Below, piece by piece: positions 1 to 64,000 of a stretch of 64,000 bases of DNA; positions within the stretch are counted from its first letter, which is position 1; every line of letters begins with the position of its first letter. The notes under the pieces were generated by a model. That model saw only the letters and a list, made by a program, of their open reading frames with translations. It was not told where the DNA came from and ran no database searches. Origin of the DNA: Lunularia cruciata (Eukaryota; Streptophyta; Marchantiopsida; Lunulariales; Lunulariaceae); assembly GCA_948567375.1 (NCBI GenBank), contig OX419760.1:60756911-60820910 (forward strand). The letters run 5' to 3'. The translations under genes and the position numbers were made by a program.

Positions 1-551
1 ATCTAATAGTTCCAAATATACTTTGCATTTCTCTTTTTTTCCAGATCTAATACAATATTTCCATTTAAGTGAGATTTTGAGCTACTTAGCAAAAGATTGT
101 GGGTTATTTATTCTCTTGGATAGCTTTGATTTCCCCGGATCTTCTTATTCTTTAAAGGGTGTAAGTTGCATAAAAATTTGAATGGATAATCTACTACTGT
201 AGTACCTAGATAAAAAATAATTCTAAACGGAGAATTATTTTTTTTCAGCAACTTTTAGCTGTGTTGACCGCTTCCAGGTTGGGTTAAGGAATAAACCACA
301 TAAATATGCAACTTTGCAAACTGGATACTTAAGATGGCATAAACAATATAGGAGTTGATGGGCTTACTAATCAGATATTCGACGAGTTCCACGGTATTAG
401 ATGGTCATAATTTTGAATAGTATCCGCCGGTCTAGGTGACCAACTCAGTTAACAAAACTAGAATGGGTAAGTAAGGAAACAATTACATTCACAGAGTTGA
501 ATCCTCCTGAGATATTAAACAGACTGCTTGTTTACAAAGTTTTCGCTGTCA
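1..551. other. AT-rich spacer, no gene seen
   Basis: No coding region, RNA gene or mobile element is recognisable on either strand. The stretch is AT-rich like the rest of the first 4 kb and ends directly at the tRNA-Leu gene. Confidence 0.5.
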
Positions 552-632
552 GTTGATATGGCCGAGTTGGTCTAAGGCGCCAGATTAAGGTTCTGGTCCG
601 TAAGGGCGTGGGTTCGAATCCCACTGTCAACA
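552..632 (+). tRNA. tRNA-Leu (anticodon AAG)
   Basis: The sequence folds as a type II tRNA. The 7-bp acceptor stem pairs GTTGATA with TGTCAAC, including one T-G pair, and is followed by discriminator A. The D arm contains the A-box TGGCCGAGTTGG. The anticodon stem CCAGA/TCTGG carries loop TTAAGGT, giving anticodon AAG. A long variable arm typical of leucine tRNA follows, and the T arm contains the B-box GGTTCGAATCC. There is no intron and no encoded CCA. A run of five T at 651-655 fits a Pol III terminator. It appears intact and functional, and would decode CUU/CUC leucine codons. Confidence 0.95.
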
Positions 633-789
633 CCCTAATTGCATTTTAACTTTTTCACCCTAATTGCATTTTAACTTTTTCATCCTAATTGCATTTTAAC
701 TTTTTCACCCTAATTGCATTTTAACTTTTTCACCCTTATTCCTTTTTCACCCTAACTGCTTTTAACTTTTTCACCCTTATTCCTTTTAC
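633..789 (+). repeat. 25-bp tandem repeat directly after tRNA-Leu
   Basis: Four near-identical 25-bp units (CCCTAATTGCATTTTAAC followed by TTTTTCA) are followed by shorter degenerate units up to about 789. Each unit carries a T5 run, so the array looks like serial Pol III terminators placed right behind the tRNA. Any terminator role is inferred. Confidence 0.85.
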
Positions 790-3700
790 CTGTGCTACTC
801 GGAGTTTGTCCTTCTAAGCGTCGGTTCAAATGGCCCTCAATCTCCCTTCAAACATTACATATTAAACCCTTTTTTGACTTATCAAATTCAAATACTTTTT
901 CTAAACATTAGAGAGGTTTTATCAACATCAGTTTAAATCCTTTGGGAGATCTCGTTATACTTTAGCACCTTGATTTATTTGGCCACAGCGAAATACGTGC
1001 AGCGGTGAATGTCACATCTTCAGCTAATGATGAAAGGGGACCGTCTTTTTTCATGTTCAAGAAGTTTTATCTTGAAATATATCACCATTCAAGTTATAGA
1101 TAAAAAAAAAATTTGATGTATTTAATTGTATAGAGGAATATATTTCAATGTGCATTTTTAAGAAAAAGGTACTTTTTTAACTGTAGAATTTAGATTGTAG
1201 AGTCATGCATATAATATTCTTTTGAATGCAAACTATGTGTAAAGAAAATGTTTAGCAAGCTATGAAATACAAAGAAATTTAATAAGAGATTCAAAATTGA
1301 ATTTTCATATTTCAAATAAATATGAAATATACTTTCCTTCAATTTTCATATTCTTTTCTTTAGATTTTCAGCTTTGCAACAAAAAAAAATTTTATAATTG
1401 TATCATTTCTTAAACTATGGATACATGATATTGATGGTAATATAAAATTTTTATTTATCTTTATCTAACCTAGCATGATGTAATCCTTCATACTTACAAG
1501 TATGAAGAAAGAGATGCTTGAAGTTTGCAATGGAAAAACAAAAGCTATGCATCAAAATATGGAGTAAAAAACTTATATTCAATCGCAAAAACTTCTAACT
1601 GAAGAATTGCTAAAAGAAATTAATCCCTATTAGTAATTTTAATAATTTTATTTTTATATATATATATATTCAGTCAAATAAAATAAATTTTGAATGGATT
1701 TATTCGTTAATAAGGAGCTTTGATCTAGGTAAAGTTTTGCATCTTGATCTATAAATCAAAGCTGCATATCAAAATTGTGCTCTTGTTGAATGAAACCAGA
1801 TATTTGGAGACATTGGGTATGTATACAATTTGAAAAGAGTAAGATTCGATTCCGTTGAAACATATGGACAGAAGAGAAAAGTAGGTTCAAATTCCTATTT
1901 AAACGGTAAATTTTGAGACTCTTGGCAATTAAGGAAAGTATCAAAGTTAAGAAAAGTATAATATAGAGTTCAATAAACAATCACATTGTTTTGTAAAAAC
2001 TATAATTTGAAGAAGTTACTATTAACTCTACTGGAAACATCAGATATAAAGTTCAAAGTAAGCTAAACATGGAATTTGTCTATAGACAAAGTTGTAATAA
2101 CTCCAATAGTTAGATTGGGACTTAAAATCCATAATAAGTAGGCTTGGAGTCCAAGCATGAACTTTACTGTAATAGCTTCGAGATGTGGAAGTTGAAAATT
2201 ATCATGCAAAGATCAATTACATATACAAATCGCAAGTGAAATTTAGATGAGTTAGTGCTCCAACTAAATAATATGGTTCTTAGTGCACAACTTATGCACC
2301 AAGGAAGAGGACGGAAGATAAAAGCAAGTACTTGGTGATTACAAGTGTGCATATTCTATCGTAGCTCTTACTCTAATCCCTTCATATTATTTAAGGTCAA
2401 ACCTATGTATAGCATTTAAGCCTTATTTATCATTTAAACCGTGCTTAAATGTAAGATAATGATTTCATTTAGATAAGTTCTTTGCATTTTCTACCTTTTT
2501 GATGATAAAAGATAGTGCTACTTTTCTATTTATTAAATTATTAAGGAATGTTGTGCTTTGTCTTATTTATATTATGTACGAATTTTGTGCTTCTCCTATT
2601 TATTATATTATGCAAGAAGTTTGTGCTTGAGTTTCATCCAAGCATATCAAATTGTTTAGTGGGAGAATGAATATATACAATAGATATATTAATAATCTAA
2701 TGGATATATACAGTAGGAACCCTAATAATCTTTAATGTAAACTACTACCTATCGAGGCCAAGCCCCATTTTACCTTTTTCATCTCTCCCTTGTACGGCTT
2801 GATGGGATCTTCCCATCCTTGTGTTATTGCGCGGTCACCCTTTTCTTCTTTCTCAATTAGTCATCTGGATTTGAAAGGACATGTATGACTAAATGGAAAT
2901 AGACAGAATAATATAAATTGTGAATTTAATAGGGCATGTAAGGACTAAGTAGGGGTATGTAAAAATCTTCAATGTAAGCTATTATTTCTCGAAAGTCATC
3001 TGAATTTAAAAGGACATGTAATGACAATATAAATTCTGAATCTAAAAGGGCATGACGTAATTACTAAATGGAAATATATAGGACTATAAATTATCAAACA
3101 GGTGTGATGACTAAAGTAAATAGATGGAATAGTATAAAACTTATTAGACAACAGAATTTTAGGCAGAATTGCTTAATCTCTATTAATTAATCTTGAATTG
3201 AAAACTTAATTTGATTCACACTTTACCTTATTTTGATGAAAGTATTCCTTAACCATACAATATATGGAGAATTTTTTTATTTTGAGGTAGAAATTTAGAA
3301 TCGTTCAAATATGGTAGCAAACATACTGATCTTGAACCGTGAAAATTAAGTTCATACAAACATGGATAAATTAATACTTCTAAGTCTTGCATCCAGATTT
3401 AGTGCAAACAAGATAATAAGCATTCAAATTCAAATTCAAATTCAAATTTCTCCTTTCTAGAATAAGTAGTTCTTAAAAGTAAATACGTACATAAAATACA
3501 CCTCTCTAGTTTCTTTACTTCTTTAGTTCCATACGTACAACTAAGATATGGCCATGTTAGACTTCACCTCCTTTCCTGTAAGGTACTTTGAATGACTGCA
3601 ATCATGAATATATATTCAAGCTTCTCAGTTTTGTCCGTTGTTTACTTGAAATTTGAGATTTCCTTTCTAATGAATTAGCTTGAAATCCTCGTCAATTCAA

Positions 3701-3990
3701 AGAAGTAATCTTTTCCCTTCCTTCGAATTGAAAAGAAACAATAAGCAGTAAAGGTATCGACAGGGTGCCAGCAGCAGAATGGGAAGATAGCCAGAAGATT
3801 GTACACGCATTCCAGTCAGATAGTTTAGTGTCCTCCATCTAAGTGACTTCCTTCAGAGTCATTCGTCCACTTTATTCTGAACCTGGGAGCTTGAAGAGTC
3901 TCAGCCTCAAAAGGGACAAACAAACTGTAACTGGTGAATAAAATGGAAAGTGTTGTTTCTATAAAGAGAATAATACCACAGTGACGTCAA
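790..3990. other. AT-rich spacer with two small repeats
   Basis: No supported gene. The only recognisable items are a LINE-like 3' tail fragment (2756-2855), a short (ATTCAA)n run near 3421-3450, and the presumed 3' flank of the phosphatase gene from about 3700 on. Open frames here are short, AT-rich and have no family resemblance. Confidence 0.5.
2756..2855 (+). mobile_element. Solo 3' tail of the RLE-type LINE family (copy D)
   Basis: About 100 bp match the 3' ends of LINE copies A (7860-7950, other strand), B (48928-49010) and C (54975-55130). The shared path is a C(A/C)CCATTTTACCTTTTTCATCTC-like stretch, then CTTGATGGGATCTTCCCATCC, then a GCGGTCACCC-like stretch. No coding part is attached. 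This is what an extremely 5'-truncated insertion looks like. Confidence 0.6.
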
Positions 3991-4000
3991 TGTACTCCAG

Positions 4001-6469
4001 TCAAGTTAGCCGTCTGAGCTCTCCCGTGAGCATTTCAAAATGACGATGTCGCTGTAAGACCAAAGGGCTTACAGCTTCTTCCAAACGAGTGACTAGACTG
4101 TCATTCTCAGTTACAGCCCTGCTCAGTGCATCAGCAATAACAGTCTGCAAGATTTGAAGTGTATCGCCATGACTGACAATAATAACTGCATGCCTGCACG
4201 CCACAAAACATAACGAGATAGGAAGGGGTCACCATCCTGATATGCAGCTCCCGAAGCTGAACATAAACCTTAGCTACACCAAGTTGAGGTTCTTAGGTTA
4301 GAGACCAAGAACCGCAGAGTGTCATCAGGACTGCATGATAACGACACCCAGGTTGTTGGGCTATGAACATGTACTGCTACAGCACCCAATATATTCGCAG
4401 CGATGTGACACAATTGATTAAAGATCGAAGCAATGAGATATCATTCAAGTTTGTGGCTAGGATACTTCTGCTAGAATTTCAAGACAAAGCTACTAGTTTG
4501 ATGGGTATAAAGAGCTAACATGGGGCAATTTTCTGTCTAGAACCATCATACGATTCGAGATCAAAACTACACTAGCTACTCGCGAAATGGAGAATTGATT
4601 ATCAACTGAAGTGTTAGCTGGCCATCAAGGAAAGGTAGTCAGCCGAATTTCGGAATGACCGTCTTCTCATCCTGACGCTCACAGTAAATCAGCATAGAAA
4701 CATGGGAAAGGTCAAAGTTGATACTCTTGCAATTCTTCCTCAATTTTCGTTATTGCTTGTATGACTCTCTCTGCAACATCCGCAACACTTTCTCCACCTT
4801 CCGGCCCGACAAGAGGATCCCGAGCATCAATGTCCCATACCTCGGCATACTGGAATAAGGAAGTGGACATGTTCATTCATGAGTGCTCTCCACAAAATAA
4901 TCCATACTAACCTCTACTCATGATTCTGTACATTCAGACTGACAAACAAGACAATCAATCTCAATAGATCCTTGGAGCTTATATTCATGAATATTTCATT
5001 CAATAATTGTGCCAATAGACTTGACGATGGTCTTTGACACACAGGATACTTACGTGAACATGAGATTGGAGCTCAAGACGTGGTCCAAAGAATCGCTCCC
5101 TCAAATCTTCAAGAAACTGCTGCATCCAACAACTTCAGTACCAAACACGTGACGATGTATAGATATCGATATTCTCGATTATCCAGAGGAACCCTAAACC
5201 CTATAGATCCGCAGTGGCTGTCCAGGAGATTAGAGCTCGGGCAGCAAACGCTTCTGAAACCGTAGAAGAAGAAACTTCAGATTCACTGGTTCATATGATT
5301 CTCCTTAGTTTTGCTGGCTTTTCTCATCATAAGACCTGACGTCAAATTTGTAAAGTTGCCGTGACGCAATATAAACATCTGAAAGTAGTGCTGGAGAGGA
5401 GCTAGGACTCCACAAACTTGGCTTGTTCTACAATATGCTTCACAGCCGTCAGAGGACTAGCATGTTTGACAGAAACAGGTCAGGCTCTCCTTATGTTCCT
5501 GAAGAGTGCTGGTGGTTAGGATCATGACCACTCCATAATAAAAACTGACCTCAATGGTTGGATGTAGTTTCTGCTCCATCAAGACTGCAGTTACCGCCTC
5601 TGCTGTTTGTCTCGTTCGGCTAAAAGGTGATGAATACAACTTGATGTTTCCTTCAGGGAGATTTGAAACTTGAAAGTCCTGCACATCACCAAATTCCCAC
5701 GCTCACAACAGAGAAAACCTGTGATGGGACTCTCTTCATATTCAAGCATAATAAAGCATAAATTACCTTCAGGAAAAGCTCTCCTGCCAAAGTAGCTTGT
5801 ATAGTGCCTGAGGGAGCGAGCCCGTAGCCTGGTGACACACCGTTACTCTGCATTCATTCACGAACATATTCAATTACAATGCCTTCCCTCCCAAAGTTCT
5901 GGATCCAAGTTATGCTCCTCAAAAGATGAAAGGAAGAATTTGGAAGTATAAATCATACCTGCATACTGTCATCACATATAGCCTATTTAATTTCAGAGAC
6001 GTTAATCTACATTGGTCTACTATAATATATTGTCAAGTATACATTCAATTAAGGAGGAACTAAGAGCCTGTGGATGTATGATGAAATACTGTCTCACATC
6101 CCCCAAGCAAAAGTACAGTGAACGTGTTTGTACCTTGTCGAACTCTAAAACAGCCTGTTATCAACCAAAGAAATCGGTAGTAATACGTCATCTAACCCGA
6201 TACTCAAACACACTCAAACAAATAGCCGACGTATATGTAAGACGGAGCAATCAACTCCTCAGGTTGTAATTCAAAACGGCGGGGAATGTGCACAGTACCA
6301 ACAGAAAGCCGTCCGAAGCAAAATTCACTCACACATTTGGGACGAAGTGATTGATGAGTGAAACACAGACCAGCGCAGAAACGATGAGACCGGATTCATT
6401 CGGAATACTTCGTCCATGGCGCAAGAACCAGTACTGATTTTTCAGCAACGAGCGCCCCGAGTGACTCAT
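4001..6469 (-). CDS. Histidine phosphatase superfamily (phosphoglycerate-mutase-like) protein
   Basis: Six exons on the minus strand: 6371-6469, 5767-5847, 5550-5678, 5054-5119, 4725-4849 and 4001-4193, joined by GT-AG introns with matching phases, giving 230 aa. The start is the first in-frame ATG before the RHG motif. The catalytic core is visible: R17-H18-G19 (FLRHGRSIPNESG), R81 in SSPFSRTRQTAE, E145 in GPEGGES, and H175 in IIVSHGD. The family forms a phosphohistidine intermediate and hydrolyses phosphate esters. The substrate of this plant subgroup (RHG-S-IPNE-GLIVS type) is not known to me, so I do not call it a glycolytic mutase. No signal peptide or membrane segment is evident. Length and domain order look normal, so the gene is probably functional. 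Confidence 0.9.
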
Positions 6470-7819
6470 CTCTCGAGTCAATGCCCCAGTGAATCACGAT
6501 TAATTTCTCGTCCTTCGTGCTCCGGGGAAAATTCTCAGCAGCCACTCAACAAACGAGTCTGTCTCCTCGACCACCTGATTCGCTCAACATTCTCAAACAA
6601 ACCACCATATTCTCCGCAACTTGCGGCACTAATCTGGAAACTACTGCCGCAAGTGAACTTGCGACACCCTGCTCGGGACCATGGCTTCCGTCATTTGCCT
6701 TCCTCTTGTATTAGTCCTATGTGACCCAAACTTTGGAATCTTCATTACACTTATCCTTGTAAACAATATATCTGGAATACTTTGTCACAATAAATTTAGA
6801 AGTTTATAGAAGTTCGCTTTGAAAATATAGGCAATTGTCGCAATATTCTCTCAACATCTTTTAGAGGAATTCAAATCCTTTATCCCCAGATCAAATCGAG
6901 AAGGCGACCACATAGAACACAAGAAAGGGGTTCAAATCCGGTATCTGTCAAACCGAACCAAAATTTCAAAGGAAAAATAAAACACATTATATTTTAGATA
7001 TAATTAGTGAGAAAGTGCGTTTTCCAAGTTCGGTATGATTAGGGGTGTATCTTTTGATCTAGACCTGTGGAGGAAAAGTCCTAATTTTTCCATTCGAGTA
7101 TCTTATCGCCTATTCAATGGGGGTTTCAGATATAGATTTCCGGATACCCATGAGATTAAAGGGTTTAGATTAACGAGAAAACGAGAAACATTTTATGGGT
7201 GTTAGCCCCGTAACCGCAAAGGGCTCCGGGTCACGTTTTAGATTACGCGTAGCGTTTTACGGCTACCGGAGCCGTTAACGGGAAAAAATTGGAACCTCGT
7301 GCTCGTGCTCGTGCACTACCTACCACCAGTAAAGCTATGTCTGAAACCCCCCATTGTCAAGTGCGTTATATTTCACTATCACATGTGACAATATGGATCA
7401 TAATACAAGATATTGGAGTTACGAGGACCGGAGCCGTTCGAAGAAGGGGGTTCCGGAACTCATTAGATGCAAATGAAATCGCAATAAAATGAAAGCAGAA
7501 TTGACTAAGAAACATGCAAACAGTAAATGAAATCTAGATCATAAAAAGCAAGCATTGTCAAATAACGTTCATATATAATTACATGTAGAGAAACCATGTA
7601 CCAATGTGTCCTGAGGGAACGAAGAATCATCTCATATCAAGAAATCTTGAAATAAGCAAATGGAAAACTAATTGATTGAAACCAAACTTGGGATTTTGGG
7701 TATGAAAAAATAGAGTGGAAATACTTCTTAGAACAATTTTCACTTTGCTTTGCTTCTCCGTTCATGGAAGTAAATTAGAGTATGACGTTAGGGGACTGGA
7801 TAGAATATATCAAATTGAA
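6470..7819. other. Spacer upstream of the phosphatase gene
   Basis: The first ~250 bp should hold the 5'UTR and promoter of the minus-strand phosphatase gene. No clear TATA box could be assigned. Short frames at 6416-6724 and 7289-7492 have no recognisable family. The 8-bp inverted pair GGCTCCGG/CCGGAGCC occurs near 7225-7272 but is too weak to interpret. Confidence 0.4.
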
Positions 7820-10800
7820 AGCGGGCGACTGCATAGAAAAACAAAGGAAGCGCGCGACCGCATAGAAAAACAAAGGATGGGAAGACCTCATCAAGCCATA
7901 CAAGGTAGAGACAAAAAAAAGTAAAATGGTGCTAAACCTCAATAGAGTATATATGAGAAATCTGCCCTACCACACCTAAGATATCCAAACTATGCAAGTC
8001 GTACGATCTACACACAACTGGAGCATCCAAAGAAATATAACCTAATGTGATTGCTCTCCTATGGATTGCATCAACCATTGCACTCTGTAGAGCAATGGAC
8101 ACTCGCTATCTAAAATAAGCTACAAAGTATGAGAGTGAGAGTGGTACCCCCTAGCGCCTAACATGATAAGCTCTTGCGCACTCCTTGACAAATGTGTCAA
8201 ATGTTGTGTCCATCGCTCCATATAACTCCAAGGCTAGAGGAACAAAGAGGTGACTTCGCTGCATGCCCCTATACTTGGAGACCTTGCGATCTGCTGCTGC
8301 ACTCACCGCCCATCCAAGGGGATGGGTAATCACTCCTTCAAAAATTATATCCCGCGTAGAGTCCATAACCACGACATCCGCTATTGTCACCTGATCATCT
8401 CAGACCAAGTATAAGTCTGCCCTAACATGTGTTGTCTGCAAAGCATACGAACGCTCCCTCCAAGCAAAGTATCCACTCTCTCGTGCCATAGCAAACACTA
8501 TGTCCCTAATGGCATCATGGGTAGCTATCCTCTGTCCTCCAAAAGGACACCGTGTCATGTGGACCGTTGCTGCATCTAGTGTAGAACCACACTCACAAGT
8601 GAGTAATGAAGATGCAGACAGGTGGACCAAACCTAGGTGAAACCTCATCGTTGTAGAAAAAGTAGTTGGTGCAAGTCAAAATGCCCTAATGCACGATCGA
8701 GCTAGGATCCAAGAGCCTGCATCCTTGTCGGAGCAAGAGCAAAGACGTGCTCTAGTAGCCTGGGGAATGGATAAATCGACTAAGAGAGTATGTAGCATAT
8801 GCTCACATTGTCGCTCCATCAAGGAAGATTGTAAACCTCTAATCCAATCTGACAATAGTGAAGCAAAAGGTGGAAAATCCTCTGGTGTTCGTGAGGATAG
8901 ACTATCTCTTGTTTGCCGCAATAACATATGGAGAGAAAAGGAACTTCCCTCCACCTCTATCACACAAGTCTCCAAAAACGGCTTATCAACAACCACAAAA
9001 CGAGAGGAAAGTAGGAGTGCCAAGAGAGCACAACTACCCAAAAATGCTATAGGTGTCATCTCCTCCATAGATAGCAAGCCAACTGCACCACATGAGATCG
9101 GCAGAGCTGTCTGTCTACATGCCAAATCCCCTATCACACACTCAAATGTCCTTGGTCCAATAATATCACCAAAGACTCCCATAATCCTCCTATCAAATGC
9201 TCTCGGACGTGATAGGAAGGACGGTGAGGGAAGAACTATATGGATGAGGTAGGATGGTTGATGAGCAATACTAGAAGAGAGAATACCAAATGCCACCTAC
9301 GGATCTCCTAGTAATGGAAGGTCATCCACATGGAGAACATCCTCTACAATGGCAACCTCTAAAAAGTGTGTGACAAAATCCTCCAATCCTACTTGCACTC
9401 CAAGGACACAAATTCCATCATGGATGTGATACACCTCTCTGTAAGCTCAAGGTGGGGAGAGATACCTAAAGGGGAACATGTCCTACTCTTTGACACCTTG
9501 ACTTTTAAGCCTACTAGATGTAGCTCGGTAGTCAAGTAATCAAAGGCCTGCCTAATCTAATCTACATGGCCTATGATGTGTGTATCATCTGCCAAGGAGA
9601 GAAATACACAACCTGGCATGTCCAAAGTAGTAGATATGAGAGCTCTAAAGTGAGCCATGGCAAATAATGGTCCTCCCAAAGGATCTCCTTGATGTGTACC
9701 AATAGTTGACTCCAAGATGGTGACGCCCTCTTGTGAACCACCGAGACGGTAGTAAAGGGAAGCATGAGAGCCATAAAAAGACCGCACAAAAGGTATGAGA
9801 CTCGCCAATGATCCACCAGCCTCCCTAATCTCTATAAACATGGATGCCTATGAGATGCTATTTAAAGTGTTCTCAACATCTACCTGTAGGATGACCCGCT
9901 CCGGATGGATATCTAGGAGTGCCATACTTCCTAGAGAGATAGCCTCACATCCTCCAAGTGTAGCTACTCCAAACTAATGTGGACTGAGGTGTTGTCGAAA
10001 GTGAGAACGATGCTGAAGGACAATGGTACGTTTGACAAAACGCAAAAAGATCTCTCCAATAGCAATTGGTCTAATGCACCCTACATCCTTCTCCAACACA
10101 AGAAGTCAACTAGCACCTAACACCCGACTAATAGACATAGGAATGTCTCCTCTTGCTACTGCTGCAGCCACCTGAAACAACTCGATAAAACCACTAGAAG
10201 GATCATTTGCCTGGAAGCAATCTCTAAGGTGCTCATAAACCATCCCTAACAAGCATCTTGAGGAAAGGCGAGGGCCAGTGCACAATGCTTGTGCAAATAA
10301 CGACCTATCAAGACATAAAGGCTGCTCAAGCTGATAACCTAAGACCTCTAGTGGTAGTCCCTCTACTGCTATAGGATATAGTGAGCGTAGGGATGAGATA
10401 GTCTCATCAGTAAGACTTGCCATAGACAAAGGGTGTAGCGCTCGTGTTGCTCTACTAAACGATCCCGCTTGATTCAATGTCATACACCATCGTAATTGAG
10501 TGGACTATGTGGTATCCTATGGCAATGCATATCTTCTAAATCGTGTAGCCCTAACAGACTCCTCCTAAAGGGCCGCCTAATCCCCCGCTCGAAAATGACA
10601 AAATCTAACAACCACCTCTTTATGCACCGCATGTCCTTCTCTAGCATAACAAAGACACCATCAAGGGAGTAAGAGGAATAGGAACCATGCTAACTCATCC
10701 AAGGGATCACGTGCCAAACGATCAAGTGGTAGACGAAAAGCCTATCTAGTCTCATCATGGAGTGTGCGGGGTAGCCTATGGAATAGAAGTGGACATAGAA

Positions 10801-10965
10801 AACTAGTCTCAAATAACCCCAAAATGCAACCCGTTTGAGAAGCTAACCACTCCCATGACTCGATCTATATCCCTAGAACAATCAACAAAGTGATAGAAGA
10901 AGCATGTGTAATCCCAAGTATCACAGCTGTAGATGTGGTCGTTGGCTGCACGTGGGCATCCCTGA
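7820..10965 (-). pseudogene. RLE-type LINE, copy A (5'-truncated, decayed)
   Basis: On the minus strand, from about 10965 down, lie: an N-terminal region shared with copy C (10106-10483); a reverse transcriptase with the GTHQGDPLGGPLF motif and the LADD catalytic motif (9557-9841); a linker region (8676-9296); a CCHC segment CECG-x9-H-x3-C followed by HDAIRD (8400-8648); and a restriction-like endonuclease region with RAD-x12-D then KVSKY (8151-8420). Stops and frameshifts interrupt it. The left end is a 3'UTR shared with copies B to E. It contains a duplicated ~28-bp unit (7831-7876). The N-terminal zinc finger of copy C is missing, consistent with 5' truncation on insertion. The large plus-strand frame at 8689-9252 is antisense to this element and is not a gene. 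Confidence 0.85.
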
Positions 10966-13790
10966 TAGAACATATCACTGCATGCACTATAGATGCATGC
11001 GTCTTGAAGTGTTGAAACAGCCAGAGAAGGAGAAGTAGAAGGTGGCCATAGAAAGCCTCCCCGGAACTGTGTGCCGAATTAGCGGAGCAAATGTCAATAC
11101 TCCTCGAACTGGGTTTGTGTTCGAAAGCTCATGAATGCCAAGGCATAATACAACATATTGTGTATCACCAAACACCTTTGTATTCTATATCTCCTTTTCA
11201 CCCTTTTTCCAATTCTTTATGATTGAATCCAACAATAGACAGTTCATGTTTAAAGCAATTATAAATCAACATTTAATTCTTACTGAGATATTCAAAACCA
11301 AATTATATACCCAAAATATATCTCTTTTACGGCCATAAAGAGAGAGGATTTATTCATTAATACTTTACTTATGATTTAGGTAGGTCATCTCAGGATGATA
11401 AGTATATTTGGCTCTCCTTGAAAAATTTGGATTTACAATATGACACAGTTCTTATTTTCTTTGTATCTATTGTTACTAACGATAAAAATGTCATAGGTTG
11501 CCATGAATAACGTAAAATACCCGGCTTATCGAATACTTCACAATATCATGTCCTAAAATAATTAGTTTTTTTCTTACTTGACACTAAGTTTGGTACCATT
11601 ATTTAACATAAGTTTACTTATTGCATTCACTTCTGATCCATAGCAGCACCATGTGAAATTTTAGAATATAATGTTGAAAGCATTCATGACGAGCCCACGG
11701 AACATGTTTGATGTTGCATCTTCACTCCACTTCTATTCCATATTGGAACCGGGCGAGATTACAGCATTGTAATTTCCAGGTGTATAATAGGACTTCTCAA
11801 ACCTCGTCCTCACCTCGTCCGTCCTCAGTCCGGCCTTGGTTGGACGGACGCACGGACGGTCGTAATTTTGCGGCAAACCCGTGAGCTTGCCGAGGTGATC
11901 GCCTAGTGAAGCCCGGAACAAAAGAACCATCATGAACATCGCCGATATCTTCCTTATCGGAAAACGAGTTGTAAACTCCACATAGGATAGATTTATGGAG
12001 TGAACCACGAGTCACAAAACCATGATTTTGCGACCAAGTTTCCTTACCCAGTCATCCGAACCAGTCATCTTGCAGTCTATCGTAATGGACGGCTACACAA
12101 TTTCCCTCCTCCGGCGGCTCACTCTGTGGTTCCATGAAGACTTAACCGGGCATTCTGCCTCTCGCCGAGAGGATGAAACGGGTAACAACGGCACCTCCCG
12201 CAGTAAAAGTATTCGCCCGATGTTCCACACGCCTTGACGATTCATAACGAACAAGCGGAACATGTTTGATGCGACAAAGCACCCACAGGTAAGTCCTAAT
12301 GGAAACCTCAACTGCCCTATGTTTCAATGAATTCCAGTACGCTGCAAACGCGTGTACATCTAAAGCGACGTTTATCGTGATTAGAAGTCTAAGCGAAGGT
12401 AGCTCTTCTGAATGACAACTCAGGGCCACGGCTACATCGTTTGACAAAACGAATGGAGAAAGATCTTTACAATCCCACGTATTTACGTTCATGAGGCCCT
12501 CTAGAAGCGAAACTGGTAGGTTCTAACTTCTCTTAGATTCAGTCGACGCAGTCATGCGTGTTTGACTCTCCCCCGCTATGCGCTCCGGATTCACAAGACA
12601 GATAAACGGGTGATAAGGATGGTGGATTTACACGCTTCCCTAAAATTTGTACACGCACAAGTGACAACTGGTAAAATTGTGCTGCTGTTGTGAGGGCTGG
12701 AAAATGTTCGAATGGAATAACGCAAGGAAAATGCGGTACAAACAGAGGAATGGAGGCTTTTCCTAAATATAAGTGGTACAGAAGAAGCAGATGATCAGAA
12801 AGTACTCGTTCAATACATTTGATGATTTACGATGGAAGTCGTCATGGGAGATGCATAATCTAAGTTTTAGCCTCGGCCTAACTTATTCCTGGTGGATCTG
12901 GAAAAGCCTGTTCAAGTGGAACTAAGCACAAGGGTATCACCTTTACTCCAGGTCGACTGTATGGAAGCCTTGTGAAGCCGAATATTCTTCAGACGGGATT
13001 GATTCCGAATCACCCGAACTACACCGTTTACTCACCATGTTAGTAGTAATTAAGATTGCGGACGTAACAGCAAGTACCAAGTTTAGAACATACAAAAGTC
13101 GTCAAGTCTACTATACATTTCGAACGCTTGCAAGTGTCTATAACTGGGACAAAAGTAATGTATGCAGGAGATGCAGACATGCATAAGAGTACTCAATGTA
13201 GCTGTTTTAATATTGTTGAAGAGCACCGCCCTATTAGAACCAATTTACACCATGACCCACCAGGGTTCATGGGCGAAGAATTTAATCAATAAGACAAACT
13301 TTTTACTGGTAAATGCTACGGAGCATTGTTGACTGTATGTAAAATGCTCGGTAATTAATACATTCAAGAATGCATCGTAAAACTGGTTGCTGCCGATCAT
13401 GGTCAGCCTTATTGCACAGGCGCCATGAGCCATGGGCATTTCTAAATATGACAATATACCTCCGATCCAAGGAACCTCAACAACAAGACATTCAGATGCC
13501 CACGATTGCTAAAATCTTCCGCGAATGTTTACCTAGTGAACCCTTCTCAAAAGGTAGAAAAAATGAACCAACCAATCGCACACATAATTACCCCCAAGTT
13601 AAACCAAGGCTACAGAACTTCCCTATAGAAGAATGTAATGCCTCTTAAGGCACTTATGTCGCACTTATATCACAACTTACTGAACTCGCGTTGTAACTCA
13701 AGGCCAGCTCTGTGAGTCATCTAGCAGAAGACAGTAACAAACTTCTCAACGTCGATCCATCGAGGAATCGTCGTATGTAAAAATGACAAC
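10966..13790. other. Spacer between LINE copy A and the ArfGAP gene
   Basis: Nothing is firmly identifiable. The longest frame (minus 12142-12492, 116 aa) and its overlaps at 11733-12311 have balanced base composition but match no family I know, and no splice-linked continuation was found. The part closest to 13790 is probably 3'UTR of the ArfGAP gene. Confidence 0.4.
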
Positions 13791-18075
<4,285 letters not shown>

Positions 18076-18179
18076 TGTAGACTTCAGGGCAGGCAACCCT
18101 AGCTCATACAAGAGCCTCGATTACAAGTACTACAGTCGTCTTGTAGATTTCCAGTCAGCAACAATAAGAAATCAAAGAC

Positions 18180-18645
18180 CCAGATCAGATCAGAAAAATC
18201 CCGAACTTTCTGCTCCTGCTGTTTCTCCTCTTGCTCCCTTCCGTTATCGAAAGTAAAATGGCGAGCGCTGGAACTGTTGCTCCTGCTGTCTCTCTCTCTG
18301 CTGACGAACGGAGAAGGACAATAAGAAATCCAAGATCAGATCAGAAAAACCCCGACCTTTCTGCTCCTGCTTGCTCCTGCTTGCTCCTCCTCTTCCTCCC
18401 TTCCGTTATCCAAAGTAAAATGGTGAGCGCTGGAACTGCTGTTCCTGCTGTCTCTCTGTCGACGAACGGAGAAGGACGATAAGAAATCAAAGATCAGATC
18501 AGAGAAACCCGGAACTTTCTGCTCCTGCTGCTCCTCCTCTTCCTCCCTTACGTTATCGAAAGCAAAATGGCGAGCGCTGGAACTGCTGCTCCTGCTGTCT
18601 CTCTCCTCTCTCTGTCGTCGACGAAGGACGACTACGACGAGCACG
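18180..18645 (+). repeat. Three tandem ~150-bp units upstream of the ArfGAP gene
   Basis: Units start near 18180, 18335 and 18490. Each reads AGATCAGATCAGA, then a CTGCTCCTGCT run, CTCCCTTCCGTTATCGAAAG-like sequence and a plus-strand ATGGCGAGCGCTGGAACTG-like start. The third unit opens a frame (18567-18770) reading MASAGTAAPAVSLLSLSS, with a possible splice donor (GAAGAG followed by GTATGTGG) near 18726. This could be a triplicated first exon of a divergent gene, or just a tandem repeat. No downstream exon was found. Confidence 0.6.
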
Positions 18646-18774
18646 AGGAGAAACGACAGACACGTTGCTTCCTTTCCTCGGAGAGATCCAATACACCCAG
18701 CAGATATTTCCCTGTTTGCGAAGAGGTATGTGGGGAAGACAAAGGCGGGGATGATCCTGGAATGAAGTGAAATT

Positions 18775-19210
18775 TGTCTGAAATTGACTGGCCTGTGCTA
18801 AGAAAAAGTAATTCCTGTTATTCAAAAGTATTAGTTGTTTCAACCGAACGCCGGGGACGCATGTATTCTTTGGAGACGGATGGCACTGACAGAAATTTCT
18901 CTCGATGCTACGGACGTTTCTTTGGACGGTCCATCACCCCCTCGTAAAAGTGGATTAAATGTAGAATAAAATGTTGATTGAAGTTTATGTGTAAAGATGT
19001 GTTTAAGGCTTGGTACGCAGACCTTGTATTGCAATCTTTGGCACACCAAGGCTGAGTTCCTAGGATCTGAATAGTTACGAGGAGAGAGTGGAAAATCAAC
19101 ATCTGTGATAGAGGTGTACGCGCTCCATAGGCCCTCATCTTGATTTTATTAGATGCTCGAGCTGTTGTCACCTCAAACACTTGCTCAACTAGTCTGGTTG
19201 GAAGTGCATG
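18775..19210 (-). repeat. Dispersed repeat, copy 1
   Basis: Reverse-complement alignment by eye to 46420-46865 runs over its whole length. Shared anchors include GCCTGTGCTAAGAAAA at one end, CAGCTCGAGCANCTAATAAAATCAAGA near the other, and a CCTTGTATTGCAATC-like core. The repeat is moderately diverged. Open frames inside it match nothing known. No terminal inverted repeats were identified, so its class is unknown. Confidence 0.65.
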
Positions 19211-21753
19211 TGGTATTGGAAATTTTGAAACTTCTTGTATTTTCCTTTACTATGTATACTTAATAAGCGTAATTTGTAAAAAAGAAGTTAATCCCTATGT
19301 TAGACACTTCAACTCTCTATAACTACGAGTTGCATTATGCGTCAGATCGGAAATGACAATTAGTCGGAGTGGACAAGCAAAGTAAATAGGTATGGCTAAT
19401 TTGTTCCGTTTTCTCTGGAACCAATTTGAAGATAGTTACGTAACTGCAACTACTTCTGAAATTTTAAAATTTTCTAACTATAACATATAATAAGGCATTC
19501 GCATATTACCAATTGACGAGTATATATATTTATTTATACGTGTCATTTATAAAATTGTTGTTTCTTTAATTTTAATCCTTTTCCTGCTCTAGACAAGTGC
19601 GACTTTCGCTAAAAGTTTTGCTATAACTCTCCATAAGTGCAATTATTGAAATGAAATTTTCTAGAAAACTAATAAACGTCTGTAAATGAATCTCCAGGAC
19701 GGATCCCATGGATTGCACTTATCCAGAGTAGTTGGACTTGTTGATATGGAATTGAATAAGGTTTGTAATGAAATACAGTATTGTCATATGTACATTTATG
19801 GACATAGAACGTTAGGAACTAGAACAACGTATCGAACCCACATGTATAAGCTATCAAACTTTCGGCTTTTTTCGGCTTTTTTTTCTGTTTTTATGCTTTT
19901 TTTAATATTCCAAGGAGCCTCTCCGCTGAACTCTAACCAAAGATATATATAGTTCACTCTCATAAGTGCTAGTTGAGAAAGTGCCACTCTCAGTCGGTGC
20001 GATGAGTTTGGCTGGACACCAAAAAGTACTCAATAGTAGTCTTTACAACATTAGTACTTGTGCTGATTTTGCATTTATGGGAAGATAAAATTAGTGGAGA
20101 CATGTGAATAAGTACTAGAAACCTAGAAAATATAGATAATCATGAGCATTTGTATCACCATCATCACACTAACATTCTTATGACAAAATACCCACTGGAA
20201 TTACAAGCAAGTGTGGAAAGTAGTTTTTACAACAGTGTTCTGCCAGGTCAATTTATGCATTAAGAGGTTCGCTCGATATTTTAACTTCACTTTCACAAGT
20301 AGTTTTTCTACCCAGTCATGATGAACTATTTATGTTTAATCAAACAAAAGAATGGTTAGAATTTTTTTCAGCGCCTAAATTAATTCAATTATGCAATGAT
20401 TTCACTTACTAAATTGTAGCTAGTATTCACTCCTATACGATCATCGTAAATGCAATGTATATCGGTAATATCATTGAATTTTGACAGAATATGGGTATCC
20501 TCTCATATGAGAATGGGTGAAGTTGGGGTAAAAATGAATGGTTAGAACTAACTACTTTTCAGTTCGTTCACTCAGGAGCAAATAGACTTGCTATATATGA
20601 CATTACATGTATTGTTTCTCAAGAGAAGTAGAGACATAAGAAAATAGAATATATGAAATGGTTGCTCATAATAAAAAGAAATAGTTTGAGCTAAGTATTA
20701 ATTCATTTAACTCGACTCTATTAGCACATAGATGTGGTAGCATTCTAATATTTATGTTAAAGAATAAAATCATGAGTGAAACTATAAGAAAGTAGTGTGC
20801 ACAAAATCCTTATTCCTTAATATAGCCAAAATTAATAGATCCAAAAATAGTACAGTAAATTGTCTTTCCACTATTAATTATATTAGGGAATTATATCATT
20901 AGAGCCCCAAGAAAGTATAGTACACTAAATGGTTCTTCCCTTATAGAGCTGCAAGCAAGTAATGCAAAGGGTATCCCAATACCACTTCTATAAAGACAAA
21001 TAGGTAGATCCATGATGAAGTGAAATAATTCTCCTTGCCTTACCACTTCTATTAAAGTTAACTTTCATTGAGCTACAAAAAATAGATTAAAATAGTTTTT
21101 ACATCAAAACGTGGTTAAAGGAATAAAATCAATATAGATGCAAGTTTATAAATTTAGCCTCAAGCACATTGGTAATTGGTCAAGAAATAATAATGTTAAA
21201 ACAACAAGTAGTAAAGTATGCATCCTTGTATTAGCACATTTGTCAAAGAATAAATAAAAGTAGACATACTCAATTATAATATGAATAGAAACTAATAGAG
21301 GCTTATGTATACATAAAAAAAGGCAACCACATGAATAACAAGATGGAAGAAGGAGTGGAAGACCTCATCAAGCCATGTGAGGATAAAATGAAAGAGTTCA
21401 AAAAGTGTTAAGTCTCAATAATATTGGTATGAATTGAGGGTTTAAGGTATAACATAAGTAGAGTAAACTATGGGCATATTTTTTTTCAAGGAAAAAACCT
21501 ATTAAAGCAACAATTGGGTAGATAAATTTATCTTCAAACTAGCACTTGTAGTGGAATAAAACTAATAAACTTGCTTGAACTAGAGGATTAAAATTCAAGC
21601 ATCTTCAAATTAGTACTTCTATTATGGAATGAATAATATAATTGCATGCAACTCATTAGATAATACTCATTTTATCAACAATATAAATATTAGGAAATAC
21701 ACACATACTCAAAGTAACTCACCCTAACAATTATAGTATCAATGCAAAATAAA

Positions 21754-21791
<38 letters not shown>

Positions 21792-22079
21792 ATAAATAAT
21801 AAAAAATAGAAGCATATAATTAGGGATAAAAATTTTAACTCTAAAAATTCATGAATGAAAAATTGAAAATATTTGAACACTGCCATATAGTTGTGCATGT
21901 TTTTAAAGTTAAATATGTTTATGTGTAAAGCCACATATAAGTTATGCATTCTTGAATCTTTACCAATATGTAATATTTCTTGGTTGGAGCCTTTTGAGGA
22001 TTTTTTTTCCTAAGATTTAAAAGGTATAAGGACAATCTTACTTTCTTTGTCTAACTTTTGATGATTCATAATATCTTTT
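19211..22079. other. AT-rich spacer
   Basis: No gene is supported. The stretch holds a LINE 3' tail fragment at 21345-21440 and a (TA)n microsatellite at about 21755-21789. Frames such as 19686-19952 and 21731-21949 are AT-driven, with no family signature. Confidence 0.5.
21345..21440 (-). mobile_element. Solo 3' tail of the RLE-type LINE family (copy E)
   Basis: GGAAGACCTCATCAAGCCAT followed by an AAGTGTTAAGTCTCAATA-like stretch corresponds to the 3' end of LINE copy A at 7876-7950 in the same orientation. No coding part is attached. Confidence 0.5.
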
Positions 22080-22465
22080 GTAATCTAGGTTGTGATGGTC
22101 AACGTAGATCATATATATATTGCTACACAATATACATCGCTTTCAGCAGCATACACTATAGAAGCACAACTCACACATAAGGCATAAATGAACTTAAAGT
22201 GTCACAATAATCAATCCTTTTTCAACTTGGATCACACTCAAACAGATTGGTACTTGATCATTCACTCAACACTCTATCATGTCTTTATTACAATCAAGAC
22301 ACACCCACTCTAGCTAAGAGACTCTAGATGACGCTTGTTGATCTTTGTCCACCATAGCCAAGAGCTTGAAGGCTCAAAATTAGAGAAGTAAGCACTCAGG
22401 AGCTACACTTCAAAGGTATACCTCTTTGCTTGACCTAAGTCTCTAGCCCTAACCTTGTTGCCAAT
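22080..22465 (-). mobile_element. Inverted partial LTR of the DNMT/PHD retrotransposon family
   Basis: 22215-22465 is the reverse complement of most of the LTR found at 22477-22916. Shared pieces include CACACCCACTCTAGCTAAG, CCACCATAGCCAAGA and CACTTCAAA(G/A)GTATACC. The adjoining 22100-22205 matches the inverted form of the module next to the 3' LTR (31728-31816 and 32275-32345). It abuts the plus-strand LTR head to head. Confidence 0.65.
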
Positions 22466-22476
22466 AATATGAACGG

Positions 22477-22916
22477 TGTCACGCCATTTGCAGTGTCACA
22501 TCTAGATTGCTCAGACACTGGAGTTCTAGTGATAGTGGTTAGAGTTATTTCAGTAGTTTCTCAAAGACTACTTTCCAATGGCCAGATTGCATGTTTGAGA
22601 ATAGACTTCACGGTGGGGCCCATCATCACTTTGCACCATTTGCACTGTCAAGTGTGCCATCAATGGGACCATTAGGGTTTTAGACCTAGCTCAAGTCCAG
22701 GGGTATACTTTTGAAGTGTAGCTATAGAGAGCTCACTTCTTTGATATTGAGCCTTTGAGTTCTTGGCTATGGTGGACAGAGGCCGGCAAGCGTCACCTAG
22801 ATTCCCTTAGCTAGAGTGGGTGTGGCTTGACTATGATCAATGCCCAATTGTTGGTAGTTTATAGAGTGATAAATCAAATACTGATATGAGTTGAGTGGAT
22901 TCGAGAGTTGTAAACA
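22477..22916 (+). repeat. 5' LTR of the DNMT/PHD element
   Basis: It starts at TGTCACGCCATTTGCAGTGT and ends near GAGTTGTAAACA. It aligns throughout with 31828-32267, for example over CTTTGAGTTCTTGGCTATGG and CAATGCCCAATTGTTGGTAG. Exact ends are uncertain by a few bases. Confidence 0.75.
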
Positions 22917-24229
22917 AGCGGATTCCATCAGAGAAGTGAAATCAGGGGGAAATCAAGTGCAAGAACTTTGAGTGTTGGTGGTATCTCCAAGCTTGGGGGA
23001 TTGTTTGTAGCTCGATTGAAGTTCAGTTTTTCTTTGGTGTGCAGAAGCTCGTTGCTTGATGCACATTTGGCAGTAAGGCGGATGGTGTGTGGAAGCGTTG
23101 GCCAAATTTTGAGCAAAGAAGAAGCAATTTTTGAGCATTGGTTGTGATTTTGAGCTTAGTAGGTGAAGGCATGACCAATTTGTTGCAAGTTGGGCTCAAA
23201 AAGTAAAATTGAAGGTGGAGTTGTGAAGCTATTCTTGTGAATTTGTAATTTGGAGAAACTTGTGTTTTCAATTTGGCTCAAGTTAAGAGTTAGTGGGGGA
23301 TTTGGTGGTCAGCTAAATTTAGGGTATATGTCAAATTTTATGTCAGATTTTGCTGGAGTTTATGTTAGATTTTGGCCAGATTTAGAGGAGTTTTGCTGGT
23401 TTGCTAAATTTAGAGGAGTTTTGCCAGTTTGGAGGACTTTCACAAATTTGGAGGAGTTTCACCAAATTTTGGAGGAGGTTCGAAGTGGCAAGAAGAAAGG
23501 CCTCATTTGGCATTTAGAGGCTTTGAGACATAGGGCTATGAGAGGCTACAAAGGCCTAGATGGGCCAACAAGCCAACTTGTTTGCGTGAGGCTAGCTAGT
23601 ATAGAGTAGATCTTGGTCATTGGTTGGCAAAATCTGCCCATACTACTAGATTGTGTGCAATAGGGTTTGACCCCTAGATCCCTTGTTTCTAGATTGGTGC
23701 CCTAGCCAATTGGTCCACCCTCACTTGTTGTCCTGGTGATTGTGCCATTGTTATCTATACACTTGTAGCTTTGGCTAGGAGAAGCAATTTCATCCCATTC
23801 TTAGTGATCCTGGTAGCTTAGGACTTAGATACAAACTTCTCTTATGTCAAATGCCAAATGGTGGCAGAGTCAATCCCATGTTTTTTTATGAGATGGAGGG
23901 TTTTCATTTAAATTTCTTGTGATTGGACCTCCTCCATTCTCTATTTCTTGTTTGTGCAGCACGTTTGTGTGAGGTGCCTTGACTTTTGAACGTTGATGCT
24001 CTGGTGTGCTCTTGGTAGTGAGGCTGGAGTGATGACCAGTCAGAATACCTTTGTTTCTCTTTGGTGATGCAAGAAGTGATTACCTATTGATCGTGAGAGT
24101 GTGTGATGTGATGGCAGGTTATAGGTTGCACTTTCCCCTAGTGTAGTTATCTTTGTTAGAGTTATATTAGTGGGTGTTGTTTTGTGGGTATTGGCACTTG
24201 GTGGTGCTTAGTTGATGTTGGCACTCGGT

Positions 24230-25850
24230 GGTGCTTAGTTGGTGTTGGCACTTGGTGAGGGACTTGTGGTTGTAGTTTGTGGTTACTTTGCCACAATGGA
24301 GTTTGTTGGGGATTCTAGAGGAGTTAGCCCTATAGTACATAGTGAGTTTACTCAAAGAAGCACTCGATATCAACTTGTATCTCAAGTCCCAGTGAGGGAG
24401 GAGATTGACTCTGAGTTGGAGTTTGACACATGAACTGATTCAGTTGAGAGTGCACTTGGTGTATCTGCATTGTTATTGTGGGATATGGACAAGATTTATG
24501 GGGCCTCTAAAAGCCCTAGATGTTACTTTGGTACAATGGGTACCATTGAGTTGGGTGACTTCATCCAAGAGTTCAATAGTTAGTATGATCTATAGTAGAT
24601 GCAAAACTCGACTTTGTTTATGCCTTTCATGGCATGGAAAGGGTTGTTTCAACATTTGGAGGGTCTGTTGATGGATGACTACCATGAGTTTAGGAGAGCT
24701 CATTTGGAGGAGATTGAGTTATGGAGATATTATTGGTCTCCAAACTATATCTCTATCACTTCAGGCTTGGTTGCCAGGAGTAGATCGGCTATACCTATAA
24801 GTTCTAGCTCGAGTAGTGTTGGTGGAGCTAGTGGAGGTGCACTAGCTGGAGATAATGCTACTACAAGTTGAGGTACCTCTACATGAGGTGGTGTGGTACC
24901 GGGGTTTAACCTCATGGTGGAGTTCTTCTTGTGTTGGAGGTAGAACTACCAGGGAGTGTGGATTGACAAGCTGAGGAGCTTGTAGGAGTTCCAGTGAAAG
25001 GTTGGAGAGAGCTTACACAAGGGCATACACTTGCATGAGGCAGATGATTAGTTTCACTCAAGGAGTTACTTAGGCCCAGGCAGTCCAGTTTTGGTATGGG
25101 ATACTGGATAGGGAGTTGCAACGTAGAGTTTGTGATGCTACATTGTTACATGCTACTTCACCTACTTTGGCAGTGGTCTTTGGTTTGGTTGAGCATATTG
25201 AGCTCAACATGGTGGAGGAGAGAGTGCTGACATCTGGATTTGGTAGGGAGACCTCATCCACGGCTATAACTTCTTCTAGAGTGCAGTAGAGTGCACCACA
25301 CCTAGTTGGTTTTCAAGGATAGGATGGACAACCCAAATCTTATGGAGCAAATGGAGGGTCTAGTGGAGCTAGACCCTTACCTTCATTTTTGGGTCAACAA
25401 CAGCCAATGAGTAGTGGTGTTGCTTGTTGGACTTGTGGTGGACCTCACCATAGGAGAGAGTGTACTCAAGGCAACAGACCTAATACCTCTAGTGCATCAC
25501 AGCCAACACAAAGGCAATGTGAGCATTGCCACAAATTTGGTCACACTAATGATTGAAGCTTTGACCTACACCCGGAAGTTACGGAGTGATAGGGCTATTA
25601 TGGCAAGTAGTAGAGGAACTCTAGGTCATGGAAGACGAGGTGGTAAAGGTGGTGGTAGAGGATCTATACCTAATAGAGGTGCAATACCTACCCTTACTTT
25701 TGATATAGTTATGGCTACTCGGATTGAGCAGTTGGAGCAAAGATTGGCTAGTATGGCCATTGCTCCGAGATCAGATTCGGGTGCTGAGGCTTCCACCTCA
25801 TATGCTGGTGATAGAGATGCTTTGGACTTCATGTGTGGAGCAGCTTAGGT
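24230..25850 (+). pseudogene. Gag-like region with two zinc knuckles (DNMT/PHD element)
   Basis: Broken frames cover a Gag-sized region. At 25425-25463 lies a knuckle-like CWTCGGPHHRREC. At 25518-25556 lies CEHCHKFGHTND, whose last cysteine is lost and which is followed by a stop. A coiled-coil-like segment (RIEQLEQRLASM, about 25720) follows. Gag would package the element RNA. The same segment is found inverted in copy 2 at 40274-40774 and 41161-41530, which shows that it belongs to this family. Confidence 0.6.
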
Positions 25851-26439
25851 GGATGCATCTGCAATAGTGACTAGGAGTGCATTACGTGCTTCAGAACCTA
25901 GAGGAGCATCAATGGAGTTGGACCTACAAAGAGGAGAGGTTGGAACACAGGTTAGACTTCCTCGGTCTTTCATGCTATTTGAGGCATTGCAGACAACATC
26001 CATGGCTCCTTAACGTCCCAATGCAAGTGTGGTAGGTGGTGATGGAGTGCATGATTGACTACCTGCTAGTCAGCCACCTGCTACTACACAGACTGAGTCT
26101 AGCATGATGTTGGGGGTGGCTCAAATGATTATGCAATGCTCTTTATTTTTAACCAATGACATCTTTACATTGGAAGTTGACCCATCCCCAATGTTCCGGT
26201 TGGCTGCCATGCTTTATGAGAGTAGGGATGATGCGGTTCCTACTATTAGAGCAGAGGTGGTTGGTAGTGGAGCTAACTTGGTTGAGGAGCATGGGATCTG
26301 TTCAGCGACCAATGGTTTATGGCAGGCAGCAATGGCTAGACTAGAGGAGTTGCCAACTAGACCGGCCTTTGAGAGAGCGTAGTTCACACCTGGTGTTGTC
26401 CTATTGGATAACCAAAGGGGGATTTTCTGCTTGGTGGGA

Positions 26440-26775
26440 CTTTCAGGGAAGGTCTATCCACCATAGAGAGTCTTGTTAGACTCTGGTGCGTAACCCCTTA
26501 TGTTGGGGAAGGTTGCAGTAGTCAGTCTGGAGTTACGGAGGACCGATGTAGAGAGGTGTCCATTTCAGATCCAAACATCTCTAGGTGGTGGGTCAACACA
26601 ATACATCACACGTGGGGAGCTTGTGGTCCAAGTTCAGCCTGGTCATCCAACTGAAAGCTTGGTGGTGAGAGCTCAAGCTATTGCGACAATAGTTGAGTCA
26701 TATGATGTGCTAGTTGGGAGAGCAATGTTATACCCCACGGGTTTCAACATTGACTATTAGGAGGAGACAATCTCC
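26440..26775 (+). pseudogene. Aspartic protease region (DNMT/PHD element)
   Basis: The catalytic motif RVLLDSGA is visible at about 26469-26492, flanked by in-frame stops at codons that would otherwise fit Gln. Further on, YDVLVGRAMLYP (about 26701-26736) is the usual second half of retroviral-type proteases of gypsy elements. It lies between Gag and the methyltransferase, as expected. Confidence 0.6.
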
Positions 26776-27089
26776 CATAGACCAAGTTGGCAGTCTAGTG
26801 AAGGAAGAGTATGTTGCCTACCAGTACATTTAAGTAGTGATAGTCTTGGCTTACTACAGTCCGGGACCATGGCAACATAAGTTTTAGCTTTTAGTGGTGC
26901 AATTACTTGGCCTGGTGACTTGTTGGAGGGGAAGGCCCATGTAGAAGATACTCTAATACCAAAGGAGATCACTCGGATTTGGAGTACAAGTAGGATTGTT
27001 CCATCCACCTTGGATGTTCTATTGTGGAGTTCAGAGGAGACATTGCAACAACATGCAGATAAGTTGGTGCAACAGGCTTGGAGTGGAGC

Positions 27090-28190
27090 CTTCATACCAT
27101 TAGGAGATGAGTGTGAGGATGAGCCTCCAGAGTCAATTACTTTGACACCTTTGGATACCACACTCATTGCTTGGCGGTACCCAATAGAGGAGATATGTCT
27201 ACTGGAGTTGTTCGATGGGATTAACACCGGACTAGCTGCGGTATTATAGACGGGTATACAAGTACATAGGTACTTGTATGTAGAGAGAGATGAGACTGCT
27301 AGGCGAGTCTCTCTACATCATGTAGCACACTTGGCCTATTGATATCTGGAATTATTATCGATATTAGCAGTCAAAGGTTACCAGAAGGACTTACCAACAA
27401 ACATTTCCTTACTGGGGGCGCATGATCTGGAAAGATATGGGCCTATTCACTTGGTGATTTCTGGATGGCCATGTTAGAGACATACACGTGCTGGTTGAGG
27501 TTTGGTCTTCAGGATCCTTGCTTTGGTGTGTTTTGGGAGATGTTACAGATTCTATGACATCTTCGGGTTCATCAGTCCGTTTCTTTACCTTACCTTTAGA
27601 GAACGTTCTTTTGATAGGTGATTCTTGTACCAGAGTGGTGGCTAGTATATATTAGGTCCATTCTTGGATGGGACTTGCTGTTTTGTTGGATGTAGCCAAA
27701 TTGGGATCACGGGCTCATTGTCTTCATCTTTGGTGGACGAACCTCTTACCCAAAGAGGTTTTACAACGTGCGTATGATGAGATTCAACGACTTGACCACA
27801 TCCTTGTTGATGACATCTTGGATGTTGGGCGTTAGTCTCAAACAATGGTAGTGGCTGCTAGGTCACCTATGGCAATGGTGAACCTAGTTGGATAGCCTAG
27901 AGCCACATTTCCCATGCTCATGAGTTTTTGAGGCTCTCATGCTTTTTGAGAGGGAGGACCTGGACTTATTTGAGACTCATAGGTACAGTAGTTGGTGGAG
28001 CCCAACACTGATGAGAGAGAGCGGGTGATGGGTTTTTGCACTGGTATTACCGCTGTTCTAGCAATGTTAGAGGCATCTAGGCACCAAATGTTAGGTCAGG
28101 CTATGGACCTGAACTGTTTGACTTGGATTATGAACCTTGGCTTGGCTGAGCAGCATAGGATGCGCTTGATAAGCATCACCACTCAAACAC
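27090..28190 (+). pseudogene. DNMT3-like cytosine-5 DNA methyltransferase inside the retrotransposon
   Basis: Motifs occur in canonical order. Motif I is LELFDGINTGLAAVL (27202-27246), the SAM-binding FxGxG-type loop. An acidic RYLYVERDETARR (motif II-like) follows. Motif IV is HLVISGWPC (27448-27474), with the catalytic cysteine codon at 27472-27474 and TAG where Gln is expected. Motif VI is LENV (27596-27607). Motif VIII-like VLLDVAKLGSRAH then LWWTNLLPKEVL (about 27680-27760) resembles the DNMT3 pattern DA-x-x-V-S-x-AHR. Motif IX is DERERVMGFCTGIT (about 28001-28042), and motif X is LGQAMDLN (about 28091-28114). The reading frame shifts at least twice between motifs IV and VI, so this copy is inactive. 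Motif order excludes the permuted plant DRM type. Position between protease and RT, within one pair of LTRs, shows that it is element-borne. Confidence 0.85.
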
Positions 28191-28539
28191 TTGTGAGCCC
28201 TGTGCCTATTGAGACAATTTAGGCACATGTTGGAGGCAATGGACCGAGTGGATATGTTATTCTTGGGATACAACCAGTAGCTACTAGGGAGAGTGGTCTA
28301 CTTGGAGTCCATCTAGATGAGCATGGGCTACTTGGATTACACCCTTGGTCCACTTGGGATGCAGCTAGAGGATGTGTGGAGCTTGCAACCAGAGTGGAGG
28401 GTGTTTTTCACACAGAGGTTGGGACCTCTAGTGGTTAGAGACATGACATTATTGATCCCAAAGGCCCAGTGTAGCAGCCAATCAGTACGTCTTCCATTCC
28501 TACAATAGTTACAGAGGATACTTGGGAGCCAGATCTTGG

Positions 28540-29400
28540 ACCCAAGCTTATTGGAGAGGAAAGAAGAAGGGTTTGGAGGTTCTTGAGAAGCCACACGGGT
28601 TGTTTTGCCTTCAATATGAAGGATTTGGGTGCTCTAAAGGGACATGGTAAATGAATTGAGCTGAGTAGTGATACATCAGTTTTCCAATGTCCATATTGAT
28701 ATAGTGATATGGAGAGGAAATTGATTCAAAGCCGGAGTAGTGACCTTTTTGAGGTTGGTTTGGTGGAGATCTCACATGAAGAGTATGCATTAGCAACAAT
28801 GATGCCAACCAAGAAGGATATGCATAGCAACTACACAAATAGGCAGATGTGTGGAGATTACCGTCTTATCAACAGACAGACCAGGGTTGATTGGTATGCC
28901 ATGCCTACCCAAGAGGAGATTTTTGATGCAATTGGGTATGCAAAGGTCTTTAGTACTTTGGATCTTTGAGCGGGATATCATCAATTGCCAATCAGGGAGG
29001 AAGATAAGTCCAACATAACATTCTGGGCTATTGATCCTCATGGCAAGGATGTGTTATATCAATGGAGGTTCTTACCATTTGGGTTAAAGAACACTCTTGT
29101 TGAGTTCTAGAGGGTCATGGATAGGATCTTAGCTAGATTGGATTTTGATTGGTGCTATATTGATGAAATTTTGGTCTATAGCACTACTGTGGAAGAGCAT
29201 GAGAGACAATTGTTGGATGTGTTTGAGAGGTTGAGATCTCATGGAATCAAGTTACATCTTGGGAAGTGTAGGTTCTTCCATCAGCAGGTTGAGTATTTGG
29301 GTCACACTATCTACCCTGGAAGACAACAAACCAAGGTGGAGGCTATTGCATGTATTCCTTGGCCTACGGATGTGAGTAGATTGTGAGCATTCCTTGGGTT
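28540..29400 (+). pseudogene. Reverse transcriptase (DNMT/PHD element)
   Basis: Typical gypsy RT blocks are MCGDYRLINRQT, FSTLDL-stop-AGYHQLP, YQWRFLPFGLKN, then CYIDEILVYS, where the second Asp of the YIDD catalytic pair has become Glu, followed by LGKCRFFHQQVEYLGH. In-frame TGA and TAG stops replace residues that are normally Arg or Gln. The enzyme would copy element RNA into cDNA; this copy cannot. Confidence 0.85.
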
Positions 29401-29589
29401 GGCAAACTTCTATTGCTGCTATGTTAGAGGATTTAGTGCTATTCCCAAGGCCTTGATGAAGCTAACCAAGCTTACACAAGAGTGGTGTTGGGGAGATGAG
29501 CAGGAGAGAGCTTTTGTTAGAGCTCAAGGAGAGGTTGACATCTGCTCATATTTTGAGGAGACCGATCAAAGGATGACCATTTTAGGTTC

Positions 29590-29960
29590 ATATTGATTGG
29601 AGTATGTTGGGGCTTGGAGCGGTGCTCACCCAACATGATGATTAGTGGAAGGAGTTTGTGGTGGCCTATGCTAGTCGCTCCAACATTTCAGCAGATGCAA
29701 AGTATAGTTCACATGAAAGAGAGTGCTTGGTAGCAGTTTGGGCAATAGCACATTTCAGATGTTATCTATTTGGTACCCCTTCACTCTCATCACTGATCAT
29801 CAGCCACTAAAGTGGTTGATGGAATCCGACAAGCTTTCAAGGAAGCTTGCACGATGGGCTTTGATTTTACAAGAGTATGATTTCACGGTTGTTCACAAAC
29901 CTGGAGTGGTGAACCGTGATGCAGATGGGTTGAGTAGAAACCCATGTCCCAGCCAGCAAG
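29590..29960 (+). pseudogene. RNase H domain (DNMT/PHD element)
   Basis: The blocks AKYSSHERECLVAVWAI, TLITDHQPLKWLM and VNRDADGLSRNP are the standard gypsy RNase H landmarks, and they follow the RT without a gap. The domain is mostly open (29723-30232) but broken at its beginning. Confidence 0.8.
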
Positions 29961-30239
29961 ATCAGACCAGAGCACGTTGGCATGGTGAGACAAATGAGGA
30001 GATAGTGCCAGGTTGGAATGCATCGGCCTTTTGGTGTATATTTTCTAAGGCTTTGGTGGTATCTCTCTCAGCGCATACAGGAGGAGGTATAGAGGTCACA
30101 GATCTAGAGAGTGAAGATATTGGTATATTTTGGCAAGACATTCATGATGATATCTTAGTGATGGACTATCTTTGCATTGGTGTTATGGGTGGCATAATTA
30201 GGGCCAAGGAGAGAGATCATGTTCTTCAGTGAGCCACAT

Positions 30240-31230
30240 GGTTTAGATTGGAGAGCAAACATATTTTGCATGTATAGGAGGATGATAGAGTGAGAGTAGT
30301 ACCACTTTTATCTTAGAAACCACAGTTGGTCCATCATGCTCATGAGGAGCTAGGACATTTTGGAGTAAAGCATATATATAGCTTACTCTAGAGTCATTAT
30401 TGGTGGCTCAGTATGCAGACCAAGGTACAATAGTTTGTTACTAGATGTGTGGTTTGTGACCAAGTTAGAGCATCATTCAATGCTCCTACATCACATTCAC
30501 ACCCATTACCTATCATGGGATTGGGTTACTATTGGAGTTTGGACTTTGCTGGACCTTTATCATTGACTATGAGACATCATCCGTATGTCTTGGTGATGGT
30601 GGAGCACTTCTCCAAGTGGATTGAGAGAAGGGACAACTTACTCATTCTTGGATGGAGTTCTTAGTCATTTTGGCGCATCAGTTGAGGTTTTGATTGATCA
30701 GGGTACAAAGTTCTTGGGGGAGTTTTAGGTCTTGTGTGACAAGGCTTTGATTGATCATCATACTACATCCCAAGATCACCTTGTGACACATGGCTTAGCA
30801 GAGAGAGTAGTTCAGACGATGAAGAGAGGATTGTGAAAGTATGGTTTGCAAAGAGGCCACTTGGGAGATTAGGATCTCCAATTACCTTGGTTGGCTATGG
30901 GCTATTGATTCAGCCGGCAAGCCTCCTTAGCATCCTTCTCTCCTTACTTCCTACTCTATGGACGAGATCCAAATTTACCTGCATCCATTTGTTGAGATGC
31001 TACTGTAGTTTTGGACTTGGATGACCCAGATGTATGGATGAGTGCATGTTCTCAACGGGCAGAGATCTTTCAGAGAGTGATGCCAATGGCCTTTGAGAAC
31101 TTGGCGATTGCTCAACATAGAGATACTTTACGCTATGCTACCATTCAAGGAGGAGGTTTTAGACCCTTGATCCGTTGATTTCATCCAAGAGACTATGTAT
31201 ATCTACAGCAAACAACATTGATGACGCTTG
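30240..31230 (+). pseudogene. Integrase (DNMT/PHD element)
   Basis: An HHCC zinc-binding region is visible (HAHEELGHFGVKH, then CVVCDQ at about 30330-30460). The core begins with YYWSLDFAGPLS and VMVEHFSKWIE (30527-30624). Several stops and shifts follow. The C-terminal part continues in frame into the PHD-bearing tail (31253-31552) through YVYLQQTTLMTLDV-type sequence. Confidence 0.75.
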
Positions 31231-31252
31231 ATGTTTTGCAAGCCATACTCTC

Positions 31253-31555
31253 TTGAGAGTGCATGAGATCTTGCCATCTAGAGTCCTTGTGTTAGAAGGA
31301 CATGATGGTGTTGTTTGGAAGGATTATGTGCGCAATTGTGCGCCATGCCACCTCCCAAACATTGATGGTATTATGAACCCAAGCTTGGCACTTGTACGTG
31401 GAGACTTGAGGTGTATGTTATGTGGCTCTTCTAGTGGAGCTACTACTATGTTAGTGTGTGATAGCTGTTTGAGAGGATGGCATATGACATGTATGACTTC
31501 TCTCCTCACGGTGGTTCCTCAAGGACAATGGTTATGTCTTATATGTACTTGATCT
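31253..31555 (+). CDS. C-terminal integrase tail with an intact PHD finger
   Basis: This 99-residue open segment ends in a perfect C4-H-C3 PHD pattern at 31412-31546: C54-x2-C57-x11-C69-x2-C72-x4-H77-x2-C80-x14-C95-x2-C98, with WHMTC and GQWLCLIC around the ligands. PHD fingers commonly read histone H3 tails. At the end of an integrase it would plausibly steer insertion, in the place where chromoviruses carry a chromodomain. A second, inverted copy at 32815-32990 has a more canonical LTPPL core. The Pol polyprotein itself is broken upstream. Confidence 0.85.
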
Positions 31556-31827
31556 ATAGCTAGATCATTCTTTATATGGTATAGATTACAAACAGGCAAC
31601 TAATGATGGGGCTCCATAGCACCCAACCTCCTAATCTTTGCCTATCATAGGGTATACTATATACTTGGAGTAGATGGCTATTTGGAGTTAGAGGGACCTA
31701 ATTGCCAACTAGGGGGCAATTGTGGCACTTTAGAGTCTATGTATGACTTATGTGTGAGTTGTGCTTCTATAGTGTATGATGTTGACAGCGATATATGTTG
31801 TGTAGCAATGTATATACATACGACAGC

Positions 31828-32267
31828 TATCATGCCATTTGTAATGTCACATCTAGATTGCTCAAACATTGGAGTTCCAATGATAGTAGTTAGACTTATT
31901 GAAGCAATTTCTCAAAGAGTACTTTCCGACGGTCAAATTTTGTGTTTAGGGTATTGACTCACAATGGAGCCCACCATCACTTTGCACCATTTGCATCATA
32001 GGATGTGCCATCAGCGGGACCGTTAGGGTTTCAGACCTAGCTTGAGTTTAGGGGTATACTTTTAAAGTGGAGCTCCAAAGAGCTCACTTCTTTGATGTTG
32101 AGCCTTTGAGTTCTTGGCTATGGTGGACAGAGGTCGGTGAGCATCACCTAGATTCTCTTAGCTAGAGTGAGTGTGGCTTGATTGTAATCAATGCCCAATT
32201 GTTGGTAGTTTATGGAGTGACAGATCAAGTATTGATTTGAGTTGAGTGGATTCAAGAGTTGTAAAAA
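31828..32267 (+). repeat. 3' LTR of the DNMT/PHD element
   Basis: It aligns with the 5' LTR from TATCATGCCATTTG to GAGTTGTAAAAAA. By eye it is clearly diverged from the 5' LTR, so the insertion is old. A ~90-bp module beginning CACTTTAGAGTCTATGTATG occurs both just before it (31728-31816) and just after it (32275-32345). Confidence 0.75.
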
Positions 32268-32814
32268 ATTTGATTATTGTAGCACTTTAGAGTCTATGTA
32301 TGACTTATGTGTGAGTTGTGCTTCTATAGTGTATAATGTTGATAGCAATGTATATACACATGACAATGGTGCAAGTGAAGATGGGTTCCACCATGCGATT
32401 AGTAGCCCTAATATGAAATCAGACCGTCAACAAGGAGTCCATGAGTAACTACCAAAATACTTATGACTACTAACACTACTACTCTAATGTCCAAGCAATC
32501 TAGCTTTGACACCACAAATATCATGATATTTGTCATGTGTATATACATTTCTACACAATATACATCATTGTATACATCATCTACTATAGAAGCACAACTC
32601 ACACATAAGGCATACATGAACTCTAAAGTGCCACAATCACCTCCTAGTTGGTAGTTAGGTCCCTTTAACTCTAGATAACCATCTACTCCACGTATATGGT
32701 ATACCCTATGGTGGGCAAAGATCAAGAGGTTGAGTACTATCGGTCCCATTGTTAGTTGCCTATAAGAAATCTATACCATATAAAGGGTGAACTAACTATA
32801 TGTCAAGTACATCT

Positions 32815-32990
32815 AGGATATAACCATTATCCATTAGGAACCACCATGAGAGGAGGAGTCAAACATACTATATGCCATCCTCTCAAACAACTATCACACA
32901 CTAACATAGTAGTAGCTCCACCAAGAGAGCATCATAACATACACCACAAGCATGCATGTACAAGTGCCAAGCTTGGATCCATAGTGAACA
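32815..32990 (-). pseudogene. PHD finger of retrotransposon copy 2
   Basis: The reverse complement of the PHD segment of copy 1 is recognisable: TTMLVCDSCLRGWH, then VCLTPPL, then PRCT at the end. One stop codon lies near the first ligands and another (TAA) stands where Gln is expected before the last cysteine pair. It shows that the PHD tail is a fixed part of this element family, not a one-off capture. Confidence 0.75.
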
Positions 32991-32999
32991 AATTTTAGA

Positions 33000-33404
33000 A
33001 TGGAAGATTGCATTGAGACACTTGAGTGTGTGAGAAACTCCAAATGCCTAGCATGAGCTTTGGCTTTGGTATTTATATGGAGCATACAAAGCTGAGAAGC
33101 TTCTCAAGAAGCTTCTTTAATCTGCTTTCTTGGAGTGCAAGCCAAGTTAACCAAAAAGTTTCTCAAAAAGTTTCCTTCTAAAAACCATCTACTTGACATG
33201 TAAGTGAGACTAGTTGGAAGCTTCCTGAAGCTACTTACTAGGGGTGCAAGCTAAGCTAGTTGGGAAGCTTCCCAAGAAGCTTCCTCATAGAAGTTACCTC
33301 TTGGTATGCATGTTATTCAATACTTGGAAGATACAAAGTAGTTTCTTAGATACTTTTAGAATATTCTAGGCTAATTTGGCCTATTTGCTATTTTTTTTAG
33401 CCTT
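33000..33404 (-). other. Unclassified insert with a TATA-like box, within copy 2
   Basis: This piece has no match in copy 1. On the minus strand it contains CCATATAAATACC and several AAGCTTC-centred palindromes (GAAGCTTC near 33091-33106 and 33263-33280). It could be an LTR or promoter fragment of another element. No coding capacity. Confidence 0.35.
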
Positions 33405-33699
33405 GACTAACTTCATTGCTGAACTCCATATTATTACAAACCAAGTCAATTCCATTATCAACTCTACTCTAGAAGTAGGAACCACATCATCCTTCCTCTC
33501 ACAAAGTGTGGCAACCAACTAGAACAATGGAGTTGGGTCAACTACCAATGTAAACATGTCATTGGGTGAGTATAAAGGGAGGCGCATGATCAAGTGAGCT
33601 ACCCCCAATATTAGGTTAGACTCAATCTTTGTAATAGTAGGTGATTGACTAGCAAGTAGTTTATCATGCACCCCATCACCACTTACCACATCCGCATTA

Positions 33700-34435
33700 T
33701 GTAATACCAAGAGCTAGCCATATGATCTAGATGTGAAATTTGGTTTGGTAATATCTACAATGATGTTATACATGATGGTCAAAATAGATCAGATAGAAGT
33801 ATCACCAAAAGAGTACTTCTACTAATAGAGTAGAGACCAAAATAGACTTGAGAACCTTAGAACCAATAGCTAGACATATGATTAAAAGGTGAGAATTGGT
33901 TTGGTAACATCTGGAAGGATGTTACACATGATGGACTAAACAGATCAGAAAGAGGTATCACCAAAAGGGGACTTCTACTAATAGAGTAGGAATCAAAATA
34001 TACCTAAAATCTTTGAAGGCAATTTCAAAGGCCTAAATGGATGAATTAGGCCTCAAAAATGTGCCGATTCCCCTCCCTCCATTGCGGAGAAGGCTAGCCT
34101 TCCCTCCTCCTTGGTTTGTCTCGTTGAGAGCTTTCCAACGGTACCTTACGTGATTCTGAGACTCCTATAGGAAAATTCCCAAAAAGATTCCCTCTGTTCA
34201 AAGCTTGTTTGACCAACCAGATAGGACCTAGACCGACATGTCACCCATCTAAGTAAGTAATCCAAGGGTGGAGCTTGTTGACATGTCACCTATTTGTGTG
34301 CTTAATCTAGTGGTGGAGCTTCCTTGGAGGAGATCCTCTTTGTCTATATAATAAAGAGAAAATGGTTCTTTGGGGCACCAAATGTTGAGTGTGTAATCTG
34401 TGTTTTCTTTCCTCTCTTATCCTTGGAGTATTACA
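33700..34435 (+). repeat. 5' LTR of the chromovirus
   Basis: It runs from TGTAATACCAAGAGCTAGCC to GGAGTATTACA, with the terminal TGTAA/TTACA inverted pair. TATATAATAAAGAGAA near 34345-34362 may be the promoter box. Confidence 0.95.
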
Positions 34436-34436
34436 A

Positions 34437-34448
34437 TGGTATCAAAGC
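34437..34448 (+). other. Primer binding site, initiator tRNA-Met type
   Basis: TGGTATCAAAGC begins one base after the LTR. It differs by one base from the common plant site TGGTATCAGAGC, complementary to the 3' end of initiator tRNA-Met. Confidence 0.85.
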
Positions 34449-35040
34449 AAGTATCTTAGTCCAAGAGAGTGGATCACCCCTCTTGGAAGATCACAAACTA
34501 CTAAAACTAAGTAATTTGAGGTGGAGGACATAGAGTAATTGTTAGACTTAGGAAGGACTTTAGATAGCATATGGGATGGATGCACCAAGATGACAATTTC
34601 CCGCACCTAGCTTTCCATTCCCAAATCCATTCCACGTCAATATTATGTACATCCAACGTGAGCAAATGAGGGTATCGCCAATTTATCACTTTGGCACAAA
34701 ATTCATGATAGGATGATGAACTCACCAAACCCGGTGATTCTACCTATGGTGATATATGATAGAGAGTGAGATTTGACAATCTACATTCTATTATGATAAT
34801 ATGGATGTGAATGTCCCAAATCCTCTCCCTTTCAACACTCAAGTAGAAATCCATTATGTAGTGAGACCAAAAGTGATGTTTAGAGATTTTGTGGTTAGAA
34901 ATTTTGGCAAGGAGTATTATCAACAAGTGAAAGCTTTTGAGGTCCCAATGGTAGTTTTGATAGTTCATGCACCTTCCAGAGTGATCATATTGACTCTGTA
35001 TTAAATTATACATTAGCAATTGAGTGTTGCAAGAACCATG
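34449..35040 (+). other. Leader region of the chromovirus with an unassigned frame
   Basis: About 600 bp lie between the primer site and recognisable Gag. A 67-codon frame at 34801-35004 (starting MDVNVPNPLPF) is not Gag-like and matches no family I know. It may be leader sequence or captured DNA. Confidence 0.4.
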
Positions 35041-36060
35041 GATCTGACATTGCAAGAGCTGGTGCAAGGAATGCAAGGGATGTTGAATGAATTTTGAGAG
35101 ATTAAGATGACCATGGAGACATTACAAAGTCAAGTGCAAATTCTTAGGAACAATCAAGCCATGCAAGAAGAAGAGCCGTCTCAAAACCCAAAGAGTACTA
35201 AAGTACTTAGAGATGCACCTGTGCCTACAAACCCTATCAATGATGAAGCCACATTGCTATTTTGGATGAAGAAGACCAACAACATCAAGCCTTACAAGGG
35301 GCAACGTATGATGGGAGTAGTGGAAAAACGGATCTCAAGAATGAATCGATATTTCCAATTGTTCTCAACAAAGATCACTGAGCATGCTGCAGGCGTGTTT
35401 GCATGTGGGTTTTGACCAATAAAGCCCTCACATGGTATGATGCTTGGGAACAATCCATGTTGGCAGAGAGAAGGGAGGTCATGTAGACAGCTATGCAAGA
35501 AGGATTGCTGAAGAATTTCCAATCGGTGGATTCTATGCAGATGGCTCAAACCCGACTACGAGGATTGAGACAAAAGAATAGCATACAAGAGTATGTGGAT
35601 GCATCTCTAGATCTACAAGTTGCAATAACAGACATGAGTCCAATAGAGGCTCTCGACAATTTCAAACGAGGGTTAAAGGAGCGGATTCGCCAAGAAGTCA
35701 TAGTGCAAAATCCTCACACGGTATTTGAAGCCATTGCTTGTGCACAAAGAATAGCAAGAGCATTGGATGGAGGTGCAGGAGTAGTTCCATCTCAACATTA
35801 TCAAGCAAAAATGCCACACATGGGTAGACTAGTACCAATGGAATTGGGCAACCTTTGATTTTGAGATTGAGGAGCACGACCGCTTCAAGTGGAGCGTGGA
35901 TGGGTACAAGAACAAAGAGATGAAGTCCCACGAGGAGAATGAACTTGAGGAGAACAACGCTGTTGTTACAATTGTGGCCATATTGGGCACATATCTACCA
36001 ACTATCGCACTCGTTTCCATAGAGGCCCTCGGCCTTTGTACATGCGATCTTTGAACAACA
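35041..36060 (+). pseudogene. Gag of the chromovirus
   Basis: Capsid-like helical sequence is found at 35493-35858 (LRGLRQKNSIQEYVDASLD, RGLKERIRQEV), followed by one zinc knuckle CYNCGHIGHISTN at about 35957-35995, whose final cysteine is replaced by Tyr. Stop codons break the frame at 35100 and around 35415. Confidence 0.75.
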
Positions 36061-36229
36061 TGGAGAGGTGCATTGAAGAGGAGGAGGTGGAAACCACTTC
36101 GGAAAATAAAGATTGCCAATAAATGTACCTTGCAGCCAAATTGGATCAATGAGGAAGAAGAGAAGCGAGGGAAGGAAGAAGACTAAGGCGCAAAGATCCC
36201 GAAAGGCAACCTCACAATTGATTATGAAT

Positions 36230-38050
36230 GGAGTCTTAGAAGGCAATTAAGTGAGAGTATTAATCAATTTGGGAGCAACAAAGAATTTCTTATCTCGCTC
36301 TATTGCAATAAGATTGGGAATGGATCTAGAGAGAGATAACAGTGAAGAAGTAGAGTTGCCTAACGGGCAAACATAGAGGATTGAATCATTACCTAGATAG
36401 GTAACACTCTATGTAAGAGAATATCAAGAAGTAATTGAGTGGCAAGTGATACAATTAGCTTGTTATGATGCAATCTTAAGCATGCCATGGATGGAGCATT
36501 ACAAACCTATGGTAGATTGGAGGAAGAAAGTAGTGAGAACCCACCAATGGTCAATCATTGGGGTTAAAGAAAAATCACCCAAGCAAGATTTGCCTCTATA
36601 TGTCATAGGTACGGCAACTATTTGTAAGACCGATAGATGTTTCATGGGTCTAACAAGAGAAGTCCAGAGTGCACAACTCAATGGAAAAGATCTAGAGAAA
36701 TTGATGATATACCCTTAGGATTACCACCAAAAAGGAGATTAGATCATAAAATTGAGACACTCTTGGAGTAGACACCTCCTTGTAAGGCTCCATATCGCCT
36801 ATCACCTCATGAGTTGGAAGAGTGTAAGACTCAAATTAAGGAGATGCTACAAAAGGGGTTCATCCAACCTAGCATATCACCATATGGGGCTCCTATCTTT
36901 TTTGTGAAGAAGAAGAAGGATGGTACAATGCGCATGTGCATTGACTATCGACGTCTCAATCAACAAATAATGATGAACAAATACCCCTTACCTCGCATGG
37001 ATGATCTCTTTGATCAACTCCATGGAGTGAGATACTTCACCAAATTGGACTTGCAGAGCGGTTACAATCAAATCCAAATTGCAGAGGAAGATGTGTACAA
37101 AACTGCCTTTTGAACCAAGTATGGCCACTTCGAGTATCTTGTGATGCCTTTTGGCCTCACCAATGCACATGCCACTTTCATGAGTCTAATTAATGACATA
37201 TTTCATCCATATTTAGATAAGTCTATTATTGTCTTCTTGGACGATATCTTAGTATACAATAGCACAATGACGGAACACAAACAACATCTATGAGAGGTCC
37301 TCCAGATTTTAAGACAAAATAGATTGTATGCCAAAATCTCAAAGTGTAAGTTTGGCAAGTCTGAAGTAGAATACTTGGAGCATAGAGTAAGTGCAGAGGG
37401 CATTCAAGAATTGATAGATAAAATAGAGGTCATTCAAAAATGGCATGCCCCCAAAGATCAAACTCAACTCAAGAGCTTCTTGGGGTTGATGGGATTCTAT
37501 CATAGATTTGTCAAAGACTTCTCCAAGGTTGCATAGCCTTTAACGACACTATTTGGCAAGAGGAAGAAGTGGACATCGAGAACTGTACAAGAGTTGGCCT
37601 TTCAAGAATTGAAAGCCGGCTTGCTACATGCACCAATCTTGAAGTAGTATGACCCAAAAAGACCAATCAAGTTGGCTATATATGCATCAAGCATAGCAAT
37701 AGAAGCAGTCCTACAACAAGAGTGGCATGACGGATGGCATCCAATTGCATATTTCTCTCAAAAGTTATTACTAACAGAGTGCAACTACCACACTACAGAA
37801 CGAGAAGAGTTGGCTATTGTTCTGGCAACCAAGCATTGGAAGCACTATCTTGGCAAGAAGGCATTTGTAGTAGAGACATACCACAAACTTCTAGTCTACC
37901 TCGAAACGCAAAAGGATATATCTTGTCACCAGATTGGGTGGGCAGAGTGGCGACAATGCTTCAACATGTCAATCACCTACGTGGAAGGTAAGAAGCAACT
38001 TGCAGATGTATTCACCAGCATGCCAATGGCAAACAACTTAGTGGCATAGG
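36230..38050 (+). pseudogene. Protease, reverse transcriptase and RNase H of the chromovirus
   Basis: The protease active site reads VLINLGATKNFLS, where DSGA is expected. RT blocks [37 protein letters not shown] and the intact FLDDILVYN follow (36814-37260), then FLGLMGFYHRFVKDFSKVA. RNase H has TEREELAIVLATKHWKHYL and ADVFTSMP, where gypsy elements usually have AD-LSR. Several in-frame stops split the region. Confidence 0.85.
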
Positions 38051-38149
38051 TTAAGATTAACCATGAATTTTGGCCAGAGATTCTGGCTGCTACAAAAACT
38101 GATCCGTAGATCATAGAAGTGCAATCTGCAATCTGCATGCATCTACAAG

Positions 38150-39040
38150 TTGAATATCACCAGCACCCAAGGACTCACCTTTTGTGATAGTAGATTATGG
38201 ATACCAAATGTCCTAGAATTATGCACCACCATTCTAGCGGAATGTCATGATTTGGCCATTGTAGGTCATGTCGGAGTGGACAAGACCTTAGATCCAGTCC
38301 AACGCCATTACTATTGGCCCAAGATGAGCAATAGCGTGATGGACTATGTGCACAACTGCCTACTTTGTCAACAAAACAAAGATTCTAATCGAGCTCCTGC
38401 AAGGCTCTCTTCAACCTCTCCCCATGCCTACCCAACGTTGGGAACAAGTGAGTATGGATCTCGACTATGAATTACCCAAGACCACCTTAGGGTTTGACTC
38501 CATCATGGTCTTTGTGGACCGGCTCAGCAAAATGATTCATGTACGCCCTACCACCAAGGATGTGACCGCTCCACAACTAGCCCAATTATACTTAAATACA
38601 GTCTTCTCTCACCATGGCTTGTCTAGAGTACTTATCATCGATGGATGCACTCAATTCACCAGTTTGTTTTGGCAAACACTCTTTGGTTTCTTCAAAACCA
38701 AGTTGGCCATGTCCACAACTTACCATCCACAAACAGATGGCCAAATAGAGTGGGCTAATCCCACGATTGAAGACATGTTATGCGACTTTACCTTAGAAGA
38801 GCAAGAGAGGTGGGACACCCTACTCCCGTTGGTGGAATTTGCTTACAAAAATTTAGTGAATGCATCCACCCAGGTCACTCCATTCTTCCTCATGTATAGT
38901 GAGCATCCCTTCACACCTTCTAGCTTGATGAAGATCCATCTAATGGTTACCAAGGTCGATTCAGTAAACACAATTGTTTCTAAAATCCAACAAGGTGTGG
39001 AGAGCGTCAAACATAGATTACAGATTGCACAAAATTGACA
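38150..39040 (+). pseudogene. Integrase of the chromovirus
   Basis: The HHCC zinc region is clear (ECHDLAIVGHVGVDKTL, YVHNCLLCQQNK). A frameshift near 38400 then leads into the catalytic core with FVDRLSKMIHVRPTTK, IIDGCTQFTS and TYHPQTDGQIEWAN (38490-38760), covering the second Asp and the Glu region of the DDE triad. Confidence 0.85.
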
Positions 39041-39059
39041 AAAGTAGTATGTTGATGCA

Positions 39060-39524
39060 CACCATAGGCACATGGAGTTCAATGTTAGGGATCAAGTGTG
39101 GCTATCGACAAGCAATTTCACATTAGTTGGACCTTGTAAGCTCAGACCTCATTTTATTGGGGCTTTCTCGATTCTTCATCACGTCAGCGTTGTGGCCTAT
39201 CATCTTGAGCTACCACCACACATGAAGATCCATCCAGTGTTCCATGTTTCCCTACTATGCAGATATGCTCCCCAATCAGACCAAGGTCATTCCACACATC
39301 GACCTTGTTTGACACTCATTGATGGCAGAGAGGAATATGAAGTGGAGCATATTCTCCAAAAATGCATGCGTGGTACTCGCCATCTACAAGTGGACTATCT
39401 AGTACAGTGGAAAGGTTACTCCCTCTATGAAGCAACATGGGAGCCCGCTTCCAATTTGACATATGCACCGGTGTTGGTACAAGCATGTGAGAAACAATTG
39501 CACAATGAAGACGTTGCATCTTAA
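39060..39524 (+). pseudogene. Integrase C-terminus with chromodomain
   Basis: The GPF-like module (VGPCKLRPHFIGAFSI, HPVFHVSLL) is followed by a chromodomain at about 39335-39500: YEVEHILQKC, VDYLVQWKGYSLYEATWEP. Chromodomains of chromoviruses bind methylated histone H3 and direct insertion to heterochromatin. This frame is open, but the protein is cut upstream by a stop near 39038. Confidence 0.9.
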
Positions 39525-39535
39525 AAGGAGGGAGG
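39523..39535 (+). other. Polypurine tract of the chromovirus
   Basis: AAAAGGAGGGAGG ends two bases before the 3' LTR and would prime plus-strand DNA synthesis. Confidence 0.85.
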
Positions 39536-39537
39536 TC

Positions 39538-40273
39538 TGTAATACCAAGAGCTAGCCATATGATCTAAATGTGAAATTTGGTTTGGTAATATCTAGAATG
39601 ATGTTATACATGATGGTCAAAATAGATCAGATAGAAGTATCACCAAAAGAGTACTTCTACTAATAGAGTAGAAACCAAAATAGACTTGAGAACCTTAGAA
39701 CCAATAGCTAGACATATGATTTAAAGGTGAGAATTGGTTTGGTAACATTTGGAAGGATGTTACACATGATGGACTAAACAGATCAGAAAGAGGTATCACC
39801 AAAAGGGGACTTCTACTAATAGAGTAGGAATCAAAATATACCTAAAATCTTTGAAGGCAATTTCAAAGGCCTAAATGGATGAATTAGGCCTCAAAAATGT
39901 GCCGATTCTCCTCCCACCATTGTGGAGAAGGCTAGCCTTCCCTCCTCCCTGGTTTGTCTCGTTGAGAGCTTTCCAACGATACCTTACGTGATTCTGAGAC
40001 TCCTATAGGAAAATTCCCAAAAAGATTCCCTCCGGTCAAAGCTTGTTTGACCAACCAGATAGGACCTAGACTGACATGTCACCCATCCAAGTAAGTAATC
40101 CAAGGGTGGAGCTTGTTGACATGTCACCTATTTGTGTGCTTAATCTAGTGGTGGAGCTTCCTTGGAGGAGATCCTCTTTGTCTATATAATAAAGAGAAGG
40201 TGCTTCTTTGGGGCACCAAATGTTGAGTGTGTAATCTGTGTTTTCTCTCCTCTCTTATCCTTGGAGTATTACA
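39538..40273 (+). repeat. 3' LTR of the chromovirus
   Basis: It has the same length and ends as the 5' LTR (TGTAATACC...GTATTACA) and is followed directly by the CATTA target duplication. Confidence 0.95.
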
Positions 40274-40774
40274 CATTAAGACATCTAGGAACTATGGATG
40301 TCCTATATAGTGCCTCAAAGAGTGTAAAAGATTGGGGGAGTCTAATTTGTCTACCAGCCTCTCCTCTTTGTGGGTCCAACTCCATTGATGCTCCTCTAGA
40401 CTCTAGAGCACATATTGCACTCCTTGGCATTACGGTAGTTGCATCTACCTATACTGCTCTACACATAAAGTCCAAGACGTCCATATTGCCAACATAAGAG
40501 GTGGAAGCCTCAACACCCAAATATGATCTCCTCTAAGCTATGGCCATGCTAGCCAATCTTTGCTCCAATTGCTCAATCCAAGTAGCCAGACTATATTAGA
40601 TGTAAGAGCATGTACTGCATTCCTACTAGGCATGGATCCTCTACCACCAACTCTACAACCTCATCTTCCATGATCTAGAGCTCCTCTACCACCTACTATA
40701 GTAGCCCTACCACTCTGTAAATGCGGGTGAAGGTCAAAGCATCGGTCAATAGTGTGACCAAATCTTTGGCAATG

Positions 40775-41160
40775 TGTAATACCAAGAGCTAGCCATATGA
40801 TCTAGATGTGAAATTCGGTTTGGTAACATCTAGAATGATGTTATACATGATGGTCAAAATAGATCAGATAGAAGTATCACCAAAAGAGTACTTCTACTAA
40901 TAGGGAAAAAACCAAAATATACTTGAGAACCTTAGAACCAATAGTTAGACATATGATTTAAAGGTGAGAATTGGTTTGGTAACATCTGGAAGGATGTTAC
41001 ACATGATGGACTAAACAGATCAGAAAGAGGTATCACCAAAAGGGGACTTCTACTAATAGAGTAGGAACCAAAATATGCCTGAAAACTTTGAAGGCAATTT
41101 CAGAGGCCTAAACGGATGAATTAGGCCTCGACAATGTGCCATCTCCCCCCCCCCCCTCCC
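40775..41160 (+). mobile_element. Truncated chromovirus LTR
   Basis: The first ~386 bp of the same LTR family begin at TGTAATACCAAGAGC and stop in a C-rich run (about 41147-41156). It splits the Gag zinc-knuckle region of copy 2. Comparison with copy 1 shows that ~120 bp of target (equivalent to about 25412-25533) are missing, so this is an insertion followed by deletion. Confidence 0.8.
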
Positions 41161-41578
41161 ACACTCATTGGTTGCTATTGACCTAAAAAATAAAGTAAGG
41201 GTCTACTACACTAGGCCCTCCACCCACTCCGTAAGATCTAGGCTATCCACTCTATCCTCAAAAGCCAACATGGCATAGTGCACTCTATTGCACTCTAGAA
41301 GAAGTAACAACTATGGATGAGTTTTCCCTACCAAAAACACATGTCACCACTCTCTCCTCTACAATGTTGAGCTCAATGTGCTTAGCTAAACTAAAGACCA
41401 TTGCCAAAGAGGGTGAAGTAGCATGTAACAACATAACATCATTTACTATACATTATAACTCCTTGTCTAGAATCCTATACTAAAATTGGACTGCCAATCC
41501 CATACCAAAATTACTTCTCTATGAGATCTTTAAAATACTCATCTATCAAAGATATTTGTGAAAATATTTACAACCTAT

Positions 41579-42238
41579 TGTAAATGTTCTAATGACATTA
41601 GAACAACCACAAGAAACACAAGAAAAACACAAAATGTCATACTCCGATGCACCAAAGAAGCACCTTGTCTTTATTATATAAGAAAGAGGATCCATTTAAA
41701 GTGAATTCCACCCTTGGATTGGATATATGGATTGATGACATGTTAACAAGCTCCACCTTTAGATTAGTTACATGAATTGGTGACATGTCAATCTTGTTCT
41801 ATTTGGATGGTCTAACAAGCTTGACTCGAGGGAATCATAAAGGGATTCTCCCTATAAGAAGCTCAAAAAGGCCTGGGCGAGATACCGTTTGAAAGCTCTT
41901 AACAAGAGAAGCTCAAAAAAGCATGGGCAAGATACCGTTTGAAAGCTCTTAACAAGATGAACAAGGGAGGGAGAAGGTAACAAAAGGAGGGTGGGGGAGG
42001 GGGGTTTGTTTCATTTTTTGAGGCCTAATTCATCTGTTTAAACATCCAAAATTGGCTTTGAAGTTTTGAGTTGTTTTAGACTTTAGACTTTAGTGTTTTA
42101 GATTTTTACACTATGAGTGAAAGTACTTTTTTGGTGACATCTCTATCTAATTTACTTATGCATCATATATATTATCTCTTAAGATATTACCAAGTCAATT
42201 TCCACCTCTAGATAGTATATCAAGCTAATGGTATTACG
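41579..42238 (-). mobile_element. Solo LTR related to the chromovirus, with 5-bp target duplication
   Basis: The reverse complement begins like the chromovirus LTR (GTAATACCATTAGCTTGATA, where the other LTRs have GTAATACCAAGAGCTAGCCA) and ends AACATTTACA. CCTAT flanks both ends (41574-41578 and 42239-42243). Inside is a 50-bp tandem duplication containing AGATACCGTTTGAAAGCTCT (about 41861-41956). It is strongly diverged from the other LTRs, so it is an older or different subfamily. Confidence 0.8.
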
Positions 42239-42243
42239 CCTAT

Positions 42244-43925
42244 AAAATCCTTTTTTGATGGGTCCTTTGTACTAGTATGTAAGTATCTAAATTGTGCAAT
42301 CAAATTCACTTAAGTTAATAACCTAGACTTCTTTATCTTTGATAAGAAAATTTATCTAGCAATTTTGGACTTTTATTTATTAAACATTCATATAACAAAA
42401 GTTGTGACATAAATCTTGATTGATTATTTACATCATTGCAATTTGGATTATAATAACTAGTGTGAAGTATTTAGTCAACTTTTCAAAATTTGAAAGCTAA
42501 GAAAATACAAATTGTTATAAAAACATTAAGAACCTAATCATTACATGAACTCAAATATTTGATATCATCAATTCAATTCAATAGACTATAAATATTGGAT
42601 GTAGTCTTTAATGATGATAATAATTTTCATCAATAGCATTGACATTCAAATTGAATTTACTTTCATAAAATAAACTAAGCATAATTGAAATATACAGATA
42701 AAAGTACATCAATAAAAAGTTCAAGAGAATTATTTAATCTATTTTCAAGCATAAAATAATAAATAAATAAATAGAACTATAGTCTTATACTTATATTTTT
42801 ATATGATATAATTATTTAATATATTTTCAAGCATAAAATAAAATAAATAAATAGAGCTACAGTCTTATACTTATACGTTTATAGATATTTTTTGTTTGTA
42901 ACTCACATTGATGATATTAAATATGACATTTTTGGGGGAATGTTAGAATAACACTCCTTGTCTTCTGAAAAACACACCCCCGCCAATATGTCACCATCTT
43001 TTGACGGTGCCACTCAACGGACCACCTGCCACTCGTGGATGAACTTCAAAACTTGGCGTGAGATCTGCTCCCGTCGGTCCCTTACATATTTGTTTTGACA
43101 ACAAAAGAAATTTCTATGTCTGTGGACACTGTGTGTATCGATGCTCTTCTTTCCCACAACGACTGCAGTGGAGTTCTTTTTAGAGGAAAAAATGTGTTTT
43201 CCTAATACTCTCCTATTTTTTATGATCTAATGCATATTGTATATGCTTTCAATGAATTTAGTCGATATAAATAGATAGAGTAATATATCTCGACGACAAA
43301 ACTTCCATAGCAAGGACAGACATTTAATTTTTATAGAAAATTGAATTATTCTAAATGTAAACCTAGAATATACGCCATCTTTCGTTACTGAGTGCAAGAG
43401 CTCCTTACTAAAATTTGATTAAGTCCTTTGCTTCACGCAAAAGCACCCGAGTCATACAAATAATTTTACTAAGAAGAATCTACACCATCGGGGGATAAAT
43501 TTTTAGAGCAAGCATCCAGCATTGAAGTGGAGGGAATATCCTCACCAAGATCTTACGTGGATATTGATTATAGCGTCCAGTTCTTCCGATTCAAGTGAAG
43601 AGGGTTTACAGCGGGTTTATCTCTATTTCTTGCGACAACCGGCATCCGCCGGTTGTCGCACGAACAAACCCACTAGCGGTTTTGGTAAACCCACTTTGCC
43701 CCGGTGAAATATCCTGGAAAGGAGAGGGAGAGAACGGGATTCACTAGGGGATAAGGAAGGAAGGCACGAGGAGAAGACACTGAGGACTTTGATGTTGTCC
43801 TGTCATTCAACGAGCGAAGAGGAAAAGATACGAATTGTCAGCCCATCAAAAGATTGACAACACAATTTCAGGAGTGGAAACTGCAGCTAGAACCACGAGG
43901 AGGAGGCCGAGAAGGGACTGGGGTG
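42244..43925. other. Spacer upstream of the PSA2-like gene
   Basis: AT-rich up to about 42930, with a two-copy tandem repeat of ~85 bp (about 42730-42885, sharing TATTTTCAAGCATAAAATA). From 43500 on it becomes more GC-rich and presumably holds the promoter and 5'UTR of the downstream gene. A 13-bp perfect hairpin lies at 43631-43660. No gene is seen. Confidence 0.45.
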
Positions 43926-45260
<1,335 letters not shown>

Positions 45261-46049
45261 TTCTTTACACTGAGTGGGATTTGTCGATGACTAGTACTAT
45301 ACTCAGATGAGAAGAAGTGTGCAAATTTTTGGCCGCTCTGATGCGTAATTTACCCAATATCATTGTACGTGGTACTGGTCACCACGGATATTCTCTGCAA
45401 AGAGGTACGATATTCACAATTTGTTTCTCCCGTTGCATCCTCTGGTCCTCACTCAACGTCGTCTACTCAAATGAAGGACATTTAACAACTGGTACCACTG
45501 ATATTGCATCAGAGAAGCTCTCTTTTCTGGTCCGCGTTAGTAACTTTGGAAGTGAGTTATCCTTGCTCCTTAATTATGTGAAGAAATTTTCTAATTTCAC
45601 GTGCCATCACATTTTCTCTGTCAGTGGACAGAGTCTGGAATTTCTTCTTCCTTGCACGGCAGAGAGGATCGACTGTTAGTATTTAGAACAATGTACTTTT
45701 AGTGAGAAAACGGTTTTCATGACATAAATTGTTTTTCCCGCTGTCAAACTCTTCACGCGCGGCGTTCTTGATAACGTATGGGTATCATACTGTGCTGGTC
45801 ATTTTCGTTTTCGAAGTGTCGCTTTCCCTAAGGGCACGAGATAGCATGCATGAAGAATTGTTCTCCACCAAACTGCAAGGATTAGCAGAGAGCTTCCACA
45901 GAGGATCTCCTCGAGGCAGTATTTCAAATAGCTTAATGAGACGAAAACTTATGTGTCTTCCTCATTCGTCTTGCCTGTTTTGTGATGCTATCCCATGGTT
46001 CCGGTGCATCTTTGTATCCCCTACGATGACTGCTTCAAACGTTAATGCA

Positions 46050-46205
46050 TTGGGTGACTTCTCAATTAACAGATAGAACATTGAGTGCAAGTTTCCCTTT
46101 TAGGCATCGTGTATCACACCTCAAATTGGGTGACTTCTCAGTTAACAGATAGAACATTGAGTGCAAGTTTCCCTTTTAGGCATCGTGTATTACACCTCAA
46201 ATGCC
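46050..46205 (+). repeat. ~75-bp tandem duplication
   Basis: Two near-identical copies share TTGGGTGACTTCTCA, AACAGATAGAACATTGAGTG and GGCATCGTGTAT(C/T)ACACCTC. Few differences separate them, so the duplication is recent. Confidence 0.85.
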
Positions 46206-46419
46206 ACAAGTGGTTTTGCATCGCACAGCATGCTCACCGCTGTCTAATAACCGTCCCGACTCCCCATGAGGCGGACACGTCGCTTCGGTCGTCTTTGATA
46301 TGAGGGATTCGTCAAAGTTTTCAGGCTCTTAAGACACATCACCTCAACTATTGTATTTTTGGCGGACTCTCCATGAAGTTACAGTCACCTCCTCGCATGT
46401 AGATTTCAGGAGGCACTCT

Positions 46420-46865
46420 CAACCAGACCAGTTGAGCAGGAGTTTGAAGTGACAGCAGCTCGAGCAACTAATAAAATCAAGAAGCTGGATGGTCGCTGGA
46501 GCAGAGCCTAGCCTTTACGTATACACCTCTACATCTATCACAGATGTCGATTTTCTACGAACTTCTGGTAACCATTCTAGTCGTAGGTACTCAGCCTTGG
46601 TATTGCAAAGATTGCACAATCAAGGCTGCGTACCATGCCTTAAACACGTCGTTACACACAAACTGAAATCAACGTTTAATCCTCCATTCGATCCACTGTT
46701 ATGTGGAGGAGAGAGACCGTTCAAAGAAACGTCTGGAGCATCGACAGGAATTTCTTTCAGTGCGATCTGTTTCTAGAGGACCCATGAGTTCCCGGCGAGC
46801 GATTGGAGCAACTGACAATTTAAATACCAGGAAGTACTTTTCTTAGCACAGGCGGGTCGATTCAT
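46420..46865 (+). repeat. Dispersed repeat, copy 2 (inverted relative to 18775-19210)
   Basis: It aligns with the reverse complement of 18775-19210 over its full length, from AACCAGACCAGTTGAGCA to CTTAGCACAGGCGGGTCGA. It contains a 95-codon frame of unknown meaning (46489-46776). The type of repeat is unknown. Confidence 0.65.
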
Positions 46866-48221
46866 ATAAATTCCCTTCGCATAGTTTGTGAGAGCTCATG
46901 GGGAAGTTTCGGACGATTTATGGTGCAGCACTCGATGAGGAGATCCCCAACTGCGGTTGCAATCTATGGAGATAAGTTTAGTAGTAGGCGATTTTTTCGA
47001 AGACTGGAATCTACTATTGCTACGGCAGACACTATCCGGAAGAGGTCGACATCACCTGTTCCACTCAAGTATCAACTTTGTTTCTCGTGGACTCCTTATA
47101 AATGAATAGATAAACAAGATATTTACTCAGCCGTGATACTTTCAAATCTGCAGGGTATGTCGTTATTCTTCATTTAGACGAAAGCAAGGAACTGTCCTTA
47201 TGCTAAATGATTTATTAGCTACTTAAGTAACAGATATGTTGTCGTATATGCGGAACAAGTTCTTCCATGTCCAGTTACCATTCTCATTGTTGCAAATATT
47301 CGTGTAATATATCCAATCTGTTTATATCCTGAATCGATGTATCTCCTATGAGCATTGTAGTTTGTCTTGATTGAGTCATTTGTATCGTAGAATAATTACT
47401 GTACTTTAATAATACCGCTTCCTTTCTAACTTTACTTGTTACTAGAACCTCCTACAATATATTTTAGAGAACCTCTATATGTTGATTTGTGTCAAAAGTA
47501 AACCTAAATCTAGCATTTATACATCGATTAGACTCCATTCTCAATGCCTCCGTTCGGGCCCTGAGATTACACTTATGGGAGTTTTGCAGTGTCAAATACT
47601 TCATAAGTACAGCTTCTTTTAAACGGTACCTATCCAGAGTTAGGGTGGGGATATCCAAACTTAAGGTTTTGGGTATCGCAAACTTTAGTTACAATTCCAA
47701 TTATTCAAAGTAGGGGTATTTAAATATTTGTATTAAGTGATGTATACACACTAACTGATAATATGTGTATGCGTTATGCGTTAATATTTGCACCTACGAA
47801 TTAGATGCAGTTATGTTATCATCTTCAAACTAGTTACAGCAATAAGGGAATAAATTAGACATAATTGTTTACTTTACTTTGTTCGCTCGGATTTACCGCC
47901 CTTACCGAGTTGACCAATCATGCAACTCGTAGTTGAATAGATGCAACTCAATACGAACTTTATGATTAGCCTTGAGGAGGCTAAAATGCGACATTAAATT
48001 TACAATATCTATTTTATTTATTGATATAACCACTCTAATAGGCAAACTCAAAATATAACTTGATTATAAAACTTACATGAACTTTTGAAGTCCAACGAAC
48101 CTATCAACTTTGTCATCCATATGGGTGCTGTCATCTTGTCATTTATATCGGATTGGTCTCCGGTATAAACTGTATCGTAGCGGTCTCCGGTATAAACAAT
48201 GTGTTATAAATGATCTCGTAC

Positions 48222-49015
48222 CAGCTACTTTCTCTACATCGATGAGGTTTTGCCTAGGTTTGGTTCATCCATTTGTATTTTCATTACTCATTTGTGAATG
48301 TGGCATTACATTAGATGCAATAGCGGTCCATATGACATGGTGTCCTTTTGAAGGACAAAGGATAGCTGCACATGATGCTATTAGGGACATAGTGTTTGCT
48401 ATGGCGAGAGAGAGTGGATAGATTGCTTGGAGGGAGTGTTCGTATGCTTTGCAGACAACACGTTTCAATGTAGATTTATACTTGGTTTGAGATGATCAAG
48501 TGATAATAGTGGACGTCATGGTTATGGACCCTAAGCGGGATACAGTTTTGGAGGGAGTGATTACCCATCTCCCTGGATGGGCAGCGAGTGCAACACTAAG
48601 TCACAAGGTCTGTAAGTATAAGGGCATGCAACGAGGTCACCTCTTTGTTCCTCTAGCCTTGGAGTTATATGGAGTGATAGACACGGCGTTTGACACATTT
48701 GTCAAGGAGTGTGCAAGAGCTTATCATATTAGGCGCCAAAGTGTATCACTCTTATATTTTAGACAACATGTGTCCATTACTCTACACAGGCTAGTGGCTG
48801 GTGCAATCCAAAAGAGAGCAATCACACTATGTGATGTTTTTTGGATGTTCCAATTGTTTGTAGACCATACGACTTGCATAGCTCGGATATCTTAGGTGCA
48901 GTAGTGCAGCTTCCTCATATAGACTGTGTTGGGGCTTAGTCTCATTTTACCTTTTTCATCTCTCCCTTATACTAGTCTTCCCCTCTTTTGTTTTCTCTAC
49001 ACGGTCGCCCTTGTT
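48222..49015 (+). pseudogene. RLE-type LINE, copy B (only the 3' third)
   Basis: It begins abruptly at the CCAGCTACTTTCTCTACA point and holds the CCHC segment (CECGITLDAIAVHMTWC, HDAIRD) and the endonuclease region (LYLV-stop-DDQ, VDVMVMDPKRDT, then KVCKYKGMQRGHLFVPLALE), followed by the family 3' tail (48928-49010). Everything upstream, including the RT, is missing. The abrupt 5' end is typical of incomplete target-primed reverse transcription. Confidence 0.8.
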
Positions 49016-49208
49016 CATTATAATGGTTATGAGCAGATTAAAGTGCACTATTTATGTTGTTGTTTCTTTGTATTGAAGATTGCAGGTCACGTACATTGAT
49101 TGATATAGTTGGCTTTTTGCAGAAACCTTTTCTGCAAAAAGGTTATGTGCAGCTATCTTTTTTAAGTTTATGTGTTCTTCTCCCCTTTAGGACATACCAT
49201 GCACATTC

Positions 49209-49490
49209 TCAACGTGTTAATGCTATGTAAAATAGCATGGAAGAAGAATCGCACAGGAGTTCGCAAAGACAAAAGAAGAGTCCAGATATAGCCACATGGC
49301 TAGACCATATATAGCTTTCATTTATCCTCGTAGTTTGCCGATAACCATCCAGTTTAAAATGAACCACATTTAAACATATTCCATGTGACACTATTATCAG
49401 TTTTTGGCCCTCATTCATGATTCCTTTAATAAAACTATCATATGCATCTTTTGAACATCTTTTGGACAAGTATTTGGATTTTTTGTTACG
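49209..49490 (-). pseudogene. Possible histidine-phosphatase fragment
   Basis: A minus-strand frame reads FIKGIMNEGQKLIIVSHG and ends in RINESYIW about 20 residues later. The VSHG and the spaced N-x-S are where phosphoglycerate-mutase-like proteins carry their second catalytic histidine and following asparagine. No RHG motif or clean exon boundary was found nearby, and it is clearly different from the gene at 4001-6469. It is either a decayed fragment or a chance match. Confidence 0.35.
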
Positions 49491-50271
49491 TTATGATTTA
49501 GCAATGAACGAAGAGATATAAGCACGTGTAGCTTAACTTTTCCTTTGAACATTACGTTATACTTGGGCCTCCCTAAGTAAGACAACCATACGAATATCAT
49601 GACTATCTTAATACTTGATTGGATCTCTTCGTGCATTTCCATACGATCATTTCTAAACAGGATGATTTGTTTGTGTTAGAAAGTCGTGAACGAGGAAAAT
49701 ACGATACACTGATTGAATTTACATCATCAACTTGGCTATCAGTATGAATGTTATATGATTTTGAACCCCCTTAGACGTTGTACTACCAATAAACATAAAT
49801 ATAATCATCTCTCTTGGGGGTGATTAAGCTGTTACAAAGTTGCAGTGACAAATCGAGAGATAGAGATAAGTATCGTAAGGGCTCTGGCGAGCGGAACTTT
49901 ATGGTAGATGATTTAGTTGTAAGATGGGAAAGAAACCGTAAAAAATGCGTACATCTCTCTCCTTCCCCAAAAGATATTGGAGGGAAAAAAAGTGGAACGA
50001 CGCTGAATCTCCTCTAAAGAAGAGATTCCGGATTGACAAATGGAAATAGATAAATATTGATCAAAGATATTGTTGTATTGAATTCTAGACTTAAAAAGAA
50101 ACCTTCAGTTGAGTGAAATACCAATTTCAAGAAATATCCCTTGTAACTCTAAGGTGATACAAATCTGATACAAAAGGAAGAAGAATGTCCAAAAGGAAGA
50201 AGCGACGTCGTACGATAACAAGAGGAAAATCCAAAACATTCAAAAGAGACATATATGTGGTATCTCAAGTA

Positions 50272-50537
50272 TCACCCGATTCCTTGAACTGGATCCATAG
50301 ACAAAAATTGAAGATAACGATGAAAACATCGATAGAGGGAGCCGTATGCTCCTTGCCAACACATCTCATCCCATAAAAGTAAATGGCGTGTTCCTGCCCC
50401 CAAGGGATGGAAATCTCACCCGATTCGTTGAACTGGATCAATAGTCAAAATTTAAGATAACATCCACAGAAGGATCCGTATAGCCCTTGCCAACCCTTTT
50501 CATCCCATCAAATAGATGACATGTTCCTTCCTTTAAG
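50272..50537 (+). repeat. Two-copy tandem repeat, ~143 bp
   Basis: Both copies share TCACCCGATTC(C/G)TTGAACTG, CCTTGCCAAC and TCATCCCAT, with moderate divergence and small indels. Confidence 0.75.
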
Positions 50538-51381
50538 GGGTGGAATCTCGGGTCTTGCATGTCAAATGGATACATGTTCTCATAAAGTGCTTATTTCTAT
50601 CTTAATCATAATATTTGGCTTCACTTTATGCGGTTTTAGAGAATCCTAAATTCACCGTGGTTGAATACAGTACAAGAGAGTCGTAAAATGCACGTTCTCT
50701 ACAAGTTACTCGTGCCTATTGAGTCAAATAAGTTCGAGACCATTAGATCGAAGAAAAGAGAAGACGATTCTCTAGTAGTTACAAATTCGTGGCTATTGAG
50801 GCAATATGACTATAAAGAAACTCAACACAATAGAATACCATGAAAGAAAGGAAAAAGAAAATATCGAATGCAGAAAAACGCAAGGAACAAAAAGCAACTA
50901 GCCCCCAAAATAAAGGCAAAGTTTGTGAAGGAAAAGTTGACGAGAAAAGTTGAAGAGAAAACTGATATACTGCAAGTGTTGAACTATGTGATCAAAACCG
51001 TCTAATTCTCTTCGAATACACTTTTAAGAATGTGCCAGAAGAGACGGTGAGAATGTATTTTACCGGTACGTCCGGTGAAAAGAATGAAAATATCTTACGA
51101 CTCCATAGCGCCGTTGCGCTATTATGGAAACTTCAGAACATTTTGAGGTGACTAAATTCTGTTGAACGATACATATACCCCCTACGAACTTTATGCTTGC
51201 ACGTGCTAGATATTTGTTATCCGGGAGTTATTTGGGGCTCAGCATCATTTTGCCTTTTATGCTTTATCCTAGTTCACATTCCACTTTCGGGTGAGAATGT
51301 GTATCTTGGTTTTTCTTCGGGTGAGAATGTATAGCCGGGAGGGAGAGATAAGACGGGATAAGAAATATCTATATATATATA

Positions 51382-51609
51382 TTTGAGTGCTCTCTAGTAT
51401 ATAGCACTAGAGTGAATAGTCTATTTTTTTTGTTTTTCAATTTTGTTTCATTGGTATCTAGATCAAAGATATCGGAGAATTGAGTAAAACTATATATATT
51501 TTGAGTGCTCTCTAGTATATAGCACTCGAGTGAATAGTCTATTTTCTTTGTTTTTCAATTTTGTTTTATTGGTATCTAGATCGAAGATTACAGAGAATTG
51601 AGTAAAAAG
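51382..51609 (+). repeat. Two-copy tandem repeat, ~118 bp, possibly an LTR end
   Basis: Both copies run from TTTGAGTGCTCTCTAGTATA to AGAATTGAGTAAAA with few differences. Each contains TTGGTATCTAGATC after a T-rich stretch, resembling the junction of an LTR with an initiator-Met primer site. No retroelement coding sequence follows, so an LTR origin is only a suggestion. Confidence 0.6.
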
Positions 51610-51901
51610 TTACGAGAATCTTTAAATTTTTTATGGTTTAAAGTGATCATTATATAATCATCACATATTTGAGAGTGATGGGTTGAGAATTTTCATTTTT
51701 AATCTTTTGGAGTTCATGACTAAGTTCTATGGAAATTAGTTTTAAAATTTTGTAGATGGAAATTGAAAGTTATGAATACGTATAGTTTTTTAGGGTTTGG
51801 AGATATTATATTTTCTTATGTGAGTTGAGAGGTGAGGGATTGTGGTTTTGCAGATATGTAGAGGAACATTATGTGTTATTATCATTATTTTTGTGTTAGC
51901 C

Positions 51902-54900
51902 ATGGCTACACCTCCCCATGCGAGATGACCTAGAGCAACTCAAGATACACCATGCTTGGTATGTCATCACCGCTTTACCTCGCAAGGGGTAAAGATCCAT
52001 GTGGGAAGGATACACAAGGACTATGATTGGACCACTCGGGATGCACACATGAGGTGAACGATCACATTGACAACAATGACACTCAAGATTATATGATTCT
52101 TCTATCCTTTCGTTGATCGTTCTAGGGATACCGATCGAGTCCTGGGAGTGGTTAGCTTCTCAAGCGTGATGCATTTTGGGGTTATTTAAGACTAATTTTC
52201 CATATCCACATTGATTCCATAGGCTACCCCGCACATTCCATGATGAGGCTAGATAGGCTTTTTGCCTACCACTTGATTGTTTTACATGTGATTCCTTGGA
52301 CGAGTTAGCATGATTCCTATTCTTCTTACTCGCTTGATGGTATCTTTGTTATGCTAGAGGGGGTTGTGCGGGGCATAGAGAGGTGGCTGCTAGATTTTGT
52401 CAATTTTGAGTGGGAGATTGGGTAGCCCTTCAAGAAGAGCTTGTTAGGGCTACACGGTTTAGGAGATAGGCATCACCACAGGATACCATAGAGTCCACTA
52501 GACATGGTAGGACATTGGGTCAAGCGGTAGATTTTAGTTGAGTAGCACAAGCGTTACACTCTTTGTCTATGGCGAGTCCTATTGATGAGACTATCTCTTC
52601 CCTACACTCACTACATCCTATAGCAATAGCGGGACTACCACTAGAGGTCTTAGATTATCAGTCTGAGCAACCTTTATGTCTTGATAGGTTGTTGTTTGCA
52701 CAAGCATTGTGCAATGCCCCTTGCTTGTCTTCAAGAGGCTTGTTAGGGATGGTTTATGTGCACCTTAGAGATTACTTTCAAGCAAATGATTCTTTTAGTG
52801 GTTTTACCGACTTGTTTCAGGTGGTTACAACAATAGTAAGAGAAGACATTTTATGTTTGTTAGCTGGGTGTTAGGTGTTAGTTGACTTCTTGCTATGGAG
52901 AAGGACACAAGGGGCATTAGACTGATTTTTATCGGAGAGATCTTTTTGCATCTGGTCAATTGTACCATTGTCTTTCACCATCATTCTCACTTTTGATAAC
53001 ACCTCAGTTCTATCAATTTGGAGTAGCTACACTTGGAAGATGTGAGGCTATATCTTTAGGCATTAGGGCAATCTTAGATATCCATCCGGAGTGGGTTGTC
53101 CTACAAGTGGATATTGAGAACGCTTTTAATAGCATCTCACGGGCATCTATCTTTAGAGAGCTTAGGGAAACCAGTGTATCCTTGGCAAGTCTTATTCCTT
53201 TTGTGCGGTCTTTTTATGGCTCTCTTGCTTCCATGTACTACTAGCACGATTGTTCATAGGAGGGAGTCACTATATTGGAGTCAACTGTTAAGGAGATCCT
53301 TTAGAGGAACCCTTATTTTGCCATGGCTCAATTTGGAGCTCTTGTATCTACCACTTTGGCCATGCTAGGTTGTGTATTTATCTCCTTGGCAAATAATATA
53401 CACATCATGGGCCCTATAGATCAGATTAGGCAAGCCTTTGACCACTTGACTACCGAGCTACATCTAGTAGGCTTGAAACTCAAGGTGTCAAAGTGCAAGG
53501 CATGGCTCCCTCTAGGTATCCCTCCCTACCTTGAGCCTTGGAAGCTCAAGCCTAGTCCATATGTATCACATCTACATATGGACTAGGTGTTCTTGGAGTG
53601 CTAATAGGATCCAAGGATTTTGTCACACGTTTCTTAGACACTGCCCTTGTAGAGGATGTTCTCCCATGTGGATGACCTTCCATTACTAGGAGATCCATAG
53701 GTGGCATTTGTTATACTATCCTCTACTATTGCTTGTCTACCATCTTACCTCATCTGTATATTTCCCCCCTCATTGTCCTTCCTATCACTTCTAAGAGCAT
53801 TTGATAGGAGGATTATGGGAGTCTTTGATGAAATTATTGGACCAGGGACATTTGAGTGTGTGACAAGGGATTTGGCACGTAGATAGATGGCTTTGCTGGT
53901 CTCATGTGGAAGGGTTGGTTTGCTATCTATGGAGAAGATGACACTTATAGCATTTTTGGGTAGTTGTGCTCTCTCGACATCTTTACTTTCCTCTCATTTT
54001 GTGGTTGTTGATAGGCCGGTTTTGGAGACTTATGTGATAGAGGTGGAGAGGGAGATCTTTTTCTCTCCAAATGTTATTGAGGCAAAAGAGAGATAGTCTA
54101 ACCCCACGGGCACAAGAGGAATTTTCATCTTTTGCTTCACTATCATCAGATTGGACAAGAGGTTTACAATCTTCCTTGATGGAGCGACAATGTGAGCATA
54201 CGCTACATTATCTCTTAGTTGACTTGTCCATTCCTCATGCTACTACAACACATCTTGCTCTAGTAGCGTGAGCTCCGCTCTTGCTCCGACAAGGATGCAA
54301 GCTCTTGGATCCTAGCTTGACCGTGCATTAGAGCATTTTGATTTGCACCAACTACTTTCTCTACAATGATGAGGTTTTGCCTAGGTTTGGTCCACCCGTA
54401 TGCATTTTCATGAGTCACTTGTGAGTGTAGTTCTACACTAAATGCAACCACGGTCCTTATGACACAATGTCCTTTTGGAAGACAAAGGATAGTTACACAT
54501 GATGCTATTAGGAACATAGTGTTTGCTATGGCACAAGAGAGTGGATACTTGGCTTGGAGTGAGCGTTCGTATGTTTTACAAACAACGTGTGTCAATGCAA
54601 ATTTATACTTGGTCGGAGATGATTAGGTGATAGCAGCGGATGTTGTGGTAACGGACCCTACATGAAATACTATTTTGGAGGGAATGATTACCCATCCCCT
54701 AGGATGTCCGGTGAGTGCTGAAGTAGGTTGTAAGGTCTCCAACTATAGGGGCATACAGCGAGGTCACCTCTTTGTTCCTCTAGCCTTGGAATTAGACACG
54801 ACATTTGACACATTTGTCAATGAGTGCATATGAGCTTATCATGTTAGGCGCAAAGTGATACCTCTCTCACTCTCATACTTTGTATCCATTGCTCTACAAA

Positions 54901-55140
54901 GTGCAAGGACTAGTGCAATCCATAGGAGAGCAATCACAGTAGGTGATGTTTCTTCGGATGTTCCCAGACTTTGTGAGGGCTTAGCACCATTTCTTCTCTC
55001 CTGCTTGACAGGGGTCTTCTTATCCTTCGTTTTTTATACTCGGTCACCTTCTTTCTTGTATACCTTGATGGGGTTTTCCATCCTTCTTGTCACCTATCCT
55101 TCTTGATGGGGTTGCCTTTATGTTGTTATCCTACAGAGTC
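51902..55140 (+). pseudogene. RLE-type LINE, copy C (nearly full length)
   Basis: This is the longest copy. It starts with ATG (51902, MATPPHAR) and a C2H2 finger CLVCHHRFTSQGVKIHVGRIH (about 51955-52017). It continues through the region shared with copy A (52563-52874), then RT with VVLQVDIENAFNSISR (about 53091-53140), a degraded QGDPLGG motif, LANN in place of LADD (about 53383), and GLKLKVSKCKAW. It ends with the CCHC and RLE region (54360-54840) and the shared 3' tail. Many stops make it inactive. N-terminal C2H2, central RT, then CCHC and PD-type nuclease is the layout of R2-like LINEs. Confidence 0.85.
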
Positions 55141-55794
55141 ACCTTTGAGTTATCCGAGCCTCAGGGACTTTTATGTCACAGCCGCGACTTCCAGCGCTCA
55201 TCAAATTCGGATTCGGCGGTCGAAGCACTCGTGGACAAAAGCGCTACTTGCCAAGTGGAATAATAATTGGCCGTGAAACATCATCGGCAACAGTACTGTG
55301 TACGTAGAGAATCCGGACAGCCGGAACGAAAGGAGATGCATCGTGTGATCAAACTGACCCGGTGTACAGTTTGCCGACCAAGTTGACCGGCGATTGAGCA
55401 CCCCAATGCAGGGCGGAAGACACGACATTCGTCATTGGGAGGACCGCCTTTTAGTAACTTGATGGCCGACGATCCAGCATATCCAGGCGTCCCTGCGTAT
55501 TGATTCCGGCAGCTACTAAACGAAGAAGTCGTCTCCACGCACGACAAAGGTGTTCGTAAAGCTTCCATCGGAGCTCAACTGTCAGTGAGCGACGAATTGA
55601 GAAGCTGCGCTCGAAGTCACTTCAGTAAGGTCCGATCGAAATAGGATGATGGATATAATTTCAGTACTCGCACTTTAGCTGTAGTTCTTGATCCATTTAA
55701 CATCCTGATTTGAGGAACTGAGTCAGGAGTGGCAGAGGGGGTCAGAAGAGAACGATAGGAAGTTGTAATCCCGAGCGAAATTAAGCAAGGCAGC
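55141..55794. other. Presumed promoter and 5'UTR of the acyl-CoA oxidase gene
   Basis: Less AT-rich than the neighbouring spacers. Minus-strand frames (55201-55568, 55617-55913) resemble nothing known and partly run antisense to exon 1. No promoter element can be assigned with confidence. Confidence 0.4.
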
Positions 55795-58700
55795 ATGGGA
55801 GGAACGATGACAGAATCCATGGGACCTAGTACTCTGATGGATGAGAGACGCAAAACAGAGTTCGATGTCAATATGATGAAGGTTCTATGGGCAGGAGGAG
55901 AAGAGCTGCACAAAACGGAGAAGAGACTTAAGGATCTCGTTGCGAATGACCCGGTATGTATGATTTGCCTTCTTGTCGAAGTTGTCGCGCAGCTTCTTAT
56001 GTTTTGGATTTAGGTTTTGAATTTTTGGCATGGTTAATAGTGCTTGAAAGGTACTTGTCAACTACGATTTTGCTTGTCCGAGCACTTCATTCTGTTCGAC
56101 TTCGGAGCGATGGATCAATAGCAGGTGCTCGTTGTGTTGTTTCTTTGCTTTGCCTGGTACATCGATTAGGTGTTCGAGAAGGCTAGCCGGACAAGACTGG
56201 ACCGCAAAGCACTTTACAAGAATTCTCTTCGGAAGGCAGCACACGCTTGGAAAATCATCCAGGAAAAGAACTTATCAGGTCTATTACATAATCTATTTGA
56301 TTTCTTGGGTGACATGCCAATCGTGGAATTACCGAATTTATAAACCCGAGCTTGTAGAGTTTTTGGATAGAGCCTGGTAACTCCCATATGTGTTGAGTTC
56401 TGTGCTGCAGATCTGTAGTTCTACTAGGAAATCTAACCATGTTTTTTTTTGGCCTGCTTTGAGCAAATTGTTGGCAAAATGAAAATTTTCCTTCAGAGTC
56501 TCCCGAGTGCAACTTCTAGTCACGGAAGATCCTGTAGAGGACCGTGGTGGGTTTGTTCTTCTAGATTTGCTTTTGGTGGTGGCCTGGTGACCCTGCATCA
56601 GAGACATTTCGTTTGCTTTATCAGGGGCCCGTAGCTGATTATATCTGTTGATTGGTTTGACATTCTGACAACAGCGGAAGAAGCAGCAATGCTGAGACAT
56701 TTTGTTGACGAGCCGACTTATGGTGACCTTCACTGGGTGGGTGTCGGCCTTTTGCTGTCACTTCTTGATCACCCAGCTCCTTCTCCTATGGTTTTCACCT
56801 CAGACTGGTATATGACTATCATGAACAAGACCACGCCATGACATGTTTACAAACCTGTAAAATCCTTTCGTCACCAATCCATATGATTGGATGAATGTAT
56901 TGCAGGGCATGTTCGTACCTGCGATAAAAGGGCAAGCCACTGAAGAACAACAAAAGAAGTGGCTACCCCTCGCCTACAAAATGGCAATTATTGGCTGCTA
57001 TGCACAGACAGAACTAGGGCACGGATCTAACGTTCAAGGTCTTGAGACGGAGGCTACTTTTGATCCTTCCACCGACGAGTTTGTTCTCCATAGTCCGACA
57101 CTCACCTCAACGAAAGTGAGCTTCAGAAGGATCTCACAACAACACTTATCTGTTTATCACTTACTCGTCTTCTTGTTATAGATGTCGCACGGGAGAGTTG
57201 CTTGAGAAATTCAAATACTGTAGATCGATAAAAAAATTTTGATCAAAAAGTTGTGTCAAATTTATTACCCTTGTTTAAGGATAATATATTTAACATGTAA
57301 CGCACTTTTTAAGTGTTATGGGGGCTCGTTACCTTTTGTAATAGTGGCTGTGACCGTTCATGTTCCTGGAGCAAGGAGCAACTGACACTTTTGCTGTTCA
57401 CATTGACAGTGGTGGCCTGGAGGTCTTGGGAAGGCTTCTACTCATGCTGTCTTGTATGCTCGACTCATCACGGATGGGAGAGATTACGGAATACACGGTA
57501 AGACATTATGAATGCTGTTCATACGTATATGAGTGAGGTCGGTACTTGCCTTCTATCACGGAGGCAAATGGATGTCTTTAAAGTAGGAAGGTTAACGTTG
57601 ATTGATTTTTCTCTGGTGGTTAAAAACCGACTCAAACCCAAATTCAGAGTTCTTTTCTAACCAGCAGTGAGTTCGCCTATGACTATTCCATGATCATATG
57701 TGTCACTGGAATTTCCAGCATCTCATCCATTTAACTGCCGACGGAGTACAAACGGAACTCTTTTTCATTTTTCGTGTTCACTTCTGTACAGCTTTCATCG
57801 TCCCACTTCGGAGCCTAGAGGATCATAGACCTCTTCCGGGTGTGACAGTAGGAGATATAGGCGTGAAGTTTGGCAATGCCGGGTATAATGCCATGGACAA
57901 CGGCTATCTACGGTTTGACCATTATCGGATACCTCGCCAAAATCTTCTTATGAAGTAAGCACAGATCCTTACACAAATGTATCTGCAGCTAATCCAATTC
58001 TTCCTCGTCTCAAAATTTTGTTTCACTCACTCAAACTATGGCCATTTTAACTCGGACGCTCTGAACACCTTGAGAAACTGATGCAAGGGTACTTTCTATG
58101 AATTTCTTCAAGAGATAATTGGACTTCCAGTTCTTCCATCTTCTTGACCACTGCCAATTCCGTCTCTGAGTTATTGCAGGTTGGCTGCTGTGACAAAGGA
58201 GGGGAAGTATATCAAATCAGGTCAACCGAAACAAATTGGGTACGGTGCGATGGTCTATGTGCGCCAAAGCATCGTGAGAGATGCATCCATCATGCTTTCT
58301 CGTGCTGTTACTGTAGCAGTCCGTTATAGTTGTGTAAGGCGTCAATTCGGCCCTGGGAAGGGGAAGCCAGAAACTCAGGTACTTTGTCCTCTTCTTGCAG
58401 GAGAATCACGCTTAGAGTAAAGTCTCTTTCCAATTTCTACTTTGGCCTGACTGAATCACTTGATACATTTTTTTGTAAACTCCTCGTTTGATGTTGCAGG
58501 TGATTGATTATGCAACGCAGCAGAATAGACTCTTCCCGTTACTTGCTTCGGCCTATGCTTTCCGTTTTGTGGGCGAGTGGATGACATCGTTGTACAAGGA
58601 CGTCGTTGACCGGCTAGAGAGAAATGATTTTTCAACTCTACCTGAAGTACATGCCTGCACGTCCGGGCTGAAGAGCATAACCACTTCCGTAACGGCGGTT

Positions 58701-59782
58701 AGTGACTTTCTCCAGCTTAAATTACTTTTGCCTCAGACAAGTACTGCATACATATACAGTTGTGAGATTCTACACTCCAATTGCCAGCAATAGGAGTAGT
58801 GAGGAAAGGTGTAGGTTTGATACTGCTTCATTGGATTAGAATGTTGTACTACTATCGTGAAATTTGCATCAGGGTTCAAGAGATAACAAAGCATGGCTGT
58901 TGAGTCGAGGAAGTCCTCGCCCATTGAACCCCAGGTTTAGAAGAACTTAAAATGGACTGACCATACCAAAACAGAAATCTGCAATGGTATGGTCAAAATG
59001 CCATCACGTCATACATAGATTTGTGGTAGAAAATCATGTTGGTATTTCACGTTTTTGTCTTGAAATGAACGTCCTTATTCCATGCCATATATATCTGCAC
59101 GCTAATCGCTTAAATCTGGGAGACAATCTGCAGTCATTTTTTTATATCCTTATAGTAAGACAGTTCTGGCCTGGAGTAGTGACACAATCTTCCAGCAGTT
59201 AATGATCTCATTATTTGGCATTCAGGACGGCATTGAGGTTTGTCGAAAGCTCTGTGGAGGGCATGGCTACCTTTGTAACAGTGGCCTTCCCGAATTGTAT
59301 GCATCATACGTGCCAGCTTGTACATATGAGGGGGATAACACAGTCCTACTCTTCCAGGTAACCTTCAGCTCCTTTCATTCAATCACTGAGGGTACTGCAT
59401 AAGCCTGTTATTACACGTAATGCCTATACCATTGTGAAGAAGCGATCAGCCGTACTAGAGATCATTTCTAGAAAATGGGTCCATTTTCTAGAAATGATCT
59501 CTAGTACGGCTGCCGTTTGTTCCTTTCTTCCTTATAGTCCTCGTTCTATGTCTATATAACTTGTCGTTGTCAAATTTTACGGAGAATGGTTGTGAGCAAC
59601 TAAAGCATTAGATCTCTAGTGAATGTCTCATCTCTCTGATTCGTCTGTATTTTGATTGTAGGTGGCCAAATTCTTGATGAGAGCCCTCTCTCAGGTGGGC
59701 AGCGGAACGAAACCCATTGGTACAGCCGCATATCTCGGTGATATTCAACGGCTAGCTTCACAGAATTGCACCATTACTGAAG
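55795..59782 (+). CDS. ACX1: Peroxisomal acyl-CoA oxidase, ACX1 type (3' part not found)
   Basis: Ten exons: 55795-55953, 56170-56278, 56675-56736, 56906-57115, 57410-57497, 57792-57954, 58180-58378, 58500-58697, 59226-59357 and 59662-59782. All phases match, covering about 480 residues. Typical blocks are [68 protein letters not shown] and KLCGGHGYL. They end with [10 protein letters not shown], which holds the catalytic glutamate. The enzyme oxidises acyl-CoA to trans-2-enoyl-CoA in peroxisomes, with FAD, giving H2O2; ACX1 acts in beta-oxidation and jasmonate synthesis. Family members are about 660 aa, so ~190 C-terminal residues, including the peroxisome signal, are missing. Exon 10 ends in a donor-like AAG/GTGATT; reading through gives a stop at 59788. 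Either a long intron full of repeats leads out of the window, or the gene is truncated. Confidence 0.9.
59447..59512. repeat. Perfect 32-bp inverted repeat in ACX1 intron 9
   Basis: Arms 59447-59478 and 59481-59512 are exact reverse complements separated by GT only. The arm begins CAGCCGTACTAGAGATCATT and ends GAAAATGG. It lies in the intron between exons 9 and 10. It would form a strong hairpin in RNA or a cruciform in DNA. Confidence 0.97.
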
Positions 59783-61277
59783 GTGATTAAATCTGCAATT
59801 TACTTGATAGACATAGAGATATCAATTTGGTAATAGTAAGGCATCAAGATAAAGATTCTCATGAAGATTTACCCGAGTTGCATGACCCGCTCTTCCGCTG
59901 TATAACCAATATATTGTAGGTTGATCATAAACTCGGCACGAGGAGTACTGGCATTCGCCCAGCTACTTCGGCACTGTGTTAGGCGCCGAGGAAGTCGTTA
60001 GTGCTTTCGTGAAGGCTTACTATGACCGTCTGTCTACTTCCTTCAGTTGTTTACCGTTTTAGGACTCAGGCGTTCATGGGCCATGCTGCGCTATACTATA
60101 TGTGAGAGAATGCATGTAAGTAGGGGGTCAATTGATAGAACTGCTGATAATCCCAGAACTGGGATTATATAAGTACATGAGCATACTAGATAGTACACCT
60201 TTGCTATCTACAAGAGTCGGAACATATAACTCGTGTATTTAATTTAACTCGTGTTAACAGGAACTAGTGAACAACAACATGTGATCATCAATCTAACACA
60301 ACGACTCATTATAATTCTAACACTATATCCAGTCCGTGTCTTGGCACTCATGAGTTTTCGAGCAGAAACTCGGTACGAGGGGTACTGACACTTACTCAGC
60401 TACTTTGGCACTGCATGAGGCACTAATGAAGTCGCATGTGTTTCGTGGAGGTTTACTATGGCCGCCTGCTGCTTCCCTTTGCTGTTTAGTGTCTCAGAAC
60501 TCAAGCGTCCAGAGCGCTTGTTGCGATATACTTTATATCCTGTCTTCTTTCGTTTCGCTCTCTTTACCCTGTTACACTTCGACGTGTCTCTGCAGCCACA
60601 CCATCCATAAGCTCTCGCATGGTTCCACTCCTCCATTCCCCAGCTAATTCCCTCCCTATCATTTTTCCTTCGCTCATTGCCTGATTCATGGTTTGACCTC
60701 CGGCGTCTACAGTGTTCCTACCTGACTCCAGCCCACGTTTTTAATTTCATCGTTCATGCACTGCTTACTGGCGGTCTATTACATAACGTATCCTATTTCT
60801 CGCAGTCTGTTTGAGTAGATGTTCTTGATTTCACACTTTCATGTTGTTTACTAGTCCGTTAGATATATGTTATTCTCAATTTGTTTCAATTGTGCCTTTG
60901 CTTCAGGTTACATTCGATGCATTCTACCTGATGAATTTATCACTATTCTAGCATTGTGAATCATGTACATTTTGCTTACCAAACATTTGCATTTCATGAG
61001 TTCTGGATAATCCGTTCCCAGAACGGCTCTCATATACCTATATATCCATGCCGTAGGTGCTTTCGTGGAAGTTTAACGTGGCCACCTTCTGCTTCCCTTA
61101 GTTGTTTAGCGTGATCATTTTCATTTCATGAGTTCTGGATAATCCGTTCCCAGAACTGCTCTCATATACCAATATATCCATGCCGAATGTGCTTTTGTGG
61201 AAGTTCACCATGGCCACCTTCTGCTTCCCTTAGTTGTGTAGCGTTCCAGGACTCAAGCGGCCATAGCACTTGTTGCA

Positions 61278-61460
61278 ATTATCCAGTCCTCTTTCGCATG
61301 TGTCCTCATTTTTTATAACCAGTCCTCTTTTGCTGCGATTATCCAGTCCTTTTTTGCATCTGTCCTCATTTTTATAACCAGTTCTCTTTCGCTGCAATTA
61401 TCCAGTCCTCTTTTGCATCTGTCCTTATTTTTCATAACCAGTCCTCTTTCGCTGCGCTCT
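61278..61460 (+). repeat. ~60-bp minisatellite inside the repeat block
   Basis: Three copies of TTATCCAGTCCT(C/T)TTTTGCAT, TGTCCTCATTTTT and ATAACCAGTCCTCTTT, with small differences, lie head to tail. Confidence 0.85.
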
Positions 61461-61751
61461 TGTTATACTGTTACACTTCGATATGTCTCTGCAAAAACAC
61501 CATCTACTCCGCTCCTGCATTGCTCTACTTCTCCCTTCCTCAGCTATTTCCCTCCCTATTATTTTTCACTCTCTCTTTGACTGCTTCATGGTTCATACCT
61601 GACGTTCGATCTCCAGTGTTCTTACCCGACTCCAGACTACAGTTTATTTTCTTCGTTCTGGTGATTGCTTATTGGTGCACACTGTTTTATATTTCTTGAA
61701 TTCTGTTGCATAGGCTTTATCGAATACAAGTTGTTTACTAGTTCTTTAGAT

Positions 61752-61794
61752 ATATGTGGTTCTCTATATATGTACTATATAGAGAACCACATAT
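61752..61794. repeat. Perfect 19-bp inverted repeat
   Basis: The arms ATATGTGGTTCTCTATATA and TATATAGAGAACCACATAT flank the loop TGTAC. A single arm-like ATATATGTGGTTCTC recurs near 63325, so it is a repeat-derived palindrome. Confidence 0.95.
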
Positions 61795-64000
61795 GTACTA
61801 TAGGCTTGTTTACAATATCGTTGATTACTTGACTTCTTATTTGATGTACATATTGTTTACTGTTTTTCCCTTAGACTCGTATACCATCTTGACTCCTGAA
61901 GTGACACAGAATACCACTATTTGAGTTTCTGCCATGTGGACTTTGATCGCTTGCTTCTGGACATGTGGCCTCTGCTTATGGACACATGGGCCCACCTGGT
62001 CCTTCCCTTCATACCAGGCTGAATTTGCCTCCATGCTTTGCCCTTTTGCAAGATGCACTAACTTTTTTCATTGCTTTTACTTGCTTTTCTGCTCGCCTTT
62101 GTTTCTCCTGCTTGACTTGCCAAATCCCTTCCTGTGTAGCGCTGATATTTCTGGTTCCTACTTGTCCCTTCACGTGCAGTGCTGATGTTTCGTGTGCCGA
62201 TGTTTCTTGCTCCCCACTCTGTATCATTCACGCACCTTTGTTTGAGTCTGTATCATTCACACACCTTTGATTAATTATTTCTCTTTGCTGCATCATGGGT
62301 TTTTTCTCTCTACTAATTCATGTTTATGATTTCAGGGATACATCAGGTATGTCTCGTCTGCTTCCATTCCTTACTCATGTGGATTTTTTTCTTTCTTGAC
62401 TGATAGTCATTATGCTGCTGACCCTCCTGCGCTTATTTAGGTGCCTACACTTCTGTTTGCCCTTTACTTCCACATTTCCATTTCTGTTCTTTTGTACTTT
62501 CGACATTCTCACTACTTATGATTGACACTTTAGGGGAGCAACCAAGTTTGCCTTGGCACTCATGAGTTTTCAAGCAGAAACTAGGTACAAGGGGTACTGA
62601 CAATTGCTCAGCTACTTCGGCACTGCGTGATGCACTGATGAAGTCGCGAGTGTTTTCGTGGAGGTTTACTATGGCCGCCTTCTGCTTCCCTTAGCTGTTT
62701 AGCATCTCAGGGCTCCAGCGTCCATAGCGCTGGTGGTGATATACTTTATATCCTGTCCTCTTACGCTTCGCTCTCTTTACCCTGTTACACTTCGCCCCGT
62801 TTCTGCAGCCACATCATCCGAGAACTCTTGTTTTGTTCCACTCCTCCATTCCCCAACTAATTCCCTCCCTAGTATTTTCCCTTCGCTCTTTGACTGCGTC
62901 CTGCTTCGACCTCTCGTGTCGACTATGTTCCTACTTGACTCCAGCACACTTTCTTAATCTTCGTTCACGCACTGCTTACTGGCAAGCTCTTACATCACAT
63001 TTTCTATTCCTCGCTATCATTTGCAAAGATTCTCTCGGTTTCACGTTCTTTACTAGATTTCATGTTCTTTACTAGTCCATTGGCCACCTGTTATTCTCCA
63101 TTTGTTTAAATTATGCCTTTGCTGCAGGTTACATTTGATGCATTCTGTTATTCTCAATATGTTTGAACTATGCCTTTGCTGCAGGTTACTTTCGATGCAT
63201 TCTACCTTAGGGATTTAACACTACTCTAGCATTGTGATTCATGTAAATCTTGCTTATCGATCATTTGCACTTCATGAGTTCTGGATAACACGTTCCCAGA
63301 ATGACTTCTGCTCTCATATACCTATATATGTGGTTCTCGTAGTACTCTTAGTACTGACATTTGTTCAGCTACTTTGGCACTGCGAGAGGCACTGATGAAG
63401 TCGTTGGTGTTATCGTGGAGGTATACTATGGCCGCCTTCTGCTTCCTTCAGTTGTTTAGTGTCTCAGGACTCCAGTGTCCATAGCGCTGGGTGTGATATA
63501 CTTTATATGTCCTGTCCTCTTATGCTTTGCTCTAGTTACACTCTTACATTTAGACCCGTTTCTGCAGCCACATCCTTCGAGAATTCATGTTTGGTTCCAC
63601 TCCTCCATTCCCCTACGTTTTCACTCCCTAGTCCTTTCCCCTTCAATCTCTGACTGAATCCTGCCTCGACCTCTAGTGTTTACTGTGTTCCTCCCCAACT
63701 CCATCCCACGTTCTTCATCTTCATCCACGCACTGCATCCTGGTGGGCTCTTACAGCAAGTCTCCTATTCATCTCGCTTTATCCACGCACTGCATCCTGGC
63801 GGGCTCTTACAACACACAGCATGTTTCCTATGCCTCTCGCTAACGGTTGCATTGCTGCTCTCGATTTCATTTTTTACTGGTGAACTCTTACATCAAGCTT
63901 TCTATCCCACGCTCACGCTGGCATTGCTGCTCTCGATTTCACATTCTTTACTGTCCATTGACAGTATGGTATTCTCAATTTCTTGCACTTATGCCTTTGC

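What the first reader, a model, noticed from the sequence alone, without database searches (positions are those of the whole stretch)
27090..28190. A DNMT3-like DNA methyltransferase encoded inside a Ty3/gypsy retrotransposon
Seen: methyltransferase motifs I, IV, VI, VIII, IX and X in canonical order between protease and RT, all within one pair of LTRs. Known: cytosine methyltransferases inside retrotransposons have been reported from charophyte algae and dinoflagellates, where self-methylation of element DNA was proposed. A land-plant version with this layout would extend that. Inference: the element could methylate its own cDNA or target sites, either to hide or to limit harm to the host.
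Basis: partly seen in the sequence, partly recalled or inferred. Interest (0 to 1): 0.9.

Follow-up and report, generated by a model that had tools for sequence, protein, structure and literature searches.

The report
Bryophyte retrotransposon carrying a DNA methyltransferase
A jumping gene present in hundreds of copies in this land-plant genome carries its own DNA-methylating enzyme; such elements were known from an alga and from dinoflagellates, and relatives are found here in liverworts and Sphagnum moss, although the copy in this window is a dead relic.

Summary
Confirmed for the family; the window copy is a relic. The element spans 22477-32365 and is bounded not by plain LTRs but by split direct repeats A-coding-B-A-B, with TG...CA ends and a 4-bp target duplication (6 of 7 copies with both ends). 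A DNMT3-like C5 methyltransferase lies between protease and RT (27190-28140): 16 in-frame stops here, none in 12 of 29 copies examined. It ends ORF1 (gag-PR-MTase); after one in-frame TAG comes ORF2 (Ty3-type RT, DDE integrase, PHD finger). The stop context occurs 705 times in the genome, the repeat junction 1863 times. DNMT3 is best by sequence (5.9e-10) and fold (50 of 50 rows shown). Rows from Marchantia, Calypogeia, Sphagnum and metagenomes form one group (100/99), apart from host DNMT3. Shared variants show the same constraint as RT (0.30, 0.29; 15 copies). C-to-T decay at CG and CHG also marks a methyltransferase-free neighbour, so self-methylation is not shown. Precedent: KnitGypsy-Dnmt3 of Klebsormidium (2018), with the same repeat layout. 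My searches found no land-plant report.

The parts
22473..22476 (.). left target-site duplication ACGG (right: ATGG at 32366-32369; 3 of 4 bases equal)
22477..22924 (+). A1: left terminal repeat, begins TGTCACGCC; two stretches 80% and 86% identical to A2 (end approximate)
   Evidence: (D2, D3)
24296..28474 (+). ORF1 (decayed here): gag, two CCHC knuckles, protease, methyltransferase, ends at TAG; 1428 aa stop to stop in L029
25428..25557 (+). two CCHC zinc knuckles of gag (CWTCGGPHHRREC and CEHCHRFGHTSDRC in the open copy); coordinates approximate
26390..26760 (+). aspartic protease region (LLDSGA; approximate)
27190..28140 (+). DNMT3-like C5 methyltransferase, pseudogene in this copy: motif I 27202, IV 27457 (stop replaces Gln), VI 27596, VIII 27731, X 28097
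28472..28474 (+). in-frame TAG between ORF1 and ORF2, followed by CAG CCA (CAR-YYA type context, recalled); TAG in 30 of 31 distinct copies, 1 not scorable
28475..31552 (+). ORF2 (decayed here): RT, RNase H, H2C2 and DDE integrase, PHD finger; 1037 aa open in L018
31407..31552 (+). [quoted passage not shown]
31719..31825 (+). B1 repeat, after a short G-rich tract
31826..31827 (+). GC dinucleotide between B1 (...GACA) and A2 (TGTC...; TATC here): both element ends stand here head to tail
31828..32275 (+). A2 repeat
32276..32365 (+). B2: right terminal repeat, ends ...CATGACA
32403..32983 (-). 3' end of a second, inverted copy of the same family; possibly the same copy as the gag pieces at 40274-41495
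   Evidence: I1-I4, I7

Best explanation
A dead copy of a successful Ty3/gypsy-type retrotransposon family whose Gag-protease polyprotein ends in a DNMT3-like cytosine-5 methyltransferase. SHOWN: the enzyme domain is real, keeps its catalytic residues in nearly all copies and has no stop in 12 of 29; variants shared among copies are as constrained as those of RT; it groups with retroelement methyltransferases of liverworts, Sphagnum and unnamed metagenomic hosts. SHOWN: it lies before an in-frame TAG, RT-RNaseH-integrase-PHD after it; the element has A-B-A-B repeats yet inserts with 4-bp target duplications, as a DDE integrase does. INFERRED: ORF2 is made by occasional read-through of the TAG, so the methyltransferase is made at Gag level and packed in the particle with the nascent cDNA. 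INFERRED: it methylates the element's own double-stranded cDNA before or at integration; the PHD finger, closest in sequence to those of CHD4, KMT2D, KMT2C, PHF12 and KDM5B, steers integration to chromatin with a suitable H3 tail. INFERRED: the internal B-GC-A junction is copied during reverse transcription to restore both termini, and integrase trims the GC.
For: PF00145 3.4e-7; DNMT3A 5.9e-10, DNMT3B 7.9e-7, then HaeIII 5e-4, DRM2 0.013, DNMT2 0.03, HhaI 0.04; 12-row profile: DNMT3A 1.6e-21, 4onj 'DNA methyltransferase' (a plant DRM, recalled) 1.2e-13, DRM2 1.1e-10, HaeIII 3e-10. AlphaFold model of the relative P0033, pLDDT 91; 50 of the 50 PDB rows shown are DNMT3 entries. Motif IV Cys in 29 of 29 copies, ENV Glu in 28 of 29 (1 gap), the two motif VIII Arg in 26 of 29 each, 12 of 29 without stops, gaps not examined (window included). 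In the 15 copies with both domains at hand (window included) variants shared by two or more have nonsyn/syn per site 0.30 (MTase) and 0.29 (RT), singletons 0.67 and 0.56; shared versus single p 0.005 and 0.037. RT nearest to Ty3 (1.3e-67); integrase D-D-35-E. Repeats and target duplications. TAG in 701 of 705 context matches. One group, 100/99. Hits in six named bryophyte species.
Against: No activity, expression or methylation data. No fetched copy had ORF1 and ORF2 both open at full length (1428 aa in 2 of 10, 1037 aa in another 2 of 10), so present activity is not shown. The TAG and the A of CCA are no better conserved than a nearby synonymous site (4 of 705 and 2 of 703 versus 3 of 704; p 1.0 for the stop), so they are ancestral in the family but not shown to be selected; in one copy of 30 (L049) the codon after CAG is CTT, outside CAR-YYA. 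Some relatives run from MTase into RT without a stop (P0003, P0005, P0024, P0026); for the bryophyte ones this may be gene-model splicing. Over all 29 copies the shared-versus-single contrast weakens (0.45 versus 0.66, p 0.096). CG and CHG decay is also seen in an MTase-free element. The one test of a Gypsy-borne DNMT that I found, in yeast, showed no activity and was called inconclusive (PMC5890265).
Confidence: 0.72

Rival explanations
1. The methyltransferase acts in trans on host chromatin: it methylates the insertion site or lowers host damage (self-limitation) rather than marking the cDNA.
For: In relatives P0027, P0030 and P0031 the MTase lies between RNase H and integrase, and the PHD finger points to the integration complex.
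Against: In this family it lies in ORF1, parted from integrase by a stop; no data on flanking methylation.
Confidence: 0.2
2. The domain no longer methylates DNA and is kept as a structural, SAM- or nucleic acid-binding part of the particle.
For: K. nitens and SymbioLINE DNMTs gave no methylation in yeast (PMC5890265). Some relatives deviate in motif VI (VENT in P0030, LENG in P0029).
Against: Motif IV Cys, ENV and motif VIII Arg kept in nearly all copies (alignments); fold of active DNMT3.
Confidence: 0.12
3. The window matches are a chance string of motifs or a host DNMT3 pseudogene that the element happens to surround.
For: The window frame is broken.
Against: The whole MTase stretch is 88% identical to an element copy and lies at the same place in the other fetched copies; the stop context that follows it occurs 705 times; host DNMT3 genes are split by introns and fall outside the group.
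Confidence: 0.01
4. The TAG is not a read-through site: ORF2 is made by re-initiation, splicing or not at all (the master copies borrow Pol from relatives).
For: Stop and CCA context not more conserved than a synonymous control; a CAG to TAG change is the expected CHG-methylation decay; no fetched copy has both ORFs open at full length.
Against: ORF2 continues in the same frame directly after TAG, is open for 1037 aa in 2 of 10 copies, and its shared variants show constraint 0.29; 701 of 705 context matches have the stop, so transposing masters had it.
Confidence: 0.3

Closest known systems
KnitGypsy-Dnmt3 of the alga Klebsormidium nitens (de Mendoza et al. 2018, PMC5890265; parts 1-4 of 7 read, and passages)
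   Same: DNMT3-like domain with unrearranged motifs, no introns, inside a Gypsy element; [quoted passage not shown] 4 legend); purifying selection on the DNMT.
   Different: Host is a land plant (inferred); MTase is in ORF1 before a TAG rather than described in the Pol ORF; 'PHD' and 'read-through' have 0 occurrences in the main text and target duplications were not seen for it in the parts read; hundreds of copies. Direct sequence comparison was not possible (no K. nitens sequence at hand).
SymbioDIRS-Dnmt3 and SymbioLINE-Dnmt of dinoflagellates (same paper)
   Same: Retroelement-borne DNMT; SymbioDIRS methylates CG in yeast.
   Different: Tyrosine recombinase or LINE machinery, not Ty3-type RT with DDE integrase.
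Plant DNMT3 host genes (this genome L036, L033; Diphasiastrum P0153)
   Same: DNMT3 fold and motif order.
   Different: Introns (L036, L033), no pol; a separate branch in the tree.
Chromoviruses of plants
   Same: Ty3/gypsy with a chromatin-reader domain after integrase (abstract start of PMC3605345 in listing).
   Different: PHD finger instead of chromodomain; split direct repeats; methyltransferase.
PAT/DIRS split-direct-repeat elements
   Same: A-coding-B-A-B repeats (stated for DIRS in PMC5890265; PAT recalled).
   Different: DDE integrase and target-site duplications instead of tyrosine recombinase.

Membership tests
Ty3/gypsy (Metaviridae) | RT-RNaseH nearest to Ty3 | tested here: met
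   4ol8 1.3e-67, Ty3-G Gag-Pol 4.1e-67, next 'enzymatic polyprotein' 2.5e-43
Ty3/gypsy (Metaviridae) | order PR-RT-RH-IN with H2C2 and DDE integrase | tested here: met
   (protease by motif and by alignment to relatives; Pfam did not call it in L029)
Ty3/gypsy (Metaviridae) | a pair of LTRs at the ends | tested here: not met
   A-B-A-B split direct repeats in 7 of 10 copies, 3 lack a full left repeat
DNMT3 methyltransferases | best match to DNMT3 in sequence and fold, unrearranged motifs | tested here: met
DNMT3 methyltransferases | falls inside the eukaryotic DNMT3 clade in a tree | tested here: inconclusive
   own group 100/99 on a 1.16 branch; unrooted, DNMT3A partial and long-branched
DRM (rearranged) | motifs VI-X before I-V | tested here: not met
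   order I, IV, VI, VIII, X
KnitGypsy-Dnmt3 | Gypsy pol plus DNMT3 plus DIRS-like repeats | tested here: met
   against the Fig. 4 legend
KnitGypsy-Dnmt3 | common descent with the K. nitens copies | not tested
   no K. nitens name among the rows listed (32 of 32; 120 of 419)
DIRS/PAT | tyrosine recombinase, no target-site duplication | tested here: not met
   rve integrase; 4-bp duplication in 6 of 7 copies
CAR-YYA stop read-through | stop followed by CAR YYA, in-frame downstream ORF | tested here: met
   TAG CAG YYA in 29 of 30 scored copies, L049 has CTT; consensus recalled
CAR-YYA stop read-through | excess conservation of the context | tested here: not met
   no excess over a synonymous control
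CAR-YYA stop read-through | measured read-through | not testable with these tools
   needs a reporter assay

The most novel reading that the evidence does not exclude
One capture of a DNMT3-type gene founded an old clade of green-lineage retrotransposons that still thrives in bryophytes. The enzyme is made at Gag level upstream of a leaky stop, is packaged, and methylates the cDNA; the element regenerates both ends from an internal B-GC-A junction by DIRS-like copying but integrates with a retrovirus-like DDE integrase guided by a PHD finger.
Probability: 0.3. Interest if true: 0.78.

Novelty: new member of a known kind. Interest (0 to 1): 0.62.

Why it matters
Plants silence retrotransposons by DNA methylation, so an element that keeps its own methyltransferase under selection is a paradox open to test. 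In the papers I found it rested on an alga and dinoflagellates. [quoted passage not shown] if land plants are meant literally, the bryophyte copies contradict that. Marchantia, in which relatives are annotated, is a transformable model plant (recalled), so the question becomes testable. Counts of DNA methyltransferase genes in bryophyte annotations may be inflated: four listed hits carry a '(cytosine-5)' methyltransferase name in UniRef (P0006; P0052, P0074, P0147).

Tried and rejected
Chance or lone host pseudogene: rejected. DRM, DNMT1, DNMT2 or bacterial identity: weaker in sequence; in the fold search the 50 rows shown are DNMT3, the rest of 194 below E 0.001 was not shown. Selection on the stop codon: the whole-genome pattern test gave no excess over a synonymous control. 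Self-methylation from CpG depletion: the decay is CG plus CHG and also present in the MTase-free element at 33700-40273. Viral source: 19 IMG/VR loci with 24-45% identity in their best segments, not studied further; Foldseek in the viral library gave mostly phage and giant-virus C5 methyltransferases where a name was shown, best 5.9e-18. tRNA primer site after A1 and polypurine tract before B1: only weak candidates seen by eye, no claim made. In one search the reference row duplicated one copy in each table; one search repeats the counts without it and is the one cited. L042, L043 and L044 duplicate L005, L006 and L049, and L039 and L041 were left out of the codon tables as rearranged. P0157 was left out of the tree as too short. 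One hit (P0038) bears a bacterial MAG name; I take it for contamination, untested.

Full report
OBSERVATION. The window lies in an unnamed 565.8-Mb genome, contig C10. Three-frame translation of 26400-29000 shows C5-methyltransferase motifs I, IV, VI, VIII and X at 27202, 27457, 27596, 27731 and 28097. The copy is broken: 16 in-frame stops over 443 codons, a frame change between motifs IV and VI, a stop in place of the Gln after the catalytic Cys, both motif VIII Arg codons lost. The region is 88% identical over the 1326 nt compared to an open copy that meets PF00145.

ANATOMY. In ten copies fetched with flanks, ORF1 is open for 1428 aa in two and ORF2 for 1037 aa in two others; none has both at full length. 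ORF1: two CCHC knuckles, an aspartic-protease motif, methyltransferase. ORF2: RT, RNase H, H2C2 and DDE integrase, PHD finger. RT is nearest to Ty3. They are separated by one TAG in the same frame. TAG stands in 30 of 31 distinct copies examined (1 not scorable), followed by CAG and YYA in 29 of the 30. With the T left free, 705 places in the genome match the context and 4 of them lack the T. A nearby synonymous position varies as rarely (3 of 704), as does the A of CCA (2 of 703), so this is ancestry, not proof of selection. Several annotated Marchantia proteins (such as P0001) end shortly after the MTase as ORF1 does, while P0003, P0005, P0024 and P0026 run on into RT.

ENDS. Seven of ten copies have A1-coding-B1-A2-B2 in full (A about 450 nt, B about 108 nt); c011, c021 and c023 lack a full left repeat. 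Elements start TGTC, end GACA, and carry a 4-bp target duplication in 6 of 7 (c015 does not). The window copy shows ACGG/ATGG. B1 and A2 are joined as GACA-GC-TGTC in 8 of 10 copies; 1863 places in the genome match this junction with up to 2 mismatches. A1 and A2 are 97-99% identical in six of the seven full copies and 88% in c015, 80-86% in the window, so the window copy is old. My reading, inferred: the B-GC-A junction is the template from which both termini are rebuilt, and integrase removes the GC, as retroviral integrases remove two bases (recalled).

THE ENZYME. DNMT3A is the best solved relative (5.9e-10); the best outside DNMT3 are HaeIII 5e-4, DRM2 0.013, DNMT2 0.03; with a 12-row profile DNMT3A 1.6e-21, best outside 1.2e-13. 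A model of the relative P0033 (pLDDT 91) matches DNMT3 entries in the 50 PDB rows shown; its alignment of 40 rows included five DNMT3-like rows from outside the family. In a 65-row tree the 30 rows taken from the element searches form one group (100/99); several of these are methyltransferase-only metagenome fragments not themselves shown to lie in an element. The host's own DNMT3 genes (L036, L033) and DRM (L038) lie outside. The tree is unrooted, and DNMT3A and DRM are partial and long-branched, so the depth of the DNMT3 link is unsure. In other members the MTase lies between RNase H and integrase (P0027, P0030, P0031) or ahead of RT in one ORF (P0026, P0032); a PHD finger was found in four of these five, not in P0026.

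DISTRIBUTION. Two searches with the element gave 32 hits and 419 hits, 120 listed; in both only the candidates sharing most words were scored. Named plant hosts: Marchantia polymorpha, M. paleacea, Riccia sorocarpa, Calypogeia fissa, Sphagnum fallax and S. troendelagicum; one hit has a bacterial MAG name (P0038); the rest of the rows shown are proteins without a host name. Of the named hosts M. polymorpha, C. fissa and S. troendelagicum are in the tree; the Sphagnum rows nest among liverwort rows, so element and host trees disagree. The host of the window is inferred to be a bryophyte; no call names it.

SELECTION AND METHYLATION. In the 15 copies with both domains at hand (window included), shared variants have nonsyn/syn per site 0.30 in the MTase and 0.29 in RT, singletons 0.67 and 0.56 (p 0.005 and 0.037). 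In the 12 copies without stops the MTase values are 0.28 and 0.78; over all 29 copies 0.45 and 0.66 (p 0.096). Identity to the M. polymorpha proteins tried: MTase 66-74%, RT 68-82% over pieces (a 27% match in P0006 lies within its methyltransferase region and is not counted), protease 41-60%, gag 66-69%. C-to-T changes in the MTase region: CG 6.6%, CHG 5.4%, CHH 1.1% in 28 copies; 28, 27 and 9% in the window copy. The MTase-free Ty3/gypsy LTR pair in the window shows the same bias (CG 3 of 12, CHG 3 of 20, CHH 7 of 256). Host methylation explains this; self-methylation is neither shown nor excluded.

LITERATURE. Nine full-text searches brought up one primary report, PMC5890265 (parts 1-4 of 7 read), its correction and citing papers. 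[quoted passage not shown] PMC6338049 (passages) says land plants, 'such as tracheophytes', lack such elements. The passages seen of PMC10952607, PMC6453930, PMC9033089 and PMC12477816 mention no bryophyte case.

VERDICT. A real and well-supported land-plant branch of a known kind of element; the mechanism (packaged MTase, cDNA methylation, read-through) remains inference.

Noticed in passing
33700-41155: A second Ty3/gypsy-like element without methyltransferase (LTR pair 33700-34435 / 39538-40273, 97.6% identical) with a further LTR-like repeat at 40769-41155, apparently nested in an inverted copy of the DNMT element.
   Followed up: partly
C-terminal parts of P0030 and P0032: Two related retroelement polyproteins carry a further C-terminal stretch with a DPFAGSG / DPWAGSG motif that looks like a second, different methyltransferase-like domain.
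   Followed up: no
L036, L033, L035, L038: The genome has at least two intron-containing DNMT3-like genes and two DRM-like genes.
   Followed up: partly
24296 and copies: The likely ORF1 start is ATG in the window and some copies but ACG in others at the same place; a non-AUG start or loss of the start is possible.
   Followed up: no
P0083 (Calypogeia fissa): A second, more distant protease-methyltransferase lineage seems to coexist with the first in the same leafy liverwort.
   Followed up: no
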